Shown: positions 1 through 64,000 of the stretch, one piece after another | Layout: the number at the start of each line of letters is the position of its first letter | How positions within the stretch are numbered: position 1 is the stretch's first letter | Assembly (NCBI RefSeq): GCF_000013345.1 | Contig: NC_007777.1 | Coordinates: 1,798,001-1,862,000, forward strand | Origin: Frankia casuarinae | GTDB lineage: Bacteria; Actinomycetota; Actinomycetes; Frankiales; Frankiaceae | Reading direction: 5' to 3' | DNA length: 64,000 nucleotides | The notes under the pieces: model-generated | What the model saw: the letters and a program-made list of their open reading frames with translations, nothing else | Told to the model about the DNA's origin: nothing | The model's database searches: none | Position numbers and translations under genes: made by a program

Positions 1-387
1 GAACAACGGCGCGACGACAACGGGGCCGCCCGCGCCCTCCCAGACCGGATAAGGGTCCTCCGGGGTGACGACGCCCAGCCCGCGGGCGATCTCCACGAGA
101 TGCCGGTAGCGTTGTTCGCCGCGCAGCTGCACCGGGTCCTGCTTGGGAGTCCACAGCTCGTGATTCCCCGGCACCCAGACAACCTTCGCGAAACGCCCGC
201 TGAGCTGCTTGAGCGTCGTCTCGATATCGGCGATCGTCTCGGCGACGTCACCGGCGAGGATCAGCCAGTCGTCGGATGATCCGGGTGCGATGTCCTCCAC
301 CATCCGCCGGTTCTCGGGGTAGGCGACATGCACGTCACTGACGGCCAGCAGCCGCCCGGGCGAAACCGGGGAATCCGTCCGGGACAC
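1..387 (-). CDS. metallophosphoesterase, C-terminus cut by window edge
   Basis: The minus strand is open from a GTG at 387 to position 1 (129 codons), so the C-terminal part lies outside the window. Metal-site motifs of the calcineurin-like phosphoesterase superfamily appear in order: SDVH near residue 19, LAGDVAE near residue 46 and PGNHE near residue 72. These supply ligands of the dinuclear metal centre. The protein should hydrolyse phosphomonoester or phosphodiester bonds, but the substrate cannot be read from the sequence. The reading frame stays open upstream of 387, so the start is the least certain part. The family call is secure. Confidence 0.85.
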   Translation of the reverse strand, partial: MSRTDSPVSPGRLLAVSDVHVAYPENRRMVEDIAPGSSDDWLILAGDVAETIADIETTLKQLSGRFAKVVWVPGNHELWTPKQDPVQLRGEQRYRHLVEIARGLGVVTPEDPYPVWEGAGGPVVVAPLF

Positions 388-579
388 AAGGCGAAGCCTA
401 CCGGCGCGGCCACCGGCGTGTCCGCCAGATGAAAATGCTGTTCCGGTGTTCGAGATGGCGCCGGGTGGGCATCCTGATCGAGGATCATCGCGAGGGATCG
501 GTGACGATCCCTCGAGGACGACACGATGAGCCGACGGATCCAGCCGATCTTGCGGGAGTGGACAGCGATGAACGACAGC

Positions 580-613
580 GGGCAGCGATGAGTGGTGGGC
601 AGCGATGAGTGAC
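580..613 (+). repeat. 17-bp tandem duplication across a start codon
   Basis: GGGCAGCGATGAGTG is present twice in 17-bp units (580-596 and 597-613). The second copy holds the ATG of the DUF1232 gene at 605, so the duplication also creates an out-of-frame ATG at 588. It may affect ribosome choice of start. Confidence 0.8.
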
Positions 614-979
614 AGCGTCGGAATCGGGCTGCTCGTCGCCCTCGGGGCTCTCGTCATGATCGTCCTGGCGCTGGCCGTGGCCGCGCTGGTCGCCGTCCGG
701 AAGTACCGGCTGCCGTTGCGGGGCCTCGTGGCGACCCTGGCGGGCCTCGCCTACGTCATCTCCCCGGTGGACGCCGTCCCGGAGATTCCGCTGGGGCCGA
801 TCGGCCTGATCGACGACATCACCGTGATCATCGCGACCGTGGTCTACCTGCGTGGCCTGATCGCCGCGCGGCGGGGCCTGGACCCGGCCGGGATCGATCC
901 ACCCGGCCGGGCGCCCCACCCGATGCCGCGGCAGCCTCCGCCGCCTCGGGTATCAGGCCGGCGCCGCGGTGCCCGCTGA
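605..979 (+). CDS. DUF1232 (YkvA-like) small membrane protein
   Basis: A 124-residue protein with an N-terminal hydrophobic helix (residues 5-30) followed by the DUF1232 signature: LAGLAYVISPVDAVPEIPL and a GLIDDITVIIATVVYL segment (about residues 48-75). The SPxDxxPE and GxxDD elements are the conserved core of this family, which has no assigned enzymatic role and is thought to sit in the membrane. The C-terminal tail is basic and proline-rich. The next gene on the same strand begins 88 bp later, after a short repeat tract. Function unknown; family call firm. Confidence 0.8.
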   Translation: MSDSVGIGLLVALGALVMIVLALAVAALVAVRKYRLPLRGLVATLAGLAYVISPVDAVPEIPLGPIGLIDDITVIIATVVYLRGLIAARRGLDPAGIDPPGRAPHPMPRQPPPPRVSGRRRGAR

Positions 980-1040
980 GCAGGCTGCCGCTGAGCAGGC
1001 TGCCGGGGCTGGCTGGAACACCGGGGCTGGCTGGAACATC
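975..1040 (+). repeat. two adjacent short tandem duplications (15 bp x2, 18 bp x2)
   Basis: GCTGAGCAGGCTGCC occurs twice (975-1004) and is followed by GGGGCTGGCTGGAACAYC twice (1005-1040). The tract joins the end of the DUF1232 gene to the DsbA-family gene and is in frame with the latter upstream of its ATG. Confidence 0.8.
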
Positions 1041-1067
1041 GGGACCGGCCCCGGTGTTGTCCGCGAC

Positions 1068-1676
1068 ATGACTTCTGTCACCTTCGCGATCACCTGGGAT
1101 TACCGTTGCCCGTTCGCCCGCAACGCACATGAACACGTTTTGACTGGTCTCGCGGCCGGTGCCGACTGGAACGTCACCTTTCTCCCGTTCTCGCTGGGGC
1201 AGGCGCACGTGGAGGAGGGGCAACCCACCGTCTGGGAGAAGCCCGAGCAGGACTCCGGGATCCTCGCCCTGCAGGCCGGCGTCGTCGTCCGCGACGAATA
1301 CCCGGATCTGTTCCCCTCCGCCCACCGGGCGCTGTTCGCGGCGCGTCACGACGAGGGCCGTCACCTGGAGGACCGGGCGGTCATCCAGGAGACGCTCGCG
1401 GGGGTGGGGCTGCCCGCCGACGAGGTGCTTGCCCGGGTTGACGATGGCGCTCTCGACAAGGTCCGCGCCGAGCACGAGCAGTACGTCGCCTCGCATACCG
1501 TCTGGGGCGTGCCGACCTGGATCGCCGGTGATCAGGCCGTGTTCGTCCGGCTGATGAACCGTGCGCCGCTCGGTGCCGACCCGGCGGGTTCCATCCGTGC
1601 GGTGGAGCGCATCGTCGACCTGGTGACCGGTTGGCCCGAGTTGAACGAGTTCAAGCACACGTCCATCCCACGCTGA
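1068..1676 (+). CDS. DsbA-family thioredoxin-fold protein (mycothiol-dependent nitroreductase relative)
   Basis: A 202-residue protein from the ATG at 1068; the frame is open further upstream but there consists of tandem repeats. The N-terminus reads MTSVTFAITWDYRCPFARNA, a thioredoxin-fold strand followed by a CPFA active-site motif with one cysteine where DsbA has CxxC. The middle is an all-helical insert and the C-terminal part contains GVPTWIAGDQAVFVR, the cis-proline loop of the fold. A single-cysteine CPxA site is typical of the Rv2466c-like mycothiol-dependent nitroreductases and HCCA isomerases rather than of disulphide-forming DsbA. It is probably a cytosolic thiol-dependent reductase or isomerase; no signal peptide is seen. 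Confidence 0.75.
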   Translation: MTSVTFAITWDYRCPFARNAHEHVLTGLAAGADWNVTFLPFSLGQAHVEEGQPTVWEKPEQDSGILALQAGVVVRDEYPDLFPSAHRALFAARHDEGRHLEDRAVIQETLAGVGLPADEVLARVDDGALDKVRAEHEQYVASHTVWGVPTWIAGDQAVFVRLMNRAPLGADPAGSIRAVERIVDLVTGWPELNEFKHTSIPR

Positions 1677-1789
1677 TCTTCCAGGCCGGTTCGGTCCGTC
1701 CCGGTACACCCACGGCGCCGGGGACAGCGGCCGCGCCGCCCGCCATTCCCCTGTCGGCGCCCGGCGGTGTCAGACGTTCAAGCCGCGTC

Positions 1790-1843
1790 AGGTGCCCAGG
1801 TCACGTGAGGTGCCCAGGTCACGTGAGGTGCCCAGGCCGCGTC
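1790..1843 (+). repeat. 18-bp tandem repeat, three units
   Basis: AGGTGCCCAGGTCACGTG at 1790-1807 and 1808-1825, then a diverged third copy to 1843. It lies between the convergent DsbA-family and TerD genes; the last unit touches the TerD stop codon. No hairpin is evident. Confidence 0.85.
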
Positions 1844-2417
1844 AGACGTCCAGGCCGTAGCTGCGGGCGATCGCAGCCAGGCCGCTGACCCCACCCTGGC
1901 CGAGCGCCCGGAAGCGCCAGCCGTCCTGATCCCGGTAGAGCTCACCGAACAACATCGAGGTGTCCCGCGCGGCGGCGGTGGTGAGGTCGTACCGCACCAG
2001 CTCGTCATCGGTCGACGCGTTGACGACCCGGATATAGGCGTCGGTCACGTCGCCGAAACTCTGGTGTCGATAGTCGGCGTTATGGATGCTGACCGGGAAG
2101 ACGATGCGCGTTATTGCACTGGACAGCAGGTCGAGACGCACCTCGATCTGTTCGTCGTCGCCCGCACCCTCACCGGTGAGGTTGTCACCGCGGTGCACGA
2201 TCTCGCCGCGCGGACTACTGAGGTTGTTGTAGTAGATGAAATAGCTGCGGTTGGGAGCTCGCCCGTCCGCCTGCAGGGCAATGGCGCTCGCGTCCAGGTC
2301 GAACTCCTCCGATCCGGGAGCATTCGGATCCCAGCCGAGGCCGACGGTGATGTGCGTCAGGCCGTCGGTGGCTCCGGTGAGCGCGACGCTTCCACCCTTG
2401 ACGACGTCAATGCCCAC
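1842..2417 (-). CDS. TerD-family (tellurium resistance / stress) protein
   Basis: A 191-residue TerD-domain protein. The start is the GTG at 2417, preceded by GGAG at a good distance, which gives the family-typical N-terminus MGIDVVKGGSVALT. Conserved parts follow: VGLGWDPN near residue 26, FDLDASAIAL near residue 38 and the calcium-site regions including DNLTGEGAGDDEQI. TerD proteins bind calcium and occur in predicted stress and phage-response complexes; the biochemical activity is not established. The gene is alone here, with no other ter genes beside it. The tail GLAAIARSYGLDV is typical of the family. Confidence 0.9.
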   Translation of the reverse strand: MGIDVVKGGSVALTGATDGLTHITVGLGWDPNAPGSEEFDLDASAIALQADGRAPNRSYFIYYNNLSSPRGEIVHRGDNLTGEGAGDDEQIEVRLDLLSSAITRIVFPVSIHNADYRHQSFGDVTDAYIRVVNASTDDELVRYDLTTAAARDTSMLFGELYRDQDGWRFRALGQGGVSGLAAIARSYGLDV

Positions 2418-2724
2418 GGTTCTCCGATCCCACGACGTTCTCCGGCCCGGCGGCCCCGGCCGGTGCGATGTTCGCGATACGTGACTACCCAAGCACATGA
2501 GCGTGTCGCTGGTGCGTGCATCCAGGAGACTGTCCCGACCGGTCTCGGCCGGTCCTGCTGGTCGCGAGCGGCGACGGGTGTCCGACGACCGGTAGCCTAC
2601 TGGGGAGGAATGGTCACCGACCGATTGGTGTCGGCATCGTTGCGCAGTCTCCAGGATCGTGGCCGGGGACGGAGCGCGGCCACCGGCGGCATCGGCCGGC
2701 CCGAATTGGCTAACGTCGGCAACC

Positions 2725-2943
2725 GTGGATCGACTACCGTTGCTTGTCGGGTCCGGTGACATCGCTCGGGCGCTGGGTCTGACCCGCCAGGCGGTCGACC
2801 ATCGGCTCCGGATCGATCCGGCCGCGCCGAGCCCGGCCGCGGTGGTAAATCGCACCGCCACCTGGGGCGGGACCCGGATCTGGTGGCGAGCGGAGATTGA
2901 TCGTTGGCTTCGGCTCGAACCCGAGCACTGGGAAGTGCGCTGA
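2725..2943 (+). CDS. small helix-turn-helix DNA-binding protein
   Basis: A 72-residue product from the GTG at 2725. A TAACGT -10-like box at 2711-2716 lies 8 nt before it, which suits a leaderless start; a GTG at 2659 in the same frame would add 22 residues. GSGDIARALGLTRQAVDHRL is a helix-turn-helix, and the C-terminal RIWWRAEIDRWLRLEPE resembles the wing of MerR/AlpA-type excisionase-like proteins. It lies 299 bp upstream of the TIR/FxsT cassette on the same strand, next to two pairs of 14-bp repeats, so it is a candidate local regulator. The target is not known. Confidence 0.65.
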   Translation: MDRLPLLVGSGDIARALGLTRQAVDHRLRIDPAAPSPAAVVNRTATWGGTRIWWRAEIDRWLRLEPEHWEVR

Positions 2944-3035
2944 GGGAGGCCGCCGGGAAAACGCGCTGACGGAAATCTGACGGAAAGCAGAGAGGTCCGC
3001 CCGGGGCATCCGGTGGCCGGCGGTGGACGTCCACA

Positions 3036-3121
3036 GAACGTGGGACGTGGAACGTGGGACGTGCTCGATGGACCGGCCTACCCGCCACGTCCGTGTTGAA
3101 CGATCGTTGTTGAACGATCAT
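3036..3121 (+). repeat. two pairs of 14-bp tandem repeats upstream of the TIR cassette
   Basis: GAACGTGGGACGTG is exactly repeated at 3036-3049 and 3050-3063. TGTTGAACGATCRT is repeated at 3094-3107 and 3108-3121, and the junction makes the palindrome AACGATCGTT (3099-3108). They lie between the HTH gene and the first FxsC-type gene (start 3242), where an operator would be expected. Regulator binding is inference. Confidence 0.7.
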
Positions 3122-3241
3122 TGAGGAAACCGGGCGGGTGGCCATCGCCATGCCGCCGGTCGGCTGATAGCGTCTGATGCCACCGTCCGCCGGGTGACGG
3201 TAGGTTCGGGGGCGCATGGTGCTGGCTTTTGAGGGTACCCG

Positions 3242-4486
3242 ATGAAGAACTACTTCTTCATCTCCTATGCGGCAGATGAGGATCGGCGCTGGGTGCAGCG
3301 CTTTCACGCCGATCTCGAGTACGAGCTGCGGGTTCAGGTCGGCTCCGCGGTGGGCGGAATCCTGGACACCCGTCCGCGTCCCGGCATGGACGCCGACCTG
3401 GCCCTGGCCGCCGGCGCCGGCGGAACCCGCGTGATGGTGGCGCTCTGTTCCGATCCCTTTTTCAGGGACGCCTGGTGCGGGCGCGAGTGGGAGGTCTTCC
3501 ACTCGCGCATCGAAAATTTCAGCAAGGCCGGTGCGACCAGACTGGAGGACGGTTTCCTCCGGGTGCTGTGGCGTCCGACGCAGGATCCCGTCCCGGCGGT
3601 CGCGACGAGGGATCTCGCGGACGCGAGCGCGGGACTCCCCGACACCTATCGCCAGCGCGGCCTGCTCTGGATGATGCGCAAGATGCTGCTCGGGGCGGGC
3701 GGGTACTACTGGTTCGTCCGCATGCTCGCGGCGCGGATCGTCGCGGCCCAGCAGATCACCCTGGACCCGGTGCCCGACCTCGCGGTGCGCCGCGCCGCCG
3801 CGGCCTTCGGCTCCCACCCCGGCTCGTCCGGGGACCCGTCGGAAGCGATGCCCCCCTTCCTTCCGCTGGCCGGGTCCGTGAACGGGAACGGGAACGTGAA
3901 CGGGAACGGGAGAGCCGGTTTCCGGACCCACGGCGACGGCGACGAGGCGCGGCGCGCGGCTTCGATCGGGACGGCACCCCCCGTGCCCACGCCGACTACC
4001 ACCTCCCGCCGAACCACGCCGCCGGTGGCGTCTGACGTACCGTCGCCGCAGACGCCGCTGGCGGAGGTCTCCCGTCTGGTCGCCATCAGCTACGTCGGCG
4101 CCGACCAGGAGTGGGCGGACTGGCTCGAATACCTGCTGCGCCGCGGCTCCCACCGGGTCGTGCAGGTCAGATGGGCGCAGAGTAGAGGTGAGCGGCTGGC
4201 CGAGACGGTTGACCGCATCGCCGCGCGCCGGCCGGATGTCACCGTGGCCCTGCTGTCGCGGCACTACCGGCCGCCCCGCCCGGAGAACCCCGGCGAGACC
4301 GAGATCGAGGCGTGGGAGCGGCTGGGGCTGGCGGGACCGCTCGAGAATCAGGTCATCCGGGCGGTCATCGACCGCGAACCGTTACCCGAGCCGCTGCGGA
4401 CGCTGCCGAAGCTGGATCTGAGCCGGTTCGAGCCGACCGCGGTCGACGGACTGCTGGCGGGGATACGGGCGGGAGCCCGGCGATGA
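3242..4486 (+). CDS. FxsC-type TIR protein with a second, degenerate TIR module
   Basis: A 414-residue protein; GAGGG precedes the ATG by 6 nt. Residues 1-185 are an FxsC-type TIR-like domain: MKNYFFISYA start, GILDTR strand, VALCSDPFF, then AWCGREWEVF, in which the WCGRE glutamate is where TIR NADases carry their catalytic residue. A linker of Asn-Gly repeats and Pro/Thr (about 200-275) leads to a second TIR-like module starting LVAISYVGADQEWADWLE (about 277-400) that lacks a WCxxE motif. FxsC proteins accompany FxSxx-COOH peptide systems and other STAND/TPR loci; NAD hydrolysis has not been shown for this branch as far as I know. The stop overlaps the next start (ATGA), so the genes are translationally coupled. 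Confidence 0.8.
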   Translation: MKNYFFISYAADEDRRWVQRFHADLEYELRVQVGSAVGGILDTRPRPGMDADLALAAGAGGTRVMVALCSDPFFRDAWCGREWEVFHSRIENFSKAGATRLEDGFLRVLWRPTQDPVPAVATRDLADASAGLPDTYRQRGLLWMMRKMLLGAGGYYWFVRMLAARIVAAQQITLDPVPDLAVRRAAAAFGSHPGSSGDPSEAMPPFLPLAGSVNGNGNVNGNGRAGFRTHGDGDEARRAASIGTAPPVPTPTTTSRRTTPPVASDVPSPQTPLAEVSRLVAISYVGADQEWADWLEYLLRRGSHRVVQVRWAQSRGERLAETVDRIAARRPDVTVALLSRHYRPPRPENPGETEIEAWERLGLAGPLENQVIRAVIDREPLPEPLRTLPKLDLSRFEPTAVDGLLAGIRAGARR

Positions 4487-6384
4487 ACGCCTACGCCCGG
4501 CCCGGTCGTCGGCCCGGCGATGCGCCCCCGGTGTGGCGCAGCCGCCGGGAGAACGAGCTGTTCGCCGGTCGCGACGACGAGCTGGAACGCATCTGGGACG
4601 GCCTGACCCGGCATCGGCGGGTGGTGCTGGTGCCGGAGGGGGACCAGTCCGACATCGGGGAGACCGAGCTCGCCGGCGAGTACCAGCATCGGTTCAAGCT
4701 GCGCTACGACGTCTCGTGGTGGGTGGACTGCTCGACGACCGCCGCCGTCCCCGGGCAGATCGGCGAGCTCTACGAGCGGGCCCGCACCGAACTTCCCGGC
4801 CCCCCTCCGGGCGCGGCCGACGCCGGGCCGGAGTCCACCGCGGGATGGTTGGTCATCTTCGCGGGTGTGGGCAGTCCGGACGAGGTGGCGGAGTTCCTGC
4901 CCGACGGCGAGGCGCATGTGATCATCATCGCCGACCGCGCCGTGGGCGCCTGGCGGGACCGGACGATGCCCATCGGGCCATTGCGTCGTCGCGAGTCGGT
5001 CATGCTGCTCACCAGCGCGGCGCCGATGGTCGACCCGGCCACCGCCGCCCAGCTGGGGGAGTTGGTCGGACACCGGCCCGCCCTGCTCGCGGAGATCGCC
5101 GGGTACCTGATCCGCGAGGCGGTCGTGTCGCCGGAACTGTGTCGGCGCCTGCTGGAGATGGCGGCGTCGCGGCCGACGCCGGCCGTCCGGGACGCCGCCG
5201 GCGGTGACCAGTCGTCCCGGGCCCAGGCGATGCGTGGTTCCGGAACCCCCGCCGGGGCCGCGTCCGGGGCCGCGTCCGGGGCCGCAGCCGGGGCCGGGGC
5301 CGCCGTCATGGTCGCAGGCGAGGTACGTGACCCGGTAGGGCGCAACGCGGCGCGGGCACCATCGATTCCTGTGATCAACAAGCACGGCTGGCCCCCCCGG
5401 GAGGTCGACGAGCTCGTCGCGGCCCTGATGCGGGTGGAGTACATCGCTGACCTGGCCGGTTTCGACCACTGGTTCGACGAGCTGACACGGATCCTCGGTC
5501 GCACGATCGCGCTGACCTCCCCGGTCGTCGCGGTCCGCCTGACCACGCTGGTCAGCGAGGCGGTCGGCCAGCCCGATCCCGGCATGCTCGACGCCTTGCT
5601 GCAGGCCCTCGACCTGGTCGCGCCGCGCGACGACCGGTCCGTCGTGGACTTCCGGCGCTTGGTGACCGAGCTGCAATCCCACTGGAGCGGCGCGGGCTCG
5701 GCGCTGCCCGGCATGTCATCACCGGTGCCCGCCTACCAGCTTCCCTCCTGGCCACCGCTGCTGTCTGGAGTGCCCTCCTCACCCCCGCCCAGCCACGGGC
5801 CGTCGGGCACCCCGACCTACTACTTCTTCACCAGCCACGCGCACCGCGACGACCGGGATCGCGTGGCCATCTTCCATCGGGAGCTCGAGCTGGAGCTGCG
5901 CCGCAAGGTCCGGCGCCGGATCCGGCCGACGGGATTCTTCGACGCCGACCGGCTGGGCGGCGGGGAGCACTGGCCGACCTCGCTGCGCGACGCGGTGCGC
6001 ACGGCTCCGGTGCTGGTCGCGCTGTGGTGTGACGACTACTTTGAGAGCGACTGGTGCGGCCGGGAGTTCGGCGTTTTTCAGGAACGTATCCGCCGGGCGA
6101 CCAAGCCGGGCGGGAACCCGCCGTCCGGGATCATTCCCGTGCCCTGGCTGCGGCGGGACGCCGAGGTACCCGAGGCGGCCCGTGAACTCCACATCGCGCA
6201 TATGGAGCTTGGTCGTCAGTATGACAACCTTCCGGTCCTGGATTTGATGCGCCATCCCGCCGCCTTCGCGGAGTATGTAAGTCTGCTGGCCTACCGGGTC
6301 ATGGATGTCGCTCGCGACCAGCTGCCGCCGTTGGACGCCGAGGTGACGGAGCTCGTCCGTTCCCCGTTCCACCATCAGCCGTGA
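4483..6384 (+). CDS. degenerate STAND-ATPase / FxsC-type TIR fusion
   Basis: A 633-residue protein whose ATG overlaps the upstream stop. The N-terminal 250 residues follow the NB-ARC/STAND layout (FAGRDDELERIWDGL, then ELAGEYQHRFKLRYDVSWWVD), but where a P-loop should stand the sequence is EGDQSDIGETELAGEY. The glycines and the lysine are gone, so nucleotide binding is doubtful. An Ala/Gly-rich repeat linker follows. Residues about 303-400 form a helical domain like the effector-associated domains of conflict systems (tentative). Residues 445-600 are a complete FxsC-type TIR domain (TYYFFTSHAHRDD, FFDADRLG, DWCGREFGVF). It looks like a sensor-adaptor with an effector domain. Confidence 0.7.
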   Translation: MNAYARPGRRPGDAPPVWRSRRENELFAGRDDELERIWDGLTRHRRVVLVPEGDQSDIGETELAGEYQHRFKLRYDVSWWVDCSTTAAVPGQIGELYERARTELPGPPPGAADAGPESTAGWLVIFAGVGSPDEVAEFLPDGEAHVIIIADRAVGAWRDRTMPIGPLRRRESVMLLTSAAPMVDPATAAQLGELVGHRPALLAEIAGYLIREAVVSPELCRRLLEMAASRPTPAVRDAAGGDQSSRAQAMRGSGTPAGAASGAASGAAAGAGAAVMVAGEVRDPVGRNAARAPSIPVINKHGWPPREVDELVAALMRVEYIADLAGFDHWFDELTRILGRTIALTSPVVAVRLTTLVSEAVGQPDPGMLDALLQALDLVAPRDDRSVVDFRRLVTELQSHWSGAGSALPGMSSPVPAYQLPSWPPLLSGVPSSPPPSHGPSGTPTYYFFTSHAHRDDRDRVAIFHRELELELRRKVRRRIRPTGFFDADRLGGGEHWPTSLRDAVRTAPVLVALWCDDYFESDWCGREFGVFQERIRRATKPGGNPPSGIIPVPWLRRDAEVPEAARELHIAHMELGRQYDNLPVLDLMRHPAAFAEYVSLLAYRVMDVARDQLPPLDAEVTELVRSPFHHQP

Positions 6385-6582
6385 GCTGCACGGAGCCGTG
6401 ATGAGCTGCACGAACACCCCACGGCCGGCACCCGGCGGCAGCGCGCCGCGACCGTCCCGCCGTACCCGGATCCCCGCGGTGAAGAATGTGGTCCGACCTG
6501 TGCGAGCTGCCGTGGACGTGGGAGGCCCGGGTGCGATGGTAGGGCAGAGGCCCTGCGCCGAAAAACGGCGTGAGGGGGACCT

Positions 6583-7434
6583 GTGACACCGTTCTTTCTG
6601 GTCCATCACGCGCTCGCCGGCGGTGACAGCAGCTATGTCGAACGTTTCTTCGGAGATGTACAGAATGCGGTTTACGAGCGCCTCGGCTATCGTGAGGTGT
6701 TCACTGGCGAGGCGGCCGGCGCGGCGGAGTCCTCGCCGGCGACGGGGGGCCGCTCCAATCCCGATGCGCTCCTGGCGCCGGTGATGGTGGCGCTGTACTC
6801 GGACGCCTACTTCACCGACCACCAGTGCCTGCTGGAGTGGTCGCTGTTCCGGGAACGGCTGCGGTGGCACCACCATTTCACCGGTCGGAGCTCTCCGGCG
6901 CTGGTCGGTGTTCCCTGGTCCATCCGATCGGTACCCGTGCCGGCTCAGATCGCGGAGGCGGGGATGCTTGTCGGCGACTTCGGCGCGGGCTACACGGCGA
7001 GCGGCGCGTTGCAGCTGATCCGGACCGGTTCCGCCTCGGTCTGGTACCAGCAGTTGACCGAACGGGTCAGTGAACTGATCGTGCGTGCCCGCGGCGACGA
7101 GCCGCCGGCACTGTCCACGCGTGACGTGGAGTTCGTCGAGCGGTCGGGGCGGACGGACTGGGTGTCGGCCGGTCGGGGCCGGGGCACCCGCTGGTCTGCC
7201 GGCAGCTCCGCGACGCTGCTGATCCCGCCGGCTCCCCTGGTCCCCCTGGCCTCGACGGTTCGCACGGCTCCAACCCCGGCGGCTCCAACCCCGGCGGCCA
7301 TGGCTTCGGCGGCCATGGCTCCGGCCCGAGTCGGTGGCCGGGAGCGTCGATGGCGGATGGCCGATCCCGAGCACACCCGTCGACCCATCCTGCGTCGTGC
7401 CGGCGCCGCCGAACTGGACGATGACGATGACTGA
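6583..7434 (+). CDS. third FxsC-type TIR-like protein, active-site motif altered
   Basis: A 283-residue protein starting at GTG 6583 after GAGGGGG. Residues 1-170 match the other two FxsC-type domains in layout (FFLVHHALAGGDSSYVERFF, then VMVALYSDAYF), but the WCGRE motif has become HQCLLEWSLF. Trp and Gly-Arg are lost and one Glu remains. The C-terminal 100 residues are low complexity with AAPTPA/AMASA repeats and no recognisable domain. The stop lies inside the start region of the FxsT-type gene (overlap of 14 bp from the ATG at 7421). It is likely a structural or regulatory paralogue of the neighbouring TIR proteins; catalytic activity is doubtful. Confidence 0.7.
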   Translation: MTPFFLVHHALAGGDSSYVERFFGDVQNAVYERLGYREVFTGEAAGAAESSPATGGRSNPDALLAPVMVALYSDAYFTDHQCLLEWSLFRERLRWHHHFTGRSSPALVGVPWSIRSVPVPAQIAEAGMLVGDFGAGYTASGALQLIRTGSASVWYQQLTERVSELIVRARGDEPPALSTRDVEFVERSGRTDWVSAGRGRGTRWSAGSSATLLIPPAPLVPLASTVRTAPTPAAPTPAAMASAAMAPARVGGRERRWRMADPEHTRRPILRRAGAAELDDDDD

Positions 7435-10400
7435 ACTTTCCGAGCAACCACCGGAACTTTCCAGGCAACCACCGGAACCGGCGGGTCACGACACGCCGGG
7501 CGGGCGCGCCGGCAGGCCGGCGCAGATCATCACCTTCTACTCCTACAAGGGCGGTTCGGGGCGCACGATGGCACTGGCGAACGTCGCCTGGCTGCTCGCC
7601 GCCTCGGGTAAGCGGGTTCTCACCGTCGACTGGGATCTGGAGTCTCCCGGCCTGCACCGGTATTTCCGCCCGTTTCTGCAGAACAGGGAGCTGGACTCGA
7701 GTGACGGCGTCACCGAGATGCTCCAGGGTTTCATCCGGGAGATCGACCGGCTCCAGGACGCGCCGCCGTCGACATCCGCGGAGCAGGCCTCCGTGCCGGA
7801 CGCCGACGCGGTGCGCGAGATCATCGCCCTGCACGGCGACTTCCGGCACAACATCGAGACCATCGAGTGGCCCGGGTTCCCGGGCGTCGGACGGATCGAC
7901 TTCCTCGGTCCCGGCCGGCAGACGTCCACGAGCGCGGTGCTGGTGGCCACGGTGCCCTGGTCGACGCTGTTCGAGGACGCCGACGGCCGGGCGTATTTCG
8001 CCGCGCTGCGTGAGCGCATGCGGTTCGCCGACTACGACTACGTCCTCATCGACAGCCGGACCGGCACCTCGGACGCGGCCGGCGTCTGCACCCAGCTCCT
8101 GCCGGACACCGTCGTCATCGGATTCGCGCTGAACAACCAGTCCATCGACGGCGGCGCCGGGGTGGCCCGCGAGATCCGTAACAGCAAGCGGGACATCCGG
8201 GTGCTGCCCGTCCCGATGCGGGTCGAGGACACCGAGCAGCGCAAGCAGGAACTGCGCCGCCGCGCGGCGTTCCACGCCTTCCGCCCGGTGTTGGCCGACC
8301 TGTGCGGTTCCGACCCGGAGGCACAGCGGAGCTTTCTGATCGGCCTGGAGATCCCCTACAAGGCGGTCTACGCCTACGAGGAGGTCCTGGCGGCCTTCCA
8401 GGAGGATCCCGCCAGCCGGCTCGGCGTCCAGGCCGCCTACCGGATGCTCGCCGGAGAGCTTGCCGGCGCCCCGATCGATGCGCGCCCCGTCCCGCCACAG
8501 GATCGGGAGCGGGTGCTGCGGGACTTCGAGCAGTACGGACCGCCCGCTCCGCGGTCGGTGGCGATCTTTGGGGCGCCCGAGGACCGGCCCTGGGCGGACT
8601 GGCTGGTGTCGGTGCTGGGAGCCACCGGGGTGCGGATCCGACCGCTGCCCCCGATGGCGCTGACCCCCGCCGACTTCCCCGCCGTCGAGTCACTGATCGT
8701 GATCGGATCACCGCATCTGGGCCCGGACACCCCGGGTGAGTCCCTGGTGCGCGAGCAGATCCAGACCCGGATCCGCCAGCGCGGCTCGCGGGCGGGGGTG
8801 GTGGTCGTCGAGGTGGGTTCGATGCGGCTCGACTCCGCCTACCATGGAGCCGAGATCATCTCCCTGCCCGCGCGGAACGAGCGGGACGCGGGGGTCGTGG
8901 TCCTCGAAGGGCTGGGGCTGCCCGTTCCGCGGGCCCGACTCGACGACCTGCGGGTGGTCGCACCCCGGTACCCGGCCCGCCGGCCCCGCTTCTGGTCGGT
9001 GCCGGCCAGGTTCGCCCAGCCGTTCGTCGGACGGCACGCGGTGCTGGACGAGCTGCGCGACCGGCTGCTGCCGGGGGGCCGACCGAGCGGGCTGTGTCCC
9101 CTGCTCGGCCCGGACGGCGTCGGGAAGAGCGCCATCGCGGCCGAGTACGCGCACCGGTTCGACTCCGACTACGACATCGTGCACTGGATCTCGGCGGGTG
9201 ACGCCGCCTCGGTCCGGGCGGGCCTGCGCGACCTCGCCGAGCGGCTGCGTCCCGGCAGCGACGTCCCGGACGCGCAGCGTTCCCCGAGCGAGCAGCTCGA
9301 ACGGGTCGCCCTGGACGCGCTGCGCCAAGGCGACCCCTCGGCGCGCTGGCTGCTTGTCTACGACGGCGCCGCCGACCCGCGGACGCTGGCCGGGCTGTTG
9401 CCCGTCCCGACCGGCAACGGCCATGTCCTGCTGACTTCGGCGGATCCGGCCTGGGACAGTGAACCCGGCGCGTTGTGGGTGGACCCGTTCACCCCGGCCG
9501 AGAGCCGGGCGTTCCTGCGCCGGTGGCTGCCCGAGGTCGGTGAGGACCGGCTGGCGACGATCGCCGAGCGGCTACGGCATCAGCCGTCGGGCCTGCGCAC
9601 TGCGGTCGGGCGGCTTCGCCAGGACCGGCGGGGAGTGCCGGTTGACGATCGTGCCGTCGACGCCTACCTCACCCAGCTCGCCGGGGTCGCACCCGAGCAG
9701 GCAACCTGGACGGTGTCGTTCGAGACCCTGCGCACCAGCGACCGCGCGACCCGGCGGGCGGCGGCCCGGCTGCTGGAACTGTGTGCCTTCCTGGCCCCGC
9801 AGGGCGTGCCGCTCGCCCTGCTGGAATCCCCGGTGATGCTGCGCCATCTCGCCGAGGCGGTGGGGGACGACGCGATCGCCGACCCGACCGTGCTGCCCGA
9901 GCTGTGGGCGGAGATCCGCAAGCCCCGGCTGGCCGAAGTCGACACCGTACCCGACGGTCAGTTCCGCCTCGCCGCGCGCTGGCAGCGGCTCCTCGTCGAA
10001 CGGATGCAGCCCGCCGAGCGGACCGCCGCCCGCGAGGCGGTGCTCGGCATCTTCGCGGACATCGCCGCGGCCGCTCCGCGGCCCTCGGCCGCCGCGGGCT
10101 GGCCGATCTACCGGATGCTGGAGGGTCAGATCCTGGCCTCCGAGGCGATGGAGAGCCCGGCACCCAAGGTTCGGCAGTGGCTGGTGTCCCAGGTGTATGT
10201 GATGTGGCGGTCCGGCCGGCTGGAGTTGGGCCGCGGCATCGCCGAGGATGCGTTGCGCAGATGGCGCGACCTGTTCGGAGCGGACGACCCGCTGACCCTG
10301 CGGATGGCCGCCCACCTGGCCATGGTGCTCCGCGGTCTGGGACGGTTCCAGGAGGCGTACGACCTGAACACCGACACCCTCGCCCGCCAGCGCCGCCACC

Positions 10401-11401
10401 TGGGCATTTTCCATCGCCACACATTGATCACCGCGATGAGTTACGGCATCGACATCCGGGAGCTCGGCCGGTACGCCGAGGCAGCCGCGGAGGAGAGCAG
10501 CACCCTGGTCGGTTTCCGCGACCGGCTCGGCGACAACCACCTCGACACCCTCATGGCCGCGAGCAACCTCGCGCTGTCCACCTTCCTGGACGGGCGGGCC
10601 CGCGAGGCGCTCCACCTGAGCCTGGACACCATGGCGCGGCTACGCCTGGCGGGGGCCGAGGGCACCTCGCAGTTCTGGTGGCTGCAGGCGCGGGCCGGGA
10701 TCTGCCATCGGGAGCTGGGCGAGCTGGAGCAGGCGGAGCGGTTGCTGCGGGAGGCCGCGACCAACCTCGCCGGCATCGAGGGGGCGACGACGCACCTGAC
10801 CCTGCGCTGCAACAAGCATCTCGCGGTCGTCCTGCGCCTGCGGGGCAGCCCGGACGCGGCGAGCCGCCTCGCCGGTGAGACGCTCGAGCGCTACACCGAG
10901 ATCTACGGGGCGTCCGACCTGGGCACCCTGGCCTGCCTGCTGAGCCGTGCCGGCCATCTGCACGCGCTGGGCGAGCACCACCGGGCGTCCGTCGAGGCCG
11001 AGTCGTGCCTGCGGGAGTACGAACGTCTCCACGGCCCCGAGCATCCGTTCACGAACATCTGCCGCTCGGATCTGTCCATCTACCTGCGCGCGGACGGGCG
11101 GCTGGCGGAGTCCCGCGCACTGGCCGAGCAGGCCCACCTCACGCTGGTCGACGAGCTCTACCAGCACCACCCGTTCGCGCTGGCCGCCGGGGTGAACCAC
11201 GCCGCGAGCCTGGCGGCCCTCGGCGAGACCGAGGCGGCCCGGGCGCTGGACGAGGATCTGTTGCGCGAATCCGAAATGTCACTGGACAGCAGCCATCCCT
11301 ACCTCCCGATAATGCGGGAGAACCTGGCGGTCCTCACCGGCAGGCAGGCCGGCGGTGGGCGTGGCCATCGAGAAGTCGACATCGACATCTCCAGCATCTG
11401 A
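7421..11401 (+). CDS. fxsT: FxsT-type protein: ParA-like ATPase + TIR-like + NB-ARC + TPR
   Basis: A 1326-residue protein (ATG 7421; ATG 7427 also possible). In order: a SIMIBI/ParA-like NTPase with deviant Walker A KGGSGRT at residues 43-49 and VDWDLESPGLHRYF just after; a degenerate TIR-like segment (RSVAIFGAPEDRPWADWL, about 370-500); an NB-ARC ATPase with P-loop GPDGVGKS at 563-570 followed by IAAEYAHRFDSDYDIVHW; then helical repeats of TPR type from about residue 940 to the end (repeated GRFQEAYDLN, GRYAEAAAEE, GELEQAERLL turns). This is the architecture of the FxSxx-COOH system TPR protein (FxsT). Such chains are thought to be signalling scaffolds; the trigger is unknown. The C-terminus ends DIDISSI. 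Confidence 0.85.
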   Translation: MTMTELSEQPPELSRQPPEPAGHDTPGGRAGRPAQIITFYSYKGGSGRTMALANVAWLLAASGKRVLTVDWDLESPGLHRYFRPFLQNRELDSSDGVTEMLQGFIREIDRLQDAPPSTSAEQASVPDADAVREIIALHGDFRHNIETIEWPGFPGVGRIDFLGPGRQTSTSAVLVATVPWSTLFEDADGRAYFAALRERMRFADYDYVLIDSRTGTSDAAGVCTQLLPDTVVIGFALNNQSIDGGAGVAREIRNSKRDIRVLPVPMRVEDTEQRKQELRRRAAFHAFRPVLADLCGSDPEAQRSFLIGLEIPYKAVYAYEEVLAAFQEDPASRLGVQAAYRMLAGELAGAPIDARPVPPQDRERVLRDFEQYGPPAPRSVAIFGAPEDRPWADWLVSVLGATGVRIRPLPPMALTPADFPAVESLIVIGSPHLGPDTPGESLVREQIQTRIRQRGSRAGVVVVEVGSMRLDSAYHGAEIISLPARNERDAGVVVLEGLGLPVPRARLDDLRVVAPRYPARRPRFWSVPARFAQPFVGRHAVLDELRDRLLPGGRPSGLCPLLGPDGVGKSAIAAEYAHRFDSDYDIVHWISAGDAASVRAGLRDLAERLRPGSDVPDAQRSPSEQLERVALDALRQGDPSARWLLVYDGAADPRTLAGLLPVPTGNGHVLLTSADPAWDSEPGALWVDPFTPAESRAFLRRWLPEVGEDRLATIAERLRHQPSGLRTAVGRLRQDRRGVPVDDRAVDAYLTQLAGVAPEQATWTVSFETLRTSDRATRRAAARLLELCAFLAPQGVPLALLESPVMLRHLAEAVGDDAIADPTVLPELWAEIRKPRLAEVDTVPDGQFRLAARWQRLLVERMQPAERTAAREAVLGIFADIAAAAPRPSAAAGWPIYRMLEGQILASEAMESPAPKVRQWLVSQVYVMWRSGRLELGRGIAEDALRRWRDLFGADDPLTLRMAAHLAMVLRGLGRFQEAYDLNTDTLARQRRHLGIFHRHTLITAMSYGIDIRELGRYAEAAAEESSTLVGFRDRLGDNHLDTLMAASNLALSTFLDGRAREALHLSLDTMARLRLAGAEGTSQFWWLQARAGICHRELGELEQAERLLREAATNLAGIEGATTHLTLRCNKHLAVVLRLRGSPDAASRLAGETLERYTEIYGASDLGTLACLLSRAGHLHALGEHHRASVEAESCLREYERLHGPEHPFTNICRSDLSIYLRADGRLAESRALAEQAHLTLVDELYQHHPFALAAGVNHAASLAALGETEAARALDEDLLRESEMSLDSSHPYLPIMRENLAVLTGRQAGGGRGHREVDIDISSI

Positions 11402-11524
11402 GTAGCGTGATGAGGTCGAGCGACGAGTGCACAGTGGCAATCCGCCGGCGGCCGGTCCGCCCGGACCGGGGTTTCCGGTCCGGCGTCGGCCGCCACCCGC
11501 CGGGAGCGGCAGAAGGATGAGCTG

Positions 11525-12592
11525 ATGGTGACTGTTCCTGATGATGTTGTCGAACCCCGCATCGTCACCGCGCCGCATGTCGGCGACGAATACAACGGCA
11601 TCCGGCAGAAGTTCCGCGGGACGGTGGCTGTCACGGGTGCCCAGTATCTCGAGTACTACGTCCACGGATTGCCGACGGTGTCGGCCGATCTTCTGCACCA
11701 TCCGCGGCTGGCCGACTGTTTCCGTGGTTCACGCACGGTGGAACGGGCCCGCCGGGACTACGAGATCATCGGCCGGCAGCTAAACCACCGGATGACGGAG
11801 CTGAACACCTCGCTGGCCGCTCTCGCCAACGGGCGGCTAATCCGGACGGTCTTCGCCGCGCAGGACCGGGCGGTGCTCTACTTCGACGTCGACGAGGGGC
11901 AGTACATCGTCGGGGTCTCCCTCGGCGCGGACGCCATCGAGTCCGCTGACCTGACGCTCTCGCGGACCGCGACGGAAATCCGGGCGGCCCGGGGGATCGG
12001 CGACCCCAACTACGGCGGCTATCACCGGGGGGACGGCACGTTCCTTCCGTCGCCCACCCGCGCCGACGGTAGCCCGGACACCGGCTCTCATCCATTCGTG
12101 TCGTTGCCGAGGCCGTCGGCGCCGGTGTTCGCCAATCCCTGGGCATCGCTGATCAAACGGCGTTGGTCACCCGCCGGGGACTCGCGGGAGGAGGAGTTCC
12201 AGGCCCAGGCCGTCAGCGTCCTGAAGCCCGGTGACCTCCAGTACATGGCCCTGGTGCGCGGCGGCACGGTGAGCGCCGCCGACCTGATGGACCACGACGA
12301 CCTCAACGAATTCTTCGTCGGTCTGAGCCGGGAGGCCCGCCGGGAGGGTCTCGTCAAGGTCGCCGCCAAGTTCCTCGCCCTGAGCGATCTGCTCGACGGT
12401 CTGCTGCGATCGGTCCTGAACCGCCGATTGACCCGCACCGTTCTCGACGTGGAGAAGGGTGCGCTGTACTTTCATCGCCTCAGCCGTGACGAGTTCCTGA
12501 TGGGCGTCACCCTGGATCAGCGTCGGGTGTCCGAAGCCGACCGCCGCTTCCAGCTGCTCGTCCGCCGACTGACGGCTTCGTACGGCTGTTGA
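11525..12592 (+). CDS. unrecognised protein made of an internal duplication
   Basis: A 355-residue protein; AAGGA precedes the ATG by 8 nt. I do not recognise the family. Two copies of one module are visible: QYLEYYVHGLPTVSADLLHH at about residue 40 matches QYMALVRGGTVSAADLMDHD at about 238, and RLIRTVFAAQDRAVLYFDVD at about 103 matches RLTRTVLDVEKGALYFHRL at about 305. The halves are joined by a Ser/Pro-rich linker (about 165-220). There is no signal peptide or membrane segment. It sits between fxsT and the HExxH gene, 123 bp after the former and 130 bp before the likely start of the latter. It could be a partner or carrier for the modifying enzyme; that is inference from position only. Confidence 0.65.
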   Translation: MVTVPDDVVEPRIVTAPHVGDEYNGIRQKFRGTVAVTGAQYLEYYVHGLPTVSADLLHHPRLADCFRGSRTVERARRDYEIIGRQLNHRMTELNTSLAALANGRLIRTVFAAQDRAVLYFDVDEGQYIVGVSLGADAIESADLTLSRTATEIRAARGIGDPNYGGYHRGDGTFLPSPTRADGSPDTGSHPFVSLPRPSAPVFANPWASLIKRRWSPAGDSREEEFQAQAVSVLKPGDLQYMALVRGGTVSAADLMDHDDLNEFFVGLSREARREGLVKVAAKFLALSDLLDGLLRSVLNRRLTRTVLDVEKGALYFHRLSRDEFLMGVTLDQRRVSEADRRFQLLVRRLTASYGC

Positions 12593-12722
12593 AAGGCGCC
12601 GGATGACGCCAGGCGAATCCCGTCGATGGACGGGATCATTGTCGATGTCCTCGCGTATTCTTCGTCGAGCAGGTCCCCGCGTCGCGCCGACGCGTACCCG
12701 TTGGTGGGGAGGCCCCACATTC

Positions 12723-15032
12723 ATGGCCCACGATCTGATGCCCGTGCCGTCCGGTCTGGTGGATCTCTGCGAGGTCGACGTCGACCGGCTTGCCTCCCTC
12801 GCGGGTCCACCCTCGGGAGAATGGCAGCGCTGGATCGCCGCCTGGATCGGCTACCCGGGCAGGCCGCTGCCCGGGGACGTAGCTCTGGCCCTGGGCGGGG
12901 ATCTGGACCTGACCGACTACCTGCCCAGGACCACATCCTTCGGGGAGATGCCGGACGGCACCGACCCCCCGAAGCCGCCGCGTCTGCCCGGGGCCGCCGC
13001 CTGTTCGGGCGGACGGCCCGCGTCCGGTGGCGCCATGACGTCGGGTGGCGCCATGACGTCGGGTGGCGCCATGACGTCGGGTGGCGCCATGACGTCGGGT
13101 GGCGCCATGACCCACGCCTCTCGGCGGCTCGTCCGTCCTACCGGATCCGCCCGTCGGGTGGTCTCCCCACCCGTCGCCCGGCATCGGATCACCCCGAGGG
13201 ACATCGAGGCCGTGGCGGGCGGGTCGCCGGGTGCCGCACCGCTGCGCGAGCTGCTGCGGGGTCAGATCAGCAAACGGATGCTGATGCTGTGGGCGTTGCT
13301 GCGCGGCCTTGAGAACGCCGACCTCGACGACGCGACGCGCACCTGCGTAGATGAGGCGCTGCGGGTGCTCGGGGACGCTCAGCGGCGGGCCCGCGACGCC
13401 GTCCACGACCTGCTCCTGCACCCGACGATCGGGACCTGGCTCGCCGGCAGCCTGCGGCGGTGCTGGCAGGGGTCGGCCGGACCCGACCTCGACCGCCTCG
13501 GTTATGTGGGTGGGATCGCGGTGGCCGCCGCCCTGCGGGCCCGGATGCCGTGCCGGGTGCCGGTGCGGATCATCGACGGGCTGGTGTCGATCCCCACGAT
13601 GGGCGTCGTCGGGTCGGGGGCCACGAGCGGTTGGGGCGTCGCGCACGTGTCCGACCGGCGGGTGACGCTGCGTGGCAGCGCCGGGTGGGGACCGGCCGGT
13701 GGTGACGGCTGGACTCCGGCGCGCATGCTGTCGAGCACTGTCGACGGTCACCGAATCGCACTGACGCTGGAGGACACCGACCCGTTCCGGGCCGCGGACA
13801 CGCTTCCCCTGCCCGTCGCCGCGCGCTGCGACGAGGCGGCGGCCCGGTGGCAGCGCCTGCTCGACGGCGCCTGGAGTGTGCTCGCGGGCGACGACGGGGT
13901 GCGGGCGGAGGAGGCCGCCGCGGTCCTGTCGGCGCTGGTCCCGTTGCGTGAGGTCCCGGACCGGCCCGGCACCGGCGTCACCGTGATCGACGCGCTCGGC
14001 GCGCTGATGGTCAGCCCGCCGACCGACGCGCTGTGGCTTGCCATCACCGTCGTGCATGAGGCGGCGCACACCAGACTGGAGATGCTGAGCGATCTTGCGC
14101 CCCTGGTCGGCCCGCACGACGGCTCCGTGCACTACGCTCCCTGGCGGCCCGACCCCCGGCCACTCGCCCCGCTGCTGCACGGCGCCTTCGCCTTCGCCCA
14201 GATCGCGGCCTTCTGGGCGGGGCGGTGGGCCCGGGACGGCGCCGGGTCGGATCTGGGCGCGGCGTACGAGTTCGCCTGGTGCCGGGACGCGGTCTCGGCG
14301 GTGCTGCCCGTGCTGCGGGATGCGGCCGGGCTCACCGAGGCGGGCCGCCGGTTCGTCTCGGCCATGGGCGCCAGGATCGACGTCTGGATCGCCGCCGACC
14401 TGCCGATCGCGGCCACTACCACAGCCGCCACCGTGCTGCGCGACGTCGCCGTCGTCTGGCGGCTGCGTAACCGCCGGCCCGACCGCGACCACATCGAGAG
14501 ATGGGCGCGGGACTGGGCTGCCGGTCGGCCCTGCGGACGGCCGGTAGCGCCGTCGTCCCGCCTCGTCCCCCAGACCGAGCCGTACAGCCCGCACCGCCAC
14601 GCCCGGCAGGCACTGACCTCGCTGCGGTTCGCCATGCCCGACCGGTTCGCCGGGCTCGCTGGTTCTGCCGGGCTCGATCCGGCGGCCTGGCCCGTCAACG
14701 CGACCCTCGGAGACCTGCTCTACGTGCGCGGAGACCTCGGCCGCGCGGCCGAGGAGTTCCGCCGGGAGCTGCAGGCCCGTCCGGGGCGGGCGGAGTCGTT
14801 CGCGGGGCTGGCCCTGGTGCTGGCCAGACGGGCCGGGGGACTGGAGCGCCGGCTCTACCTCGACCACCCCGAGGCGTTGCTGGCCCTGAGCGTCCGGATC
14901 AGGGAGCTGACCGGCTCCACCCCTGACCCGCGCACGCTCGCGCGGTGGATCGCGGCGGGAGGCCCCGGTTACCCGGATCGCTCGTGGCGATCTCTCAAGA
15001 CGAGGCCGCTACCGGTCGGTGCCCGGCGATAA
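12723..15032 (+). CDS. HExxH-type putative peptide beta-hydroxylase (2-oxoglutarate/Fe family)
   Basis: A 769-residue protein from ATG 12723, which follows GGGGAGG; an in-frame ATG at 12603 would add 40 basic residues. The family motif VVHEAAHTRLEML has the metal-binding HEAAH at residues 445-449. It is followed by VHYAPWRPDPRPL and LLHGAFAFAQIAAFW, the conserved downstream block of the HEXXH putative peptide-modification family (TIGR04267), now regarded as Fe(II)/2-oxoglutarate peptide beta-hydroxylases rather than proteases. The C-terminal 130 residues are helical and TPR-like. An 18-bp minisatellite inserts five GGAMTS repeats near residue 105. In FxSxx loci this activity accompanies a radical-SAM enzyme, which is missing here. 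The peptide substrate is unknown. Confidence 0.85.
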   Translation: MAHDLMPVPSGLVDLCEVDVDRLASLAGPPSGEWQRWIAAWIGYPGRPLPGDVALALGGDLDLTDYLPRTTSFGEMPDGTDPPKPPRLPGAAACSGGRPASGGAMTSGGAMTSGGAMTSGGAMTSGGAMTHASRRLVRPTGSARRVVSPPVARHRITPRDIEAVAGGSPGAAPLRELLRGQISKRMLMLWALLRGLENADLDDATRTCVDEALRVLGDAQRRARDAVHDLLLHPTIGTWLAGSLRRCWQGSAGPDLDRLGYVGGIAVAAALRARMPCRVPVRIIDGLVSIPTMGVVGSGATSGWGVAHVSDRRVTLRGSAGWGPAGGDGWTPARMLSSTVDGHRIALTLEDTDPFRAADTLPLPVAARCDEAAARWQRLLDGAWSVLAGDDGVRAEEAAAVLSALVPLREVPDRPGTGVTVIDALGALMVSPPTDALWLAITVVHEAAHTRLEMLSDLAPLVGPHDGSVHYAPWRPDPRPLAPLLHGAFAFAQIAAFWAGRWARDGAGSDLGAAYEFAWCRDAVSAVLPVLRDAAGLTEAGRRFVSAMGARIDVWIAADLPIAATTTAATVLRDVAVVWRLRNRRPDRDHIERWARDWAAGRPCGRPVAPSSRLVPQTEPYSPHRHARQALTSLRFAMPDRFAGLAGSAGLDPAAWPVNATLGDLLYVRGDLGRAAEEFRRELQARPGRAESFAGLALVLARRAGGLERRLYLDHPEALLALSVRIRELTGSTPDPRTLARWIAAGGPGYPDRSWRSLKTRPLPVGARR
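13026..13110 (+). repeat. 18-bp in-frame minisatellite in the HExxH gene
   Basis: GGTGGCGCCATGACGTCG occurs four times exactly and a fifth time in part, encoding GGAMTS repeats in the N-terminal linker before the conserved helical region. Each unit contains an in-frame ATG. Confidence 0.95.
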
Positions 15033-15139
15033 CCCGACGGCGGGGATGCCGGCTGGGATGCCGTCCCGCCGGCCGCATCCCGCTCCGTTCGCGATGACGC
15101 ATTCGGCGAATCCGGAACAGCGAGTTTCCGCGGGCCGCG

Positions 15140-15170
15140 TTGACTTCGTGCGCACTCCAAGTCCTAACGT
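15140..15170 (+). promoter_or_regulatory. MerR-type promoter with 19-bp spacer
   Basis: TTGACT (15140-15145) and TAACGT (15165-15170) are separated by 19 bp, the long spacer typical of MerR-controlled promoters. The spacer holds a partial dyad with GACTT and AAGTC arms around TGCGCA. The ATG of merR at 15177 is 6 nt after the -10 box, so the transcript is probably leaderless. Confidence 0.7.
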
Positions 15171-15176
15171 CTTCGT

Positions 15177-15805
15177 ATGGCCACGATCGAGGCGCTCACG
15201 GTGACGCCGTCTCCGGCCGTGACGCCGTCTCCGGCCGTGACGCCGTCTCCGGCCGTGACGCCGTCTCCGGCCGTGACGCCGTCTCCGGCCGTGACGCCGT
15301 CTCCGGCCATGGTGGCGGAGCCGGATCAGGGCTGGTGCGCGCGGTTGGACCCGGCGGTCCGCCCGGATGGATGCGACCGGTCCGTTGATCCGTTCGCGGT
15401 CGGTCCGGGGGGTGCACCAGAGGCCGCCGGGACCCTCACGATCGCCGAGGCCGCCGCGGCCACCGGAGTCAGCGCGCACACGCTGCGGTACTACGAGCGG
15501 GCGGGGCTGATGCGGGACCCGGTCGCCCGTGCCTCGTCGAGCCATCGGCGCTACACCGTCGAGGACGTCCGCTGGGTCACGTTCCTGACCAAGCTGCGGC
15601 TCACCGGCATGCCGATCCGGGAGATGGCGCGCTACGCCGAACTGGTGCGCGCCGGGGAGGGGAACGAGGCGGAGCGTCTCGCCCTGCTGACCGAGCATCG
15701 CCGCCGGGTCCTGGCGCGCCTCGACGAGGTGCAGCGCAACCTCACCGCCATCAACGTCAAAATCAGCATTTATCAGGACATCTACCAGGAGAGGGTCGTC
15801 CGCTG

Positions 15806-15806
<1 letters not shown>
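15177..15806 (+). CDS. MerR-family transcriptional regulator
   Basis: A 209-residue protein. The MerR DNA-binding domain is at residues 84-155: [25 protein letters not shown], then [26 protein letters not shown] coiled-coil dimerisation helix follows ([20 protein letters not shown]). There is no cysteine cluster in the C-terminal part, so it is not a metal-type MerR; it fits the AdhR-like group that controls neighbouring reductases. The N-terminal 45 residues are a TPSPAV repeat made by an 18-bp minisatellite and are not part of the fold. It overlaps the aldo-keto reductase start by one base (TGATG) and presumably activates this two-gene operon from the promoter at 15140. Confidence 0.9.
15201..15308 (+). 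repeat. 18-bp in-frame minisatellite at the MerR N-terminus
   Basis: Six uninterrupted units of GTGACGCCGTCTCCGGCC encode VTPSPA repeats. Every unit begins with an in-frame GTG, so internal starts are possible. Confidence 0.95.
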
Positions 15807-16783
<977 letters not shown>

Positions 16784-16901
16784 CGAGGCCCGGTCGAGTC
16801 CGCCGCGGTGGCGGGTGCCGCGCCGCCCGATTCCCCGATGGTGGCGGGGGAGCCGTGAGAACGGGAGCCGTGACGCGTGAGGTGGCCCGCCACCTGTCCT
16901 C

Positions 16902-16949
16902 CGCCGGCCCTGCTGCCCGCCGGCCCTGCTGCCCGCCGGCCCTGCTGCC
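16902..16949 (+). repeat. 16-bp tandem repeat, three units, intergenic
   Basis: CGCCGGCCCTGCTGCC three times in the gap between the convergent aldo-keto reductase and cobN genes. The unit is not a multiple of three, unlike the intragenic repeats. Nothing else is evident in 16784-16984. Confidence 0.85.
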
Positions 16950-16984
16950 CTGCGACTTGGCCGGACCGGCCGGACCCGGCGATC

Positions 16985-19900
16985 TCAGGCGTCGCCGGTG
17001 GGACCGTCCTCCAGGTCGCCCTCGGTACGCAGGTACAGCTCCTGCAGCGCGTCGAGGGTCGCAGCCTCCGGGTGCTCCCACAGGCCGCGCGCCGCGGCCT
17101 CCAGCAGCCGTTCGGTGATGCCGTGCAGCGCCCAGGGGTTGGACTCGGCGAAGAACTTCTGGTTCTCCGGGTCCAGTGCGTAGGTTGTGGCGAGCCGTTC
17201 GTACATCCAGTCCGCGACCACGCCGGCGGTGGCATCGTAGCCGAACAGGTAGTCGACGGTGGCGGCCATCTCGAACGCCCCCTTGTAGCCGTGCCGGCGC
17301 ATCGCCGCGAGCCACCGCGGGTTCACCACCCGGGCGCGGAAGACCCGGGAGGTCTCCTCGGACAGCGTTCGGGTGCGGACCGCCTCCGGCCGGGTGCTGT
17401 CGCCAATGTAGGCAGCCGGCGCCCGGCCGGTCAGCGCGCGTACGGTTGCGACCATGCCGCCGTGGTACTGGAAGTAGTCGTCGGAGTCGGCGATGTCGTG
17501 CTCGCGGGTGTCGACGTTCTTCGCGGCGATGGCGATCCGCCGGTAGGCCGACTCCATGTCCTCCCGGGCGGGGGTGCCGTCGACCCCGCGGCCGTAGGCG
17601 TAGCCGCCCCACGTCGCGTATACCTCGGCGAGGTCGGCGTCATCGCGCCAGTTCCGGCTGTCGATCAGAGGCAGCAGCCCGGCGCCGTACGCCCCCGGCC
17701 GGGAGCCGAAGATACGCAGGGTGGCCCGCCGTTCGTCGCCGTGCCCGGCGAGGTCCGCACGGGCATGGGCGCGCACGAAGTTGTCCTCGTCGGTCTCGTC
17801 GAGGCCGGCGGCGAGCCGGACCGCGTCGTCGAGCATCGCCACCACGTACGGGAACGCGTCCCGGAAGAAGCCGCTGATGCGCACGGTGACGTCGATGCGG
17901 GGCCGGCCGAGCTCGGCGAGGTCGATCGGTTCGAGCCCGCTGACCCGCCGCGACGCTTCGTCCCAGGTCGGACGGATGCCGAGTAGGGCGAGCACCTCGG
18001 CCACGTCGTCGCCGGAGGTGCGCATCGCGCTGGTTCCCCAGGCGGACAGGCCCACCGACTCGGGCCAGGTGCCGGTGTCGGCCCGGTACCGATCGAGCAG
18101 GGAGGTCGCCATTGCCTGGCCCGTCTCCCAGGCGAGCCGGCTGGGGATGGCCTTCGGGTCGACCGAGTAGAAGTTCCGCCCGGTGGGCAGCACGTTGACC
18201 AGACCCCGCAGCGGCGAGCCGCTGGGACCGGCCGAGACGTAGCCGCCGTCGAGGGCGTGCAGCACGGCGGTGACCTCGTCGGTGGTCCGGGCGAGCCGCG
18301 GCACGATCTCCGTGGCGGCGAACCGCAGCACGGCCGCCACCGTCTCCCGGACCGGGTCGGTCTCCGCGTCCGCGTCCATGCCTGCCGGGCCGTGGACTTT
18401 CCTTGCCTTTCCAGAGGCTTTTGTGTCCGGTTTATCCCTCTGGATAGGCAAGGGGGGCAAGGGGATGGTCGCTGGCGAGGGAGGGGGGACGAGGACGGTC
18501 GTCACCACGTCGGATGCGGCCGACGGGTCCCAGGCGCGTTCCTCCATCGCCGTTACCAGGGCGAGCGCCGTCGCCTCGGCGGCGTCGACCGTGCCGCGGG
18601 CCGCCCGGTCGTCCTCGACGAGCCCGAGGGCCTCCCGCAGCCCCGGCAGGGTGACGCGCCCGCCCCACATCTGCCGGGCCCGCAGCATCGCGAGCACCAG
18701 GTTGATCCGCGCCCCGCCGGTCGGTGCTTCGCCGAGCACGTGCAGGCCGTCGCGGATCTGCGCGTCCTTCACCTCGCACAGCCACCCGTCGACGTGCAGC
18801 AGGAAGTCGTCGAACTCGGCGTCGTGCGGCCGGTCGGTCAGTCCCAGGTCGTGATCGAGCCGGGCGGCCTGGATCAGCGTCCAGATCTGCGCCCGGATGG
18901 CCGGCAGCTTCGCCGGATCCATGGCGGCGATGGTGGCGTGCTCGTCGAGCAGCTGTTCCAGGCGGGCCAGGTCGCCGTAGCTCTCCGCGCGGGCCATCGG
19001 CGGAACCAGGTGATCGACCAGGGTCGCGTGCGCCCGGCGCTTCGCCTGCGTGCCCTCGCCCGGGTCGTTGACGAGGAACGGGTAGATCAACGGCAGGTTG
19101 CCGATCGCCGCGTCGGTCGGACAGGACGCGGACATGCCCACGGTCTTGCCGGGCAGCCACTCCAGCGTCCCGTGCTTACCCAGATGGACGACGGCGTGCG
19201 CGCCGAAGCCGCCGGAACTATCGGAGCCGCCGGAGCCGCCGGCGAGCCACCGGTAGGCGGCGAGGTAGTGGTGGCTCGGCGGCAGGCCGGGATCGTGATA
19301 AATGGCGACCGGGTTCTCCCCGAAGCCGCGTGGCGGCTGGACCAACAGCACGATGTTGCCGGCCTGCAGCGCGGCGAGCACGATCTCCCCGTCCGGATTC
19401 GCGGACCGGTCGACGTACAGCTCGCCGGGCGCGGGCCCCCAATGCCGTTCGACGCTCTCCCGCAGGTCGGCGGGCAGGGTGTCGAACCACGCCCGGTACC
19501 GCGCCGCGCTGATCCGGACCGGGTTGCCGGCGAGCTGCTCCTCGGTCAGCCAGGCCGGATCCTGCCCGCCCGCGGCGATGATCGCGTGGATCAGGGCGTC
19601 ACCGTCCTCGGCCGTGACCCCCGGCAGCGCGTCCGGGCCGTCGTCGGGCCCGATGTCGTATCCAGCCGCGCGCATCGCCCGCAGCAGGCGCACGACGCTC
19701 GCCGGGGTGTCGAGGCCCACCGCGTTGCCGATCCGGGAGTGCTTCGTCGGGTAGGCCGAGAGCATGAGCGCCACCCGGCGTTCGGCCGGTGGGACGTGCC
19801 GCAGCCGGCCGTGCGCGACGGCGATGCCGGCCACCCGGTCGGCGCGTTCGGTGTCGGCGACGTAGCTTGTCAGCCCATCCGCATCGATCTCCTTGAAGGA

Positions 19901-21079
19901 GAACGGCACGGTGATCAGGCGCCCGTCGAACTCGGGGATCGCCACCTGTGTCGCCGCGTCCAGCGGGGACAGCCCGTCGTCCGACTCCGCCCACGTCGCC
20001 CGGCCGCTGGTCAGGCACAGTCCCTGCAGGATCGGGATGTCCAGCGCGGCCAGCGCGCCGACGTCCCACGCCTCGTCGTCGCCTCCGGCGCAGGAGTGCG
20101 CCGGCTGGCTGCCACCCGCGGCGAGCACGGTGACGATCAGCGCGTCCGCCCGCCCGAGGGTGGCGAGCAACTCGGGTTCGGCGGCGCGCAGCGACGCGCA
20201 GTACACCGGCAGCGGATCCCCGCCGGCACGCTCGACCGCGGCACAGAGTGCCTCGACGAACGCGATGTTCCCGGCGACGTGGTGCGCGCGGTAGTACAGG
20301 ACACCGATGACCGGCCGCACCGCGACCGGCCGCACCGCGACCGGCCGCACCGCGACCGGCCGCACCGCGACCGGCCGCACCGCGACCGGCCGCACCGCGA
20401 CCGGCCGCACCGCGTTCCCCGCGAGGACGTCCGGGACGTCCCGGCTGGCTGATGCGTCCGGGGTGGCTGATGCGTCCGGGGTGGCTGATGCGTCCGGGGT
20501 GGCTGATGCGTCCCGGCTGGCTGATGCGTCCGCGGCCCGGTCGAGCACCCCCCAGGCCGGGATGGTCACCGGTGGGGCGAATCCGGTACCGGACAGTAGC
20601 AGGGTGTCGGCGAGGAATCGGTGCAGCTCGCCGAGGTTGGCCGGACCGCCCTGGGTTAGGTAGGCGTGTGCCTCGGCACAGATGCCGCCGGGCACCGTGG
20701 AGACGGCCATGAGCTCCGCGTCCGGGGTCTGTTCGCCACCGAGCACGACCACCGGGCGCGGGCCGGCGAGCAGCGTGTCGAGCCCCTCCTCCCAGGTCCG
20801 CCGGCCGCCGAGGATGCGCACCACGACCGCATCGGCACCGCTGGTCAGCGCCGGGAGATCGGCGACGGAGAGCCGGGCCGGGTTGGCGAGGCGGTAGCTG
20901 GCTCCGCTCGCCCGCGCGGAGAGTAGGTCGGTGTCGGACGTCGACAGCAGCAGGACGACCGCGTCAACCTCCGTCTCCCCGGCTCCTGGTGTCTCCCCGG
21001 CTTCGCGGGCGAACGCGGTCGACGGATCGTCGGAAGGGTCGTCGGACGGATCGGTGGGAGGAGTCTGCACAGGCGACAT
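16985..21079 (-). CDS. cobN: cobaltochelatase subunit CobN
   Basis: A 1364-residue CobN, the large subunit of the aerobic ATP-dependent cobaltochelatase that inserts Co(II) into hydrogenobyrinic acid a,c-diamide. The start is the ATG at 21079 with GGAAAGG upstream. Family landmarks include GVLYYRAHHVAGNIAFVEAL, the H-subunit block HLGKHGTLEWLPGKTVGMS, and FFAESNPWALHGITERLLEA near the C-terminus. Residues 180-257 carry two minisatellite inserts (DASATP and RPVAV repeats) that explain part of the excess length over a typical CobN of about 1200-1300 residues. CobS and CobT partners are not in this window. It is preceded by a cobalamin riboswitch, so expression should fall when B12 is abundant. 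Confidence 0.93.
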   Translation of the reverse strand: MSPVQTPPTDPSDDPSDDPSTAFAREAGETPGAGETEVDAVVLLLSTSDTDLLSARASGASYRLANPARLSVADLPALTSGADAVVVRILGGRRTWEEGLDTLLAGPRPVVVLGGEQTPDAELMAVSTVPGGICAEAHAYLTQGGPANLGELHRFLADTLLLSGTGFAPPVTIPAWGVLDRAADASASRDASATPDASATPDASATPDASASRDVPDVLAGNAVRPVAVRPVAVRPVAVRPVAVRPVAVRPVAVRPVIGVLYYRAHHVAGNIAFVEALCAAVERAGGDPLPVYCASLRAAEPELLATLGRADALIVTVLAAGGSQPAHSCAGGDDEAWDVGALAALDIPILQGLCLTSGRATWAESDDGLSPLDAATQVAIPEFDGRLITVPFSFKEIDADGLTSYVADTERADRVAGIAVAHGRLRHVPPAERRVALMLSAYPTKHSRIGNAVGLDTPASVVRLLRAMRAAGYDIGPDDGPDALPGVTAEDGDALIHAIIAAGGQDPAWLTEEQLAGNPVRISAARYRAWFDTLPADLRESVERHWGPAPGELYVDRSANPDGEIVLAALQAGNIVLLVQPPRGFGENPVAIYHDPGLPPSHHYLAAYRWLAGGSGGSDSSGGFGAHAVVHLGKHGTLEWLPGKTVGMSASCPTDAAIGNLPLIYPFLVNDPGEGTQAKRRAHATLVDHLVPPMARAESYGDLARLEQLLDEHATIAAMDPAKLPAIRAQIWTLIQAARLDHDLGLTDRPHDAEFDDFLLHVDGWLCEVKDAQIRDGLHVLGEAPTGGARINLVLAMLRARQMWGGRVTLPGLREALGLVEDDRAARGTVDAAEATALALVTAMEERAWDPSAASDVVTTVLVPPPSPATIPLPPLPIQRDKPDTKASGKARKVHGPAGMDADAETDPVRETVAAVLRFAATEIVPRLARTTDEVTAVLHALDGGYVSAGPSGSPLRGLVNVLPTGRNFYSVDPKAIPSRLAWETGQAMATSLLDRYRADTGTWPESVGLSAWGTSAMRTSGDDVAEVLALLGIRPTWDEASRRVSGLEPIDLAELGRPRIDVTVRISGFFRDAFPYVVAMLDDAVRLAAGLDETDEDNFVRAHARADLAGHGDERRATLRIFGSRPGAYGAGLLPLIDSRNWRDDADLAEVYATWGGYAYGRGVDGTPAREDMESAYRRIAIAAKNVDTREHDIADSDDYFQYHGGMVATVRALTGRAPAAYIGDSTRPEAVRTRTLSEETSRVFRARVVNPRWLAAMRRHGYKGAFEMAATVDYLFGYDATAGVVADWMYERLATTYALDPENQKFFAESNPWALHGITERLLEAAARGLWEHPEAATLDALQELYLRTEGDLEDGPTGDA
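20309..20413 (-). repeat. 15-bp in-frame minisatellite in cobN (seven units)
   Basis: GACCGGCCGCACCGC on the plus strand repeats seven times without interruption and is read on the minus strand as RPVAV repeats at about residues 222-257 of CobN, just before the conserved VIGVLYYRAHH block. Confidence 0.95.
20451..20540 (-). repeat. 18-bp in-frame minisatellite in cobN
   Basis: GATGCGTCCGGGGTGGCT and close variants repeat four to five times (plus-strand reading), giving DASATP/DASASRD repeats at about residues 180-209 of CobN. Confidence 0.9.
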
Positions 21080-21104
21080 GGTGATGCCTTTCCCGGGGGT
21101 CCAC

Positions 21105-21217
21105 GCCCCGCGTCGGTGGCCGTGCCTGGGGCGCACTCCCCGGTGACGGTGGCGGGACCGCACCGGATTCGCATCGGATTCGCACCGGACTTCCTCGCCG
21201 TTCGCCGCTCGTGGCCC
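21105..21217 (-). ncRNA. cobalamin riboswitch upstream of cobN
   Basis: The minus-strand leader contains the conserved cobalamin-riboswitch core: GAGGAAGTCCGGTGCGAATC, then GCGGTCCCGCCACCGTCACC, flanked by paired GCCACGAGC and GGCACGGCCACC segments. The expected order is GGTGC-AATCC-GCGG-CCCGCCAC. Here an 11-nt piece of the core (GCGAATCCGRT type) is duplicated at 21162-21172 and 21173-21183 on the plus strand. The leader ends about 25 nt before the cobN ATG, so ligand binding could mask the ribosome site GGAAAGG. Exact ends are approximate. Confidence 0.8.
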
Positions 21218-21223
21218 CGTCAC

Positions 21224-21252
21224 GATCGCAGAGAGGTGGGCGGTGTTGTCAA
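21224..21252 (-). promoter_or_regulatory. probable cobN promoter
   Basis: TTGACA (minus strand, 21252-21247) is followed after 17 bp by GCGATC (21229-21224), a weak -10. Transcription would start near 21217, just ahead of the riboswitch. Confidence 0.45.
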
Positions 21253-21311
21253 GCACTCCGCTGTCGTCGTGACAAAGAAACGATCAACCGGCATCGCCCG
21301 AGTCCGGCACG

Positions 21312-21326
21312 TATGCTCCGCCGGTG
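21312..21326 (+). promoter_or_regulatory. -10 box of a probable leaderless cobG transcript
   Basis: TATGCT at 21312-21317 ends 6 nt before the GTG start of cobG at 21324, and no Shine-Dalgarno sequence precedes that GTG. Divergent from the cobN promoter and outside the riboswitch. Confidence 0.4.
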
Positions 21327-22769
21327 CCCACCAGTCCGCGGGAGCGTGTCCGCGACGCCTGCCCCGGTGTGCTGACGACGCATCCGGCCGCGGACGGCGC
21401 GCTCGCGCGGCTGCGGCTGCCCGGGGGCCGGCTGACCGCCGCCGCGGCGAAGACCCTCGCCGGCTGCGCGCGGGAGTTCGCCGACGGCCACCTTGAGCTC
21501 ACCTCCCGGGCGAACGTGCAGCTACGCGGCCTGGCCGACGGCACGGCCGAGGAGCTCGCCGCCCGGGTGAGCGCGGTTGGCCTGCTGCCCTCGACGACGC
21601 ACGAGCGGGTCCGCAACATCGTGGGCTCGCCGCTGTCCGGACGCGGCGAGGCCGGCTGCCGGGACATCGCGCCGGTCGTCGCCGAGCTGGACCGCCGGCT
21701 GTGCGCGGATCCGGCTCTCGCCGCGCTGCCCGGCCGGCTGCTGTTCGCCGTCGACGACGGCAGCGGGGACCTGGCCGGGCTGCCCGCGGACCTCGCGCTG
21801 CGTGCCCTGCCTTCCGGGGAGATGCTGCTGGCCGTCGCGGGCGCGACCCGCGCGCTGCGGTTGCCCGTCCACGTCGCCGTACCCGCGCTCCTCGCCGCGA
21901 CGCGGGCCTTCATCGAGGCCCGCGCCGCGGCGGGCACCGCCGCGACGGCCTGGCGGATCGCCGAGTTGCCGGGCGGACCGGGCGGACAGGACGGCCTGCT
22001 CGCGGCTGCCGCGACCGAGGCCGGGGTCGTTGGGATCGTCCAGGCCGCTGGAATCGCTCAGGCTGCTGGGAGCGCCACCGTTCGGGCCGGCGCGTGGCCC
22101 GGTCCGCATCCGCAGCGTGATGGCCGCCGGGCGTTGACCGTGCTCGTCCCCCTGGGGCGGCTGAGCGCCGACCAGCTCGACCTGCTCACCGCCGCCGCGG
22201 CGGCCGGTGGTGGTGACGGTGCTGGCGGAGCGGGCGATGCCGAAGACGGCGTCCTGGTTGTGACGCCGTGGCGGTCCGTCGTGCTCCGCGATCTCGACCC
22301 GGCCGAGGCTACCCGGTGGTCGAGGGCGGCGGCGGACGCGGGCCTGGTCGTCGATCCGGCATCATCCTGGGTCGGCGTGACGAGCTGTGCCGGTCGGCCG
22401 GGATGCGCCCGGGCGTTGGCGGATGTCCGCCGCGACGCGGCGGTGTCCGTGCGGATCCGAGCTGACGACCCGTCGGCGCCGACGCACCCGGCCGGGAGGC
22501 CGCGAGCCCTCCCACCCGTCCCGGTTGGCCCGGCCCTCGCGCCGGTGCACTGGTCGGGTTGCGAGCGGCGCTGCGGGCAACCGGGAGGACGGGTGGTGGA
22601 GGTTGTGGCGACCGGGTCCGGCTACCGGATCCGTCGGACGGGTCTCGGAGCCGCCGCCGTCGCATCCGTCGGAGCGGATGGCGGTGAGGCGACGGTCGTG
22701 TCGTCGAGCCCCGTCGACGGTCACCGGGACCTGGCCGCGGCCGTCAGGTCGGCGAGGAGGCTGGCATGA
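21324..22769 (+). CDS. cobG: precorrin-3B synthase CobG
   Basis: A 481-residue protein of the nitrite/sulphite reductase ferredoxin-like family. CobG is the oxygen-using monooxygenase that forms precorrin-3B, a mark of the aerobic cobalamin route. Two ferredoxin-like half-domains are visible ([20 protein letters not shown] and [13 protein letters not shown] near the N-terminus, with [16 protein letters not shown] in the second half). The [4Fe-4S]/sirohaem-type cysteines are in [12 protein letters not shown] (about 351) and SGCERRCG (about 411). The last four bases overlap cobH (ATGA). Alanine- and glycine-rich insertions lengthen it slightly. Confidence 0.92.
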
Positions 22770-23425
22770 ACGGCGCATCAGACATGAGCGGTGTGCAACG
22801 TTACGCCTACGTTCGCGACGGCGCGGAGATCTACCGTCGGTCGTTCGCGACGATCCGGGCCGAGGCGCGTCTCGATCGACTGCCCGGTGACGTCGCCCGG
22901 GTCGCGGTCCGCATGATCCACTCCTGTGGAATGGTGGATCTCGTCGACGATCTCGCTTTCACCCCCAGCGTGGTCGCTGCGGCGCGCGCGGCGTTGCTGG
23001 CCGGCGCCCCGGTGCTCTGTGACGCGCAGATGGTGGCGGCCGGTGTGACCCGCCGTCGGCTGCCCGCCGCGAACGAGATTCTCTGCCTGCTCGGTGATCC
23101 CCGGGTGCCGCGGCTCGCCGAGCGGCTGGGCACCACCCGCAGCGCCGCGGCGGTGGATCTGTGGGCGGATCGACTCGCCGGCTCCGTGGTGGCGGTCGGG
23201 AACGCTCCGACAGCGCTGTTCCGCCTGCTGGAACTCGTCGCGGCCGGAGCCGGGCGACCGGCGGCGGTGCTCGGCGTGCCCGTGGGGTTCATCGGCGCCG
23301 CGGAGTCCAAGCAGGCCCTCGTGGATGATCCGGCCCGGTTGGAGTATCTCGTCGTGCACGGCCGGCGGGGCGGCAGCGCGATGGCGGTCGCCGCGGTCAA
23401 CGCGATCGCGAGCGAGGAGGATTAA
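22766..23425 (+). CDS. cobH: precorrin-8X methylmutase CobH
   Basis: A 219-residue CobH/CbiC that converts precorrin-8X to hydrogenobyrinic acid by moving a methyl group from C-11 to C-12. The catalytic histidine is His52 in [24 protein letters not shown] and [16 protein letters not shown] are the substrate-binding blocks. GAGGAGG lies 5 nt before the ATG, which overlaps the end of cobG; the stop overlaps the cobIJ start (TAATG). It belongs to the cobG-cobH-cobIJ operon. A second in-frame Met lies at residue 7. Confidence 0.95.
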
Positions 23426-25005
23426 TGGTGCCGTCGAAGGGCCGGCTGTGGGGAGTCGGGGTTGGACCGGGGGATCCCGAGCTCGTCACCCTCAAGGCGG
23501 CCCGCCTGATCCGTGACGCCGACGTGATCGCCTACCACAGCGCCCGGCACGGCCGCAGCATCGCCCGGTCGGTCGCCGCGAGCCAGCTGCGCGGCGACCA
23601 GATCGAGGAGGCGCTGGTCTACCCGGTCACCACCGAGACGACCTCCCACCCCGGTGGCTACCGCGGCGCGATCGACGAGTTCTACGAGGACTGCGCCAAG
23701 CGGCTGGCCGTCCACCTCGACGCCGGCCGGGACGTCGTGGTCCTCAGCGAGGGTGACCCGTTCTTCTACGGCTCGTTCATCCACCTGCACCGGCGCCTCG
23801 CCGACCGGTACCCGACCGAGGTCGTGCCGGGGGTGACGTCCCTGTCGGCGGGGTGCGCGGTGCTCGGCCGGCCGCTGGTCGAGGGCAACGAAGTCCTCAC
23901 CGTGCTGCCGGGCACGCTGCCGCCGACGGTCCTCGCCGAGCGTATCGCCGGCACGGACACCGCCGTCGTGCTCAAGATGGGACGGACCTTCCCGGGGGTC
24001 CGGGACGCCTTCACCGCCGCGGGACGTCTCGCGGACACCTGGTACGTGGAACGGGCCACCACCTCCGGCCAGCGCATCGCCCCGCTCGGTGCGGTAGACC
24101 CGGCCACGGTGCCGTACTTCTCGCTCGCGGTACTGCCGAGCCCGGTCCGGGGGCCGGACGATCCGGCGCCGCTGCGCGCGTCGCAGGCGGGCTGGGTACC
24201 AACGGCGCCCACCGTTGGTAAGGCTGGCGCCGTTGGTACCGGCGGCACGCCCGGCGCGGGGGAGGTCGTCGTGGTGGGCCTCGGACCGGGCGCCGCGGGC
24301 TGGTTGACGCCGCAGGCCGCCGAGGCGCTGGCCGCCGCCGACGACCTCATCGGCTACGGCCCCTACCTCGACCGGGTGCCGGTCGATCAACGCCAGCGCC
24401 GGCACGCCTCGGGGAACACCGTCGAGGCCGAGCGCGCCGAGCTCGCCCTCGAACTGGCGGCCGGCGGCGCGAACGTCGCCGTGGTCTCCTCCGGTGATCC
24501 CGGGGTCTTCGCGATGGCCACGGCCGTCGTCGAGGCCGCGGCGGCGGAGCGGTTCGCGGGCGTCGAGGTGCGGGTCGTGCCCGGGCTGACCGCCGCGCAG
24601 GCGGTGGCGAGCCGGGTCGGGGCGCCACTCGGCCACGACTTCTGCGTGCTGTCGCTGTCCGACCGACTCAAGCCGTGGGAGGTCATCGAGCGGCGGCTGC
24701 GGGCGGCGGCCGCGGGCGACTTCGTCCTGGCGCTGTACAACCCGGCTTCCCGTACCCGTCGCCATCAGCTGGAGCGGGCCCACGAGGTGCTGCTCGAACA
24801 CCGCCCCTCGGACACGGTGGTGGTTATCGGCCGGGATGTCGGCGGTCCCACCGAGAGCATCACCGTGACGAGCCTCGGTGCGTTCGACCCGGCCGAGGTC
24901 GACATGCGCTGCCTGCTGCTCATCGGCTCGTCGACGACCCGGGTGGTGCGCCGTGGCCCCGGCCGGGACCTCGTGTTCACTCCACGTCGTTACCCGGTCA
25001 CCTAG
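23425..25005 (+). CDS. cobIJ: CobI-CobJ fusion: precorrin-2 C20- and precorrin-3B C17-methyltransferase
   Basis: A 526-residue fusion of two SAM-dependent class III methyltransferases. Residues 1-235 are CobI: GVGVGPGDPELVTLKAARLI, SEGDPFFYGSFIHL and VPGVTSLSAGCAVL. After an Ala/Gly/Thr linker, residues 278-526 are CobJ: VVVVGLGPGAAGWLTPQA, GYGPYLDRV, SSGDPGVFAMA and GRDVGGPTESITVTSL. CobI makes precorrin-3A; CobJ acts after CobG and contracts the ring. The fusion is common in actinomycetes. Being immediately downstream of cobG and cobH puts three nearly consecutive steps in one message. The stop lies inside a 15-bp repeat shared with the convergent cobK end. Confidence 0.94.
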   Translation: MVPSKGRLWGVGVGPGDPELVTLKAARLIRDADVIAYHSARHGRSIARSVAASQLRGDQIEEALVYPVTTETTSHPGGYRGAIDEFYEDCAKRLAVHLDAGRDVVVLSEGDPFFYGSFIHLHRRLADRYPTEVVPGVTSLSAGCAVLGRPLVEGNEVLTVLPGTLPPTVLAERIAGTDTAVVLKMGRTFPGVRDAFTAAGRLADTWYVERATTSGQRIAPLGAVDPATVPYFSLAVLPSPVRGPDDPAPLRASQAGWVPTAPTVGKAGAVGTGGTPGAGEVVVVGLGPGAAGWLTPQAAEALAAADDLIGYGPYLDRVPVDQRQRRHASGNTVEAERAELALELAAGGANVAVVSSGDPGVFAMATAVVEAAAAERFAGVEVRVVPGLTAAQAVASRVGAPLGHDFCVLSLSDRLKPWEVIERRLRAAAAGDFVLALYNPASRTRRHQLERAHEVLLEHRPSDTVVVIGRDVGGPTESITVTSLGAFDPAEVDMRCLLLIGSSTTRVVRRGPGRDLVFTPRRYPVT

Positions 25006-25070
25006 CCTCCGGTCACCTAGCCTCCGGTCACCTGGGCCCCGGTCACCTGGGCCCCGGTCACCTGGGCCAT
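24996..25070 (+). repeat. 15-bp tandem repeat spanning both ends of convergent cobIJ and cobK
   Basis: Five units of GGTCACCTRGSCYCC cover the 3' ends of both genes. The cobIJ stop (25003-25005) and the cobK stop (25058-25060) each lie within a unit, so repeat slippage has probably shaped both C-termini. No conventional terminator hairpin is visible between the genes. Confidence 0.9.
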
Positions 25071-25888
25071 GGTGGTGCGACCCAGGCCACGGCGGCGTCG
25101 ACATCGTCGACCGCGGCCACCCCGGGTGGCAGCGGCGGGCGGTCGACCATGACGACCGGCAGACCGAGGTCCCGGGCGGCGGCGAGCTTCGCCGCGGTCA
25201 TCGTTCCGCCACTGTTCTTGGTCACGAGGACGTCGACGCGGTGCCGGCGCAGCAGGGCGGTCTCCCCGGCGACGTCGAACGGCCCACGATCGAGGATGAC
25301 GGTCAGTCGTGGCGGTACCGGGCCGGTCGGCGGCTCGACCGACCGGGCCAGGAACCAGGGCCGGTGCAGGCCGGCGAACAGGGCGAGGTCGGTTCGCCCG
25401 GTGGTCAGGAACACCCGTGGGGCTGGATCGGAATGCGGGCGCGGTCCGGGTAGGACGAACCGGTCGAGCAGGGCGACCGCGCCGGCCAGCGACGGGACCC
25501 GGCGCCAGTCGTCGCCGGGCTGCTCGCGCCAGCTCGACCGGCGCAGGACGAGCAGCGGAACGCCGGTGGCGCGCGCGGCCTGTGCGGCGTGCGTGGTCAT
25601 CGTCGCGGCGAACGGGTGGGTCGCGTCGACCACCGCATCGATCCGTTCGGCCCGCAGGTAGTCGGCCAGGCCCGCCGCCCCGCCGAAGCCGCCGATCCGG
25701 ATTTGGCAAGACGGTGGCAGCGCAGGCTCGCGGACTCGACCGGCCAACGAGTAGACGATCTCGATGCGTTCCGTGCCGGCGGGATCCGGGGAGCCGAGCC
25801 TGGTCGCCAGGCGGCGCGCCTCCCCGGTTCCGCCGAGCAGCAGCAGGCGGCGTGCCCCGGTCACCGAGCCCCGGGGGCGCCCGGTCAC
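25058..25888 (-). CDS. cobK: precorrin-6A reductase CobK
   Basis: A 276-residue CobK/CbiJ, the NADPH-dependent reductase that turns precorrin-6A into dihydro-precorrin-6. Landmarks: [17 protein letters not shown] (nucleotide-binding N-terminus), [31 protein letters not shown] and [20 protein letters not shown]. The start chosen is GTG 25888, which overlaps the cobM stop (GTGA); GTG 25864 is also in frame and follows a near-identical repeat of the same sequence, so the first eight residues are uncertain. It lies downstream of cobM on the minus strand and converges on cobIJ. Confidence 0.9.
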
Positions 25889-26727
25889 CGAGCCCGAGGG
25901 GCGGGATCCGGGCCACACGGCGCGGCGTTTGCCGGGGAGGCCTGGGAAACCGGGGAGGCCGGGGGAACGGACGACACGCATCCGTCCGGTCCGAAGCGTT
26001 CCCGGGAGTACAGGTAGCTGTCCCGGAAACCCTCCGCGGCCAGGGCGCGACCCACGATGATCACGGCCGTCCTGGTGAGCCCCGCGGCCCGCGCCCGACC
26101 GGCGATGTCGGCGAGCGTGCCGCGCAACACGATCTCGTCGGCCCGGCTGGCCCAGGCGACGACGGCTGCCGGGCAGTCCGTACCGTAGTTCGGCACGAGC
26201 TCGGCGACGAGCGTCTCGATACGGTGCACGGCCAGGTGCAGCACGAGGGTCGCCCCCGACCGGCCGAGGGTGGCGAGGTCCTCGCCGGGCGGCATGGGAC
26301 TGGACAGCACGGCCGTGCGGGTCAGCACCACGCTCTGGGCGACGCCGGGAACCGTCAGCTCCCGGCGCAGCGACGCCGCCGCCGCGGCGAAGGCGGGGAC
26401 ACCCGGCGTCACGTCGTAGGCGATCCCGGCCGCGTCGAGCCGGCGCATCTGCTCGGCGACGGCGCTGTAGAGCGACGGGTCGCCGGAGTGCAGGCGGGCG
26501 ACGTCGTGACCGGCGGCGTCGGCCGCGACCAGCTCCGCGACGATGTCGTCCAACGGCATCCGGGCGGTGTCGACGAGACGGGCCCCGGGCGGGCAGTGTG
26601 CCAGCAGCTCGACCGGGACGAGACTGCCGGCGTACAGGCAGACCGGGCAGGACGCGATCAGATTCCGGCCGCGGACGGTGATGAGGTCGGCGGCGCCCGG
26701 TCCGGCCCCGATGAAGTGCACGGTCAC
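25885..26727 (-). CDS. cobM: precorrin-4 C11-methyltransferase CobM
   Basis: A 280-residue class III SAM-dependent methyltransferase. The start is GTG 26727, giving [20 protein letters not shown], the family's usual beginning. Further blocks: [56 protein letters not shown] (first half specific to CobM/CbiF) and [20 protein letters not shown]. It methylates C-11 of precorrin-4. The C-terminal tail ([15 protein letters not shown]) is low complexity. It is translationally coupled to cobK. The rest of the pathway (cobL, cobB, cobO and others) is not in this window. Confidence 0.93.
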
Positions 26728-26982
26728 GCCGGCCCCCGCCGGTTGTCTCCGGGCAGCTGGACGTCTCCGGGCAGCTCGGCGGCGGGGGCGGCGGACGCTC
26801 GGCGCATGCTGCTGGGCACAACCGGGCACGCTAGCAGGACGCCGGCGGCGGCGAGCCCCCTCGGGGACGCTCCGGCACGGGCGTCGCTGGGCGTCGCGAT
26901 CCGGCTGCTCGCGCACTGACGGGAAGCCGGACACCGCCCTCCGGAACGTCAGAGAGACCGCGGCCGCCGCGCCGCCACCCCC

Positions 26983-28509
26983 TCACCGGTTGCGGCGTGG
27001 GCCGTGGCCGCAGGCCGTGACCTGCGCCGCGGCCTCGTCCCTGCCAGCGGACGCCGGCTCGGTCCGCACCGGGTCACCCGGCGACGGGCCGGGCTGCGAC
27101 GGGTTGGTCGGTGTGCCGTCCTCGTCGGAGCCGGCCCGCGCGACGGTGGCCGGGGTGCCGGTGTACAGCGGCGGTAGGGTGGTCAGCCCCCGAACCGTCG
27201 CGGGCCGGAAGATCCGTCGTTTCCGCCACACGAACAGTCCGGCCGCGATGGCCAGGACACCGCGGCCGTTGATTGTGTAGAGCGCGATCCCGCCTTCGTA
27301 CTGCAGGATCGCGGCCACCAGCGCCAGCAGGCCCAGGAGAGCCGCTGGATGGCGACATTCGCGCAGCGCGTACTCCAGTCGGACGAGGACGAATCCTGCC
27401 AGAGCCGCGAGGGTCACCATCCACGGCGGACCGCCGATGGGCAGCAGCTCACCGAGCTGGGTGGGCAGGCGGTCGAACGCGTTGGTGATCCCGTAGGTGT
27501 CGGACAGGCGCGTCTTGAGGGAACGCGACTCCAGGTCGGAATTCAGTTTGTCGGGATTGAGAAAACGCGGGACGGCGATGTTGACGTCGTTCCACAGGGT
27601 TACCGGACCGATGGGCGGAGAACCGTCGCGGAGCCGTCGCAGGATTATCGACGGGTAGGAGTTCCCGTCCAGGCGGACCCCGAGGTCTCCCACCTCGCCC
27701 GGGTTTATCCCGCCTTCCAGATGGGTCAGACCGGAGGCCAGGGCCTGCAGGCGCTGCCCGGGACCCACGCTGTACCCGAACACCTGCCGGCCCGCGTCCG
27801 CGCGTGCCCCGTAGATGACGACGTAGGCCAGAACCACGAGCGCGACGACCGAGACGAGCTGCCGTCGGCGTATGGGAATCCCGACGATGGACAGTAGGTA
27901 GATCACCGCGCCCGCGGCTATCGCCACCGGCAGCCGCTGCCCCGCCAGTGTGTGCAACGTACACTGGACGCCGAGCACCGGGAGGAATCCGCGGCCCTTC
28001 GTCCGCACGAGCACGGCGAAGCTTCCCAGGGCGAGGCCGACGACCAGGAACTGCGTCGCGAAGCCGCTGACGAGGTAGGGACTGCCGGTGACCGTCGAGG
28101 GGTCCGCGTGGCCGGGCGAGGTGTTCCTGCCGACCGCTGTCACGGCCACCGCAGCCAGGGCCAGCGGAGTCAGGACCCGCCAGTCGAAGAAGTCCAAGAC
28201 TTCCTCCCGGCGGAAACCGGTGGACGGCGGCGTGCGCGGGGTCGCGAAGCGATAACCGAAAGCGAACGCGAGCAGGGAGAACCCGACCAGAACGGTGTAG
28301 GCCGCGACGTCGGACTCCGTGGTCAACAGCCGGTTGTCACTGTAGGACGGCACCAGGACCTGCAGGACCTCCGTCACCCCGTGGTAGACGATGGCGGCAC
28401 CGACGAACATCAGCCCGAGACTGGACACGGCGTGCCGGCCCCGACCGCGAACCACCACGACCAAGGCGAGCCCCTGCAGCAGCAGACCCAGCGCTAGCGT
28501 GGCCGACAC
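26983..28509 (-). CDS. polytopic membrane protein, O-antigen-polymerase-like
   Basis: A 508-residue protein from the GTG at 28509, with GGAGG 6 nt upstream. About ten to twelve hydrophobic segments are visible (LALGLLLQGLALVVVV, LGLMFVGAAIVYHGV, AAYTVLVGFSLLAFAFGY, LTPLALAAVAVTAVG, AAGAVIYLLSIVG, LVSVVALVVLAYVVIYGAR and others). A large non-membrane loop between residues about 260 and 390 (DGNSYPSIILRRLRDGSPP...) is the layout of O-antigen ligase/polymerase (Wzy-like) proteins. I do not recognise a specific family. The C-terminal 70 residues are hydrophilic and Pro/Ser-rich. No glycosyltransferase gene is adjacent, so the role in glycan assembly is inferred from topology only. Confidence 0.6.
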   Translation of the reverse strand: MSATLALGLLLQGLALVVVVRGRGRHAVSSLGLMFVGAAIVYHGVTEVLQVLVPSYSDNRLLTTESDVAAYTVLVGFSLLAFAFGYRFATPRTPPSTGFRREEVLDFFDWRVLTPLALAAVAVTAVGRNTSPGHADPSTVTGSPYLVSGFATQFLVVGLALGSFAVLVRTKGRGFLPVLGVQCTLHTLAGQRLPVAIAAGAVIYLLSIVGIPIRRRQLVSVVALVVLAYVVIYGARADAGRQVFGYSVGPGQRLQALASGLTHLEGGINPGEVGDLGVRLDGNSYPSIILRRLRDGSPPIGPVTLWNDVNIAVPRFLNPDKLNSDLESRSLKTRLSDTYGITNAFDRLPTQLGELLPIGGPPWMVTLAALAGFVLVRLEYALRECRHPAALLGLLALVAAILQYEGGIALYTINGRGVLAIAAGLFVWRKRRIFRPATVRGLTTLPPLYTGTPATVARAGSDEDGTPTNPSQPGPSPGDPVRTEPASAGRDEAAAQVTACGHGPRRNR

Positions 28510-28831
28510 TCCGCACCTCCGCCCGTCGTGCCGGGTGCTCTCCGGGGGAGCCCCGGTCCGATGGTGACCGGCCCGGGCGACCCGAACCGCGCCATCCTTC
28601 CCGCATGGTGAACAGGCTTGATAAATCCGTTTACAGACGATTTCTGAACGGCCGCCGTTGCACGTCTGCTTCCGGCGTTGGGCTGAAGACCGTCGACCGG
28701 ATAGCTCCGCGTGCTGCCCATGAACATCTCCGGACCGATCTCTACCAGGCCGCAGCCCAGATCTTCGTCGACCTCGTGGAGTACACCGACTCCCCACGGG
28801 CCTGAGCCGGGCCGGTGGTGGACGGGCCGGG
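28510..28831. other. intergenic region upstream of the polytopic membrane gene
   Basis: About 320 bp without a convincing gene. The part 28605-28660 is clearly less G+C-rich (TTGATAAATCCGTTTACAG on the plus strand), as expected of a promoter for the minus-strand gene that starts at 28509, but I cannot place -35 and -10 boxes with confidence. Confidence 0.4.
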
Positions 28832-29683
28832 TCACGACGCCGCGGGTGGGGGGGCCTCGCGGTTGGCGCCCCGCAGCGCCAGCGTCATGATCCTGCGTTC
28901 CGGGGGTTGCTCCGGAATGGCCGCGGCGGTGTCGGTTGTTCGGTCGGGACGGTCGGGACGGTCGGGACGGTCGAATCTGTCGGGACGTTCGAAGGGGATG
29001 GGCTCGCGCACCGGCATCGCCGCGTCCCCCCGGACGACGACGAGCCCGTCCAGTACCTCCTCCAGCAGCGGCGCCGCCGTCACGTCGACCGCGGCCGCAC
29101 CGGTGATGACCGCACAGAGGATCCACCGCGGCCCCTCGATGCCGAAGATGCGGGCGGGCAGGCGGCCGACGGCCGTGTCGAGCGGCATGCGCAGCTCGGG
29201 GCCGTAGGGCCCGTCCTCGTCGTTCCATTCCGTGTCCTCCGGTGCCGAGAGCACCAGGTCCTCGCGGATCGACGCCCACAGGCCGCCGCTGCGCGGGGCG
29301 GCGAGGACGGACAGCTCCAGGACGGATGTCCCGTCCATCGCGGCCAGGGTGGGCATCGGCCCGGAGGCCGAGACCCGGATCCGGGTGCCGTTCACCCGCG
29401 GCACCACGAGAGCTCCGAAATCCGCTCGCGCCCGGCCGTCATCGGGCGCGTCCACCGCGTCGAACGGACCCCGGCCCAGCCGGGCGCCCCCGCTCGTCGT
29501 GGCGCTGGTTCCCGTGGCACCGGTTCCCGTTTCACCGGGCTTCCTCGCGTCACCGTCGCCCTTACCGGCCGCGGTACCGGCCGCGGTACCGGCCCCGGTA
29601 CCGGCCCCGGTGCCGGCATGGTCGTCCGGCTCCGGCTGCGCCGACTTTCGGCGCCGACGGTGGATGAGTAGCCCTCCTAGCAT
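28832..29683 (-). CDS. DUF3710 family protein
   Basis: A 283-residue protein; ATG 29683 is preceded by GGGAGG (an upstream in-frame GTG at 29692 is possible). After a Lys/Arg start and a GTGAGT repeat linker (residues 20-45), the DUF3710 domain runs from about 70 to 240: GPFDAVDAPDDGRARADFGAL, LELSVLAAPRSGGLWASIREDL and GIEGPRWILCAVITGAAAVD. This actinobacterial family of unknown function is usually found near dUTPase and DUF3159 genes; neither is here. The tail has RPDR repeats from a 9-bp minisatellite. Cytosolic by appearance. Confidence 0.88.
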   Translation of the reverse strand: MLGGLLIHRRRRKSAQPEPDDHAGTGAGTGAGTAAGTAAGKGDGDARKPGETGTGATGTSATTSGGARLGRGPFDAVDAPDDGRARADFGALVVPRVNGTRIRVSASGPMPTLAAMDGTSVLELSVLAAPRSGGLWASIREDLVLSAPEDTEWNDEDGPYGPELRMPLDTAVGRLPARIFGIEGPRWILCAVITGAAAVDVTAAPLLEEVLDGLVVVRGDAAMPVREPIPFERPDRFDRPDRPDRPDRTTDTAAAIPEQPPERRIMTLALRGANREAPPPAAS

Positions 29684-29957
29684 CCTGACCACCTCCCAGG
29701 AAGAAGCTTGGAGTGGCTGATGGATTACTTAAGGTAGGCGCGCCGCTGGTGGGGCCGGGAGATTCCCCGGGAGGTTGGCCGGGCCGCAACGTCCTCGGAT
29801 CGGCCCTGATGGAGGCACGCGACAGGTCGCGGGCGGTGTACGGCCCCCGCGATGTGCCCGAGTAAATCGCGCAACGGGATGGCCGGGCGCTGAGTTGTCC
29901 GGGACCATCGGACAGGTGTCAGTTCCACATCAGAAGGCGTCGCTGCCTAAGTCCTGG

Positions 29958-31226
29958 ATGGTCTCCGAGTCACTGAGCGGAGGGATGAAGCTCCCTTTCG
30001 TTGTCGGCCTGGACGACTCGGACACGCCCTACGACGTCGTCGACGCACTCGCCCTGGCTCCTTTCACAACCGGTGAGCAGCCCTGGGCCCGCAGTGCCCG
30101 GGTCGACCGGCTCCGGCCGGGAGCCACGCTGCTGCCGTCAGGGGCAAGGGTCCTGCGCGCGGTTGTCGAGGAGTCCCGCGATTCACGTCTCGCGGTCGGC
30201 GAGGGCTGGACAGTGCGAGCCGTGCGCTGGCGCGGCGGGGGTGGTGAGGTGACCGTCACCGCGGTGAGCGAACAGCTCGCCCGGGTGGTGATCGAGGACG
30301 TGCTCCGCTCGTCCGTCGCCGAGAGCGGTGCGGACAACGCCGTCAACATGGGTTTCTGGTATCTGTCCAGTCAACGTGGTCCGATCCGGACCAGCCGCCG
30401 GACGGCCACCACGACGTGGGCTTCGATCCGCGCCAACTACGCGTCGGCCGCCGTGGGCCCGCTCGACCGGCTCATGGCGGTTCGCCGGGACAACGTGGTC
30501 GGCCGCCTGATCCTCCTGCATGGTCCGGCGGGAACCGGGAAGACGACCGTGCTGCGGGCCCTGGCGAACGAATGGCGATCCTGGTGCCAGGTCGACTGCG
30601 TCCTGGATCCCGAGGCGCTGTTCGCCGATCCCGCCTACCTGATGGAGGTCGCGATCGGCTTCGACGACGACGGGGACCCGGAGGGGGAGAGCGCCGACGC
30701 CCGCGGCGCCGACGGCGGGGGTACCGACGGCGGGGGTACCGACGGCGGGATCGCGTGGGCCGGGGATGCGGACAGCGGCGATGCCGGGTCCGGGGATGCG
30801 GACAGTCATGGTGCCCAGGCCGCGGCGACCGACCGCATGGGCGAGCCACCCGCCCACCGGTGGCGGCTGCTGGTGATCGAGGACTGCGACGACCTGATCC
30901 GTGGGGACGGCCGGGGTGCGGCTGGCCAGCAGCTCTCTCGACTGCTGAACCTCACCGATGGTCTGGTCGGGCAGGGCCGCGAGGTGTTGGTCGCCCTGAC
31001 CACGAACGAGGATCTGCTGCGCATGCATCCCGCGGTTGTCCGTCCCGGCCGCTGTCTTGCCCAGATCGAGGTGGGAGCCCTGCCACACACCGAGGCGGTG
31101 TCCTGGCTGGGCTCCGCGGAGGGAGTCCGGTCGAGCATGACGCTGGCGGAGCTGTTCGCCCTGCGGGACGGCCGGGGCCTGCCGCGGCCCACCACCACGG
31201 ACGCCCGCCACGGCATGTACCTGTGA
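29958..31226 (+). CDS. DUF5925 / AAA ATPase
   Basis: A 422-residue protein from ATG 29958 (the frame is open upstream; GTG 29916 is an alternative). The N-terminal 150 residues match the DUF5925 module (PFVVGLDDSDTPYDVVDALAL, then NMGFWYLSSQRGPIRTSR). The C-terminal half is an AAA ATPase: P-loop GPAGTGKT at 189-196, Walker B RLLVIEDCDDLI, sensor-1 LVALTTNEDLL and an arginine-finger-like HPAVVRPGR. A Gly/Asp-rich repeat insert (GGGTDGGGTDGG, SGDAGSGDADSH) splits the ATPase between Walker A and B. AAA proteins of this type are likely remodelling enzymes; partner unknown. Divergent from the DUF3710 gene. Confidence 0.85.
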   Translation: MVSESLSGGMKLPFVVGLDDSDTPYDVVDALALAPFTTGEQPWARSARVDRLRPGATLLPSGARVLRAVVEESRDSRLAVGEGWTVRAVRWRGGGGEVTVTAVSEQLARVVIEDVLRSSVAESGADNAVNMGFWYLSSQRGPIRTSRRTATTTWASIRANYASAAVGPLDRLMAVRRDNVVGRLILLHGPAGTGKTTVLRALANEWRSWCQVDCVLDPEALFADPAYLMEVAIGFDDDGDPEGESADARGADGGGTDGGGTDGGIAWAGDADSGDAGSGDADSHGAQAAATDRMGEPPAHRWRLLVIEDCDDLIRGDGRGAAGQQLSRLLNLTDGLVGQGREVLVALTTNEDLLRMHPAVVRPGRCLAQIEVGALPHTEAVSWLGSAEGVRSSMTLAELFALRDGRGLPRPTTTDARHGMYL

Positions 31227-31538
31227 CGGCTGCGCGCCGTACTCCCGATTCGGGCCCGCCTGGCCGGGAGCGGGCCGGGTAGTCCCGCCGGCCCGACGGC
31301 GCCGCGCCCTGCGCGGTGCCGTCGGGTGGCCGGACCGTCCCGGTCGGACGCCACCGGTCAGGCATCGCTAAAGTTAGCCACCGGGGAGCAACCGGTGTAT
31401 TTCGGATCGCCGGATCCTGGTCTTGGTCTCGGTCGTGGGTGAATGTCGGTGAAGGGGTGAATGTCGGTGAAGGGGTGAAGGTCCGGCAACGGCAACGGGG
31501 ATCGGCCGTCTGCCCGACGGTCCCCGCCGCCGTCTGCC
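31227..31538. other. intergenic region with an 18-bp duplication
   Basis: No gene is visible. GAATGTCGGTGAAGGGGT is repeated at 31441-31458 and 31459-31476. The part around 31370-31400 (CTAAAGTTAGCC) is relatively A+T-rich. It leads into the promoter at 31539. Confidence 0.5.
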
Positions 31539-31567
31539 TTGACGACGAGGTTAGCGGTCGTTAACTT
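31539..31567 (+). promoter_or_regulatory. promoter and overlapping palindrome before the carboxylase genes
   Basis: TTGACG (31539-31544), a 17-bp spacer and TAACTT (31562-31567) form a good promoter. GTTAGCGGTCGTTAAC (31550-31565) in the spacer and -10 is a 12-of-16 palindrome, the size and place of a TetR-type operator. The regulator is not identified; the TetR gene in this window (61559) has a different palindrome. Confidence 0.5.
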
Positions 31568-31677
31568 GGGGGCGTTGTTTCGGGGCCCGACGTCCACTCG
31601 TGGGGGTGACTGTGAGCGCAGCACGCGCCGGAACCATCGCGGGTCGGCGGTCCGACGAGGTCCGGCGGTCCTCGGCC

Positions 31678-33285
<1,608 letters not shown>

Positions 33286-33345
33286 GGGGGACATCCTGGC
33301 GTGCGGAAACATCCGATGTGAGGAAACCAATCGTGAGGATCAAGG

Positions 33346-35736
33346 GTGTCCACGGCTGATCTGTCCGCCACGAATCACGCAGGCGGCGATCCCGGCATCG
33401 CGGGTTCCGCCGGTTCCGCCGGTCACGGCGGCGGTGCCGGCCACGGTCCGGATGGCCATTCCACGCCGGCCCGGCCGGCGGGCGTCGTGCCGCCGAGGGC
33501 ACCGGGAACGTCGGGTCTGACGTTCTCGTCGGTGCTCGTCGCGAACCGGGGTGAAATCGCCGTCCGGGTGATCCGCACACTGCGCGATCTCGGTATCCGG
33601 TCCGTCGCCGTCTACTCAGACGCCGACGCTGGGGCGCGGCACGTCCGGGAGGCGGATGTCGCGGTGCGGCTGGGCCCGGCGCCCGCGAAGGAGAGCTACC
33701 TCAGCATCGAGGCCGTGCTGGAGGCGGCGAGGGTATCCGGGGCGGAGGCCGTCCATCCCGGTTATGGCTTCCTCGCCGAGAACGCGGCCTTCGTACAGGC
33801 CTGTGAGACGGCCGGAGTGCTCTTCATCGGACCGTCGCTTGCCGCGGTGCAGGTGATGGGCGACAAGATCACCGCGCGGCGGACGGTGGCGGAGGTGGGG
33901 GTGCCGGTCGTGCCGGGCCGGTCGGCGCCGGGCATGAGCGATGCCGCGATCGCCGAGGCCGCCGGTCAGATCGGCTATCCGGTGCTGCTCAAACCCTCGG
34001 CAGGGGGTGGTGGCAAGGGGATGCGCATCGTCCGCGAGCCCGCCCGACTGCCGGAGGCGATCGCGTCGGCCCGCCGGGAGGCCGCCGCCGGCTTCGGGGA
34101 CGACACCCTGTACGTGGAGCGGTTCATCACCCGTCCCCGCCACGTCGAGGTCCAGATCCTCGCCGACGAGCACGGCAGCGTGCTCCACCTGGGTGAGCGG
34201 GAGTGCAGCCTGCAACGGCGCTACCAGAAAATTGTTGAAGAGGCGCCGGCGCCGGCGCTCGACGCGCGGACCAGGGAGCGGCTCGGGGGGGCGGCGGTCG
34301 CCGTCGCCAGCGCCGTCGGCTACGTCGGAGCGGGCACGGTCGAGTTCATCCTGTCCGCCGACGCGCCGGATGAGTTTTACTTCATGGAGATGAACACCCG
34401 GCTCCAGGTCGAGCATCCGGTCACCGAGCTGGTGACGGGGGTGGACCTGGTCGCCGAGCAGATCCGGATCGCGGCCGGGGAGCCGTTGCGCTTCGGTCAG
34501 GCCGACATCCGCCTAACCGGGCACGCGGTGGAGGCGCGGATCTACGCCGAGGACCCCGGGCGGGGATTCCTGCCGACCGGCGGTAGGGTGCTGACTTTCC
34601 GGGAACCGGCCGGGCCGGCCATCCGCGTCGACGCCGGCATCGGGGCCGGGGACATCGTGAGCACCACGTATGATCCTATGCTGGCCAAGGTGATCGCCTG
34701 GGGCGCGGACCGCGCCGCCGCGATCGCCCGCCTCGACACCGCGCTCGCCGGCACGGTCCTGCTCGGGGTGACGACCAACATCGGCTTCCTGCGCTCGCTG
34801 CTCGCCCATCCGGACGTCGTCGCCGGGCGGCTCGACACCGGTCTCGTCGAACGTGATCTCGCCGCCCTCACCCAGGACGATCTGCCCGGCGAGGCGTTCC
34901 TCGGATACGCCCTGGCCAGGCTGCTGACGTTGCAACCGGCCGGTCCGGTGGTCGACCCGTGGGACATCCCCTCCGGATGGCGGCCCGGTGAGCCCGCGTG
35001 GCTGACCTGGGAGGTCGCCCTGCCCGGTGGGGCAGTACCGTCCGGCGGCCCCGACGGCGCCGAACCTGGTGGCAGCGCGCCACCCGAGATCGGGGCCGGG
35101 GTTGAGGGCGGGGCCGGGAACATCCACGGGGATGGGAACATCCACGGGGATGGTAACGGCCACGGGGATGGGGTGGAGCCGGGACGCGGGGAGCGGACGG
35201 TGTCAACGCTGCGGGTCGCGGCGCGCGGCACCCCCGACGCGGCCCGGGTCCGGATCGCCGACGGGCCGCCGGTCGCCGCATCGGTCAGTCAGCTCGGCGA
35301 CGAGCTGCTCGTCACGATCGGTGCGGTCACCACCCGGTGGGCCTACGCGTGGGAGCCCGCCGACGGGATCCTCTGGCTTGGCCGCGACGGTGGGGCGTGG
35401 GGCCTGGCCGAGGTGATTCCGGTGGCGGGCACCGGGGCCGGGCCGGTGCCCGGCGGGCAGGCGCGTAGCCCCATGCCGGGCACGGTGACCGCGGTGTTGG
35501 TCGAACCGGGGATGACCGTGGCGGACGGGCAGTCGCTGGCCGTCGTCGAGGCCATGAAGATGGAGCACACCGTCTCGGCGACGGGCGCCGGGATCGTCAA
35601 GGAAGTACTCGTCCGGCCCGGCGACCTCGTCGCCCTGGACCAGCTGCTGGTGGTGATGTCCGTGGCGGGCCCGGCCGACCCCGACCCCGAATCCGGAGCA
35701 GTCGCTCCGGCGGGCCGGCGAAATGTGGAGGGTTGA
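33346..35736 (+). CDS. acyl-CoA carboxylase alpha subunit (biotin carboxylase + biotin carrier)
   Basis: A 796-residue alpha subunit; GTG 33346 follows AGGATCAAGG. The first 55 residues are a Gly/Ala-rich extension. Residues 58-505 are biotin carboxylase: VLVANRGEIAVRVIRTLRDL, HPGYGFLAENA, the ATP-grasp loop KPSAGGGGKGMRI, RHVEVQILADEHG, ECSLQRRYQKIVEEAP and FMEMNTRLQVEHPVTE. A middle region carries an IHGDGN repeat (about 588-605). Residues 710-780 are the biotinyl domain with EAMKMEH; Lys738 is the attachment site. It carboxylates biotin with ATP and bicarbonate and hands it to the beta subunit encoded just upstream. The stop lies in a long terminator hairpin. Confidence 0.93.
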   Translation: MSTADLSATNHAGGDPGIAGSAGSAGHGGGAGHGPDGHSTPARPAGVVPPRAPGTSGLTFSSVLVANRGEIAVRVIRTLRDLGIRSVAVYSDADAGARHVREADVAVRLGPAPAKESYLSIEAVLEAARVSGAEAVHPGYGFLAENAAFVQACETAGVLFIGPSLAAVQVMGDKITARRTVAEVGVPVVPGRSAPGMSDAAIAEAAGQIGYPVLLKPSAGGGGKGMRIVREPARLPEAIASARREAAAGFGDDTLYVERFITRPRHVEVQILADEHGSVLHLGERECSLQRRYQKIVEEAPAPALDARTRERLGGAAVAVASAVGYVGAGTVEFILSADAPDEFYFMEMNTRLQVEHPVTELVTGVDLVAEQIRIAAGEPLRFGQADIRLTGHAVEARIYAEDPGRGFLPTGGRVLTFREPAGPAIRVDAGIGAGDIVSTTYDPMLAKVIAWGADRAAAIARLDTALAGTVLLGVTTNIGFLRSLLAHPDVVAGRLDTGLVERDLAALTQDDLPGEAFLGYALARLLTLQPAGPVVDPWDIPSGWRPGEPAWLTWEVALPGGAVPSGGPDGAEPGGSAPPEIGAGVEGGAGNIHGDGNIHGDGNGHGDGVEPGRGERTVSTLRVAARGTPDAARVRIADGPPVAASVSQLGDELLVTIGAVTTRWAYAWEPADGILWLGRDGGAWGLAEVIPVAGTGAGPVPGGQARSPMPGTVTAVLVEPGMTVADGQSLAVVEAMKMEHTVSATGAGIVKEVLVRPGDLVALDQLLVVMSVAGPADPDPESGAVAPAGRRNVEG
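35121..35172 (+). repeat. 18-bp in-frame repeat in the carboxylase alpha gene
   Basis: GGGAACATCCACGGGGAT is present twice with a third diverged unit (AACGGCCACGGGGATGGG), encoding NIHGDG repeats in the linker before the biotinyl domain. Confidence 0.8.
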
Positions 35737-35776
35737 GCATGGTTTGACGCCGTCGGACCGTGCTCAACCCTCCACA
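35724..35776 (+). terminator. 19-bp-stem terminator hairpin overlapping the carboxylase alpha stop
   Basis: TGTGGAGGGTTGAGCATGG (35724-35742) pairs with CCGTGCTCAACCCTCCACA (35758-35776), with a single T-G wobble and a 15-nt loop. The stop codon TGA (35734-35736) is inside the 5' arm. There is no U-tract, as is usual for actinomycete hairpin terminators. It may serve the decayed minus-strand gene that ends at 35864 as well. Confidence 0.75.
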
Positions 35777-35863
35777 ACTTTCCGTTGTCCTTTCCGTTGT
35801 CCGCGGCGGCCACCCTGGGTCGGTCGCCGGAGTCAGTGCAGGCCGGAAACGTCAATCCTTCTC

Positions 35864-36700
35864 TCAGCGCCCAGCCAGCCGCCGCAGGAGCGTCTTGCGG
35901 GCATCGGCCTCGGCCAGGTTGGACAGGTCGAGGTGGGCCGAGGAGGCCTGATCGAATGCGGCCGGCACGGCACAGGCCTCGACCAGGACGGTGACGAGTC
36001 TGCACGCGGACCCGGTCGGGTCATCCGCGTCCAGGGCCGCTCGCCCGGGTTGCGTCGGTCCCCGGCCGGGTGGATGTCCGTCCGAGGCAGGTCAGGGCGA
36101 CGGCCAGCAGGGACAGCGGGATCTGGTCGCGCCACAGGTCGACCAGACCGGCCCGGCGTGCCCAGTCCTTCGCCGCCGATCGGACCCGGTCGATGAGCAG
36201 GAACAGCCACCGCGGCACGAGGTCTCCGTCCTGCTCCGGGTCGAGCAGCAGATCGATGACGGCGGTGCGTTGCGCCGCGGACAGCTCCGACAGTCTCCGG
36301 GCAAGGATGTGCAGGACCAGATGGACGGGATCCCGGGTGAGCACGGCGTCGGCCGCGTACCGCGACAGGTCGATCAGCTGATACGTCGTGTCGACGTTGC
36401 GCAGTGAGGACGGGATCAGGATGTTCTCGATGTGCAGGTCGCCGTGGGCCTTCCCGACGAAGGTCGGGATGCGAATACCGTCCGTGCGCGATGGATCCAG
36501 GACCAGTGCGAACGGGTTCGGCAGTGGGTTGTCCTCGCCTTCGGCGTCGATGGTGGGGCCGGGGTACGCAGCGGCGGTGCGCCGCGGGCGGTTGCCCGGG
36601 GCGAGCCGCTCGGCGAGCTGACGCGCAAGGATGGTCGGCACGTCCAGTGACGGCAGAAGGGCCGGCCCCACCCACTCATCGAGGACCACCCCGACCACCC
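35864..36700 (-). pseudogene. decayed HGDLH-type kinase/phosphotransferase relative
   Basis: A minus-strand reading of about 270 residues contains VGKAHGDLHIENILIPSSL and YQLIDLSRYAADAVLTRDPVHL, the catalytic HGDxH loop and metal-binding Asp region of APH-like kinases; such domains also occur inside large STAND/conflict proteins. The 5' end is lost at about 36700, where an IS4 transposase fragment begins. The frame carrying the kinase stops at 36021, while a shifted frame continues to a natural-looking end (VTVLVEACAVPAAFDQASSA ... LLRRLAGR) at 35864, so there is a frameshift between about 36020 and 36080. The gene is truncated and frameshifted, hence probably non-functional. Confidence 0.65.
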
Positions 36701-36870
36701 CGAATCGTGAAGTACACCATGACCCGGGCTGGCAGCAGCCTGGTACGCCGTTCCTGCCGTTTCGTCTCCACCAGCGCTTCATCGACGAGATCCCGGGGAA
36801 CGATTCTGGCGAGCACACCGATCGAAATACGGTCGGTCAGCCGCTCGCTGTCCACGGCTGGCAATTCCAC
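36701..36870 (-). mobile_element. IS4-family transposase N-terminal remnant
   Basis: LTDRISIGVLARIVPRDLVD, continuing through EALVETKRQERRTRLLPARV to MVYFTI, is the N-terminal domain of IS4-type transposases (pfam13006-like). It is cut off at about 36700, running into the kinase pseudogene, and at 36870-36890 it abuts an integrase tail on the other strand. Only about 55 residues remain; no terminal repeats are recognised. Confidence 0.7.
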
Positions 36871-36883
36871 CTCAACATCGAGG

Positions 36884-37044
36884 ATTCAGCGACCCACCTC
36901 GGGGACGCCAACATCTCCGCCAACTTGATCATGGACAAGGCCGGGCACAAGTCGCTGCGCAGCGTGCAGCGCTACGTCAAGCCGGGCCTGGCCGCCGTGC
37001 ACCAGGCCACCGAGGTGCTGTCCGGCCCGCGGCGCCGGGAGTAG
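36884..37044 (+). pseudogene. tyrosine-recombinase (integrase) C-terminal fragment
   Basis: THLGDANISANLIMDKAGHK and SLRSVQRYVKPGLAAVHQAT followed by EVLSGPRRRE and a stop look like the last 50 residues of a tyrosine recombinase, with the conserved GHKSxxTxxxY box that includes the nucleophilic tyrosine. The catalytic Arg and the rest are missing. Upstream it joins the IS4 fragment. It is a remnant of a former integrated element. Confidence 0.65.
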
Positions 37045-37097
37045 CTCGGGATCAACGCAGGTTGGGCATATCCGCGCGGTCGTGCATCTGCTGGCCA

Positions 37098-37138
37098 CCG
37101 CTCATCGAGGAGGGCCGGGACCTGTCCTCGATGAGCGG
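37098..37138. terminator. perfect 14-bp hairpin between integrase tail and hydrolase gene
   Basis: CCGCTCATCGAGGA (37098-37111) and TCCTCGATGAGCGG (37125-37138) are exact inverted repeats with a 13-nt loop. The hydrolase gene ends on the minus strand at 37189, so this can be its terminator; a leftover element end is an alternative. Confidence 0.55.
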
Positions 37139-37188
37139 CATCCTGGCCGACAGCTCCTATCGTCTGTTGCCGGCCGGACGGCCGGGCC

Positions 37189-37920
37189 TCACGTCAGGTG
37201 CCGGGTGAAGAACCGGGCCGCAGCGTCCCCCGCGAACTGCGGGACGCCGGTGTGCCCGCCCAGATTGGCGTGCAGCGTCTTCTCCTTGGAGCCGAAGGCG
37301 TCGAACAGGTCCAGGGCCAGCTGCCGGTCGTTTCCTTCGTCGTCCCACTGCAGCAGGACGTGCAGCGGAATGGTGACCTGGCGGGCCTCCTCGAACATGG
37401 TGTGGGGCACGAAACTCCCGGCGAACAGAACGGCGGCCGAGATGCGCGGCTCGACCACCGCCAGCCGGATCCCGATGGCGATCACTCCCCCCGAGTACCC
37501 GACCGGGCCGCCGATCTCGGGCAGCGAAAGGAAGGCGTCCAGGGCGGCCTGCCATTCCGGGACCGCCTTTTCGACCAGCGGGAGGACGAGCCGGTCCACG
37601 ATCTCCTCGTCGACCGGCTCGCCGGCCTTCAGCGCCCGGTGCAGGTCGACGCGGGCCTGCTCAGCGGTGGCGGAACGGGGCCGGTCACCGCTTCCGGGGA
37701 GCTCGATGGTGGCCGCGGCGAAGCCGTCCGCCGCGGAGCGCCGGGCCCGGGCCACCAGTCGGGGGTACATTTTGTGCAGTCCGCCGGGGTGACCGAGCAG
37801 GATCAGCGGGGCCGGTGCGGATGCGGATGCGGGAGTCCACAGGATGCCGGGGATCTCGCCGAGGGTGAATGCGCGTTCGAGGACACCGTCGTCGAGGCGC
37901 TGTTCAGACGTGAATCGCAT
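37189..37920 (-). CDS. alpha/beta hydrolase (dienelactone-hydrolase-like)
   Basis: A 243-residue protein; GAAAGG lies upstream of the ATG at 37920. It has the alpha/beta-hydrolase layout: PLILLGHPGGLHKMYPRLVA (oxyanion region), VGYSGGVIAIGIRLA with the nucleophile Ser in GYSGG, LHVLLQWDDEGNDRQLAL with the acid Asp, and NLGGHTGVPQF with the catalytic His. All triad residues are present, so it is probably active. No signal peptide. It is the only intact gene between 35.8 and 42.1 kb. Substrate not known. Confidence 0.85.
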   Translation of the reverse strand: MRFTSEQRLDDGVLERAFTLGEIPGILWTPASASAPAPLILLGHPGGLHKMYPRLVARARRSAADGFAAATIELPGSGDRPRSATAEQARVDLHRALKAGEPVDEEIVDRLVLPLVEKAVPEWQAALDAFLSLPEIGGPVGYSGGVIAIGIRLAVVEPRISAAVLFAGSFVPHTMFEEARQVTIPLHVLLQWDDEGNDRQLALDLFDAFGSKEKTLHANLGGHTGVPQFAGDAAARFFTRHLT

Positions 37921-38346
37921 GGTCGTGCCTTTCGGGAGTGCTTGTGAACGGCGCTCCCGGACGACCTATCGCCCGACCGTGACCCCGGAGGGGAGCACCC
38001 ATGTCGATACTGCGTTCACGGGTACCACCTCCTCGTTCTTTCGCACGGCCTCCGGCAAGCTAGCAGTGGTCACCGTGATCCGCCAACAGGTTTTCCCAGA
38101 GGCTCCGTGGCCGGATGCCCCGGAGCCACTCGCAGCGCTCCGCCAGCCCGATGGCGCGGTGCGCGGTGGCGTCCCTCGACGACCTGGCGCAGATCATCGC
38201 CGGGTTGAGGCTGTCCGTGGGGGACCACACTGGCAGCGACCGTTGATCGGGTGGTCTGTAGTCGAGCGCTTCTTGGGTTAGCTGTCACGGTGCGTCACGC
38301 CGAGGGGCTCCTTGTTGTCAGGAGCGACGCTGTGACACGGGGGTTG
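37921..38346. other. intergenic stretch without a recognisable gene
   Basis: About 425 bp upstream of the hydrolase. A short open minus-strand reading (about 38080-38240, AHRAIGLAERCEWLRGIRPR) could be a gene scrap, but I do not recognise it. No repeats or hairpins stand out. Confidence 0.3.
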
Positions 38347-38477
38347 TCAGGGGCCACCGGACAAGGCGTAGGAGTAGAGCAGGATCAGCGTCGCGGCGAC
38401 TCGATCTAGCAGCGGAAGGTCGGTGTCGGTGACGGCGCGGCGGCGGGCGAGGAACTCCTCGGCATGCCAGGCATCTC
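38347..38477 (-). pseudogene. fragment resembling a site-specific recombinase core
   Basis: The minus-strand reading DAWHAEEFLARRRAVTDTDL followed by PLLDRVAATLILLYSYALSG and a stop recalls the segment of actinomycete recombinase-like proteins around LLDRVAAxLxLLYAQPxxRI. It is interrupted on one side by the IS701-type inverted repeat at 38478 and on the other by an early stop. Weak evidence; it may be chance. Confidence 0.35.
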
Positions 38478-39045
38478 GTACTCCAGTGACAGTGATCCTT
38501 ACGTGGTCGCGGCACGGGCGACGGCCGACTGGTTGGCTCGGATCCGGGTTTGGAAGTGGTAGAGGCGGGCGCGTGCCTGGTGGCGACGACGCCAGTCCGA
38601 CCACCATGTGATCATCGCTGCTGGGATAGCAGTCTGTCCGAACAGGGCGAGGACGTGCCGGATTTCGTTGGAACTGAACGGAATCATCTGCTCCTCCAAC
38701 CAGTCCCGCAGCTCGGCGTTCGCGCCGTACACCTCGTCACCGGCGACCCAGCCCAGCTCCCGATGAGCCAGCCAGAACCGGCGGATCATGTCCAGGGCCA
38801 GCAGTGGTTTCGTCGCGAACCCCGCCGTCGGGGCACCCCCGCCGCGGCGCACCGATCCCGGTCCTCGGTCCAAACCGGCCTCCCACACCGCCACGTCCGA
38901 CCCGGATACACTCCGCGCCGCGGCCACCGCGGATTCTTTGTTGGTTCTCACAAACTACGGAGGATCACAGGGTGGCCACCCCCGTTCGGACGCCACGCCG
39001 CCACCCCACACAGAGACCACACATCGGCCACTGTCACTGGAGTAC
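38478..39045 (-). mobile_element. deleted IS701-type element, 568 bp, with 17-bp inverted repeats
   Basis: GTACTCCAGTGACAGTG at 38478-38494 and its exact reverse complement at 39029-39045 bound the element. Flanks are CTC and CTAG-like (CTCG left, CTAG right when the repeat is taken as starting at TACTCC), compatible with a 4-bp target duplication with one change. Inside is an internally deleted IS701-family transposase (see next entry). A full IS701 is about 1.4 kb, so this copy has lost more than half its length and is non-autonomous. Confidence 0.75.
38499..38830 (-). pseudogene. internally deleted IS701-family transposase
   Basis: AGFATKPLLALDMIRRFWLA and WVAGDEVYGANAELRDWLEE are the DDE-region landmarks of IS701 transposases (the GDEVYG block). 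The reading then jumps straight to FSSNEIRHVLALFGQTAIPA and WWSDWRRRHQARARLYHFQT, the C-terminal block. The intervening catalytic region is missing, and the N-terminus upstream of about 38830 is unrelated. Non-functional. Confidence 0.75.
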
Positions 39046-39340
39046 TAGGCACGGTTGACGGTCTCCAGACCGCGCCCAACCCGCCACACTTGTCCGTCGC
39101 GACCATCCGTCGCGACGTCGGCCCCCGGCCGAGGCCGTGCTGCGGCGGGTCGTCGGACGTTGACGAGCGCGCAGGTATCGAGGCCACGGATGCCCACCCA
39201 TGGCACAGTGGGAATCCGTGACAGGTGAACGTATGGCTACGGCCGGGTAGCAAGGACGATCAACCGCGCCGATGTAATGGCGTCGTAAGGTTTCCCTTGA
39301 TAGCTGCCTCGGGTGTCAGTGATGCGAAAATCAGCATGAG

Positions 39341-40230
39341 TTATGTTGTTCCGCTCGCGGGGCGGCACGTCGTGTCACGGATCTCGATGCTCACGGGCAG
39401 CACGACCACTTCCGAGGCGTCCAGGTTCTGGGAAGCATCCGGAACAGCGTCGAGGAGACTGAGCAGCAACTCGGCGGCGATCTTCCCCTGACGGGCCAGC
39501 GGCTGGACGACCGTCGTCAGCTCGAACACCTCTGCCTTGTCGTGCCCGCCGAAGCCGATAACAGACATGTCCTCCGGCACGCGGAGCCTGGCACGGCGCA
39601 ACGCCCGCAGCGCACCCATCGCCATCTCGTCGTCCGCGACGAACACCGCCGTGGGCGGCGACTCGACCGAGAGCAGCTCAGCCATGGCCCGCTCGCCTCC
39701 CAGCCAGGTAAAACCCCCGACCGCCTCCAACCCCGGGTCACATTCGATACCGGCAGCCGCGAGAGCCTCGCGATACCCGCGCCGCCGATCCGCGGAAGCG
39801 GTGGAAAGCGCCGTCTCGCGATTATCTGATCCGTCCCCGGCCGCCTCACCCGAGATCAGCCCGATCCGCCGATGACCCAGATTGATCAGGTGCTGCACCG
39901 CCGTACGGGCACCGCCGACGTCATCGACCCGCACGCTGGGGAAACCGGGCACGCTCGCGCCGACCAGAACAACTGGTTCTTTAAGAAGGAAGCCCAGGAT
40001 TTCGATCTCCGTCGGAGTGACCGGAGTGAGAGGTGGACACAGGACGAGCGCCGCATCGACTCGCTCACACAGTGACAGCGCATCGAAGAGGCCCGAGTCG
40101 TCCCCGAGGTTGTAAAGCAACAGGTCCAGTCCGGCCCCCCGCAGCACCGCCTCGGCCCCCCTGAGGACTTCGAGGAAAACCCAGTTGGCAACATCCGGCA
40201 CGATCACCCCTTGTGGACCAGGACCGCGCC
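39341..40230 (-). pseudogene. LacI-family regulator lacking its DNA-binding domain
   Basis: The minus strand encodes a complete LacI-type sugar-binding core: GVIVPDVANWVFLEVLRGAE, VDAALVLCPPLTP, FPSVRVDDVGGARTAVQHLI, GHRRIGLISGEA, PPTAVFVADDEMAMGALRAL, RVPEDMSVIGFGGHDKAEVF and LTTVVQPLARQGKIAAELLL. The N-terminal helix-turn-helix and hinge are absent. Just upstream the same open frame carries the C-terminal part of a PEP-mutase-like gene (AMEDTAQQIGEARTGPAPQL), so a deletion has joined the two genes. Without the HTH it cannot act as a LacI repressor; it is probably a relic. Confidence 0.75.
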
Positions 40231-40239
40231 GGTCAGGCT

Positions 40240-41105
40240 CAAAACGGCGGCGAGCACGGCGAGAATCATCGCGGCTGGGAGGGTACGCATTCACGAGGTC
40301 TCCGATCTCTGACACCGATGCGATCTGATCGTCCAGTTGTGGAGCGGGGCCGGTCCTAGCTTCTCCGATCTGTTGGGCGGTGTCTTCCATCGCCCAACAG
40401 ATCGGAGGGGCTGGTTCGCGAAGATCCAGTGTGTGATACCGGACCTGGCGTACTCCTCGGCACCGAGCGCTGGATAGCAGGTTGGTGCGATGAACACCGG
40501 CGTGCGCCGATCCCATCCCCGGCCGAATTCCAGAAGTTCCTCGCCCCCGTCGGGTCGCGTGGCTTGCACAAACACCGCGTCCGCGCCGGCATCCACATAG
40601 CGGTTCGCGCGGTTCAAGGCCTCGGCCACGCCGTGCCCGGCCACCAACGCTTCGGTTCGGGCGATCAAGAAACAGCTGGGCTCCAGCCCGCGGCGCGTGG
40701 CGCGGAGGCATTTCTCCTGTTCTTCCACGCTGGCCAGGTCCCGCTCACCGGGGTACAGGATCGACCACTTGTCCAGCGTGTTGTCCTCGATGCACACCGC
40801 GCTCGCGCCGGCCTGGGAGATTGTCCGCGCCGCCAGGTCTACCTTGCGCGGGCCTCCGTACCCGGATTCCATGTCCACAACCACCGGATGACGCGTCGTC
40901 CTCGCCACGGTCCGTACCACACTGGCCATCTCGGAGGAATCTATTAGCCCGAGATCGGGAAGGCCCCCAGCGCGGCGGACACACAGAAACTGCTCACCCA
41001 GACGAAGTCGGGGTTGTGCTTGTCGGCCAGCCGTGCGGACGGGCCGTCATACACGCCAACTCCGAGACGTACAGGAGTATCGGTCGAGAACCAGCTGGGT
41101 GTCAC
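40240..41105 (-). pseudogene. frameshifted PEP-mutase / isocitrate-lyase-family gene
   Basis: Three frames must be joined. Starting at GTG 41105 (GGGAAGG 7 nt upstream): VRLGVGVYDGPSARLADKHN, FVWVSSFCVSAALG, then a shift near 40955-40965 to LPDLGLIDSSEMASVVRTVA, VVVDMESGYGGPRKVDLAAR, AVCIEDNTLDKW, CFLIARTEALVAGHGVAEAL and ADAVFVQATRPDGGEELLEF. A second shift near 40380 leads to AMEDTAQQIGEARTGPAPQL. Metal-site acids of the family (DMESGYG, EDN) are present, but the EDKxFPK motif of true PEP mutase is EDNTLDK, so it is closer to phosphonopyruvate-hydrolase-like or unassigned members. Two frameshifts make it a likely pseudogene unless the assembly is wrong there. Confidence 0.7.
40363..40407. 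repeat. perfect 17-bp inverted repeat inside the PEP-mutase-like pseudogene
   Basis: CTCCGATCTGTTGGGCG (40363-40379) and CGCCCAACAGATCGGAG (40391-40407) with an 11-nt loop. One of the two frameshifts of the gene lies at this hairpin. Confidence 0.85.
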
Positions 41106-41207
41106 GTGATTACCTTCCCGGTTTGTGATGTCGAAGAGTTCGACTTTTAACCATTGGAGTGGTATGCGTAGCGCTCCATCGAGCCGCACAGATGAAATCT
41201 TCGTTGG

Positions 41208-41409
41208 GAGCTAGCGGCTGTCCGGTGACCATCACGGCGCCCGCGGCTGCGGGCCCGGCACCCTGCTCGTGACCGACGGTGACATACCGGAGGGTGGCGC
41301 CGTCGATCAGCGTTCGGGGCGGGGAAGGGATCGGACCCCTGGGGGTGCCAAAGATGATCTTTTCATTCGTCGACCCCAACGAACCGACCACCGACCGCGC
41401 TCCGGTCAT
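41208..41409 (-). pseudogene. N-terminal fragment of an acetolactate-synthase-like (TPP-enzyme) gene
   Basis: From an ATG at 41409 with AAGGA 8 nt upstream: MTGARSVVGSLGSTNEKIIF, GTPRGPIPSPPRTLIDGATL, RYVTVGHEQGAGPAAAGAVM and VTGQPLAP. This aligns by eye with the N-terminus of acetolactate-synthase-like TPP enzymes, including the catalytic Glu region (GHEQGAGxAAxG). After about 67 residues the similarity ends and the PEP-mutase-like gene follows. It is a 5' remnant of what was probably a two-gene operon with that gene. Confidence 0.55.
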
Positions 41410-42146
41410 CTTCTTGATCCTTTTTCTCCGGTCGGTGAGATCATGAAGATCCGAAGTGAGCTCCCGAGGCATATCGTCAACCATCATGTTTACGTACGCT
41501 ACTCCCGGATTGGTGTCGATGCGCGTCGCGCGTCGCCTGGGGGCGTGTGACGTAAATCTCCCTAACTGGGTGCCAAGCCCTTTTATCGATCTTGATCTCA
41601 GCTAGCTTGCTGGGAATTTTGGGGCATTTGAAGCTTTTGCGTAGCAATCATGTACGGTTCGCAATCGTGATGTCATCCTTGGTTAGGTTGCATGGGCTCT
41701 GGTCCGTGAGGAGGCGGAGTCCCAGGATTCCCGATCCTTATGATCTTAACAATCGATCGGTTGAAGATTGTGCTGTCGCTGGACGAGCACTGTGTCCCGC
41801 TCCGTCCACGCTGGTACATGCGTGGCTCACCGCTCGCGACCGTGCGGTGTGCCGGGCAGTTCTCGCCTGCTCGTGGTTACGGGTCCACGTGTAGAGCCGG
41901 GCACGGGCCCGGCGGCCGACCGCACGCCCCAGCCGATGGCCGTCGTCACCTCGGTGTCCCGCGCGACGGACAGGGCGCGTACCCAACGCCCGGCTGGTGT
42001 CGCCGCCCTCACCGGCCACCTTCAGTCCTTCGGGGCACGCCCGGCCGGGTTGGTCCGGACCGTGAACCCGGATCGGGAGAGGATTGGCACGGGACCGAAC
42101 GGGATGGCCCGGATGGAAACGGGATGGCCCAGATGGGGATGGTGTC
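41410..42146. other. A+T-richer intergenic region without a credible gene
   Basis: About 740 bp. The part 41500-41780 is clearly less G+C-rich than the rest of the window and has no reading frame with actinomycete codon use. GTTTACGTACGCTAC (41488-41502) is an imperfect palindrome with a central CG, of the size of a LacI-type operator, just upstream of the decayed TPP-enzyme/PEP-mutase/LacI genes. Short GGGATGGCC repeats lie at 42100-42140. Confidence 0.45.
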
Positions 42147-45100
42147 GTGCACAGGTTCGAGGACCGCTGGGTGGTTTCCGCCAGTGATCTTGTCGACGTC
42201 GTCGAGTGTGGGCATCGCGTCGGGCTTGCGCACGCGCTCGCCGCCGGGCTGGTGACCGGGGAGACGTCGGAGAACGGGCCGCGCCGGATCGACCGGGTGC
42301 GCCTGACCCCCGCGGACACCACTGCCGTGCGGCACGGCGAGGCGCACGAACGACGCTGGCTGGAGCATCTGCGCCGGTGTTTTGGCGCGGACGGGGTCGT
42401 GGCGATCGAGCGGCCCGCCCCCACGCTCGCCGCCCTGGCCCAGGCCCACGAGCGGACCCGCCAGGCGTTGGCCGCCGGGGTTCCCGTCGTCTACCAGGGG
42501 GCGCTGTTCGACGGCGCGTTCCAGGGGCGCCCCGACTTCCTCATCGCGGCGCATCTCGACCCGGTCGCCGGCGCATCGACCGGGCCCGCGGTCGCGGGCC
42601 GTTACGAGCCCTACGACGCCAAGCTCGCCCGGCACGCCAGTCCGGGAGCCGTGCTGCAGCTCGCCGCCTACGCGGCGGCCTTACCGTCGGTGGGCGTACC
42701 CGTTCCGCGGTTCATGCATCTGCTGCATCCCGCGCAGCGGGCCACCGCTCCAGAGCCAGAGCCAGAGCCCGCGCTCGGGGTCGGGGTCGGGGTCGGGGTC
42801 GTGCGCACGTTCCGGGTCGACGATGTCGTGCCGATGGTCGGGCACGCGCGCAGCCGTCTCGCCGATCGGCTGGCGGCTGCCCCCGCGGTTCCCGAACCGT
42901 CCTGGGCCGAGCCCCGGTCGGCCTGCGCCACCTGCGCGTTCAGCGCGCACTGCGCGCGCGGCCGGGCGGAGGCCCGCGACCTGTCGCTGGTCGCCGGGCT
43001 GCGCGGCGACCAGCGACAGGTGCTGCGCGCGGCCGGCATCACCGCGGTGGAGGAGCTCGCCGCGGCCCGCGACGACCAGCGGCCCGCGACGATGTCCCCG
43101 GCGACGTTCGCGGGACTGCGTCTTCAGGCGGAACTGCAGGCCGGGCAGGATGCGACGCGTACCGCGGACGACCCGGTCGGGACGGTGACCGTCCGGATGA
43201 CCGGCCCGGAGGGTCTCGCGGCCCTTCCGGTGCCCGATCCCGGTGACATCTACTTCGATATGGAGGGCGATCCGTACGCGCTGGACGCCGCCGGTCTGGA
43301 GTACCTGTTCGGCGCGGTCACCCTCGCGGACGGCGAGCTCTTCCGGGCGTTCTGGGCACACGATCGGGCGGGGGAGCGGCAGGCGTTCGAGCGTTTCGTC
43401 GACTGGGCGACGGAGCGGTTGCGCGCGCACCCCGGCGCGCACATCTACCATTACGCGCCCTACGAGCCGAACGCGTTGCGCCGGCTGGCCGCGCGACACG
43501 GCACGCGGGAACGGCAGGTAGACGATCTGCTCGCCGGGCACCGGCTGGTGGATCTCTACGCCGTGGTCCGGCGCAGCCTGCGGATCTCCCAGCCGTCCTA
43601 CTCGATCAAATACCTCGAACCGCTGTTCCTGCCCGGTGCCCGACAGGCCGAGGTGAAGAACGCCACCGACAGCATCGTGGCGTACGAGAGCTTCCTGGCA
43701 CACCGCGCCGCCGGGGAGCTCGCCGCGGCCGACCGCGTCCTCGCTCAGATCGCCGACTACAACCGGATCGACTGCGTGTCGACCCACCGACTGCACCGCT
43801 GGCTACTGGGCCTGCGGGGGGCCGACGGCGGCACGCCGCGGATCGACACCGCTGCCGCCGTTGACACCGCTGCCGCCGTTGACACCGCTGCCGCCGTTGA
43901 CACCGCTGCCGCCGTTGACACCGCTGCCGACGCCGCCGACGACGCGCTCGTCGACGCCGCCGACGACGCGCTCGTCGACGCCGCCGACGACGCGCTCGTC
44001 GACGCCGCCGACGACGCGCTCGTCGACACCCTCGTCGCGGGCCTTCCCGACGATCCGGCCGACTGGACGGGAGACGAGCGGGCGCGCGCCCTGCTCGCCG
44101 CGGCCGTCGGATACCACCGGCGTGAGAACAAGCCCGCCTGGTGGTCGTACTTCGCGGCGCTGACCGCCGATCGCGCCACGCTGGAATCGGCCGACGACTG
44201 CGCGGTCCCGGTGAGCTGGACCGTTGTCGAGGACTGGGTCGAACCGGCCGGGCGACGGCGGCGGAGTCGTCGACTGCTGCAGGCCCGCGTCGATCCGGAC
44301 CGTCCGCATCCCTTCGACCGCGGCGAGGCGGTGCGGCTGCTCTACCCGGGACCGCCCGGGGCCGAGGGCGCCACCACCGACGCGGTCGTCGAGCGAGCCG
44401 AGCCGCACACGCTGCTGCTGCGGGAGAGCGTCGCCCCCGACGGCGTGGCCCGCAGGCCGCCCCTCGCCGTGCTGCCCGGATCGCCGGTGCGTCCGGAACC
44501 CAAGCCGGCGGCGATCCGCGGCCTCGCCCGCCGGACCGCCGACGCCCTGCCGGACCTGCCCGCGGACCCCGCGTTGGACCTGCTGCGACGTCGCCCCCCG
44601 CGGCTGGTCGGCCGGGACGACCTGCCGGCGCCCGGCGAGCACGACGGAGACCAGATCGCCGCCGTGCTCGCCGCGGTGAGCATGCTCGACGGCTCCTACC
44701 TGGCCGTGCAGGGGCCGCCGGGGGCGGGCAAGACCTACCTCGCCGGCAGGCTCATCCGCCATCTCGTCGAGCAGGGGCGCACGGTCGGGGTCTGCTCGAC
44801 CAGTCACAAGGCGATCGAGAACGCGATGCTCGCCGCGACCGGCCAGCCGCCGGCGGACCCGAAGCCCGCGGACGCCCGGGCCGCGGACGCCCGGGCCGCG
44901 GACGCCCGGGCCGCGGACGCCCGGGCCGCGGACGCCGTGCCCGCCTGGCGCCCCGCGGTGCCCGCCGCGAAGAAACAGCGGTCCGGGGCGAGGCCGGCTT
45001 CGGCGGCTTCGGGCATGTTCCCGCCCTGGGATGGTCCGCGGGATCTGCGGGCACTCGCGGCGTGGCGCCGGGAGCACCCCGAGGGCCACCTGGTCGGGGA

Positions 45101-45989
45101 CACCGCCTGGGCGTTCGCGAACCCGGTGCTGCGTGGTGACCCCTTCGACGTTCTGATCATCGACGAGGCGGGGCAGTTCGCGCTCGCGGACACCCTCGCG
45201 GTGGCTGGCGCGGCCCGCAACCTCGTGCTCCTCGGCGATCCGCAGCAACTGCCGCAGGTGGTGGCCGGCATCCATCCGGACGGCGCGGACGCATCGGCGC
45301 TGTCGCATCTGCTCGGCGACGCCGAGGTGATCCCGCCCGAGTTCGGCTACTTCCTCGACCGGACCCGCCGGCTGCACCCGGCCGTGTGCGCGCCGGTGTC
45401 GGCGCTGGCGTACCGGGGGCTGCTGCACGCGCATCCGGTGGCCGGGACGCGCGCCGTGGCGGGTGTGCCGGCCGGGCTGTACCTGCACGACGTCGAGCAT
45501 CACGACAACGGCACCCGGTCGGACGAGGAGGTGGCCGTGATCCGTGACATCGTTCGCCACCTGCTCGGTCGTACCCTCGTCGACGGCGGGCCCCCGCGCC
45601 CGCTCCTCGGCAGTGACCTGCTCGTCGTCGCCCCCTACAACCGGCAGGTGCGGGCGGTCGAGCACGCGCTGGGCAAGGCGGGCCTGCCCGGGGTGCGGGT
45701 CGGGACGGTGGACCGTTTCCAGGGCCAGGAGGCAGCCGTCGTCATCACCTCGCTCACCACGTCCAGCTCGGCCCAGGCGCCGCGGGGGCTGGACTTCCTG
45801 CTCTCCCGCAACCGGCTCAACGTCGCGATCTCCCGGGCCCAGGTGGCGGCGGCGCTGGTCATGTCACCGGCGCTGCTCGACAGCTCTCCCCGTTCGGTCG
45901 CCGAACTTCAGCTCCTCGCCGGGTTAGCCCGGCTGCGTGTCATGGCCCGAACGGACCTGCTCGCCGTGCGCTCCCCGATACATTCCTGA
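42147..45989 (+). CDS. TM0106-type RecB-like nuclease fused to SF1 (Dna2/UPF1-like) helicase
   Basis: A 1280-residue protein (GTG 42147). N-terminal third: RecB-like nuclease with GRPDFLIAAHL and YEPYDAKLARHASPGAVLQLAAYA (active-site Asp...Asp-x-Lys) and a cysteine cluster (ACATCAFSAHCARG) that may bind Fe-S. Middle: an RNase-H-like exonuclease segment, DIYFDMEGDPYALDAAGLEY and YNRIDCVSTHRLHRWL. C-terminal half: helicase motifs VQGPPGAGKTYLAGRLI (about residue 854), DVLIIDEAGQFALADTL, LVLLGDPQQLPQVV, VDRFQGQEAAVVITSL and NRLNVAISRAQ. It should process DNA or RNA ends in repair or defence. Three minisatellites fall in its linkers. It stands alone between the decayed region and a LuxR gene. Confidence 0.9.
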   Translation: MHRFEDRWVVSASDLVDVVECGHRVGLAHALAAGLVTGETSENGPRRIDRVRLTPADTTAVRHGEAHERRWLEHLRRCFGADGVVAIERPAPTLAALAQAHERTRQALAAGVPVVYQGALFDGAFQGRPDFLIAAHLDPVAGASTGPAVAGRYEPYDAKLARHASPGAVLQLAAYAAALPSVGVPVPRFMHLLHPAQRATAPEPEPEPALGVGVGVGVVRTFRVDDVVPMVGHARSRLADRLAAAPAVPEPSWAEPRSACATCAFSAHCARGRAEARDLSLVAGLRGDQRQVLRAAGITAVEELAAARDDQRPATMSPATFAGLRLQAELQAGQDATRTADDPVGTVTVRMTGPEGLAALPVPDPGDIYFDMEGDPYALDAAGLEYLFGAVTLADGELFRAFWAHDRAGERQAFERFVDWATERLRAHPGAHIYHYAPYEPNALRRLAARHGTRERQVDDLLAGHRLVDLYAVVRRSLRISQPSYSIKYLEPLFLPGARQAEVKNATDSIVAYESFLAHRAAGELAAADRVLAQIADYNRIDCVSTHRLHRWLLGLRGADGGTPRIDTAAAVDTAAAVDTAAAVDTAAAVDTAADAADDALVDAADDALVDAADDALVDAADDALVDTLVAGLPDDPADWTGDERARALLAAAVGYHRRENKPAWWSYFAALTADRATLESADDCAVPVSWTVVEDWVEPAGRRRRSRRLLQARVDPDRPHPFDRGEAVRLLYPGPPGAEGATTDAVVERAEPHTLLLRESVAPDGVARRPPLAVLPGSPVRPEPKPAAIRGLARRTADALPDLPADPALDLLRRRPPRLVGRDDLPAPGEHDGDQIAAVLAAVSMLDGSYLAVQGPPGAGKTYLAGRLIRHLVEQGRTVGVCSTSHKAIENAMLAATGQPPADPKPADARAADARAADARAADARAADAVPAWRPAVPAAKKQRSGARPASAASGMFPPWDGPRDLRALAAWRREHPEGHLVGDTAWAFANPVLRGDPFDVLIIDEAGQFALADTLAVAGAARNLVLLGDPQQLPQVVAGIHPDGADASALSHLLGDAEVIPPEFGYFLDRTRRLHPAVCAPVSALAYRGLLHAHPVAGTRAVAGVPAGLYLHDVEHHDNGTRSDEEVAVIRDIVRHLLGRTLVDGGPPRPLLGSDLLVVAPYNRQVRAVEHALGKAGLPGVRVGTVDRFQGQEAAVVITSLTTSSSAQAPRGLDFLLSRNRLNVAISRAQVAAALVMSPALLDSSPRSVAELQLLAGLARLRVMARTDLLAVRSPIHS
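43845..43928 (+). repeat. 18-bp in-frame minisatellite in the nuclease-helicase
   Basis: GACACCGCTGCCGCCGTT four times plus a partial fifth copy, encoding DTAAAV repeats between the exonuclease-like and helicase parts. Confidence 0.95.
43929..44024 (+). repeat. 24-bp in-frame minisatellite directly following the 18-bp one
   Basis: Four identical 24-bp units (each starting GACGCCGCCGACGACGCG) encode DAADDALV repeats. It abuts the previous array with no spacer, so two independent arrays lie side by side in one acidic linker. Confidence 0.95.
44868..44939 (+). repeat. 15-bp in-frame minisatellite in the helicase domain
   Basis: GCGGACGCCCGGGCC four times plus a partial copy, encoding ADARA repeats shortly after helicase motif Ia (CSTSHKAIENAM), i.e. 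inside a RecA-like domain rather than between domains. Confidence 0.95.
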
Positions 45990-46110
45990 CACTTTCCTGG
46001 TACGTTGCCGGAACCTGGTGGGTGGTGGCGATGAAGCCACGGAGTCCACTACGCGCCCGCGGCCCCCGACTCTCATGCAGATATGTAAAGTCCGTTTCGT
46101 CGGTATTTGT

Positions 46111-46140
46111 TTGTGCTTATTGTAAAGCCGGTGCTAGGAT
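46111..46140 (+). promoter_or_regulatory. possible promoter of the GAF-LuxR gene
   Basis: TTGTGC (46111-46116), 18-bp spacer, TAGGAT (46135-46140), in a locally A+T-rich stretch (46080-46140). The ATG at 46177 is about 37 nt below the -10. Confidence 0.4.
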
Positions 46141-46176
46141 TCGCGACGTCTGGGCAGGTTGGGGAAGGGGATGCTC

Positions 46177-47244
46177 ATGACTCTTACACTGGCTATTCCT
46201 AGCCGTATGCAAACTGTTCTGCCTCGGGCGCTCGCGCGCCTGCGGGCCTCATCGGGTGCACACATTACTTTCGGGGGAATGGTCGCACTCCATTCCCGCA
46301 CCCTGACCATCACCAACGTGGACGGGCCGGGGCCGGCCGGGCTGATCGGTGTCGAGATCCCGTCCGGGATGGGCATCGGCGGTCAGGTCGTCAAGCATTG
46401 CCGGCCGGTCGTCATCAACGATCGAGCTGCCGCGCGAAGAGCGCTGCGATCCACCGCCGCGGAGATCGACGACACCGGTCTCGGTGCGATCATGGCGGTG
46501 CCGGTGTGCGAGGACGGCGCGGTGGCCGCGGTACTGTACGCCGCTGTCGAACCGGATCTGTCATTCGATGAGTCGGCTATTCACGCGGCCATGGCGGTGG
46601 CCCGGTTGATGGAGCGCGAACTCGGTCTCGTCAGTGGGGGGCCGCGGTCGAGAGTGCCGTCGGTACCGGTCCAGGGGCGGGTACCGGTCCAGGGGCGGGT
46701 GCCGGTCGAGGGGCGGGTGCCCGTTCAGGGCGGGGTGCCGGTCGAGGGGCGGGTGCCCGTTCAGGGCGGGGTGCCGGTCCAGGGGCGGGTGCCGGTCCAG
46801 GGGCGGGTGCCCGTTCAGGGCGGGGTGCCGGTCGAGGGGCGGGTGCAGGTGCCGATCCAGGGCGGGGTGCCGGGGGCCGTCCCGTTTCCGCGGATGCCGG
46901 GTCTGCCCCGGGAGAGCCTGCGGCTGGCCTATCGGGAGCTTCAGGAGGTCACCGAGCATGTCGCCGATCCGTTTCTGCGTGGTCGCATCGGCGGGGTGTC
47001 CGAGCTGCTGCGCGGGCTGCTCGCCGAGGAAACGAAGACGGTCGGACGGCTGACGCTGACCCCGCGCGAGTTGGAGGTGCTTGCCCAGGTCTCGTTGGGA
47101 TTGTCCAACGTCGAGACGGCCCGCCGGCTGACGGTCTCGCCCGAGACGGTGAAGGCGTACCTGCGCAGCATCATGCGCAAGCTCGGTGTCCGTAACCGGA
47201 CGGCCGCGGTACACGCCGCGCGCCAGATGGGAATGCTGCCCTGA
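46177..47244 (+). CDS. GAF-domain LuxR-family transcriptional regulator
   Basis: A 355-residue regulator; GGGGAAGGGG stands about 7 nt before ATG 46177. Residues 10-150 are a GAF-like sensor domain (VALHSRTLTITNVDGPGPAG, GMGIGGQVVKHCRPVVINDR, GAIMAVPVCEDGAVAAVLYA). Residues 162-230 are a VPVQGR-type hexapeptide repeat from an 18-bp minisatellite. The C-terminal 70 residues are the LuxR/NarL HTH: LTPRELEVLAQVSLGLSNVE and TVKAYLRSIMRKLGVRNRTA. There is no receiver domain, so it is probably a ligand- or redox-sensing one-component regulator. It has a paralogue without GAF at 54815-55285. A terminator follows directly. Confidence 0.88.
   Translation: MTLTLAIPSRMQTVLPRALARLRASSGAHITFGGMVALHSRTLTITNVDGPGPAGLIGVEIPSGMGIGGQVVKHCRPVVINDRAAARRALRSTAAEIDDTGLGAIMAVPVCEDGAVAAVLYAAVEPDLSFDESAIHAAMAVARLMERELGLVSGGPRSRVPSVPVQGRVPVQGRVPVEGRVPVQGGVPVEGRVPVQGGVPVQGRVPVQGRVPVQGGVPVEGRVQVPIQGGVPGAVPFPRMPGLPRESLRLAYRELQEVTEHVADPFLRGRIGGVSELLRGLLAEETKTVGRLTLTPRELEVLAQVSLGLSNVETARRLTVSPETVKAYLRSIMRKLGVRNRTAAVHAARQMGMLP
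46663..46866 (+). repeat. 18-bp in-frame minisatellite, about eleven units, in the GAF-LuxR gene
   Basis: Ten uninterrupted units of the type GTRCCGGTCCAGGGGCGG in several alternating variants (VPVQGR, VPVEGR, VPVQGG), plus a longer diverged last unit. The variants recur in an ordered way, which suggests block duplications of two or three units. It is the longest array in the window. Confidence 0.95.
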
Positions 47245-47247
47245 TCT

Positions 47248-47270
47248 CAGGGGTCCGCACCGGACCCCTG
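47248..47270 (+). terminator. terminator hairpin after the GAF-LuxR gene
   Basis: CAGGGGTCCG and CGGACCCCTG form a perfect 10-bp stem with a 3-nt loop, 4 nt after the stop codon. Confidence 0.8.
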
Positions 47271-47793
47271 CCGGGGGTGTGGCCGTGGCTGCCGGTCTGG
47301 CAGTCACGGCCATTCGACCCCGCCGTATATTCCCGGCGCCGGTGTACGAGGATCTCGACCGCGGGTCGATGTGGCCTGCCATCGGTGCCATAGCGGCGTT
47401 TTCACGTTGTGCGGGCAGGCGTGGCGGGGCCGCCCGGCCGGCGAGCCGAGGCTCAGGCTGGACCTGAGGCATTGCCCTACTACCTTTGGGATTGTTCCCG
47501 GCATTCCCGCCCACTCCTCCTACGCCGCGGCGGCAGCCTATCCTCGAAGATTCTTCCAGTTGCCCTGCTTTCGGCGGCCGAATATCGATCGTGGCCGGGT
47601 TCCCGCTACACTTCTGCCTCCGGGCGAGGGTAGTTCGGAACCGGGACCCCAGGCGGGTCTACTTTCGAGGCGGAAGCTCGGGACTTCCTCGCAGTGCTCC
47701 ATGCGGTGCTCCATGCCCGGACGTGTGGTCGCTGGCGGCCACCGTCCGGCCGTTACGAGATCCATCGGCACGGGAGATCCTCGAAGGAGCGTC
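47271..47793. other. intergenic region upstream of the MMPL gene
   Basis: About 520 bp. One frame is open into the MMPL gene but has poor actinomycete codon use and no ribosome site, so I treat it as non-coding leader. No motif is recognised except a small duplication of GCGGTGCTCCATGC near 47702. Confidence 0.4.
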
Positions 47794-50529
47794 ATGCCGT
47801 CGTTCGCTGATCCGGCGCAGCAGCGCGAATCCCGACCCGATCGGGTGACGTATGCCGCGTTGTCGCACGGACGGGACGAGGGGTCGCACGGACGGGACGA
47901 GGGGTCGCACGGACGGGACGAGGGGTCGCACGGACGGGACGAGGGCTGGGCCGACCGCGGCCCCGCGTCGGCGGGCTCCACCGGCGCACCACCCCGTTCG
48001 CTGTTCACGATGGTGGCTGACGCGGCCGTCGTGTACCGGGGAAGGGTACTCGCCGCCGCCTGCCTGCTGGTGGTCGTGCTGCTGCCGTGGAATGCCGGAA
48101 TCTACGACCAGCTCGCCACCGGTGGTTTCTACGCACCGGGCGATCCGTCGACGCGGGCTGAGCGGCTGCTCGACGAGGAGTTCCCGGACGCGCCCCCCGA
48201 CGTCGCCATCATGCTGACGTCGGCCCCGGGTATCGACGGGCCGATCGCCGCCCGCCTGGGCCGGGAGCTCACCGGGCGGATCGCCGCGGAGCCGGGGGTG
48301 ACCTCGGTGCTGTCGTACTGGCCGGGCGGGCCCAACGAGGCGAGCCCGCTGCTGCGTGCGAAGGACGGCCGGTCGGCCCTGATCGTGTTCCGGCTCACCG
48401 GTTCCGAGGACCGCATCCAGCACCGCCTGAACGCCCTGCACGACCGGTACGCCCACGATGGTCCGGGGGTCCAGGTCCGGTTCGGCGGGGCGCCCGCGGT
48501 CATGCGTGATGTGACCGAGCGCAGCCGTGTCGACCTGGCGCACGGTGAGCAGATCTCCGCTCCGCTGGTGTTCCTCGTGCTGCTCTACGCCTTCGGCACG
48601 GTCCTGGCCGCCCTGCTTCCGGTCCTGGTCGGCGTGGTGTCGGTGGTGTCGAGTCTCGCGCTGCTGCGGCTGGCGGCCACGCTCACCGACGTGTCGGTCT
48701 TCTCGGTGAACCTGACGACTGCCCTCGGATTCGGTCTCGCAGTCGATTACAGCCTGTTCATCTTGCGACGTTTTCGGGACGAACGGGACCGCGGGCTGCT
48801 CCCGGCGGCGGCGCTGCGCCGGACGCTGGAGACCGCCGGGCGCACGGTGTTCTTCTCCGGGGTGACGGTGGCGCTGTCCCTGACGGCCGCGCTGGTCTTC
48901 CCGATCTATTACCTGCGTTCGTTCGCCTTCGCCGGCATCATCGTCGTCGTCGCATCGGAGGTGGCCGCACTGCTCGTGCTGCCCGCGGCGCTGATGGTGC
49001 TCGGTGACCGCATCGAGCGCGGCAACGTCCGGCTGGCGTTGTCGCGCCTGAGACGCTCGGGGTCACGCCCCTCGGGTCGCCGGCGGTCCGGTGGCCACCG
49101 CGTGGGGGCCTCGGCGGCTGGCCGCGGCTGGTCGGCGCTGGCGCGGCGGGTCATGCGCCACCCGGTGTTCTTCGGTGGGGTCGCGATCTTCGTGTTGGTG
49201 CTGTGTGCCGCCCCGCTGCGCCACCTCGACCTCGCGCTGGCCGACGACACGGTCCTGCCGGCGACCGCGGAGGCTCACGTCGTCAACGACGCGATGCGGG
49301 AGGACTTCGTCGTCTGCCTGTCCTGCCAGATTCCGATCGTGGTGCCCGGAGTGGACGCGCGGGACCCGGGGAGCGCCGAGAAGCTGACCGACTACGCGAC
49401 CCGCCTGTCCGCGCTGCCGGGCGTTGCCCGCATCGACACCGTCACCGGCAGCTTCCTGCGGGGCGAGCGGGTCGGTGTGGTGCCGAAGACTGCGATGAGG
49501 TACGTCGGAACGCACCGCGGCGCCTGGCTGTCGGTGTGGCAGACCGACAGGTCTCCGCTGTCCGAGTCGGCGAAGGACCTGGTGCGGAGGCTGCGGGCGG
49601 CACCGGCGCCGTTCGGCGTCCTCATCGGCGGACTCGCGCCGCACTTCCTCGACACCTCGCATTCCATCAAGCGGAGTCTGCCGCCGGCCTTCGCCGTCGT
49701 GATGACGGCGACCTTCATCCTGCTGTTCCTGTTCACCGGCAGCGTGCTCCTTCCGCTGAAGGCGATGTTCCTCAACACGCTGAACCTCGCTGCCACCGTC
49801 GGGCTGCTGGCGTTCGTCTTTCAGGACGGACACCTGACCGGTCTGGTCGGCGACTTCCAGGTGTCGGGCACGCTGGAGATGACCAGCCCGGTCCTGATGT
49901 TCTTCATCGCGTTCGGGCTCAGCATGGACTACGAGATCTTCCTGCTCGCCCGCATCCGCGAGGAGTACCTGCGGACGGGAGACAACCGCGATTCCGTCGC
50001 CCGTGGGCTGGGGACGACCGGTCCACTGATCACGAGTGTGGCGCTCGCTCTCATCGTGGTCATGGTTGCGCTGTCCGCGTCGGACATCAGCATGATCAAA
50101 TTGGTGGGTATCGGGCTGACCGTGTCGATCGTGCTCGACGTGACCCTCGTTCGAGCGATCCTCGTCCCGGCGTTCATGGCCCTGGCGGGCGACTACAACT
50201 GGTGGGCTCCCGAGCCGCTGCGCCGTCTGCACGCGCGGTTCAGCCTGCGGGAGGGCGGCGACGAAGCGGCCTCGCACGCGGGGGACCCGGGGCCCGGGGG
50301 ACCCCCCGACCCCGGGGGACACTCCGACCCCGGCAACCGCATGACGACGAAGATCATTTATCGGCGGGGGCGGGGAGAACCTACCCGAGGGGCCCGGCCG
50401 CCGGTCGGGCCGGCCCCGACCTGGCACTACTACCTGCGCCCGCGGCGGCGCGCGGACGGTGGGCCCTTACCGGCCATGATGGGTATCCGGGGTTTCGCAC
50501 TCGACGACATCCGCGTCGAAAGCGCATAG
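47794..50529 (+). CDS. MMPL-family RND transporter
   Basis: A 911-residue membrane protein; AAGGAG lies 6 nt before ATG 47794. The cytoplasmic N-terminus carries a GSHGRDE repeat (21-bp minisatellite). The MMPL/RND layout is clear: first helix VVYRGRVLAAACLLVVVLLPW, a periplasmic loop, a helix cluster with FGLAVDYSLFILRRFRDERD, then a second half with VFFGGVAIFVLVLCAAPL, a loop and a cluster with FGLSMDYEIFLLARIREEYL. The two GL(A/S)xDY motifs carry the proton-relay Asp-Tyr pairs. These pumps export lipids or lipophilic compounds by proton motive force. Substrate unknown. The C-terminal tail is Gly/Pro-rich and hydrophilic. Confidence 0.9.
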   Translation: MPSFADPAQQRESRPDRVTYAALSHGRDEGSHGRDEGSHGRDEGSHGRDEGWADRGPASAGSTGAPPRSLFTMVADAAVVYRGRVLAAACLLVVVLLPWNAGIYDQLATGGFYAPGDPSTRAERLLDEEFPDAPPDVAIMLTSAPGIDGPIAARLGRELTGRIAAEPGVTSVLSYWPGGPNEASPLLRAKDGRSALIVFRLTGSEDRIQHRLNALHDRYAHDGPGVQVRFGGAPAVMRDVTERSRVDLAHGEQISAPLVFLVLLYAFGTVLAALLPVLVGVVSVVSSLALLRLAATLTDVSVFSVNLTTALGFGLAVDYSLFILRRFRDERDRGLLPAAALRRTLETAGRTVFFSGVTVALSLTAALVFPIYYLRSFAFAGIIVVVASEVAALLVLPAALMVLGDRIERGNVRLALSRLRRSGSRPSGRRRSGGHRVGASAAGRGWSALARRVMRHPVFFGGVAIFVLVLCAAPLRHLDLALADDTVLPATAEAHVVNDAMREDFVVCLSCQIPIVVPGVDARDPGSAEKLTDYATRLSALPGVARIDTVTGSFLRGERVGVVPKTAMRYVGTHRGAWLSVWQTDRSPLSESAKDLVRRLRAAPAPFGVLIGGLAPHFLDTSHSIKRSLPPAFAVVMTATFILLFLFTGSVLLPLKAMFLNTLNLAATVGLLAFVFQDGHLTGLVGDFQVSGTLEMTSPVLMFFIAFGLSMDYEIFLLARIREEYLRTGDNRDSVARGLGTTGPLITSVALALIVVMVALSASDISMIKLVGIGLTVSIVLDVTLVRAILVPAFMALAGDYNWWAPEPLRRLHARFSLREGGDEAASHAGDPGPGGPPDPGGHSDPGNRMTTKIIYRRGRGEPTRGARPPVGPAPTWHYYLRPRRRADGGPLPAMMGIRGFALDDIRVESA
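47863..47946 (+). repeat. 21-bp in-frame minisatellite at the MMPL N-terminus
   Basis: Four units beginning TCGCACGGACGGGACGAG encode SHGRDEG repeats before the first membrane helix. Confidence 0.95.
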
Positions 50530-50595
50530 GTAGTACGCATTAGGTAGTAAACGCCAATCTCGGCCTTGGCCGGTAGCCTCGGGAGCTGACGACTC

Positions 50596-51057
50596 CTACC
50601 CGCCGCCGCGGGCTTGCGCGGTCCGCCTGCGGTTGGCCTTCTTGATCGCATCGACGAGATCGTCCCTCGACATCGTCGAGCGGCCGGGGATGTCGAGCTC
50701 ACGGGCGAGCGCGCGCAGGTGTGTCAGCGAGGCGTTCGCGTCCACGCCCTCGGCGGTCGGCCCGCTGTGCCGGGAGGCGGGCGTCGGCTTGGCGGCCTGA
50801 TCGTCGGAGGGACCGGGCCGACTCTTCGGCCGCCAACGGTCCCCCACCTTCTCGTGGGTGTGCTTGAGCGCGGCAAAGGCCGCACGGTGGGCACGCGCAC
50901 CCTCACCGTAGGTTTCCACCGCCGAGTCGTGGGTCTTCTTCCAGGTGCGGATGGCCTGATCGTCGGAGCGGGTGATGGTGGACGGAACGTCGTCCCGCAT
51001 CTCGTCGGCCTGCGCCTTCTTGTCGGTCTTGTCGGTCCGCGGCTTCTTCCCGACCAT
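50596..51057 (-). CDS. ChaB-family protein with SAP/Rho-N-like tail
   Basis: A 153-residue protein; GGAGGAG precedes ATG 51057. After a Lys-rich start (MVGKKPRTDKTDKK), residues 18-75 are a ChaB domain: ADEMRDDVPSTITRSDDQAI and AFAALKHTHEKVGDRWRPKS. Residues 112-145 (LTHLRALARELDIPGRSTMS, then RDDLVDAIKKANRR) are a Rho-N/SAP-like nucleic-acid-binding motif. ChaB-Rho-N proteins are small, basic and actinobacterial; a role in DNA or RNA binding under stress is likely but not proven. It converges on the MMPL gene with a 66-bp gap. Confidence 0.88.
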   Translation of the reverse strand: MVGKKPRTDKTDKKAQADEMRDDVPSTITRSDDQAIRTWKKTHDSAVETYGEGARAHRAAFAALKHTHEKVGDRWRPKSRPGPSDDQAAKPTPASRHSGPTAEGVDANASLTHLRALARELDIPGRSTMSRDDLVDAIKKANRRRTAQARGGG

Positions 51058-51263
51058 GGCACTCCTCCTCCCGAACGGATGCTCAGGTCCTCCCGAGCGG
51101 ATGCTTATGGACCTTCCCTCGATGCCGGGACGTATTCCCGTCCCCGTTGCCGCCGGGTAGCTCGTGGCCCGTGGTGGATCTCTTGGCGCCTTGATGCAAA
51201 GAGTGAGGCATCGGCTACCGTAGCGTGCCAATGTCTCGACCATGACGACCCGAAGGACGCCTC

Positions 51264-52724
51264 ATGTCCCATGCCGCTGACCCGTTTCGTCGGCGTCGCC
51301 GTGAGCCCGGTCTGTCCCGGCGCGGAATTCTCGGTCTCGCCGGTGCCGGTCTGGGTGGAGGGGCGGAGGCGCTGCTCGCCGCCGCGCCGAGCAGCGCGTC
51401 CGCTGGCCCGGCCGGGCCAGCGGACGCGGGGGCCCGACCCGGTGCGGAAGCGCGGGCCCTCTCGGCGCCGGGGACGCGTGTCGTGCTCGTGCCCCGGACC
51501 CTGGCCGCCGTGACGAGGGGAGCGGGGCCCGCGACGTCGGATTTCGACATCGGTTACGTGGCGGTCCGATGGACACGTGACGGGAACGATCGCGCGGCGG
51601 ATGGCAGGGCCGGTTCCGGGGGTGCCGGCACGGGGACCGCCGGGACCGCCGATGCCGGCGGTGCCGTTTCTCGGGGCGCCGAGATCCGGCTGCGCCAGCC
51701 GGGGGGTGGGTTCGACGCATGGCGGCCGCTGGCGGTCGGCTGTCCGGCGGAGCGGGACGATTCGCCGGCCGGGGGGAGGAGCGCCGCCGTGCTGGTCGCC
51801 GCGCACCGCGCGACCGGCTACGAACTGTGGTTGCCACCCGGCGCGACGTCCGTGACGTCCACCGCCCTGAACACGACGTCGGGGCCGTTGCAGCGGTTGA
51901 CGGCCCCCATTGTGTCCGCCTATGCCGCCCTTTCCGCGATCTCGGCTTCCCGCGCCGCCCTTTCCGCGCCTTCGGCTTCCCGCGCCGCCTGGTCGCCGGG
52001 GCTCTTCGCCGCGCCCAGGTCGTCGCCGCCGCCCCGGGTCGCGACCGCGTCCGGGGTGTCGGCGGTCCCCGCCGCGCCGGTCGCCCCCGTCCGGCTGCCG
52101 GCGACGCTTGACCTGCGCTACCTGCCCCGGGCCGCGTGGGGCGCGGACGAGTCGCTACGGCTGTCCCCCTCGTCCGGCAGCGGTTGGAAACCGACGTACC
52201 ACCCGGGCCAGGTGGTCACGGTTCATCACACGGTGACGCCCAACGACGATCCGAACCCCGCCGCCACCGTGCGGGCGATCTACCACTTCCACACGGTCGA
52301 GCGGGGATGGTCGGACATCGGGTACCACCTCCTCATCGACGAGGCGGGCACGCTCTACGAGGGCCGGTGGTCGGGAACGGACAGCGTTCCCGGCCACCGG
52401 GAGGACGGCTACGTGGTGACGGGCGCGCATGTGGCGGACTTCAACGCCGGCAACGTCGGCGTCGCGCTGCTCGGTGACCTGCGGACGCGCATCCCCACCG
52501 CCGCCGCCCGTCGCACGCTCGTCCTGGTGCTGCTCGCGTTGACCGGAGCGCATCATCTCGACCCGCTCGGCACCGTCCACTACGTCAATCCGGTGAGTGG
52601 CAGGCGTCGTACCGTCCCGGCCGTCAGCGGGCACCGCGACTGGATGGCCACCGAATGTCCGGGCGGCACGGCCTACACCGCCCTGGCAGGTGTGCGGACG
52701 GACGTCGCCCGGCAGCTGATGTGA
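51264..52724 (+). CDS. Tat-exported N-acetylmuramoyl-L-alanine amidase (PGRP/amidase_2)
   Basis: A 486-residue protein. The N-terminus has a twin-arginine signal: LSRRGILGLAGAGLGGG followed by an Ala-rich cleavage region, so it is exported folded. Residues 75-220 form a beta-rich region and Pro/Ala/Ser-rich repeats (AALSAxSASR twice). The catalytic domain is at about 280-486: LPRAAWGADESLRLSP, QVVTVHHTVTPNDDPNPAAT (zinc His), WSDIGYHLLIDEAGTLYEGR, GNVGVALLGD and VSGHRDWMATECPGGTAY (zinc His and Cys). All zinc ligands of peptidoglycan-recognition-type amidases are present. It should cleave the stem peptide from muramic acid in the cell wall. Confidence 0.92.
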   Translation: MSHAADPFRRRRREPGLSRRGILGLAGAGLGGGAEALLAAAPSSASAGPAGPADAGARPGAEARALSAPGTRVVLVPRTLAAVTRGAGPATSDFDIGYVAVRWTRDGNDRAADGRAGSGGAGTGTAGTADAGGAVSRGAEIRLRQPGGGFDAWRPLAVGCPAERDDSPAGGRSAAVLVAAHRATGYELWLPPGATSVTSTALNTTSGPLQRLTAPIVSAYAALSAISASRAALSAPSASRAAWSPGLFAAPRSSPPPRVATASGVSAVPAAPVAPVRLPATLDLRYLPRAAWGADESLRLSPSSGSGWKPTYHPGQVVTVHHTVTPNDDPNPAATVRAIYHFHTVERGWSDIGYHLLIDEAGTLYEGRWSGTDSVPGHREDGYVVTGAHVADFNAGNVGVALLGDLRTRIPTAAARRTLVLVLLALTGAHHLDPLGTVHYVNPVSGRRRTVPAVSGHRDWMATECPGGTAYTALAGVRTDVARQLM

Positions 52725-52774
52725 GGCTCACCGGCTGGTGCCCCGCCGGGCGACGGGGTGGGCCGTGGACGGAT

Positions 52775-53464
52775 TCAGGGGCGCCAGCCGGCATAGACCG
52801 CGAACCTGCCGTGCTTGACGACGCAGTCGACCGGCGCGAATCCGGCGTCGGCCAGCCAGTCGAGCTGGTCGGCGAGCGGCGCGCACCGATCGAAGGACAT
52901 CCGCCGCAACGCGGCCTCCCACTCGGCGTCGTCCGAACCCGCCGCCCGGGCCTGCCGTTCGTGCATGTCCTCGTACTGCCGGGTCAGGGCGGCGGTTGGG
53001 CCGTTGACCTGCTCGAGGTTGACGAACAGCCCACCCGGCCGCAGGACGTCGCGCACCCGGCGGAACAGGTCGCGCTTGCCGGGGTCGTCGAGGTGGTGGA
53101 TGGCCAGCGCCGAGACGACCGCGTTGAACGGGCCGGGAGGCAGGGCGGATGCGAGGTCCGCGACGGTGACGGCCTCGACCGGGCCGCCGGACAGCCGCGC
53201 CTGGGCCTTGGCCAGCATCGGCGCGGCGCGGTCGAACAGGTGCAACCGGACGTCGGGGACGGCCGCGACGACCGCGGCGGCCAGCAGACCGGTGCCCGCG
53301 CCGAGGTCGAGCACCGCCGGTCGGGCGCCACCCTGGCGTGCCACCAGGTCGCCGACCGATCCGTACAGCAGGTCGAAGGAGGGGACGAGCCGGCGGCGCT
53401 CCCCGTCGTAGGTCCCGGGATCCCAGCTGGGTGTCTCATAATATGAGATAGGCATCTCATTCAT
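52775..53464 (-). CDS. class I SAM-dependent methyltransferase
   Basis: A 229-residue protein from ATG 53464 (MNEMPISYYE; ATG 53455 is also possible). Motif I is PAVLDLGAGTGLLAAAVVAA, followed by LHLFDRAAPMLAKAQ, NAVVSALAIHHLDDPGKRDL (motif II) and VLRPGGLFVNLEQ (motif III), the layout of UbiE/Trm-like small-molecule methyltransferases. Substrate unknown. It converges on the amidase gene (50-bp gap). The start region holds the short palindrome CTCATAATATGAG (53435-53447). Confidence 0.88.
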   Translation of the reverse strand: MNEMPISYYETPSWDPGTYDGERRRLVPSFDLLYGSVGDLVARQGGARPAVLDLGAGTGLLAAAVVAAVPDVRLHLFDRAAPMLAKAQARLSGGPVEAVTVADLASALPPGPFNAVVSALAIHHLDDPGKRDLFRRVRDVLRPGGLFVNLEQVNGPTAALTRQYEDMHERQARAAGSDDAEWEAALRRMSFDRCAPLADQLDWLADAGFAPVDCVVKHGRFAVYAGWRP

Positions 53465-53644
53465 TGAACAATCATACGATCGGGCCCGGCCGCGCAGCAC
53501 CGCTTCCGGCGGGTCCGCACATCGTGCGTCACCCCGCAGGTCCGCCCCGTACTCCGCCCCTTGGGCCTCGTGGCGCCCTGTACGCCGGCGTTCGCTCCCG
53601 CTCGTCCCGCTGTCGGCGTCGATCTCGCCGACGGTGTTGCCTTC

Positions 53645-53672
53645 GGTACCTGAAACTCACAGGTACCTGAAA
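53645..53672 (+). promoter_or_regulatory. direct repeat of GGTACCTGAAA upstream of the GntR gene
   Basis: Two exact 11-bp copies start 17 bp apart (53645 and 53662). Each contains the palindrome GGTACC. Located 73 bp before the GntR start and near the divergent methyltransferase, they could be an autoregulatory operator. Confidence 0.45.
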
Positions 53673-53744
53673 GTATGATGTTGTTCGCGTCATGTCTCGG
53701 GAGGCGTCACGTTCGGGAGGAGGGACGCTCGGGAGGAGGGACGC

Positions 53745-54449
53745 ATGAAACGGGTGGCCGCGGTGAGCACAGCGACGGCGGTCGCCCATGTCCTGCGGGA
53801 GGAGATTCTCAGCCGGCAGGACGGCGACCTGTACCTTGGCCAGGAGAACGAGCTGCTGGCCCGGCTCGGCGTCAGCCGGCCGTCGCTGCGTCAGGCGGTG
53901 CGGCTGTTGCAGGCCGAGGGGATCCTCACCGTCCGCCGGGGTCATCACGGCGGTCTGTACGGACAGCGGCCGGACGCGGCCGGGGTCGCCCACATGGCGT
54001 CGGTCTTCCTGCGCACCCGTCGGGCCTCGTTCGCCGACCTCAGCGCGACCCACGCCCTCATCACCACAGAGTGCGCCCGGCTCGCCGCGCTCAATCCGGA
54101 TCCGGCCGAGCGGGGTCGGCTGCTGACCTTCGTTGACGCCGACGCCGGTGGGGACGCCCGCGACCACGCCCGGGCCCGGGCGCAGTGGGGCGTGCTGCTC
54201 GCCGAGATCGCCCGCAGCCCCACCCTTCAGCTCTTCGAGGACGTGCTCGGTTCGCTGTCGCGGTATCCGACCTCGCGGCCGTTCCTGCTCGACCCCGACA
54301 GCGTCGCCCTGGCCTGGGAGCAGTGTCGGTGGATCGCGGAGGCGGTGCGGGACGGCGATGCCGACACCGCCGCCATGCTGTGCCGCGAGCACGAGGACGC
54401 GATGGCCCGCTACCTCCGCGACCAGCCGGATGATCTCCTCGGCTGGTGA
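53745..54449 (+). CDS. GntR/FadR-family transcriptional regulator
   Basis: A 234-residue regulator from ATG 53745. The winged helix is at residues 8-70: AVAHVLREEILS, LGQENELLARLGVSRPSLRQ and LLQAEGILTVRRGHHGGLY. The C-terminal FCD-type helical domain (about 85-230) contains LSATHALITTECARLAAL, FEDVLGSLSRYPTSRPF and VRDGDADTAAMLCREHEDAM, which in this family binds an effector, often with a metal. The target is not obvious because the neighbours are convergent or divergent; self-regulation through the GGTACCTGAAA repeats is possible. Confidence 0.88.
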   Translation: MKRVAAVSTATAVAHVLREEILSRQDGDLYLGQENELLARLGVSRPSLRQAVRLLQAEGILTVRRGHHGGLYGQRPDAAGVAHMASVFLRTRRASFADLSATHALITTECARLAALNPDPAERGRLLTFVDADAGGDARDHARARAQWGVLLAEIARSPTLQLFEDVLGSLSRYPTSRPFLLDPDSVALAWEQCRWIAEAVRDGDADTAAMLCREHEDAMARYLRDQPDDLLGW

Positions 54450-54542
54450 GCCGTCCGGCCGGGTCCATGCCGCCACCCTCGCGCATCGTCTGCCCGGCGA
54501 TAGTGGCCGGCTGGCCGGGCGCGCGGGGTGGGGCCCCGTGCC

Positions 54543-54788
54543 TCAGACCGTGAACGTCCTGGTGATGGCCTGCTCGGTCTGCTGGAACGAGCCGTTGGAG
54601 TCGTGCACCGCCGTCTTGAGCGCCAGGATGTCCTCGGTCAGCTCGCCGGCCGCCGTCGACCACGTGGTCCGCAGCGGGGCGTACGCCTGCTGCTCCGTGC
54701 TGCGCCAGCTCAACGCCGCCGACCTGACGGCGGCGTTGGGGTGTCCGTAGGCGGATGAGCCGCGGGCCCCGGCGCCGCCGGGGTCCAC
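54543..54788 (-). CDS. WXG100-like short protein or fragment
   Basis: 81 residues: AAVRSAALSWRSTEQQAYAP, LRTTWSTAAGELTEDILALK and TAVHDSNGSFQQTEQAITRTF. The second half has the helix pattern of WXG100/ESAT-6-like proteins (type VII secretion substrates), ending in the usual phenylalanine. The first helix with the leader is short or missing, and the N-terminal 20 residues are Gly/Ala/Pro-rich. No secretion genes are adjacent. It may be a truncated member. Confidence 0.45.
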   Translation of the reverse strand: MDPGGAGARGSSAYGHPNAAVRSAALSWRSTEQQAYAPLRTTWSTAAGELTEDILALKTAVHDSNGSFQQTEQAITRTFTV

Positions 54789-54814
54789 GGGCCGCCTCGG
54801 TCCACGGGTCGGGT

Positions 54815-55285
54815 TCAGTCCAGCAGGCCGCTCTGCCGGGCGGCGTGCACGGCTGCCGTACGGTTACGGACCCCCATCTTGCGCATGATGCTGCGCATGT
54901 AGGTCTTCACGGTCTCGGCGCGGATCGTGAGGTGCTCCGCCGCCTCGACGTTGGAGCAGCCGGTGGCCACGAGGGTCAGCACCTCCATCTCCCGCAGGGT
55001 GAGGCGGAAGGGCGGCGGCTTCGGCGGGCCGGGCGTGACGACCGGTTCGTTGCGCAGCAGGGAGTAGATGTGCAGGATCTGCCGCCGGAGATGGGGGGCC
55101 GTCATCTGGGCGCTCAGCTCCAGTAGCTCGATCTGGGCCAAACGGACCCGCTCCCGCTGCGTGCGAGAGTCGGGCGGCTGTCCATCGGCGACGAATGGTC
55201 CCGGTGCGTGGTCAAAGCCGGCGGGGGTCATCGTCCGGTGCAGGCGCACCTGCATCGGGATCGAATCCGATGCCACTGGGCCCAT
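54815..55285 (-). CDS. LuxR-family HTH regulator without sensor domain
   Basis: A 156-residue protein; AGGAG lies 6 nt before ATG 55285. Residues 90-156 are a LuxR/NarL HTH: LTLREMEVLTLVATGCSNVE, AETVKTYMRSIMRKMGVRNR and TAAVHAARQSGLLD. It is very close to the HTH of the GAF-LuxR protein at 46177-47244, and the preceding helix (VRLAQIELLELSAQMTAPHL) also matches that protein (LRLAYRELQEVTEHVADPFL). So the two are paralogues, this one without GAF. It may compete for the same DNA sites. Confidence 0.85.
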   Translation of the reverse strand: MGPVASDSIPMQVRLHRTMTPAGFDHAPGPFVADGQPPDSRTQRERVRLAQIELLELSAQMTAPHLRRQILHIYSLLRNEPVVTPGPPKPPPFRLTLREMEVLTLVATGCSNVEAAEHLTIRAETVKTYMRSIMRKMGVRNRTAAVHAARQSGLLD

Positions 55286-56038
55286 TATGCTCCTCTCCCT
55301 ATCCACGTCGATAACCCGGCTACCTCCGGCTGGGCGCCCCCGGCCAATCAGGCGCGTACCGGTGTATTCATGAAGGGGTGGTCGGTCCCGGGATCAGCCG
55401 TACACCACCTTTGTGCGATGCCTTCCATGATCCGATCGCGGGTGAAGTGGACACACCGCCACGTCGGCTCCGCTCCAGGCTGGCCGTCCGTCTTCGTCGG
55501 ATGGCCGCTGCCGGCTACATCGAAAAGGTTATCTCCTTGCCCCGGCCGGTCGTCAATGGTGTCGCTCCCATGGGTGAGAACATACTGCTCCCCCCAGTCG
55601 GAAGGTTCGAGGGTAGTCTTGAATGCTACCCCGAAAGGGGCTCCTTCGGGTGCGTCATGTCACGTCGCCGCACCAAGGTCCCCCTCGGTTTGAGGGGGTG
55701 CGAAGGAGATTCCTGGAGGTCGGCGGAAACCCGCACGTCAGCGGGTTGATGGTGGGCAGCGGAAACGGCCTCGGGAGTTATCCGATGAGCCGGCTGGGTT
55801 AATAGATGGGACGGCGGCGGATGATGTGCGCGGATGCACGGGAATCTGCGCGGGTGGACGGTAGGAATAGGCCAGGCTGGCCATGGCGGCCGCGGTCACA
55901 CCCGGTCGGAGCCACCCGGTCGGAACCACCCGGTCGGAGTTACCCGATCGGAGCCACATCCGGCTGGAGCCACCCGGTCGGAGCTACCCGACCCGACCCG
56001 AGCCCGCCGGCCCGCGTCGGCCCGCCGCCCCCTCGATC
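55286..56038. other. long intergenic region with three hairpins and a repeat tract
   Basis: About 750 bp with no convincing gene. A minus-strand frame without a start codon (about 55310-55620, TWRCVHFTRDRIMEGIAQRW) is open for about 95 codons with atypical codon use and may be a gene scrap. Between 55629 and 55747 three hairpins follow one another: CCCC-GAAA-GGGG (55629-55640), CCCCCTC/GAGGGGG (55680-55698) and AACCCGC/GCGGGTT (55728-55747). Their role is not known. Confidence 0.45.
55903..55992 (+). repeat. 15-bp tandem repeat, six diverged units
   Basis: CGGTCGGAGCCACCC and variants repeat six times up to 47 bp before the truncated alcohol dehydrogenase gene. Confidence 0.9.
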
Positions 56039-56371
56039 ATGCGCGCAGCCGTGTACCGAGATCGCGAGGACGTCAAGGTCGAGGAGGTCCCCGAACCGGG
56101 GTGCCGGCCGGGGCACGTCAAACTTCGCGTCGCCCACAACGGGATCTGTGGCAGCGACCTGCACGAGCACTACGCCGGCCCCATCCTCTTCCACGCCGAG
56201 CCGCATCCGCTGACCGGCCTGTCGATCCCCCTCGTCCTGGGACACGAGCTAGGCGGCACCGTGGTCGACGTGGGCGATGGTGTCGGCTCGGTCGCCGTGG
56301 GCGACCGGGCGGCGCGCGGTGACGCTACCAGGCAGTCGGTGGTGATCGACGATGGTCTCGTGATGCGCTGA
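56039..56371 (+). pseudogene. truncated zinc alcohol dehydrogenase (butanediol-dehydrogenase-like)
   Basis: From ATG 56039: MRAAVYRDREDVKVEEVPEP, HNGICGSDLHEHYAGPILFH (zinc Cys and Asp), GLSIPLVLGHELGGTVVDVG (zinc His-Glu) and VAVGDRA. This is the N-terminal catalytic part of medium-chain dehydrogenases of the (R,R)-butanediol type. After about 85 residues the match stops and an unrelated tail of about 20 residues ends at a stop. Full members have about 350 residues, so the Rossmann domain is lost and the product cannot be a working enzyme. Confidence 0.75.
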
Positions 56372-56399
56372 AACGCGGGTTTCCGCTCGAGCCGGCGGG

Positions 56400-56939
56400 T
56401 CAGGAGTGGATGACGGCCCGGCCGGTCATCGACTCGGGCAGGATCCGTACCCAGTGCGGATGCTCGATGCGGTCCGCCCAGGGCTTGAGTCCCGTCTGCT
56501 CAAGCCTGGCCAGCGTGCCCGGGTCGGTGACGGACACGGCCTTCCCATTGATCAGGACGCTCCAGCCGCTGCGGGACGCCGGATCGCGCCCGTCGACCTC
56601 GAAACCAACCGCGTCCTCCTCGATCGCGGCGGTCAGCTTCGAGCCCACGGCCGTCCGGAAGGCCACCGCCTCCCCGTCCATCACGTAGTTCACCGGCAGC
56701 ACGAGGACCTCCCCATCCGCCCGGAACGCCACCCGGCCGAGCTGCTCGTTCCCGAGCAGCCACAGGCAGGTTGCGGGGGACAGCACCCCGCCACCGGCAT
56801 GGTCGAAGGCGAACGCCACCCTGATGCTGGTCCCGCTGGTCTGGGTCGGTGTCTGCGTCGTGGGCATGGCCAGCTCGGTCCGATCGGTCGGTGAAGCCAC
56901 GGTGACGAGCGCCGGCGCGCCCGCGTTCGGCGGGGTCAT
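56400..56939 (-). CDS. pyridoxamine-5'-phosphate-oxidase-family (flavin-binding) protein
   Basis: A 179-residue protein; GAGGGGG lies 8 nt before ATG 56939. The first 50 residues are a Thr/Pro/Ala-rich extension. The rest is a split-barrel fold of the PNPOx-like group: CLWLLGNEQLGRVAFRADGE, VLVLPVNYVMDGEAVAFRTA, GSKLTAAIEEDAVGFEVDGR and GWSVLINGKAVSV. Such proteins bind FMN, F420 or haem; the cofactor cannot be told here. In actinomycetes many are F420- or FMN-dependent reductases or nitroreductase-like stress proteins. Confidence 0.82.
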   Translation of the reverse strand: MTPPNAGAPALVTVASPTDRTELAMPTTQTPTQTSGTSIRVAFAFDHAGGGVLSPATCLWLLGNEQLGRVAFRADGEVLVLPVNYVMDGEAVAFRTAVGSKLTAAIEEDAVGFEVDGRDPASRSGWSVLINGKAVSVTDPGTLARLEQTGLKPWADRIEHPHWVRILPESMTGRAVIHS

Positions 56940-57138
56940 CGCGTCATCCCCCTCGTTCTGGGTAGTCGACGTACCTCCACTTCTGGACGGTAGTCGGACG
57001 GGGCGACCGCGGGCAGGGCCGGTCGTCGCGCCGGCGCGGGTCGTCCGACCGGGGGATGGCCTGCCGGTGGTCCGCACCGGTCCGCGGGGAAGGCGTTCGC
57101 CGGCCGGCCGGGACGGTGGTTACGCGGCCGGGCGGTGG

Positions 57139-57939
57139 TCACGCGGCCGGCTCGATGTCCGGTATCCGCGCGGCGCGGAACGTCACCTCACGCCGCAGCC
57201 GGAACCCGAGCGACTCGTAGAGCCGGATCGCGTTCGTGTTGGTCGCCGCGGCGTGCAGGAACGGTGTCTCCCCGCGGGCCCGGATGCCCGCGGCGACCGC
57301 GCGGACGAGCCGGGTCGCGAGGCCCTGGCCCCGGTGGTCCGCGTCCGTGCAGACGGCGCTGATCTCGGTCCAGCCGGGCGGGTGCAGCCGTTCCCCGGCC
57401 ATCGCCACCAGCGTGCCGTCCCGCCGGATGCCGAGGTACGTGCCGAGCTCGATCGCGCGAGGCAGGAACGGCCCGGGTTTGGTGCGTTCGGCCAGCGCGA
57501 GCATCTCCGGCACGTCCGCGGTCCCCAGCCGCACGGCCTCCTCGTCCGGGAGCGCGTCGACCCCCTCGTCTACGAGCTGCGCGCCGTCGAAGATCGCATC
57601 CCCCCAGCCGGGCGGCGGGGAAGCGTCGATGCCGGTGAACGGCGCGATCGCGCCCGGGCCGAGCAGCGCCGCGACGTTGCGCCAGGTGCTCTCGTCGGGC
57701 ACGTCCGGCAGGGCGACGAACGGTGACACGCCGACCGGGTAGCGCAGCACGTCACCGACCCGCTCGGCGAAATGCGCGTGCGGACCCAGGAGGGAGGAAC
57801 GGACGGGGTTGTTCAGCACATGCTGGCCGGTCGCGTGCCGCCCGGGCTCCGGCCGGTCGGGTCCCGGCCGCCCGGGGGCGTGCCGCCCGGGGGCGTGCCG
57901 CCCGGGGGCGTGCTGTCGGGGAACGGCAAGCTCGGTCAC
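57139..57939 (-). CDS. GNAT-family N-acetyltransferase
   Basis: A 266-residue protein whose GTG 57939 overlaps the stop of the upstream oxidoreductase (GTGA). The first 40 residues are a His/Pro/Gly/Arg repeat (GRHAP) from a 15-bp minisatellite. The C-terminal half is the GNAT fold: YLGIRRDGTLVAMAGERLHP, ISAVCTDADHRGQGLATRLV with the acetyl-CoA-binding RGQGLA loop, FLHAAATNTNAIRLYESLGF and RLRREVTF. It resembles the FR47/Eis-like predicted acetyltransferases. The N-terminal half (residues 40-130) is probably a degenerate second GNAT domain. Substrate unknown. Co-translated with the oxidoreductase. Confidence 0.87.
   Translation of the reverse strand: MTELAVPRQHAPGRHAPGRHAPGRPGPDRPEPGRHATGQHVLNNPVRSSLLGPHAHFAERVGDVLRYPVGVSPFVALPDVPDESTWRNVAALLGPGAIAPFTGIDASPPPGWGDAIFDGAQLVDEGVDALPDEEAVRLGTADVPEMLALAERTKPGPFLPRAIELGTYLGIRRDGTLVAMAGERLHPPGWTEISAVCTDADHRGQGLATRLVRAVAAGIRARGETPFLHAAATNTNAIRLYESLGFRLRREVTFRAARIPDIEPAA
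57871..57915 (-). repeat. 15-bp in-frame repeat at the GNAT N-terminus
   Basis: CCCGGGGGCGTGCCG (plus strand) three times, the last unit diverged; read on the minus strand as GRHAP repeats. Confidence 0.9.
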
Positions 57940-58856
57940 GCGGCGACCTTGATCACGATCTTGCCGCGGGCGTGGCCGTTCTCCACCGCGCGCAGCGCCG
58001 CCGGGGCCTGGTCCAGCGGGAAGGTCGCGGTCACGAGCGGGTCCAGCGCGTCGTCCACGACCAGCTGGGCGACCGCGTCGAGCACGCGGCTGTCCCGGGC
58101 CCGCTGGACCGTCGTCCCGCCGTACCGGTCGCTCGCCCCAGACAAGGCCGTGACGAGCTTCGACCGGTCCGCGAGGACCTCGACGACGTCGTCCAGCGTC
58201 TCGCCCCCGACGAGATCGTAGATTCCGTCGACCCCCCGGGACGCGGCGGCCCGCACCCGGTCCGCGACATCGGGGCCCGGCTCGACGTGCGCCACGCCGA
58301 GGGCCTCGACGAAGTCCTTCTTGCCGGCGCTCGCGGTGCCGACGACCGTCAGGCCCGCATGCCGGGCGATCTGCGCGGCGGCCACTCCCACGCCGCCACC
58401 CACACCGATGATCAGCAGGGTGGCGCCGGGCGGCAGGGCCAGCTGGTGCACGCCGTCGTAGGCGGTCGCCGCCGCGACCGGAAGCGTCGCCGCGGCCACG
58501 AAGGACACCGCGGCCGGCTTGCGCGCGCTCTCCCTGGCGGTCAGCACCGTGTACTCGGCGTAGCCACCGCCCGGCGCGCTGCCGAACACCTCGTCGCCGA
58601 CGGCGAATCCGTTGACGTCCGGGCCCACCTGCGTCACCACGCCGGAGGCCTCCACTCCGAGCACGACCGGAAACACGGCCGGCGGGGCGGCCGGCAGCCG
58701 CAGGCCGCCCCGCAGCTTCCAGTCCACGGGGTTGACCCCGGCGGCGCGTACCGCGATCGTGAGCTGACCCGGCCCGGCCACCGGGATCGGGAGGTCAGCG
58801 AACGCCTCCACCTCCGGACCGCCGTGGTCGTTGTAGACGTAAGCCTTCGGCACCAC
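57936..58856 (-). CDS. NADP-dependent oxidoreductase (quinone-oxidoreductase-like MDR)
   Basis: A 306-residue zinc-independent medium-chain reductase. Several GTGs are in frame; 58856 is favoured because GAAGGGA stands about 9 nt before it (58862 and 58853 are alternatives). Landmarks: KAYVYNDHGGPEVEAFADLP, RAAGVNPVDWKLRGGL, LGVEASGVVTQVG, GDEVFGSAPGGGYAEYTVL and the nucleotide-binding ATLLIIGVGGGVGVAAAQIA. No zinc-binding cysteines are present. It should reduce quinones or enones with NADPH. It is the first gene of a pair with the GNAT gene. Confidence 0.88.
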   Translation of the reverse strand: MVPKAYVYNDHGGPEVEAFADLPIPVAGPGQLTIAVRAAGVNPVDWKLRGGLRLPAAPPAVFPVVLGVEASGVVTQVGPDVNGFAVGDEVFGSAPGGGYAEYTVLTARESARKPAAVSFVAAATLPVAAATAYDGVHQLALPPGATLLIIGVGGGVGVAAAQIARHAGLTVVGTASAGKKDFVEALGVAHVEPGPDVADRVRAAASRGVDGIYDLVGGETLDDVVEVLADRSKLVTALSGASDRYGGTTVQRARDSRVLDAVAQLVVDDALDPLVTATFPLDQAPAALRAVENGHARGKIVIKVAA

Positions 58857-59351
58857 AACCACCGTTCCCTTCGCCGTTTCCCTGGCCGTCCCGCCGCGGC
58901 TGTCCCACCGCGTCGAGACCTCCGCGATGTCCGCGATGTCCGCGGCAGGCGTCAACGCCGACCGCGATCACCTACAACACCGGGGCGGGCCGTCACCTTC
59001 CGGCGGTGGCCGGCACCGGGACGGCGGCGGCCACCGCCGAGGTCAGGCCGATAGTCGAATTCTGGTTCTGTTCGACGTCGAAGAAGGGCCGAAGAAGATC
59101 GAAGAAGGCTGGGGGAGGCCGGGGGAGGCCGGGAAAGGCCGGGGTGACCTGGGAGGCCGAGAAAGGCCTGGACAGGTGCGAACCCGGCCGACTCACGTCC
59201 GGCGCAGCCACTGCTCGGTGAGTAACTCGTAGGACCGCACCTGCTCGGCGGGGGTGACCTGGCGGGGCCGGTTCTGCGCTCACGGCCACGACCCCGCCGG
59301 TGGCTACCGGCACCGAGCCTGCCCTACAGCCGACCCGGTGACTCCCATAAG
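58857..59351. other. intergenic region without a recognised gene
   Basis: About 495 bp. Short purine-rich repeats of GGGGGAGGCC/GGAAAGGCC type occur at 59110-59165, and a small A+T-richer patch (59055-59100) could be a promoter region for the minus-strand oxidoreductase. No gene is supported. Confidence 0.4.
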
Positions 59352-59394
59352 CCTGCTAACTCCCTCCAGGTAGGGCCAGCGGAGTTAGCCGGCG
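59352..59394 (-). terminator. hairpin at the acyl-CoA dehydrogenase stop
   Basis: GCTAACTCC (59355-59363) and GGAGTTAGC (59381-59389) form a 9-bp perfect stem with a 17-nt loop. The minus-strand stop codon of the acyl-CoA dehydrogenase (59385-59387) lies in one arm, the same arrangement as at the carboxylase alpha gene. Confidence 0.65.
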
Positions 59395-60548
59395 AGGAGC
59401 TGGCGGGCCATGACGATGCGCTGGATCTGGTTGGTACCTTCGTAGATCTGGGTGATCTTGGCGTCCCGCATGAGCCGTTCGGCGGGGAAGTCCTGGGTGT
59501 AGCCGTAGCCGCCGAGTAGCTGTACGGCGTCGGTGGTCACCTGCATGGCGGTGTCCGACGCCAGACACTTGGCGGCGGCGCCGAAGAACGTGAGGTCGGC
59601 GTCCCCCCGCTCGGACTTGGCGGCGGCGACATACACCATCTGGCGCGCGGCCTCCAGCGCCATGGCCATGTCGGCAAGCATGAACTGGATCCCCTGGAAG
59701 TCCGCGATGCGCTTGCCGAACTGCTTGCGCTCCTTGACGTAGTTCAGGGCGAGGTCGAGTGCGCCCTGGGCGATGCCGATGGCTTGTGCACCGATGGTCA
59801 CCCGAGTGTGGTCGAGAGTACGCAGCGCCAGCCGGAGGCCGTGACCGAGCTCGCCGATGAGACGATCCTCGGGAATTCGGCAGTCGTCGAAGAGCAGCTC
59901 GCGGGTCGGAGAGCCCTTGATGCCCAGCTTCTTCTCCGGGCTGCCGACGGAGAAGCCCGGGTCGGAGCTCTCCACGATGAAAGCGCTGATGTTGGCGCCG
60001 CGTCGGCCGTCGGGGTCGGTGACGGCGAGCACGGTGTAGTACTCGGAGATCCCCGCGTTGGTGATCCAGGACTTCTGCCCGGAGAGCACCCAGTGGTCGC
60101 CGTCGCGGACGGCGCGGGTCTTCATCGCAGCGGTGTCGGAGCCGGCCTCACGTTCGGAGAGGCCGTAGGAGAAGGCGGCCTCGCCGCGGGCCAGCGGTGG
60201 GAGGTATCGCTGTTTCAGGTCGTCGGTGCCGCCGAGGATGAGCGGGAGGCTGCCGAGCTTGTTCACGGCGGGGATCAGCGAGGAGGACGCGCAGACGCGG
60301 GCGACCTCCTCGATGACGATGCAGGTGGCGAGCGCGTCGGCGCCGACGCCGTCGTATTCGACAGGGACGTGGGGCGCGTGGAAGTCGGAGGCCACCAGCG
60401 CGTCGTAGGCCTCCTGCGGGAACCGGCTGTGGGCGTCGACGTCGGCGGCGTACGGCGCGATCTTGTCGTAGGCCAGGGTGCGCACGGCGTCGCGCAACTC
60501 GAGGTGCTCGTCGCTGAGTCGGTACAGGTCGAAGTCGGTGGCGGTCAT
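59385..60548 (-). CDS. acyl-CoA dehydrogenase
   Basis: A 387-residue FAD enzyme; GAGGAA precedes ATG 60548. Landmarks: LYRLSDEHLELRDAVRTLAY, AAFSYGLSEREAGSDTAAMK (PROSITE-type signature 1), WVLSGQKSWITNAGISEYYT, EKKLGIKGSPTRELLFDDCR and QLLGGYGYTQDFPAERLMRD with AKITQIYEGTNQIQRIVMAR at the C-terminus. The catalytic base is expected at the Glu of YEGTNQI (short-chain/MCAD-type position). It oxidises an acyl-CoA to the enoyl-CoA and passes electrons to ETF. It is the downstream gene of a pair with 3-hydroxybutyryl-CoA dehydrogenase; both probably answer to the divergent TetR regulator. Confidence 0.93.
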   Translation of the reverse strand: MTATDFDLYRLSDEHLELRDAVRTLAYDKIAPYAADVDAHSRFPQEAYDALVASDFHAPHVPVEYDGVGADALATCIVIEEVARVCASSSLIPAVNKLGSLPLILGGTDDLKQRYLPPLARGEAAFSYGLSEREAGSDTAAMKTRAVRDGDHWVLSGQKSWITNAGISEYYTVLAVTDPDGRRGANISAFIVESSDPGFSVGSPEKKLGIKGSPTRELLFDDCRIPEDRLIGELGHGLRLALRTLDHTRVTIGAQAIGIAQGALDLALNYVKERKQFGKRIADFQGIQFMLADMAMALEAARQMVYVAAAKSERGDADLTFFGAAAKCLASDTAMQVTTDAVQLLGGYGYTQDFPAERLMRDAKITQIYEGTNQIQRIVMARQLLAG

Positions 60549-60578
60549 GGGTTCCTCGCTCACTAGGTCGCTTGCCAG

Positions 60579-60644
60579 GGCGCTCAGTAGGTGCAGAAGA
60601 GTTACTAAGGCGCTCAGTAGGTGTAGGGCGCTCAGTAGGTGTAG
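60579..60644 (-). repeat. 18-bp repeat that copies the 3' end of the hydroxybutyryl-CoA dehydrogenase gene
   Basis: GGCGCTCAGTAGGTGTAG occurs at 60627-60644, covering the last codons and stop of the gene, and again directly downstream at 60609-60626; a third copy with one change is at 60579-60596. On the minus strand each copy encodes a Tyr/Cys-Thr-Tyr-stop ending. Confidence 0.9.
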
Positions 60645-61483
60645 AAGCCGCGGCCGGTCTTGCGACCCAGCAGGCCGGCGTCGACCATGCGGGCCAGCAG
60701 CGGCGGCGGCGCATAGAGGGGTTCCTTGAACTCCTCGTACAGCGACTCGGCCACTGCCTTGGTGGTGTCCAGCCCGATCAGGTCAGCCAGCGCCAGCGGT
60801 CCTTGCGGGTGGGCGGCACCACGGACCAGTCCCTGGTCGATGTCCTCGGCCGTGGCGAACCCGGACTCCAGCATCCGGATCGCCGAGAGCACGAACGGGA
60901 TCAGCAGGGCGTTGACCACGAAGCCCGCCCGGTCCTGGCAGTCGATGGCGTGCTTGCCCAGATCGTCCTGCACGAACGCCCGCGCCCGCTCGGTCGTCTC
61001 CGGGTCGGTCAGCAGGCTCGGCACCAGTTCGACCAGGGACAGCACCGGGACCGGGTTGAAGAAGTGGATACCCAGGACATGGGTGGGCCGTTCGGTGGCC
61101 ACGGCGAGCTTCATGATCGGAATGGAGGAGGTGTTGGAGGCCAGCACCGCGTCCGGGTCCTTGACGACCTCGTCGAGTCGCTTGAACAGCGTGGACTTGG
61201 CGGTCTCGTCCTCGACGATCGCCTCCACCACGAGGCCGCGGTCGGCCAGGGCCTCGATGTCCTCGACGACCTGGATGCGTTCGAGTACTTCCGCGGCGCT
61301 GGCCACCTTGCCGCGGCTCTCCGCGCGGGACAGTGATGTCTCCAGGCGCTGCCGTCCCGCGGTCACGGCGGGCGTGGTCATCTCCACGACGACCACGTCC
61401 TTGCCGGCACGGGCGCAGACCTCGGCGATCCCGGCACCCATCAGGCCACAGCCGACGATACCGACCTTGTTGATGGCGTTCAC
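60632..61483 (-). CDS. 3-hydroxybutyryl-CoA dehydrogenase
   Basis: A 283-residue NAD(P)-dependent dehydrogenase; GGAGGAGGAG precedes GTG 61483. The N-terminal Rossmann motif is VGIVGCGLMGAGIAEVCARA, followed by VEAIVEDETAKSTLFKRLDE, VLASNTSSIPIMKLA and VLGIHFFNPVPVLSLVELVP with the catalytic His in HFFNP. The C-terminal domain has GFVVNALLIPFVLSAIRMLE, HPQGPLALADLIGLD and GRKTGRGFYTY. It interconverts acetoacetyl-CoA and 3-hydroxybutyryl-CoA. Its promoter faces the TetR operator at 61502-61543, and the acyl-CoA dehydrogenase gene follows 84 bp downstream. Confidence 0.94.
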   Translation of the reverse strand: MNAINKVGIVGCGLMGAGIAEVCARAGKDVVVVEMTTPAVTAGRQRLETSLSRAESRGKVASAAEVLERIQVVEDIEALADRGLVVEAIVEDETAKSTLFKRLDEVVKDPDAVLASNTSSIPIMKLAVATERPTHVLGIHFFNPVPVLSLVELVPSLLTDPETTERARAFVQDDLGKHAIDCQDRAGFVVNALLIPFVLSAIRMLESGFATAEDIDQGLVRGAAHPQGPLALADLIGLDTTKAVAESLYEEFKEPLYAPPPLLARMVDAGLLGRKTGRGFYTY

Positions 61484-61501
61484 CTGGCTCCTCCTCCACG
61501 G

Positions 61502-61543
61502 TGTTGGTACGCAGTATCATAGTTGTGGAACTACGTACCACCA
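61502..61543. promoter_or_regulatory. palindromic operator between hydroxybutyryl-CoA dehydrogenase and tetR
   Basis: GGTACGCAGT (61506-61515) and ACTACGTACC (61530-61539) match as inverted repeats at 9 of 10 positions around a 14-bp centre, and the pairing extends outwards through 61502-61543 with one mismatch. It lies in the 75-bp gap between the divergent genes, the expected place for TetR autoregulation and control of the operon. Confidence 0.75.
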
Positions 61544-61558
61544 AGTAATTTCGGTGCC

Positions 61559-62242
61559 GTGGAGCAGCAGCCGGCCCGCTTGGCCAAGGACAGGCTCGTC
61601 GCGGCGGCGTTCGAGCTCTTCGAGGAGCGTGGCTTCGAGGGCACGACGGTCGACGACATCGCGCAACGCGCGGGCGTCGGTCGGACGACGTTCTTCCGGA
61701 TCTACCGGTCCAAGGAGGACGTGATCTTTCCCGAGCACGACGTGCTGCTCGGCCACATCGAAGCCCGGCTTGCGACCGCCGCTCCAGAGACCCGCGGGCT
61801 CGCTCTCGCGGAGGCCGCCCGCATAGTGCTGCAGCACTACCTCGCCGAGGGCGAGCTCGCCCGCGCCCGCTACCGCCTGACCAGCACCGTCCCTACACTG
61901 CGCGCCCGCGAGGTGGCCGGCATCCGGCAGTATCAGCGCCTGTTCGCCAGGTTCCTGCGCGACTGGATGGGCAACGCGCCCGACGGCGCCCTGCGTGCCG
62001 AGTTGGTGTCCGCGGCCATCGTCACCGCCCACAACCATGTGCTCCGACGCTGGCTCCGAGGCGAGACCACCTCCCCCGGCGAGGAGTTCAACCGTGCGAT
62101 GGAGGTGGCGCTCGAGCATCTCGAAACACCTGCTGAAGCCGGGACAGCCGTTGTCATATTCCGCACCTCCGCCGGCGTGGACGCCGTGGTCACCCGGCTG
62201 CGTCGGGCACTTGAAGAGGAACAGCGGCGCCCCTTGAGCTAG
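61559..62242 (+). CDS. TetR-family transcriptional regulator
   Basis: A 227-residue regulator. GTG 61559 is chosen because the open frame upstream runs through the operator palindrome. The HTH is at residues 6-55: LAKDRLVAAAFELFEERGFE and DDIAQRAGVGRTTFFRIYRS, followed by KEDVIFPEHDVLL. The C-terminal ligand domain is helical and ends with an Arg-rich helix. Its position and the palindrome suggest that it represses the divergent hydroxybutyryl-CoA/acyl-CoA dehydrogenase operon and itself, with an acyl-CoA as the likely inducer (inference). Confidence 0.9.
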   Translation: MEQQPARLAKDRLVAAAFELFEERGFEGTTVDDIAQRAGVGRTTFFRIYRSKEDVIFPEHDVLLGHIEARLATAAPETRGLALAEAARIVLQHYLAEGELARARYRLTSTVPTLRAREVAGIRQYQRLFARFLRDWMGNAPDGALRAELVSAAIVTAHNHVLRRWLRGETTSPGEEFNRAMEVALEHLETPAEAGTAVVIFRTSAGVDAVVTRLRRALEEEQRRPLS

Positions 62243-62506
62243 CGAGGGTGTCTGAAAGGGATGCCGGCGGACCTACTTCGCGGTACTGGTCACGGAAGGG
62301 GACGCCCCGGACCGCGCCGGGGAACGGTGGCGATCGACCGAAGGGCAGGATGGGCACACGGTCCGGGGCGGACACCGCCCGCCCGGCTGCTCTGCTCGTT
62401 GCCCCGCTCGGTCCGTTACCCTGCTACCCCATCCGAAGCTGGAGATCGTCTTGTCCCACCCCGAGGAAGCGGTGATTCTCATCGTCCCGGCGTCCCGGCG
62501 GCTACC

Positions 62507-64000
62507 ATGATCGGACGCGAACCCTTCCGCGGCGCGGTCCTCGATGCGGTGCTGGAACGGATCACCTATGCCAACGAGGAGACCGGCTACACGGTCGCGC
62601 GGGTTGACACCGGGCGCGGCGGTGACCTGGTGACCGTCGTCGGGGCGTTGCTCGGCGCGCAGCCGGGGGAGTCGCTACGGATGCGGGGGCGATGGGGTTC
62701 GCACCCGCAGTACGGCCGCCAGTTCCAGGTCGAGGATTACACGACCGTGCTGCCGGCGACCGTCCAGGGCGTGCAGCGCTATCTCGGCTCGGGCCTTATC
62801 AAGGGCATCGGTCCGCGCCTGGCCGAACGCATCGTCGAGCATTTCGGGGTCGCGGCGCTGGACGTCATCGAAAAGGAGCCGGAACGACTCATCGAGGTGC
62901 CGAAGCTCGGCCCGAAGCGTACCAGGGCGATCGCCGAGGCGTGGGAGGAACAGAAGGCCATCAAGGAGGTGATGGTCTTTCTTCAGGGGGTGGGTGTGTC
63001 CACCTCGCTGGCGGTGCGGATCTACAAACAGTACGGGGACGCGTCGATCGGTGTGGTGCGCAATGAGCCCTACCGGCTGGCCACGGACGTCTGGGGCATC
63101 GGGTTCCGCACCGCGGACACCATCGCGAAGGCGGTGGGGATTCCGCATGACAGTCCGCAGCGGATCAAGGCTGGCCTGCTGTTCACGCTGTCCGAGGCCA
63201 CCGACGGCGGTGGCCACTGCTTTCTGCCCGAGCCCCGGCTCATCAGCGACGCCGTGCAGATTCTCCAGGTCGACACCGGTGACGTCATCGAGTGCCTGGG
63301 GGAGCTGGTCGCCGAGGACGGGGTCGTCCGGGAGGAGGTTCCAAGCGAGGATCCGGCGACGCCGACGGCCGCGATCTACCTGGTGCCGTTCCACCGGGCC
63401 GAGATATCCGTTGCCGGCCAGTTGCGCCGCCTGCTGAATACCGGCGCGGACCGGTTGGCCGCCTTCGCCTCGGTGGACTGGGACCGGGCGTTGGGCTGGC
63501 TGCGGGAGCGGACCGGGGTCGAGCTCGCGCCGGCCCAGCGCGATGCGGTGCAGCTTGCCCTGACGTCCAGGGTCGCCGTGCTGACGGGCGGACCGGGCTG
63601 CGGCAAGAGTTTCACCGTCCGCTCCATCGTGACGCTCGCACTGGCCCGGCAGGCGAAGGTGATCCTCGCCGCGCCGACCGGCCGGGCCGCGAAGCGGCTG
63701 ACCGAGCTGACCGGGCACGAGGCATCGACGGTGCACCGGCTGCTGGAGCTGCGGCCGGGCGGTGACGCCGCCTTCGACCGGGACCGCCCGCTCGACGCCG
63801 ACCTGATCGTCGTTGACGAGGCGTCGATGGTCGACCTGCTACTGGCGAACAAGCTTGCCAAGGCGGTTCCGCCCGGCGCGCATCTGCTGCTGGTCGGCGA
63901 CGTCGACCAGCTGCCGTCGGTCGGTGCCGGCCAGGTGCTACGCGACCTGCTCGCCGAGGGGACGCCGATCCCGCATGTCCGGCTCACCCAGGTCTTCCGA
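62507..64000 (+). CDS. recD2: RecD2-like ATP-dependent helicase, C-terminus cut by window edge
   Basis: 498 codons are present from ATG 62507 to the window end. Order of parts: an OB-like N-terminus (AVLDAVLERITYANEETGYT), helix-hairpin-helix repeats (GSGLIKGIGPRLAERIVEHF, IEVPKLGPKRTRAIAEAW, VWGIGFRTADTIAKAVGI), then SF1 helicase motifs: LTGGPGCGKSFTVRSIV with Walker A at 361-368, LAAPTGRAAKRL, ASTVHRLLEL, LIVVDEASMVDL and LLLVGDVDQLPSVGAGQVL. This is the RecD2 layout (helicase without RecBC), a 5'-3' DNA helicase in repair. About 230 C-terminal residues are expected beyond the window. Confidence 0.92.
   Translation, partial: MIGREPFRGAVLDAVLERITYANEETGYTVARVDTGRGGDLVTVVGALLGAQPGESLRMRGRWGSHPQYGRQFQVEDYTTVLPATVQGVQRYLGSGLIKGIGPRLAERIVEHFGVAALDVIEKEPERLIEVPKLGPKRTRAIAEAWEEQKAIKEVMVFLQGVGVSTSLAVRIYKQYGDASIGVVRNEPYRLATDVWGIGFRTADTIAKAVGIPHDSPQRIKAGLLFTLSEATDGGGHCFLPEPRLISDAVQILQVDTGDVIECLGELVAEDGVVREEVPSEDPATPTAAIYLVPFHRAEISVAGQLRRLLNTGADRLAAFASVDWDRALGWLRERTGVELAPAQRDAVQLALTSRVAVLTGGPGCGKSFTVRSIVTLALARQAKVILAAPTGRAAKRLTELTGHEASTVHRLLELRPGGDAAFDRDRPLDADLIVVDEASMVDLLLANKLAKAVPPGAHLLLVGDVDQLPSVGAGQVLRDLLAEGTPIPHVRLTQVFR

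Follow-up and report, generated by a model that had tools for sequence, protein, structure and literature searches.

The closest described relative of the locus analysed here is, as far as section 24 of Kaur et al. 2020 (PMC7159879) describes it, the standalone peptide-processing system reported there, in which HExxH proteins are found with a variable small precursor gene and a MinD/ParA-AP-ATPase in actinobacteria. A second related group is that of the FxSxx-COOH cyclophane RiPP systems (TIGR04268/TIGR04269, NF040588, NF040586), which comprise FxsC, FxsT and HExxH proteins, the enzyme FxsB and a precursor, FxsA, that ends in FxSxx. Among the HExxH enzymes that have been characterised, the residues beta-hydroxylated are Asp and His, or Gln; backbone cleavage is also possible, and in a fused rSAM-HExxH enzyme the hydroxylation of Asp/His needs a preinstalled cyclophane (PMC12636437).

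We analysed a stretch of 64,000 nucleotides from Frankia casuarinae (the window; NC_007777.1, positions 1,798,001 to 1,862,000) and searched the whole genome, a single closed contig of 5,433,628 bases. The locus shares with the standalone system of Kaur et al. a HExxH protein and a MinD/ParA AP-ATPase/TPR protein, together with an FxsA-type precursor that is here present only as a fused domain, and no vWA/VMAP genes were found in it. It differs from that system, as described in the part of the paper available to us, in that the leader is fused to the HExxH enzyme, FxsB appears to have been lost, and extra FxsC-type TIR proteins are present. In the same part of the paper we found no mention of two further features of the locus, a predicted tandem Roadblock protein and a C-terminal tail motif of FxsT. 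FxsC-like, FxsT and HExxH proteins and an FxsA-type leader are likewise shared with the FxSxx-COOH systems; in contrast to these, the Frankia genome lacks FxsB, no precursor with an FxSxx C-terminus was found, and the leader is part of the enzyme.

Genes of the cassette

A sequence-only reading of the window had placed the cassette at 2725-15032 on one strand (plus), and both strand and positions were borne out. The corrected gene starts are 4483 for the second TIR gene, 7421 for FxsT and 12723 (not 12603) for the HExxH gene. The first gene (2725..2943, +; GTG start) encodes a putative helix-turn-helix protein of 72 amino acids without a Pfam match. This protein is 93% identical in L034, L036 and L037 (plus the duplicate records L051 and L052), where it lies 5’ of the cassette, with no match elsewhere. 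The six core genes that follow co-occur in other genomes, but only those loci of Frankia sensu stricto that have long enough contigs show the small gene beside the cassette, and its link to the system is doubtful. Just upstream and divergent from the cassette we found a TerD-domain gene (PF02342, 227 bits; 1842-2411, minus strand); its mechanical ORF extends into the first gene of the cassette, the TerD domain itself beginning past residue 150.

Three genes had been read as encoding FxsC-type TIR proteins. The domains are present in all three, but their scores with the FxsC model NF040588 (74-107 bits) fall below its curated cut-off of 130 bits; judged by these scores, the proteins are related to FxsC but are not members. 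The first (3242..4486, +; 97 bits) has an FxsC-like TIR domain and a C-terminal TIR_2 domain (E 4e-23). The second (4483..6384, +) consists of a STAND-like region similar to the N-terminal part of FxsT (NF040586, 108 bits), an EAD2 effector-associated domain (5416..5664, +; 28 bits) and a C-terminal FxsC-like TIR domain (107 bits). The third (6583..7434, +; 74 bits) carries the divergent motif QCLLE, the WCxxE motif being intact in the other two. The EAD2 domain is the sole copy found in the genome, and no EAD2 partners were found elsewhere in it. When known defence-system models were compared with the cassette, the sole match was of the ATPase motif region of FxsT to PDC-M28B.

The FxsT-type protein (7421..11401, +) combines an N-terminal KGGVGR/ParA ATPase (NF047398, 120 bits), NB-ARC and TPR, and it scored 644 bits with NF040586 (cut-off 300 bits). 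The protein thus has both the FxsT identity and the ParA ATPase earlier ascribed to it, and it corresponds to the AP-ATPase with MinD/ParA of Kaur et al. Intact KGGxGRT was seen only in FxsT proteins adjoining the gene for the 355-aa protein described below, mostly in the Frankiaceae branch.

The last gene (12723..15032, +) encodes a predicted aKG-HExxH-type hydroxylase of 769 amino acids with an N-terminal FxsA-leader domain and a C-terminal helical extension. A ribosome-binding site, GGGGAGG (12706..12712, +), precedes its conserved ATG, with an equivalent GGGAGG in L049, L051 and L052. The mod_HExxH catalytic domain (13860..14366, +), of which the genome has one copy, scored 137 bits against the TIGR04267 cut-off of 40, and its catalytic motifs are intact: HEAAH at 14055-14069 and, downstream, APWRPDPRP (APWRxDxRP). 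The closest solved proteins by sequence, SjiH (E 1.6e-86) and ChlH, are also the closest by fold. These matches agree with the initial assignment as a HExxH peptide hydroxylase, and we consider the protein a putative Fe/alpha-ketoglutarate-dependent enzyme of this kind. It has the fold and catalytic motifs of ChlH (8s5f), SjiH (22nu/22ob) and PflC/PosC, and differs from them in its leader fused in cis, in the lack of a cyclophane synthase and in its TIR/STAND neighbours.

An FxsA-type leader at the N-terminus of the HExxH enzyme

Residues 8-47 of the HExxH protein (VPSGLVDLCEVDVDRLASLAGPPSGEWQRWIAAWIGYPGR; 12744..12863, +) were identified as an FxsA-type leader domain from an FxsA-model search, an hhalign comparison with canonical FxsA, and dN/dS. 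The FxsA model was built only from FxsA peptides of loci placed by TIGR04268, excised from these loci by means of the precursor model, and no fused sequence was used. We ran it over 12,140 six-frame ORFs from all cassette loci and the window. Small precursors, recovered from almost all of the related loci, ranked first, followed by six of the seven fused N-termini, all from HExxH proteins of Frankia sensu stricto, together with a candidate from L044 (E 0.001-0.016), and then by background. The N-terminus from the window was the weakest of the seven (E 0.53 among all ORFs, below an unrelated L063 ORF at E 0.29); among the 1,047 ORFs of the window it ranked first (E 0.046). When the profile of the Frankia N-termini was aligned with the canonical FxsA profile, hhalign gave P 6.7e-7 and a score of 37.3, reached by none of 305 controls (best of 200 column shuffles, 15.7; best of 105 windows from other cassette proteins, 19.3). 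NCBIfam models had no match to the fused N-termini, and an early small-precursor model matched them only at E about 4-20. The ranking by the FxsA model and the comparison of profiles against controls therefore show, at the profile level, that the HExxH enzyme carries a fused FxsA-type leader at its N-terminus.

The precursor peptide had been described as not visible. This holds insofar as the window has no genuine FxSxx ORF: three ORFs end in FxSxx, none a convincing gene, with unconvincing codon composition or a position out of frame in known genes. It does not hold for the leader, and the locus seems peptide-less because the leader apparently became the front end of the enzyme. Such a fusion explains why precursor searches fail at loci of this kind. 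A known parallel is found in the borosins, whose precursor and methyltransferase form a single chain. The logic of joining precursor and modifying enzyme is the same; the enzyme is unrelated, and the leader is N-terminal in the Frankia protein.

Conservation does not stop where the leader ends but continues to about residue 75. Between the window and the others, identity is 53-57% over residues 8-75 and 30-37% in the linker, and dN/dS is lower over the leader and this stretch than in the linker that follows. We regard residues 41-75 (12843..12947, +), with the pattern WIG[YHQ]P... Y-PR, as a candidate embedded core. In a structural model of the fused protein, mean pLDDT was 63-77 over leader residues 11-40, and the linker was modelled with very low confidence. 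A separate idea, that WxG[HY]P substitutes for FxSxx, was dropped as unproven: L059 carries WVGHQ as well as FxsB, and in the hhalign alignment the motif falls where the leader ends.

FxsB and precursors in the genome and in related cassettes

The lack of a radical-SAM gene noted at the locus holds, for FxsB, across the whole Frankia casuarinae genome (best 35.7 bits, cut-off 370). Nor does any FxsA in the genome exceed its cut-off (best 22.8 bits against 28, inside a frame of 1250 aa).

The gene for the 355-aa protein is present in 13 of 35 genomes of the family, the query counted. Where contigs are long enough, its neighbours and their order are unchanged, apart from some strand switches in L043 and L044. 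Searching the whole collection added Thermomonospora, Streptomyces, Kibdelosporangium, Micromonospora, Streptosporangium, Actinomadura, Lentzea, Saccharothrix and Dactylosporangium. FxsB was not found in the cassettes of Frankia sensu stricto, L039-L042, L044, L058 and L062; it is present in L043/L055, L054, L057, L059, L060, L061 and L063. Three of the latter (L059, L060, L063) had been candidates for FxsB-less cassettes and were rejected, FxsB lying in another frame over an extended HExxH ORF. The absence of FxsB is, as had been suspected, consistent across Frankia sensu stricto and its sister loci, but FxsB does occur in more distant cassettes that carry the 355-aa family. A survey of 395 actinomycete genomes gave 135 strong HExxH matches, of which 53 had no FxsB within 8 kb, and therefore a HExxH locus without FxsB is unexceptional in itself.

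FxsA, for its part, is not consistently absent: what is an N-terminal enzyme domain in Frankia casuarinae is a separate precursor gene in relatives. L039-L042 have a small ORF with an FxsA-like leader between the 355-aa gene and the HExxH gene (the top NCBIfam models for two of these are TIGR04268, at E 0.018, and NF041709, at E 0.083), and in L057 and L061 FxsA peptides are encoded 5’ of FxsT. A profile from the first eight precursors found more in L043, L054, L058, L060 and L062, which had played no part in building it. The Saccharothrix precursor (L062, 6027-6188) ends in a canonical FxSxx (AAFQSSL), with no FxsB in the fetched locus. We also fetched 20 FxsB-less HExxH regions, in one of which the 355-aa gene is present. 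A separate precursor was found in 17 (E below 0.01 to 0.02 with at least one model), a weaker one in another, and none in two; no region had a fused leader. Of all the loci compared, only those of the fused Frankia clade had the leader joined to the enzyme.

In the FxsT tree, the fused cassettes form a clade of seven rows (100/100) nested in a Frankiaceae clade of 11 rows without FxsB (100/99), and the FxsB-bearing cassettes lie outside. From this topology the likely order suggested is a series from FxsB with a separate precursor, through loss of FxsB, to fusion of the precursor. The tree was rooted at its midpoint and the L056 contig is truncated, which makes the point of FxsB loss approximate.

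A predicted tandem Roadblock/LC7 protein

The protein of 355 amino acids (11525..12592, +) had been noted as unrecognised and as having a duplicated domain. It indeed has no match in Pfam or NCBIfam, and the internal duplication is genuine (hhalign P 5.6e-31). An AF2 model (pLDDT 85, pTM 0.84) has the Roadblock/LC7 topology (alpha-beta-beta-alpha-beta-beta-beta-alpha) in both halves, and MglB structures rank top in Foldseek (TMt 0.66-0.80). We therefore predict from the model that the protein consists of two tandem Roadblock/LC7 (MglB-like) domains. Each half would share its fold with MglB; the differences are that the two domains are in tandem in one chain, that the cassette has no small Ras-like GTPase, and that a sequence search against PDB gave no match.

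Four Promicromonospora/Myceligenerans loci (L064-L067) encode a Roadblock-like protein of one domain, the N-terminus of which is hydrophobic in L064 and L065; no HExxH or FxsT match was found in these fetched loci. In L057, L058, L059, L061 and L063, Pseudonocardiaceae and related cassettes, AAA/STAND-like genes on the opposite strand adjoin the tandem Roadblock gene, at about 12-15 kb of the loci (the AAA matches were checked only in L057 and L063).

A C-terminal tail in HExxH-linked FxsT proteins

The FxsT protein of the window ends in VDIDISSI (11375..11398, +), in which acidic and hydrophobic residues alternate. Similar tails were found in the HExxH-linked FxsT proteins examined (DIDIDISSV, xIDxDxPQT, LDFDFEPPPL, CDIDPMPL), and are absent from the three other FxsT-like proteins of Frankia casuarinae and from FxsT-like proteins of genomes without HExxH. 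The motif may be written as D-hydrophobic-D/E-hydrophobic-x-P-x-L or similar (window 11366-11401, and the FxsT genes of L147-L165). Together with the Roadblock identity, the tail offers handles on how widespread actinobacterial peptide systems are coupled to TIR/STAND signalling.

Proposed mechanism and alternatives

The coupling of a peptide-hydroxylase module to TIR/STAND proteins, already proposed from the window, is supported, and the six core genes co-occur in other genomes. We think it probable that the locus is a standalone FxsA/HExxH/FxsT peptide-processing module in which FxsB was lost first and the FxsA-type precursor then became the N-terminal part of the HExxH enzyme by fusion, giving a self-presenting mechanism. 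Sequence comparison supplies the fused leader, the intact catalytic motif, the genome without FxsB and the conserved gene order, and a predicted structure supplies the Roadblock identity; from these we infer self-docking, modification of residues 41-75 and control of the TIR/STAND complex.

In its specific form, which we put forward tentatively, the module would be a self-modifying RiPP enzyme. The leader would dock in cis on its own HExxH enzyme, and the segment that follows (residues about 41-75, then a variable linker of roughly 75 residues) would be presented to the Fe/alpha-ketoglutarate site. Side chains would be beta-hydroxylated, and backbone cleavage would possibly free the modified peptide. 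Either this peptide or the enzyme in its modified state may then license or gate the TIR/STAND/ParA-NB-ARC-TPR complex, in which the Roadblock protein would regulate the NTPase or act as a scaffold and the WCxxE TIR domains would be the effectors. Several findings count against the fused-precursor explanation: the window’s own N-terminus gave the weakest of the seven single-sequence matches, and NCBIfam models did not recognise the fused N-termini; the fused domain has no free C-terminus and no FxSxx; the Lys two past the second His (HxK) is replaced by Arg in the fused clade; and a preinstalled cyclophane would not be available through FxsB, because the genome has none.

The main rival is that the leader has no core and is a permanent docking or activating element, the constitutive enzyme acting in trans, most simply on the C-terminal tail of FxsT. 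The tail occurs on the HExxH-linked FxsT proteins examined, those of FxsB-less loci included, and is lacking from the unlinked ones, and Asp is a known target of HExxH enzymes (PMC12636437). However, in most systems the FxsT tail occurs alongside a separate precursor that has a C-terminal end of its own, and the tail may therefore serve for docking; the conservation of the fused domain beyond the leader to about residue 75 also argues against this alternative, which we regard as rather unlikely. Less probable still is the proposal of Kaur et al. 2020 (PMC7159879) of a zincin-like peptidase, by which the HExxH protein would release a signal peptide through cleavage of the precursor, in this case of itself: of its nearest solved structures, SjiH and ChlH, the latter is an alpha-ketoglutarate-dependent oxygenase, and the TIGR04267 family model is named peptide beta-hydroxylase. 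That the substrate is encoded elsewhere, or is the 355-residue protein as first suggested, would fit a window without an FxSxx peptide but is very improbable, given the leader fused to the enzyme, a genome without FxsA over cut-off, and the prediction that the 355-residue protein is a folded tandem Roadblock, which leaves its role as hydroxylation target without support.

Under the self-modifying reading, the Frankia protein would be a natural single-chain fusion of substrate and enzyme in which the HExxH oxygenase can be studied without a cyclophane synthase. Two short in-frame tracts of tandem repeats were also seen as variable linkers: SGGAMT, present five times in the linker of the HExxH protein (window 13000-13140), and AVTPSP repeats in a MerR gene (15190-15290).

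Follow-up and report, generated by a model that had tools for sequence, protein, structure and literature searches.

The leader of cobN in Frankia casuarinae is very probably a decaying cobalamin riboswitch, a truncated and duplicated pseudo-riboswitch, and cobN would seem from its sequence to have been freed from B12 repression. The stretch of DNA analysed, referred to here as the window, is 64 kb long and spans positions 1798001-1862000 of a genome assembled as one contig of 5,433,628 bases; for F. casuarinae the evidence of both duplication and deletion comes from this one finished genome. The cobN gene encodes a cobaltochelatase subunit and occupies 16985-21079 on the minus strand as an intact frame of 1364 amino acids with its ATG at 21079 (NCBIfam TIGR02257, 1076 bits against a cut-off of 822; Pfam PF02514). 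The leader lies on the same strand, between cobN and a divergent plus-strand cobG-like gene (21324-22769; TIGR02435, 219.6 bits, slightly below the cut-off of 234.8), a neighbour that most of the tested Frankia loci have next to cobN and that serves as a synteny anchor. Reading towards cobN, the minus-strand leader consists of a putative -35 element, TTGACA (21247-21252), common to all 11 Frankia leaders aligned, the retained 5' half of a cobalamin riboswitch (21116-21216; GGCCACGAGCGGCG ... GGCGAGGAAG ... GCGGTCCCGCCACCGTCACC ... CCCCAGGCACGGCCAC), recognised by alignment with intact Frankia orthologs, a deletion junction at 21115/21116 (GGCCAC/CGACGCGGGG) and a remnant of the leader 3' end (21080-21115; CGACGCGGGGCGTGGACCCCCGGGAAAGGCATCACC). 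Both this remnant and its Shine-Dalgarno sequence, GGGAAAGG at 21094-21087, are conserved among Frankia leaders, and the junction is 36 nt from the cobN ATG, so that the leader precedes a B12 biosynthesis gene. A scan for the sigma-70 consensus gave no full promoter at the cobN leader, and the -35 element is assigned on its conservation. An open frame running from a GTG at 21256 raised the question of whether the leader might be an N-terminal extension of cobN, but this was ruled out by the conserved Shine-Dalgarno sequence and ATG at 21094-21077.

No cobalamin riboswitch exceeded the Rfam cut-off in the 64-kb window. Under permissive settings the leader scored 17.5 bits against RF00174, short of the gathering threshold of 31.5, in an alignment where 5 nt replace 76 model positions and the outer helices contain many non-pairs; no other Rfam family was matched convincingly in the same permissive search. 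A sequence-only reading of this DNA had annotated 21105-21217 as a cobalamin riboswitch, and although its range agrees very closely with the retained 5' half (21216-21116) and the derivation from a riboswitch holds, the sub-threshold score does not sustain the annotation as such. The leader retains the conserved 5' core (GGAA, P5/L5 and GCGGnCCCGCCAC), to which an insertion in P5/L5 has added 11 nt. In the relatives CCCCAGGCACGGCCAC is followed by the GGGAAGGC segment and then, in four of the five, by a B12 box such as GAGCCGGGATACTCGGC, whereas the leader here jumps at 21116/21115 to CGACGCGGGG...CCCGGGAAAGGC and then the ATG. The segment that in the orthologs holds the 3' strands of P1, P3 and P6 is thus deleted, and the four-way junction P3-P6 is incomplete. 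A B12 box (RAGYCMGGAGACC-like) was sought in the leader, where the best place had 6 mismatches and all 300 of 300 shuffled sequences did as well; in AgB32, G012, G008 and F. canadensis it occurs with 0 mismatches, 78-199 nt before cobN, and none of 300 shuffles was as good. The distance from TTGACA to the ATG is 176 nt, compared with 288-486 nt in full-length leaders. Conserved features of cobalamin riboswitches include the B12 box and a four-way junction, P3-P6, that surrounds the ligand (PMC11260477); since the aptamer here is without its 3' strands, ligand binding is very unlikely.

The duplication that first drew attention to this leader is real. Two 11-nt copies, identical at 10 of 11 positions and differing at one base, lie in tandem at 21183-21162 on the minus strand, the first (GCGAATCCGAT) at 21173-21183 and the second (GCGAATCCGGT) directly after it at 21162-21172, in the order GGCGAGGAAGTCCG GT GCGAATCCGAT GCGAATCCGGT GCGGTCCCGCCACCGTCACCGG; Tandem Repeats Finder (TRF) reports a period of 11 and 2.8 copies at 21159-21189. 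Tandem 11-mers that match at 10 or 11 of their 11 positions occur 2 times in the window, near the 1.3 expected under a first-order Markov model, so counting alone cannot exclude chance and homology was used instead. Alignment with five orthologous cobN leaders (AgB32, G012, G008, G007 and F. canadensis), each of which has one copy, places exactly 11 extra nt in the leader of F. casuarinae. The insert falls within the conserved core, as had been stated, where it extends the P5/L5 hairpin and duplicates L5. The intact leaders already contain a period-11 near-repeat across P5, TCCGGTGCGAA then TCCGGCGCG, and replication slippage on it with the addition of one unit is probably the simplest origin of the duplication. 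The F. casuarinae genome abounds in short tandem duplications, to judge from the 85 TRF rows in the window, some of them inside cobN itself; many of the units are multiples of three with copies that are 100% identical (e.g. 15201-15308, 43845-44027 and 47862-47945). At 20309-20532 cobN has two in-frame tandem arrays, a 15-nt unit repeated 7.1 times (100% identical) and an 18-nt unit repeated 5.3 times, which encode repeats of VRPVA and DASATP; the linker that contains them shows poor alignment with the CobN proteins of other Frankia.

An important consideration is whether the doubled hairpin could belong to a cobalamin riboswitch that still works, albeit in an unusual way. The sequence-only reading had supposed that one copy is looped out or that ligand binding is altered, and a long L5 might be thought to affect both binding and the L5-L13 kissing loop. 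This kissing loop is central to regulatory switching in cobalamin riboswitches (PMC9600662). The core is preserved in the bases that surround the duplication, and the Rfam model needs no gap to place the second copy as P5/L5, with GCGAA of the first copy in place of GGGAA. That reading had held that its proposal would fall if a covariance alignment paired the second copy without an insertion. The RF00174 alignment formally does so, but its register is the score-optimal one and, from comparison with the orthologs, not the homologous one. What tells against a working riboswitch is the absence of the B12 box and of the strands closing P1, P3 and P6, together with the low RF00174 score; in published work the B12 box and the four-way junction P3-P6 are described as conserved and as binding the ligand (PMC11260477). 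With the 3' half of the aptamer deleted, there is no complete aptamer of which either copy could form part. A working riboswitch is therefore regarded as very doubtful. An attempt was made to assign L13 by eye to the loop ACGCGGAU of the intact leaders, but in such GC-rich leaders the assignment was not convincing.

Comparison with the cobN leaders of relatives, which had been suggested as a check, showed the duplication to be absent from them and exposed the missing 3' half here. The Frankia orthologs score 40.3, 40.0, 34.8, 31.2 and 29.0 bits against RF00174 at the same position. The leaders of AgB32, F. canadensis, G008 and G012 share with that of F. casuarinae the syntenic place between the divergent cobG and cobN, the promoter region, the 5' half (GGCGAGGAAGTCCGG...GCGGTCCCGCCACCGTCACCGG) and the Shine-Dalgarno region, but the latter leader differs from them in its extra 11 nt in P5/L5 and in lacking the GGGAAGGC segment, the B12 box and P1'/P3'. 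The G007 leader (L101:382-505) has lost its B12 box whilst the rest looks fair, and it still scores 40.3 bits; such an above-threshold match is probably non-functional, which calls for caution in automatic annotation. Decay of the element has occurred repeatedly in the genus. In QA3, F. tisae and F. gtarii the 3' half is missing and the core is degenerate with point mutations, in G001 (probably F. alni ACN14a) the core is gone and GGAAG is followed directly by CCCGGGAAAGG, and in F. torreyi the whole riboswitch element is absent. These five leaders resemble that of F. casuarinae in lacking the 3' half whilst keeping promoter and Shine-Dalgarno sequence, but their cores are mutated or deleted, they have no duplication and their junction points are different. 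In G005 and G009 the assembled contigs end short of the 5' end of cobN. Trees of rpoBC and cobN place the F. casuarinae genome outside both the F. alni and the F. canadensis groups (support 51-91), and this placement outside the F. alni group, taken with the differing deletion points, makes at least two independent losses of the cobN riboswitch within Frankia likely, though not proven. Amongst the outgroup actinobacterial cobN loci sampled 13 of 14 have a cobalamin riboswitch at or above the gathering threshold (41-98 bits), so that its presence at cobN is probably ancestral. In other Frankiaceae genera a cobalamin riboswitch match was found near cobN in only 1 of 19 loci, so that the riboswitch has often been lost in these genera as well, unless the organisation of cobN is different there.

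Substitution rates were compared between a 58-nt stretch of the core and the 4-fold sites of cobN. Among leaders with an intact core the core differs by 2-7%, against 31-35% at 4-fold sites, which indicates strong constraint, whereas in decayed leaders the core has changed faster than the 4-fold sites (21% vs 13% for QA3 and F. tisae, 11% vs 5% for F. tisae and F. gtarii), which indicates that constraint has gone. The core of the F. casuarinae leader differs from the intact ones by 9-10%, against 37-40% at the 4-fold sites of cobN. Its 5' core is thus still well conserved, which points either to a recent loss or to remaining constraint; the low rate is the one observation that leaves residual function possible. 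It might be explained if the truncated leader had some other regulatory role, for instance in RNA stability or translation or in response to another ligand or regulator. In single-sequence folding what is left of the leader is no more stable than shuffled sequences (z -0.08), which gives this role no support from unusual stability, although the intact F. canadensis leader does no better and folding is uninformative at such GC content. The failure of other Rfam families to match also counts against it, as does the loss or mutation of the remnant in QA3, F. tisae, F. gtarii, G001 and F. torreyi, where promoter and Shine-Dalgarno sequence are kept, and such a role is considered improbable. There is also the suggestion that the 3'-truncated leader with its doubled L5 is still a regulatory RNA, a minimal or re-purposed sensor of B12 or cobalt, which would likewise account for slow substitution in the 5' core but is given very little credence. 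The most likely interpretation is that cobN has lost B12 control and has gained no unusual sensor.

Loss of control at cobN might have come about as follows. The ancestral Frankia cobN leader would have been a full-length cobalamin riboswitch, from which a deletion in F. casuarinae would have removed the 3' half of the aptamer, comprising the B12 box and the strands closing P1, P3 and P6. F. canadensis has a direct repeat at both ends of the segment missing here (CGGCC.ACTGACGCGGG / CGGCCGGCTGACGCGGGG), and the deletion may have ended within such imperfect repeats (CGGCCAC.TGACGCGGG and CGGCCGGCTGACGCGGGG in F. canadensis); inferred from this living relative, they would explain it. Slippage on the TCCGGTGCGAA/TCCGGCGCG near-repeat would have added one unit to P5/L5, whilst promoter and ribosome-binding site stayed, and cobN would now be translated constitutively, expressed without repression by an adenosylcobalamin riboswitch, other B12 genes keeping theirs. 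What appeared to be a puzzling insertion may thus be read as part of the decay of a riboswitch. The cobN leaders of this single genus form a series from complete, via truncated and mutated, to fully erased, with promoter and ribosome site kept, and they constitute natural deletion mutants with which to ask what control of cobN is worth. No description of cobN riboswitch loss in Frankia was found in the literature searched, nor does the transcriptome paper on strain CcI3 (PMC3188489) refer to any cobalamin element.

The F. casuarinae genome has other leaders of the same family, also with B12-related targets. Cobalamin riboswitches above the cut-off and with complete 3' ends precede bluB (102.3 bits) and a gene for a putative cobaltochelatase subunit with cobO after it (32.3 bits; 3' end AGCCAGGATACTCCGG). 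A compact cobalamin-type leader, below threshold at 21.5 bits, precedes the cobalt transporter genes cbtB/cbtA (L263, G000:C1:3836456-3836580). The retention of these three indicates that B12 sensing has been lost locally at cobN and not in the cell. As the genes for CobO and for the putative partner subunit of the cobaltochelatase retain a riboswitch and cobN does not, the subunits are predicted to respond differently to B12. The cbtBA leader (L003/L263) is short and resembles the class-II type, and since the cobN leader is short as well it might be asked whether it too is a cobalamin riboswitch of the compact class-II type and not a class I element that has been truncated. This is scarcely credible, as the cobN leader contains no B12 box whatever and its retained part aligns with the full-length orthologous leaders and not with a compact design.

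Follow-up and report, generated by a model that had tools for sequence, protein, structure and literature searches.

Probable mosaic of gene relics, including a PEP-mutase-like pseudogene, beside a synteny break in the chromosome of Frankia casuarinae

The region at 39.34–41.41 kb of the window, the 64,000-nucleotide stretch of the Frankia casuarinae chromosome analyzed here (C1:1798001–1862000, C1 being one contig of 5,433,628 bases), is in all likelihood a non-functional mosaic of gene fragments beside a synteny break in this Frankiaceae chromosome. We take the strain to be CcI3. Three gene pieces lie head to tail on the minus strand within 39341–41409: the N-terminus of a TPP enzyme, a PEP-mutase-like gene, and the core of a LacI protein. 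The three seem to come from unrelated genes. Further copies of the PEP-mutase-like piece and of the LacI piece exist at other places in the genome, and the TPP-enzyme N-terminus, which is IlvB-like, adjoins them. The original prediction had read the three pieces as the remains of one three-gene operon. The locus consists of real relics, mostly of ordinary genome decay, that were probably wrongly grouped in this way: the TPP piece is of the IlvB type, the two intact relatives of the PEP-mutase-like gene yielded no match to the LacI or TPP piece, and the LacI piece has a paralogue elsewhere.

The surroundings of the relics were compared with those in congeners, that is, the 12 other genomes of the genus (n = 13 including the own genome). 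DNA similarity started at 42122–42294 in all seven congener loci compared, and nothing to the left of 42122 aligned to these seven loci under a filter (120 bases, E 1e-8); the gene on the right-hand side was found in 12 of the 13 genus genomes (own included), of which the loci of seven were compared. On the left of the relics, a transposase fragment (38499–38951) lies between perfect 15-bp inverted repeats (38480–39043), a third site of which occurs in the genome with one mismatch. The fragment matched NCBIfam IS701 (E 8.9e-11, 41.7 bits, under the cut-off of 150) and, slightly under the cut-off, Pfam DDE_5; together with the repeats it suggests an IS701-type element that is decayed or MITE-like. 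A plasmid origin of the locus was considered and rejected, as each of the 379 matching plasmid records had <60% identity. Several genes of the window (42084–45989, 46159–47244, and 47371–50529) contain in-frame repeated peptide units, for example ADARAADARA, VPVQGRVPVQG, and SHGRDEGSHGRDEG.

The LacI piece (39341–40210, minus strand) comprises the effector-binding or sensor core (Peripla_BP_3, E 5e-33) and copies part of a full-length, 370-codon LacI gene located 0.7 Mb away (C1:2533578–2534690; positions 9579–10691 of locus L023), in which an HTH was recognized by eye. The claim that the sensor had lost its HTH held: no HTH family was among the Pfam matches of the piece, and its homology covers the paralogue from residue 87 to the stop, so that it does not resemble a functional regulator. 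Identity to the paralogue changes sharply along the piece, with 41 differences in 224 aligned bases (18%) from 40210 to 39972, about 20 of them in one 60-base bin with indels, and 3 differences in 631 aligned bases (99.5% identical) from 39971 to the stop; none of 2000 shuffles gave a step as large. As judged from these alignments, the step is characteristic of old paralogues that have recombined or undergone gene conversion, with 39341–39971 (minus strand) as the putative conversion tract. No stop interrupts the frame over 294 codons, and the three indels relative to the paralogue are all multiples of three, which we count against the mosaic. A LacI match at E ≤1e-40 was found in the own genome only among the 13 genus genomes. 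The C-terminus of the PEP-mutase-like gene reads in frame into the LacI core, as had been predicted; the deletion proposed for this junction is one reading only, approximately 92 bp of unassigned sequence (40211–40302, minus strand) lying between the two homologies as delimited by blastn match ends and alignment.

The PEP-mutase-like pseudogene occupies 40303–41105 on the minus strand, with a GTG start at 41105. Its two intact relatives are those of Ca. Frankia californiensis (locus L011) and Amycolatopsis acididurans (locus L012), and a partial second copy lies at locus L007 of the own genome. The 5′ leader (41106–41190, minus strand) aligned with its counterpart in Ca. Frankia californiensis, where the blastn match to L011 starts at position 7732. 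DNA identity to a named relative was 82% over 902 aligned bases, which is beyond chance. The prediction that the ribosome sites and starts of the first two genes are preserved was borne out, in that Shine-Dalgarno-like stretches were seen by eye before both GTG 41105 and the ATG at 41409 of the TPP piece. The two frameshifts that had been described were also recovered against the intact relatives: +2 near codon 53, in a G-run at 40964–40968 (minus strand; a C-run on the plus strand), relative to L007, L011, and L012, and −4 near codon 242. The part after the first frameshift matched PF13714 (E 2.3e-28) and TIGR02320 (E 6.9e-36); the short part before it reached 16.6 bits, under the cut-off of 31.5, and was assigned from its DNA similarity to L011 and L007.

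At the −4 frameshift, a repeat search revealed a perfect inverted repeat with 17-bp arms and an 11-nt loop (40363–40407; arms at 40363–40379 and 40391–40407) that is absent from L011 and L012. On the coding strand, the right-hand arm resembles the relatives and the left-hand arm differs from them. The arm has no other site in the genome at ≤1 mismatch, and a dispersed element was therefore rejected. Perfect 16-bp inverted repeats with a loop of 3–20 occurred in 0 of 60 simulated 64-kb windows; the real window holds a second perfect one, with 18-bp arms, at 42979–43021 inside gene 42084–45989. Template switching at quasipalindromes is a process set out in PMC7202029, and the −4 frameshift may have arisen when a template switch made a quasipalindrome perfect. 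The +2 frameshift would be a slippage in the G-run.

The second PEP-mutase copy, at C1:4134759–4135320 (L007 8760–9321), was 93% identical to the window copy over 564 aligned bases, likewise beyond chance. It carries private lesions, namely a +1 frameshift near codon 89 and the loss of the remainder from near codon 197 on, where other DNA follows. Because no frameshift is common to both copies, the frame was open in their common part when they parted or last recombined; each copy would then have been broken independently, after the rearrangement and any gene conversion. The two copies showed 20 differences in 97 bases of one part and 14 in 464 of the other, a step reached in 0 of 2000 shuffles, and these figures do not establish the predicted recent loss. 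Counted per 60 bases, the differences change gradually (9, 11, 4, 4, 1, 2, 1, 2, 0). A milder step was found between the second copy and L011 (56/288 to 26/267; 95 of 2000 shuffles), and no step stood out between the window copy and L011 (577 of 2000 shuffles). Since the identity step is gradual and partly common to the comparison of L007 with L011, these alignments only suggest gene conversion for the PEP-mutase piece, and uneven rates may explain part of the change.

The codon positions of the differences were also compared. Private changes at positions 1/2/3 were flat in the window copy (5/4/3) and the second copy (5/6/5), against 18/20/45 in L012 and 7/11/13 in L011. The raw counts were 17/11/14 between the copies (p 0.53) and 50/57/93 between the intact genes (p 0.0003), where the 42 raw differences between the copies take in ragged ends, the pairwise alignment giving 34, and the counts are small. 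Because the changes common to both copies are flat as well (11/5/7), decay or relaxation may predate the split of the copies, which weighs against a late decay. Around the second copy, pieces resembling transposase tails were noted by eye (L007 ~8640–8760 and 9395–9560); one frame near this copy had no match to a Pfam family. A further PEP-mutase relic of the own genome, at C1:2529873–2530193 (L023 ~5874–6194; TIGR02320, E 5.2e-23), has the canonical motif IEDKAFPKRNS and one TGA.

The TPP piece (41218–41409, minus strand) corresponds to the N-terminal 64 codons of an acetolactate-synthase-like (IlvB) protein, the remainder of which is gone; the predicted truncation was thus seen as a loss of homology after approximately 64 codons. 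The first ATG of the frame is at 41487, and ATG 41409 was taken as the start because homology begins there. Counted from this ATG, residues 1–65 matched Pfam TPP_enzyme_N at 27.2 bits (cut-off 26.8), and the best NCBIfam models were acetolactate synthases, with a partial match to PRK07789 at the top. In each of the 13 genus genomes, the piece matched one long frame of 611–707 codons at 43–44% amino acid identity; that of the own genome is at C1:4348471, and that of genus genome G001 resembles IlvB by eye. No second DNA-level copy of the piece was found in the own genome, the search returning only the piece itself. An identity as phosphonopyruvate (Ppd) or sulfopyruvate decarboxylase was rejected: acetolactate synthase models were best, no Ppd model was listed, and there was no match to PpdA of Amycolatopsis acididurans. 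Because of these models and the lack of a match to the relatives' decarboxylase, the piece is most likely an IlvB-like stump rather than a phosphonate enzyme. The phosphonate metabolism originally read from the TPP and PEP-mutase genes together consequently finds support for the middle gene, through the two intact relatives only, and none for the TPP piece.

Next, we considered whether the middle gene is a PEP mutase. A passage of PMC6697681 gives EDKxxxxxNS as the Ppm-specific motif. The corresponding residues are EDNTLDKWSI in the window, EDNPLDKRSS in L011, and EDNPLVKRSS in L012; the motif is present in the more distant canonical genes of three congeners (L008, L009, and L010). The curated cut-off of TIGR02320 is 319.55 bits, above the scores of both the intact L012 protein (191.9) and the broken window piece (123.7). 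A phosphonate gene context was seen in L012 and in the same order of frames in L011, and none beside the window relic. We use the name "PEP-mutase-like" because the motif differs, the family score is the nearest but under its cut-off, and the relatives' context is of the phosphonate type; from that context, the gene is likely to be phosphonate-related. Canonical PEP mutases were observed in 3 of the 13 genus genomes (L008, L009, and L010, of genomes G002, G006, and G001, respectively), and in those three a Ppd-alpha match follows 159–189 bases after the PEP-mutase match ends.

The two loci with an intact PEP-mutase-like gene came from a scan of genome contigs that reaches close relatives only; identity was 79% in Ca. 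Frankia californiensis and 72% in Amycolatopsis acididurans. In L012, the gene is followed by the two halves of a TPP decarboxylase, an MPnS/HEPD-like protein, an iron alcohol dehydrogenase, and two methyltransferases. The first decarboxylase half matched TIGR03845 (sulfopyruvate alpha) and TIGR03297 (phosphonopyruvate) about equally, the second matched TIGR03297 best, and the dehydrogenase matched TIGR03405 (Phn_Fe-ADH) best, all below the cut-offs. The order in L011, judged by translated frames, is as in L012. At E ≤0.01, L012 gave no match to the LacI protein or the TPP piece, and neither did L011, in which runs of N lie immediately upstream; the search for an intact three-gene cluster in relatives, proposed with the original prediction, thus ended without a LacI or IlvB N-terminal match in either locus. 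Upstream of the cluster, positions 1–7300 of L012 hold a PhnM gene and ABC proteins like PhnK/PhnL (by eye), so that genes for making and breaking C-P bonds adjoin there; a MetE-like protein, a 2OG-Fe oxygenase, and a YaaH-type transporter are encoded in the same interval.

The distribution of the PEP-mutase-like and MPnS/HEPD-like proteins is patchy. Of 393 genomes sampled from the class, two matched the former at E ≤1e-45 (the own genome and Ca. Frankia californiensis); of 35 genomes in the family, one matched the latter, a protein of 455 residues (Ca. Frankia californiensis). The MPnS-like protein had no match in the 13 genus genomes, own included, with a query that finds the Ca. Frankia californiensis genome, and Ppd-alpha had none in the own genome with a query that finds three congeners; remains of the relatives' downstream cluster in the own genome were accordingly rejected. 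PpdB and the first methyltransferase of the relatives were not found beside the relic in a search of the window, L007, L023, L001, L015, L011, and L012. Our literature search found no paper joining methylphosphonate synthase with Frankia and no mention of phosphonate in the papers it found to name californiensis strains; the main text of PMC12723261 is without "methylphosphon", Amycolatopsis, HEPD, and Frankia. The relatives' cluster, which is of moderate interest, is a better lead than the window, which is of little. We tentatively propose, on sequence comparisons and somewhat short of even confidence, a rare side branch of the PEP-mutase superfamily that has EDN...S in place of EDKxxxxxNS and takes in the relic. 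Its intact members would head a conserved cluster in which methyltransferases and a phosphonate-type alcohol dehydrogenase stand with a split TPP decarboxylase and a third type of MPnS/HEPD oxygenase, and whose product would be an undescribed C-P (or C-S) compound. If true, this would point to a phosphonate-type cluster carried by both a root-nodule symbiont and an actinomycete of the soil.

Several other explanations of the locus were weighed against the mosaic. A joint loss of three neighboring genes of common function, for a TPP enzyme, a PEP mutase, and a LacI regulator, would account for their shared strand and head-to-tail arrangement, and the relatives' PEP-mutase-like genes do adjoin TPP-enzyme genes. 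Moreover, 3.4 kb separate the full-length LacI paralogue from the PEP-mutase relic at C1:2529873–2530193, which may reflect an old LacI/PEP-mutase link. However, the TPP genes of the relatives lie downstream of the PEP-mutase-like gene and that of the window lies upstream, the IlvB-like piece shares only a chance 7-residue match with the cluster's decarboxylase halves, and the relatives are without the LacI and IlvB N-terminal matches, so that we regard a common operon as improbable.

A living hybrid gene is more improbable still. The 456-codon frame at 39341–40711, which would encode a LacI effector-binding core without DNA-binding domain behind a PEP-mutase C-terminal tail, is indeed open and retains 88–90% amino acid identity to the core of the LacI paralogue, but its first part is out-of-frame PEP-mutase DNA and the LacI differences are flat across codon positions (13/15/16). 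We give the least credence to errors of sequencing or assembly. One frameshift does fall in a G-run, whereas at the other a stretch has been replaced within a perfect inverted repeat, which is untypical of read errors; the second PEP-mutase copy of the own genome is likewise broken and truncated, and the neighboring TPP and LacI pieces are truncated too.

Under the preferred reading as a mosaic of fragments, the PEP-mutase-like gene of the window most likely once headed a phosphonate-type cluster, as in Ca. Frankia californiensis and Amycolatopsis acididurans. Rearrangement would have brought the pieces together, and ectopic gene conversion would have partly homogenized the LacI piece with its paralogue; some of the PEP-mutase piece may have been converted too. 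The window is of small importance in itself; it would illustrate how rearrangement, gene conversion, slippage, and template switching at a palindrome break genes in a reduced symbiont genome.

Finally, the relics and the relatives' proteins were compared with known systems. The N-terminal 64 residues of biosynthetic acetolactate synthase IlvB align to the TPP piece, which differs from the long frames of the genus in being cut off and in sharing 43–44% identity with them. PEP phosphonomutase (PepM/Ppm; TIGR02320, PF13714) provides the best NCBIfam match (TIGR02320) for both the relic and the intact L012 protein, although this lineage stays below the family cut-off and has EDN...S in place of EDKxxxxxNS. 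The 455-residue protein of L012 matched methylphosphonate synthase and HEPD over nearly the full length (PDB ID: 6b9s and 6b9r; E 3.6e-75 and 3.6e-70, respectively). Where MPnS (6b9s) has F/I and HEPD (6b9r) has Y/G, the relatives' oxygenase has instead H/H (L012) and H/T (L011). A Y-G motif of class II HEPD is named in a passage of PMC8976061, and motif spacing and alignment suggest that the H/H and H/T positions correspond to its site. With respect to the genome, passages of PMC2770080 describe Frankia CcI3 as having a reduced genome with many IS elements and transposases enriched at synteny breaks. These passages do not mention the window locus; the combination of transposase remnants, gene loss, and synteny breaks in the decayed, IS-rich regions of CcI3 is the one seen at the window locus, which fits this picture of decay.
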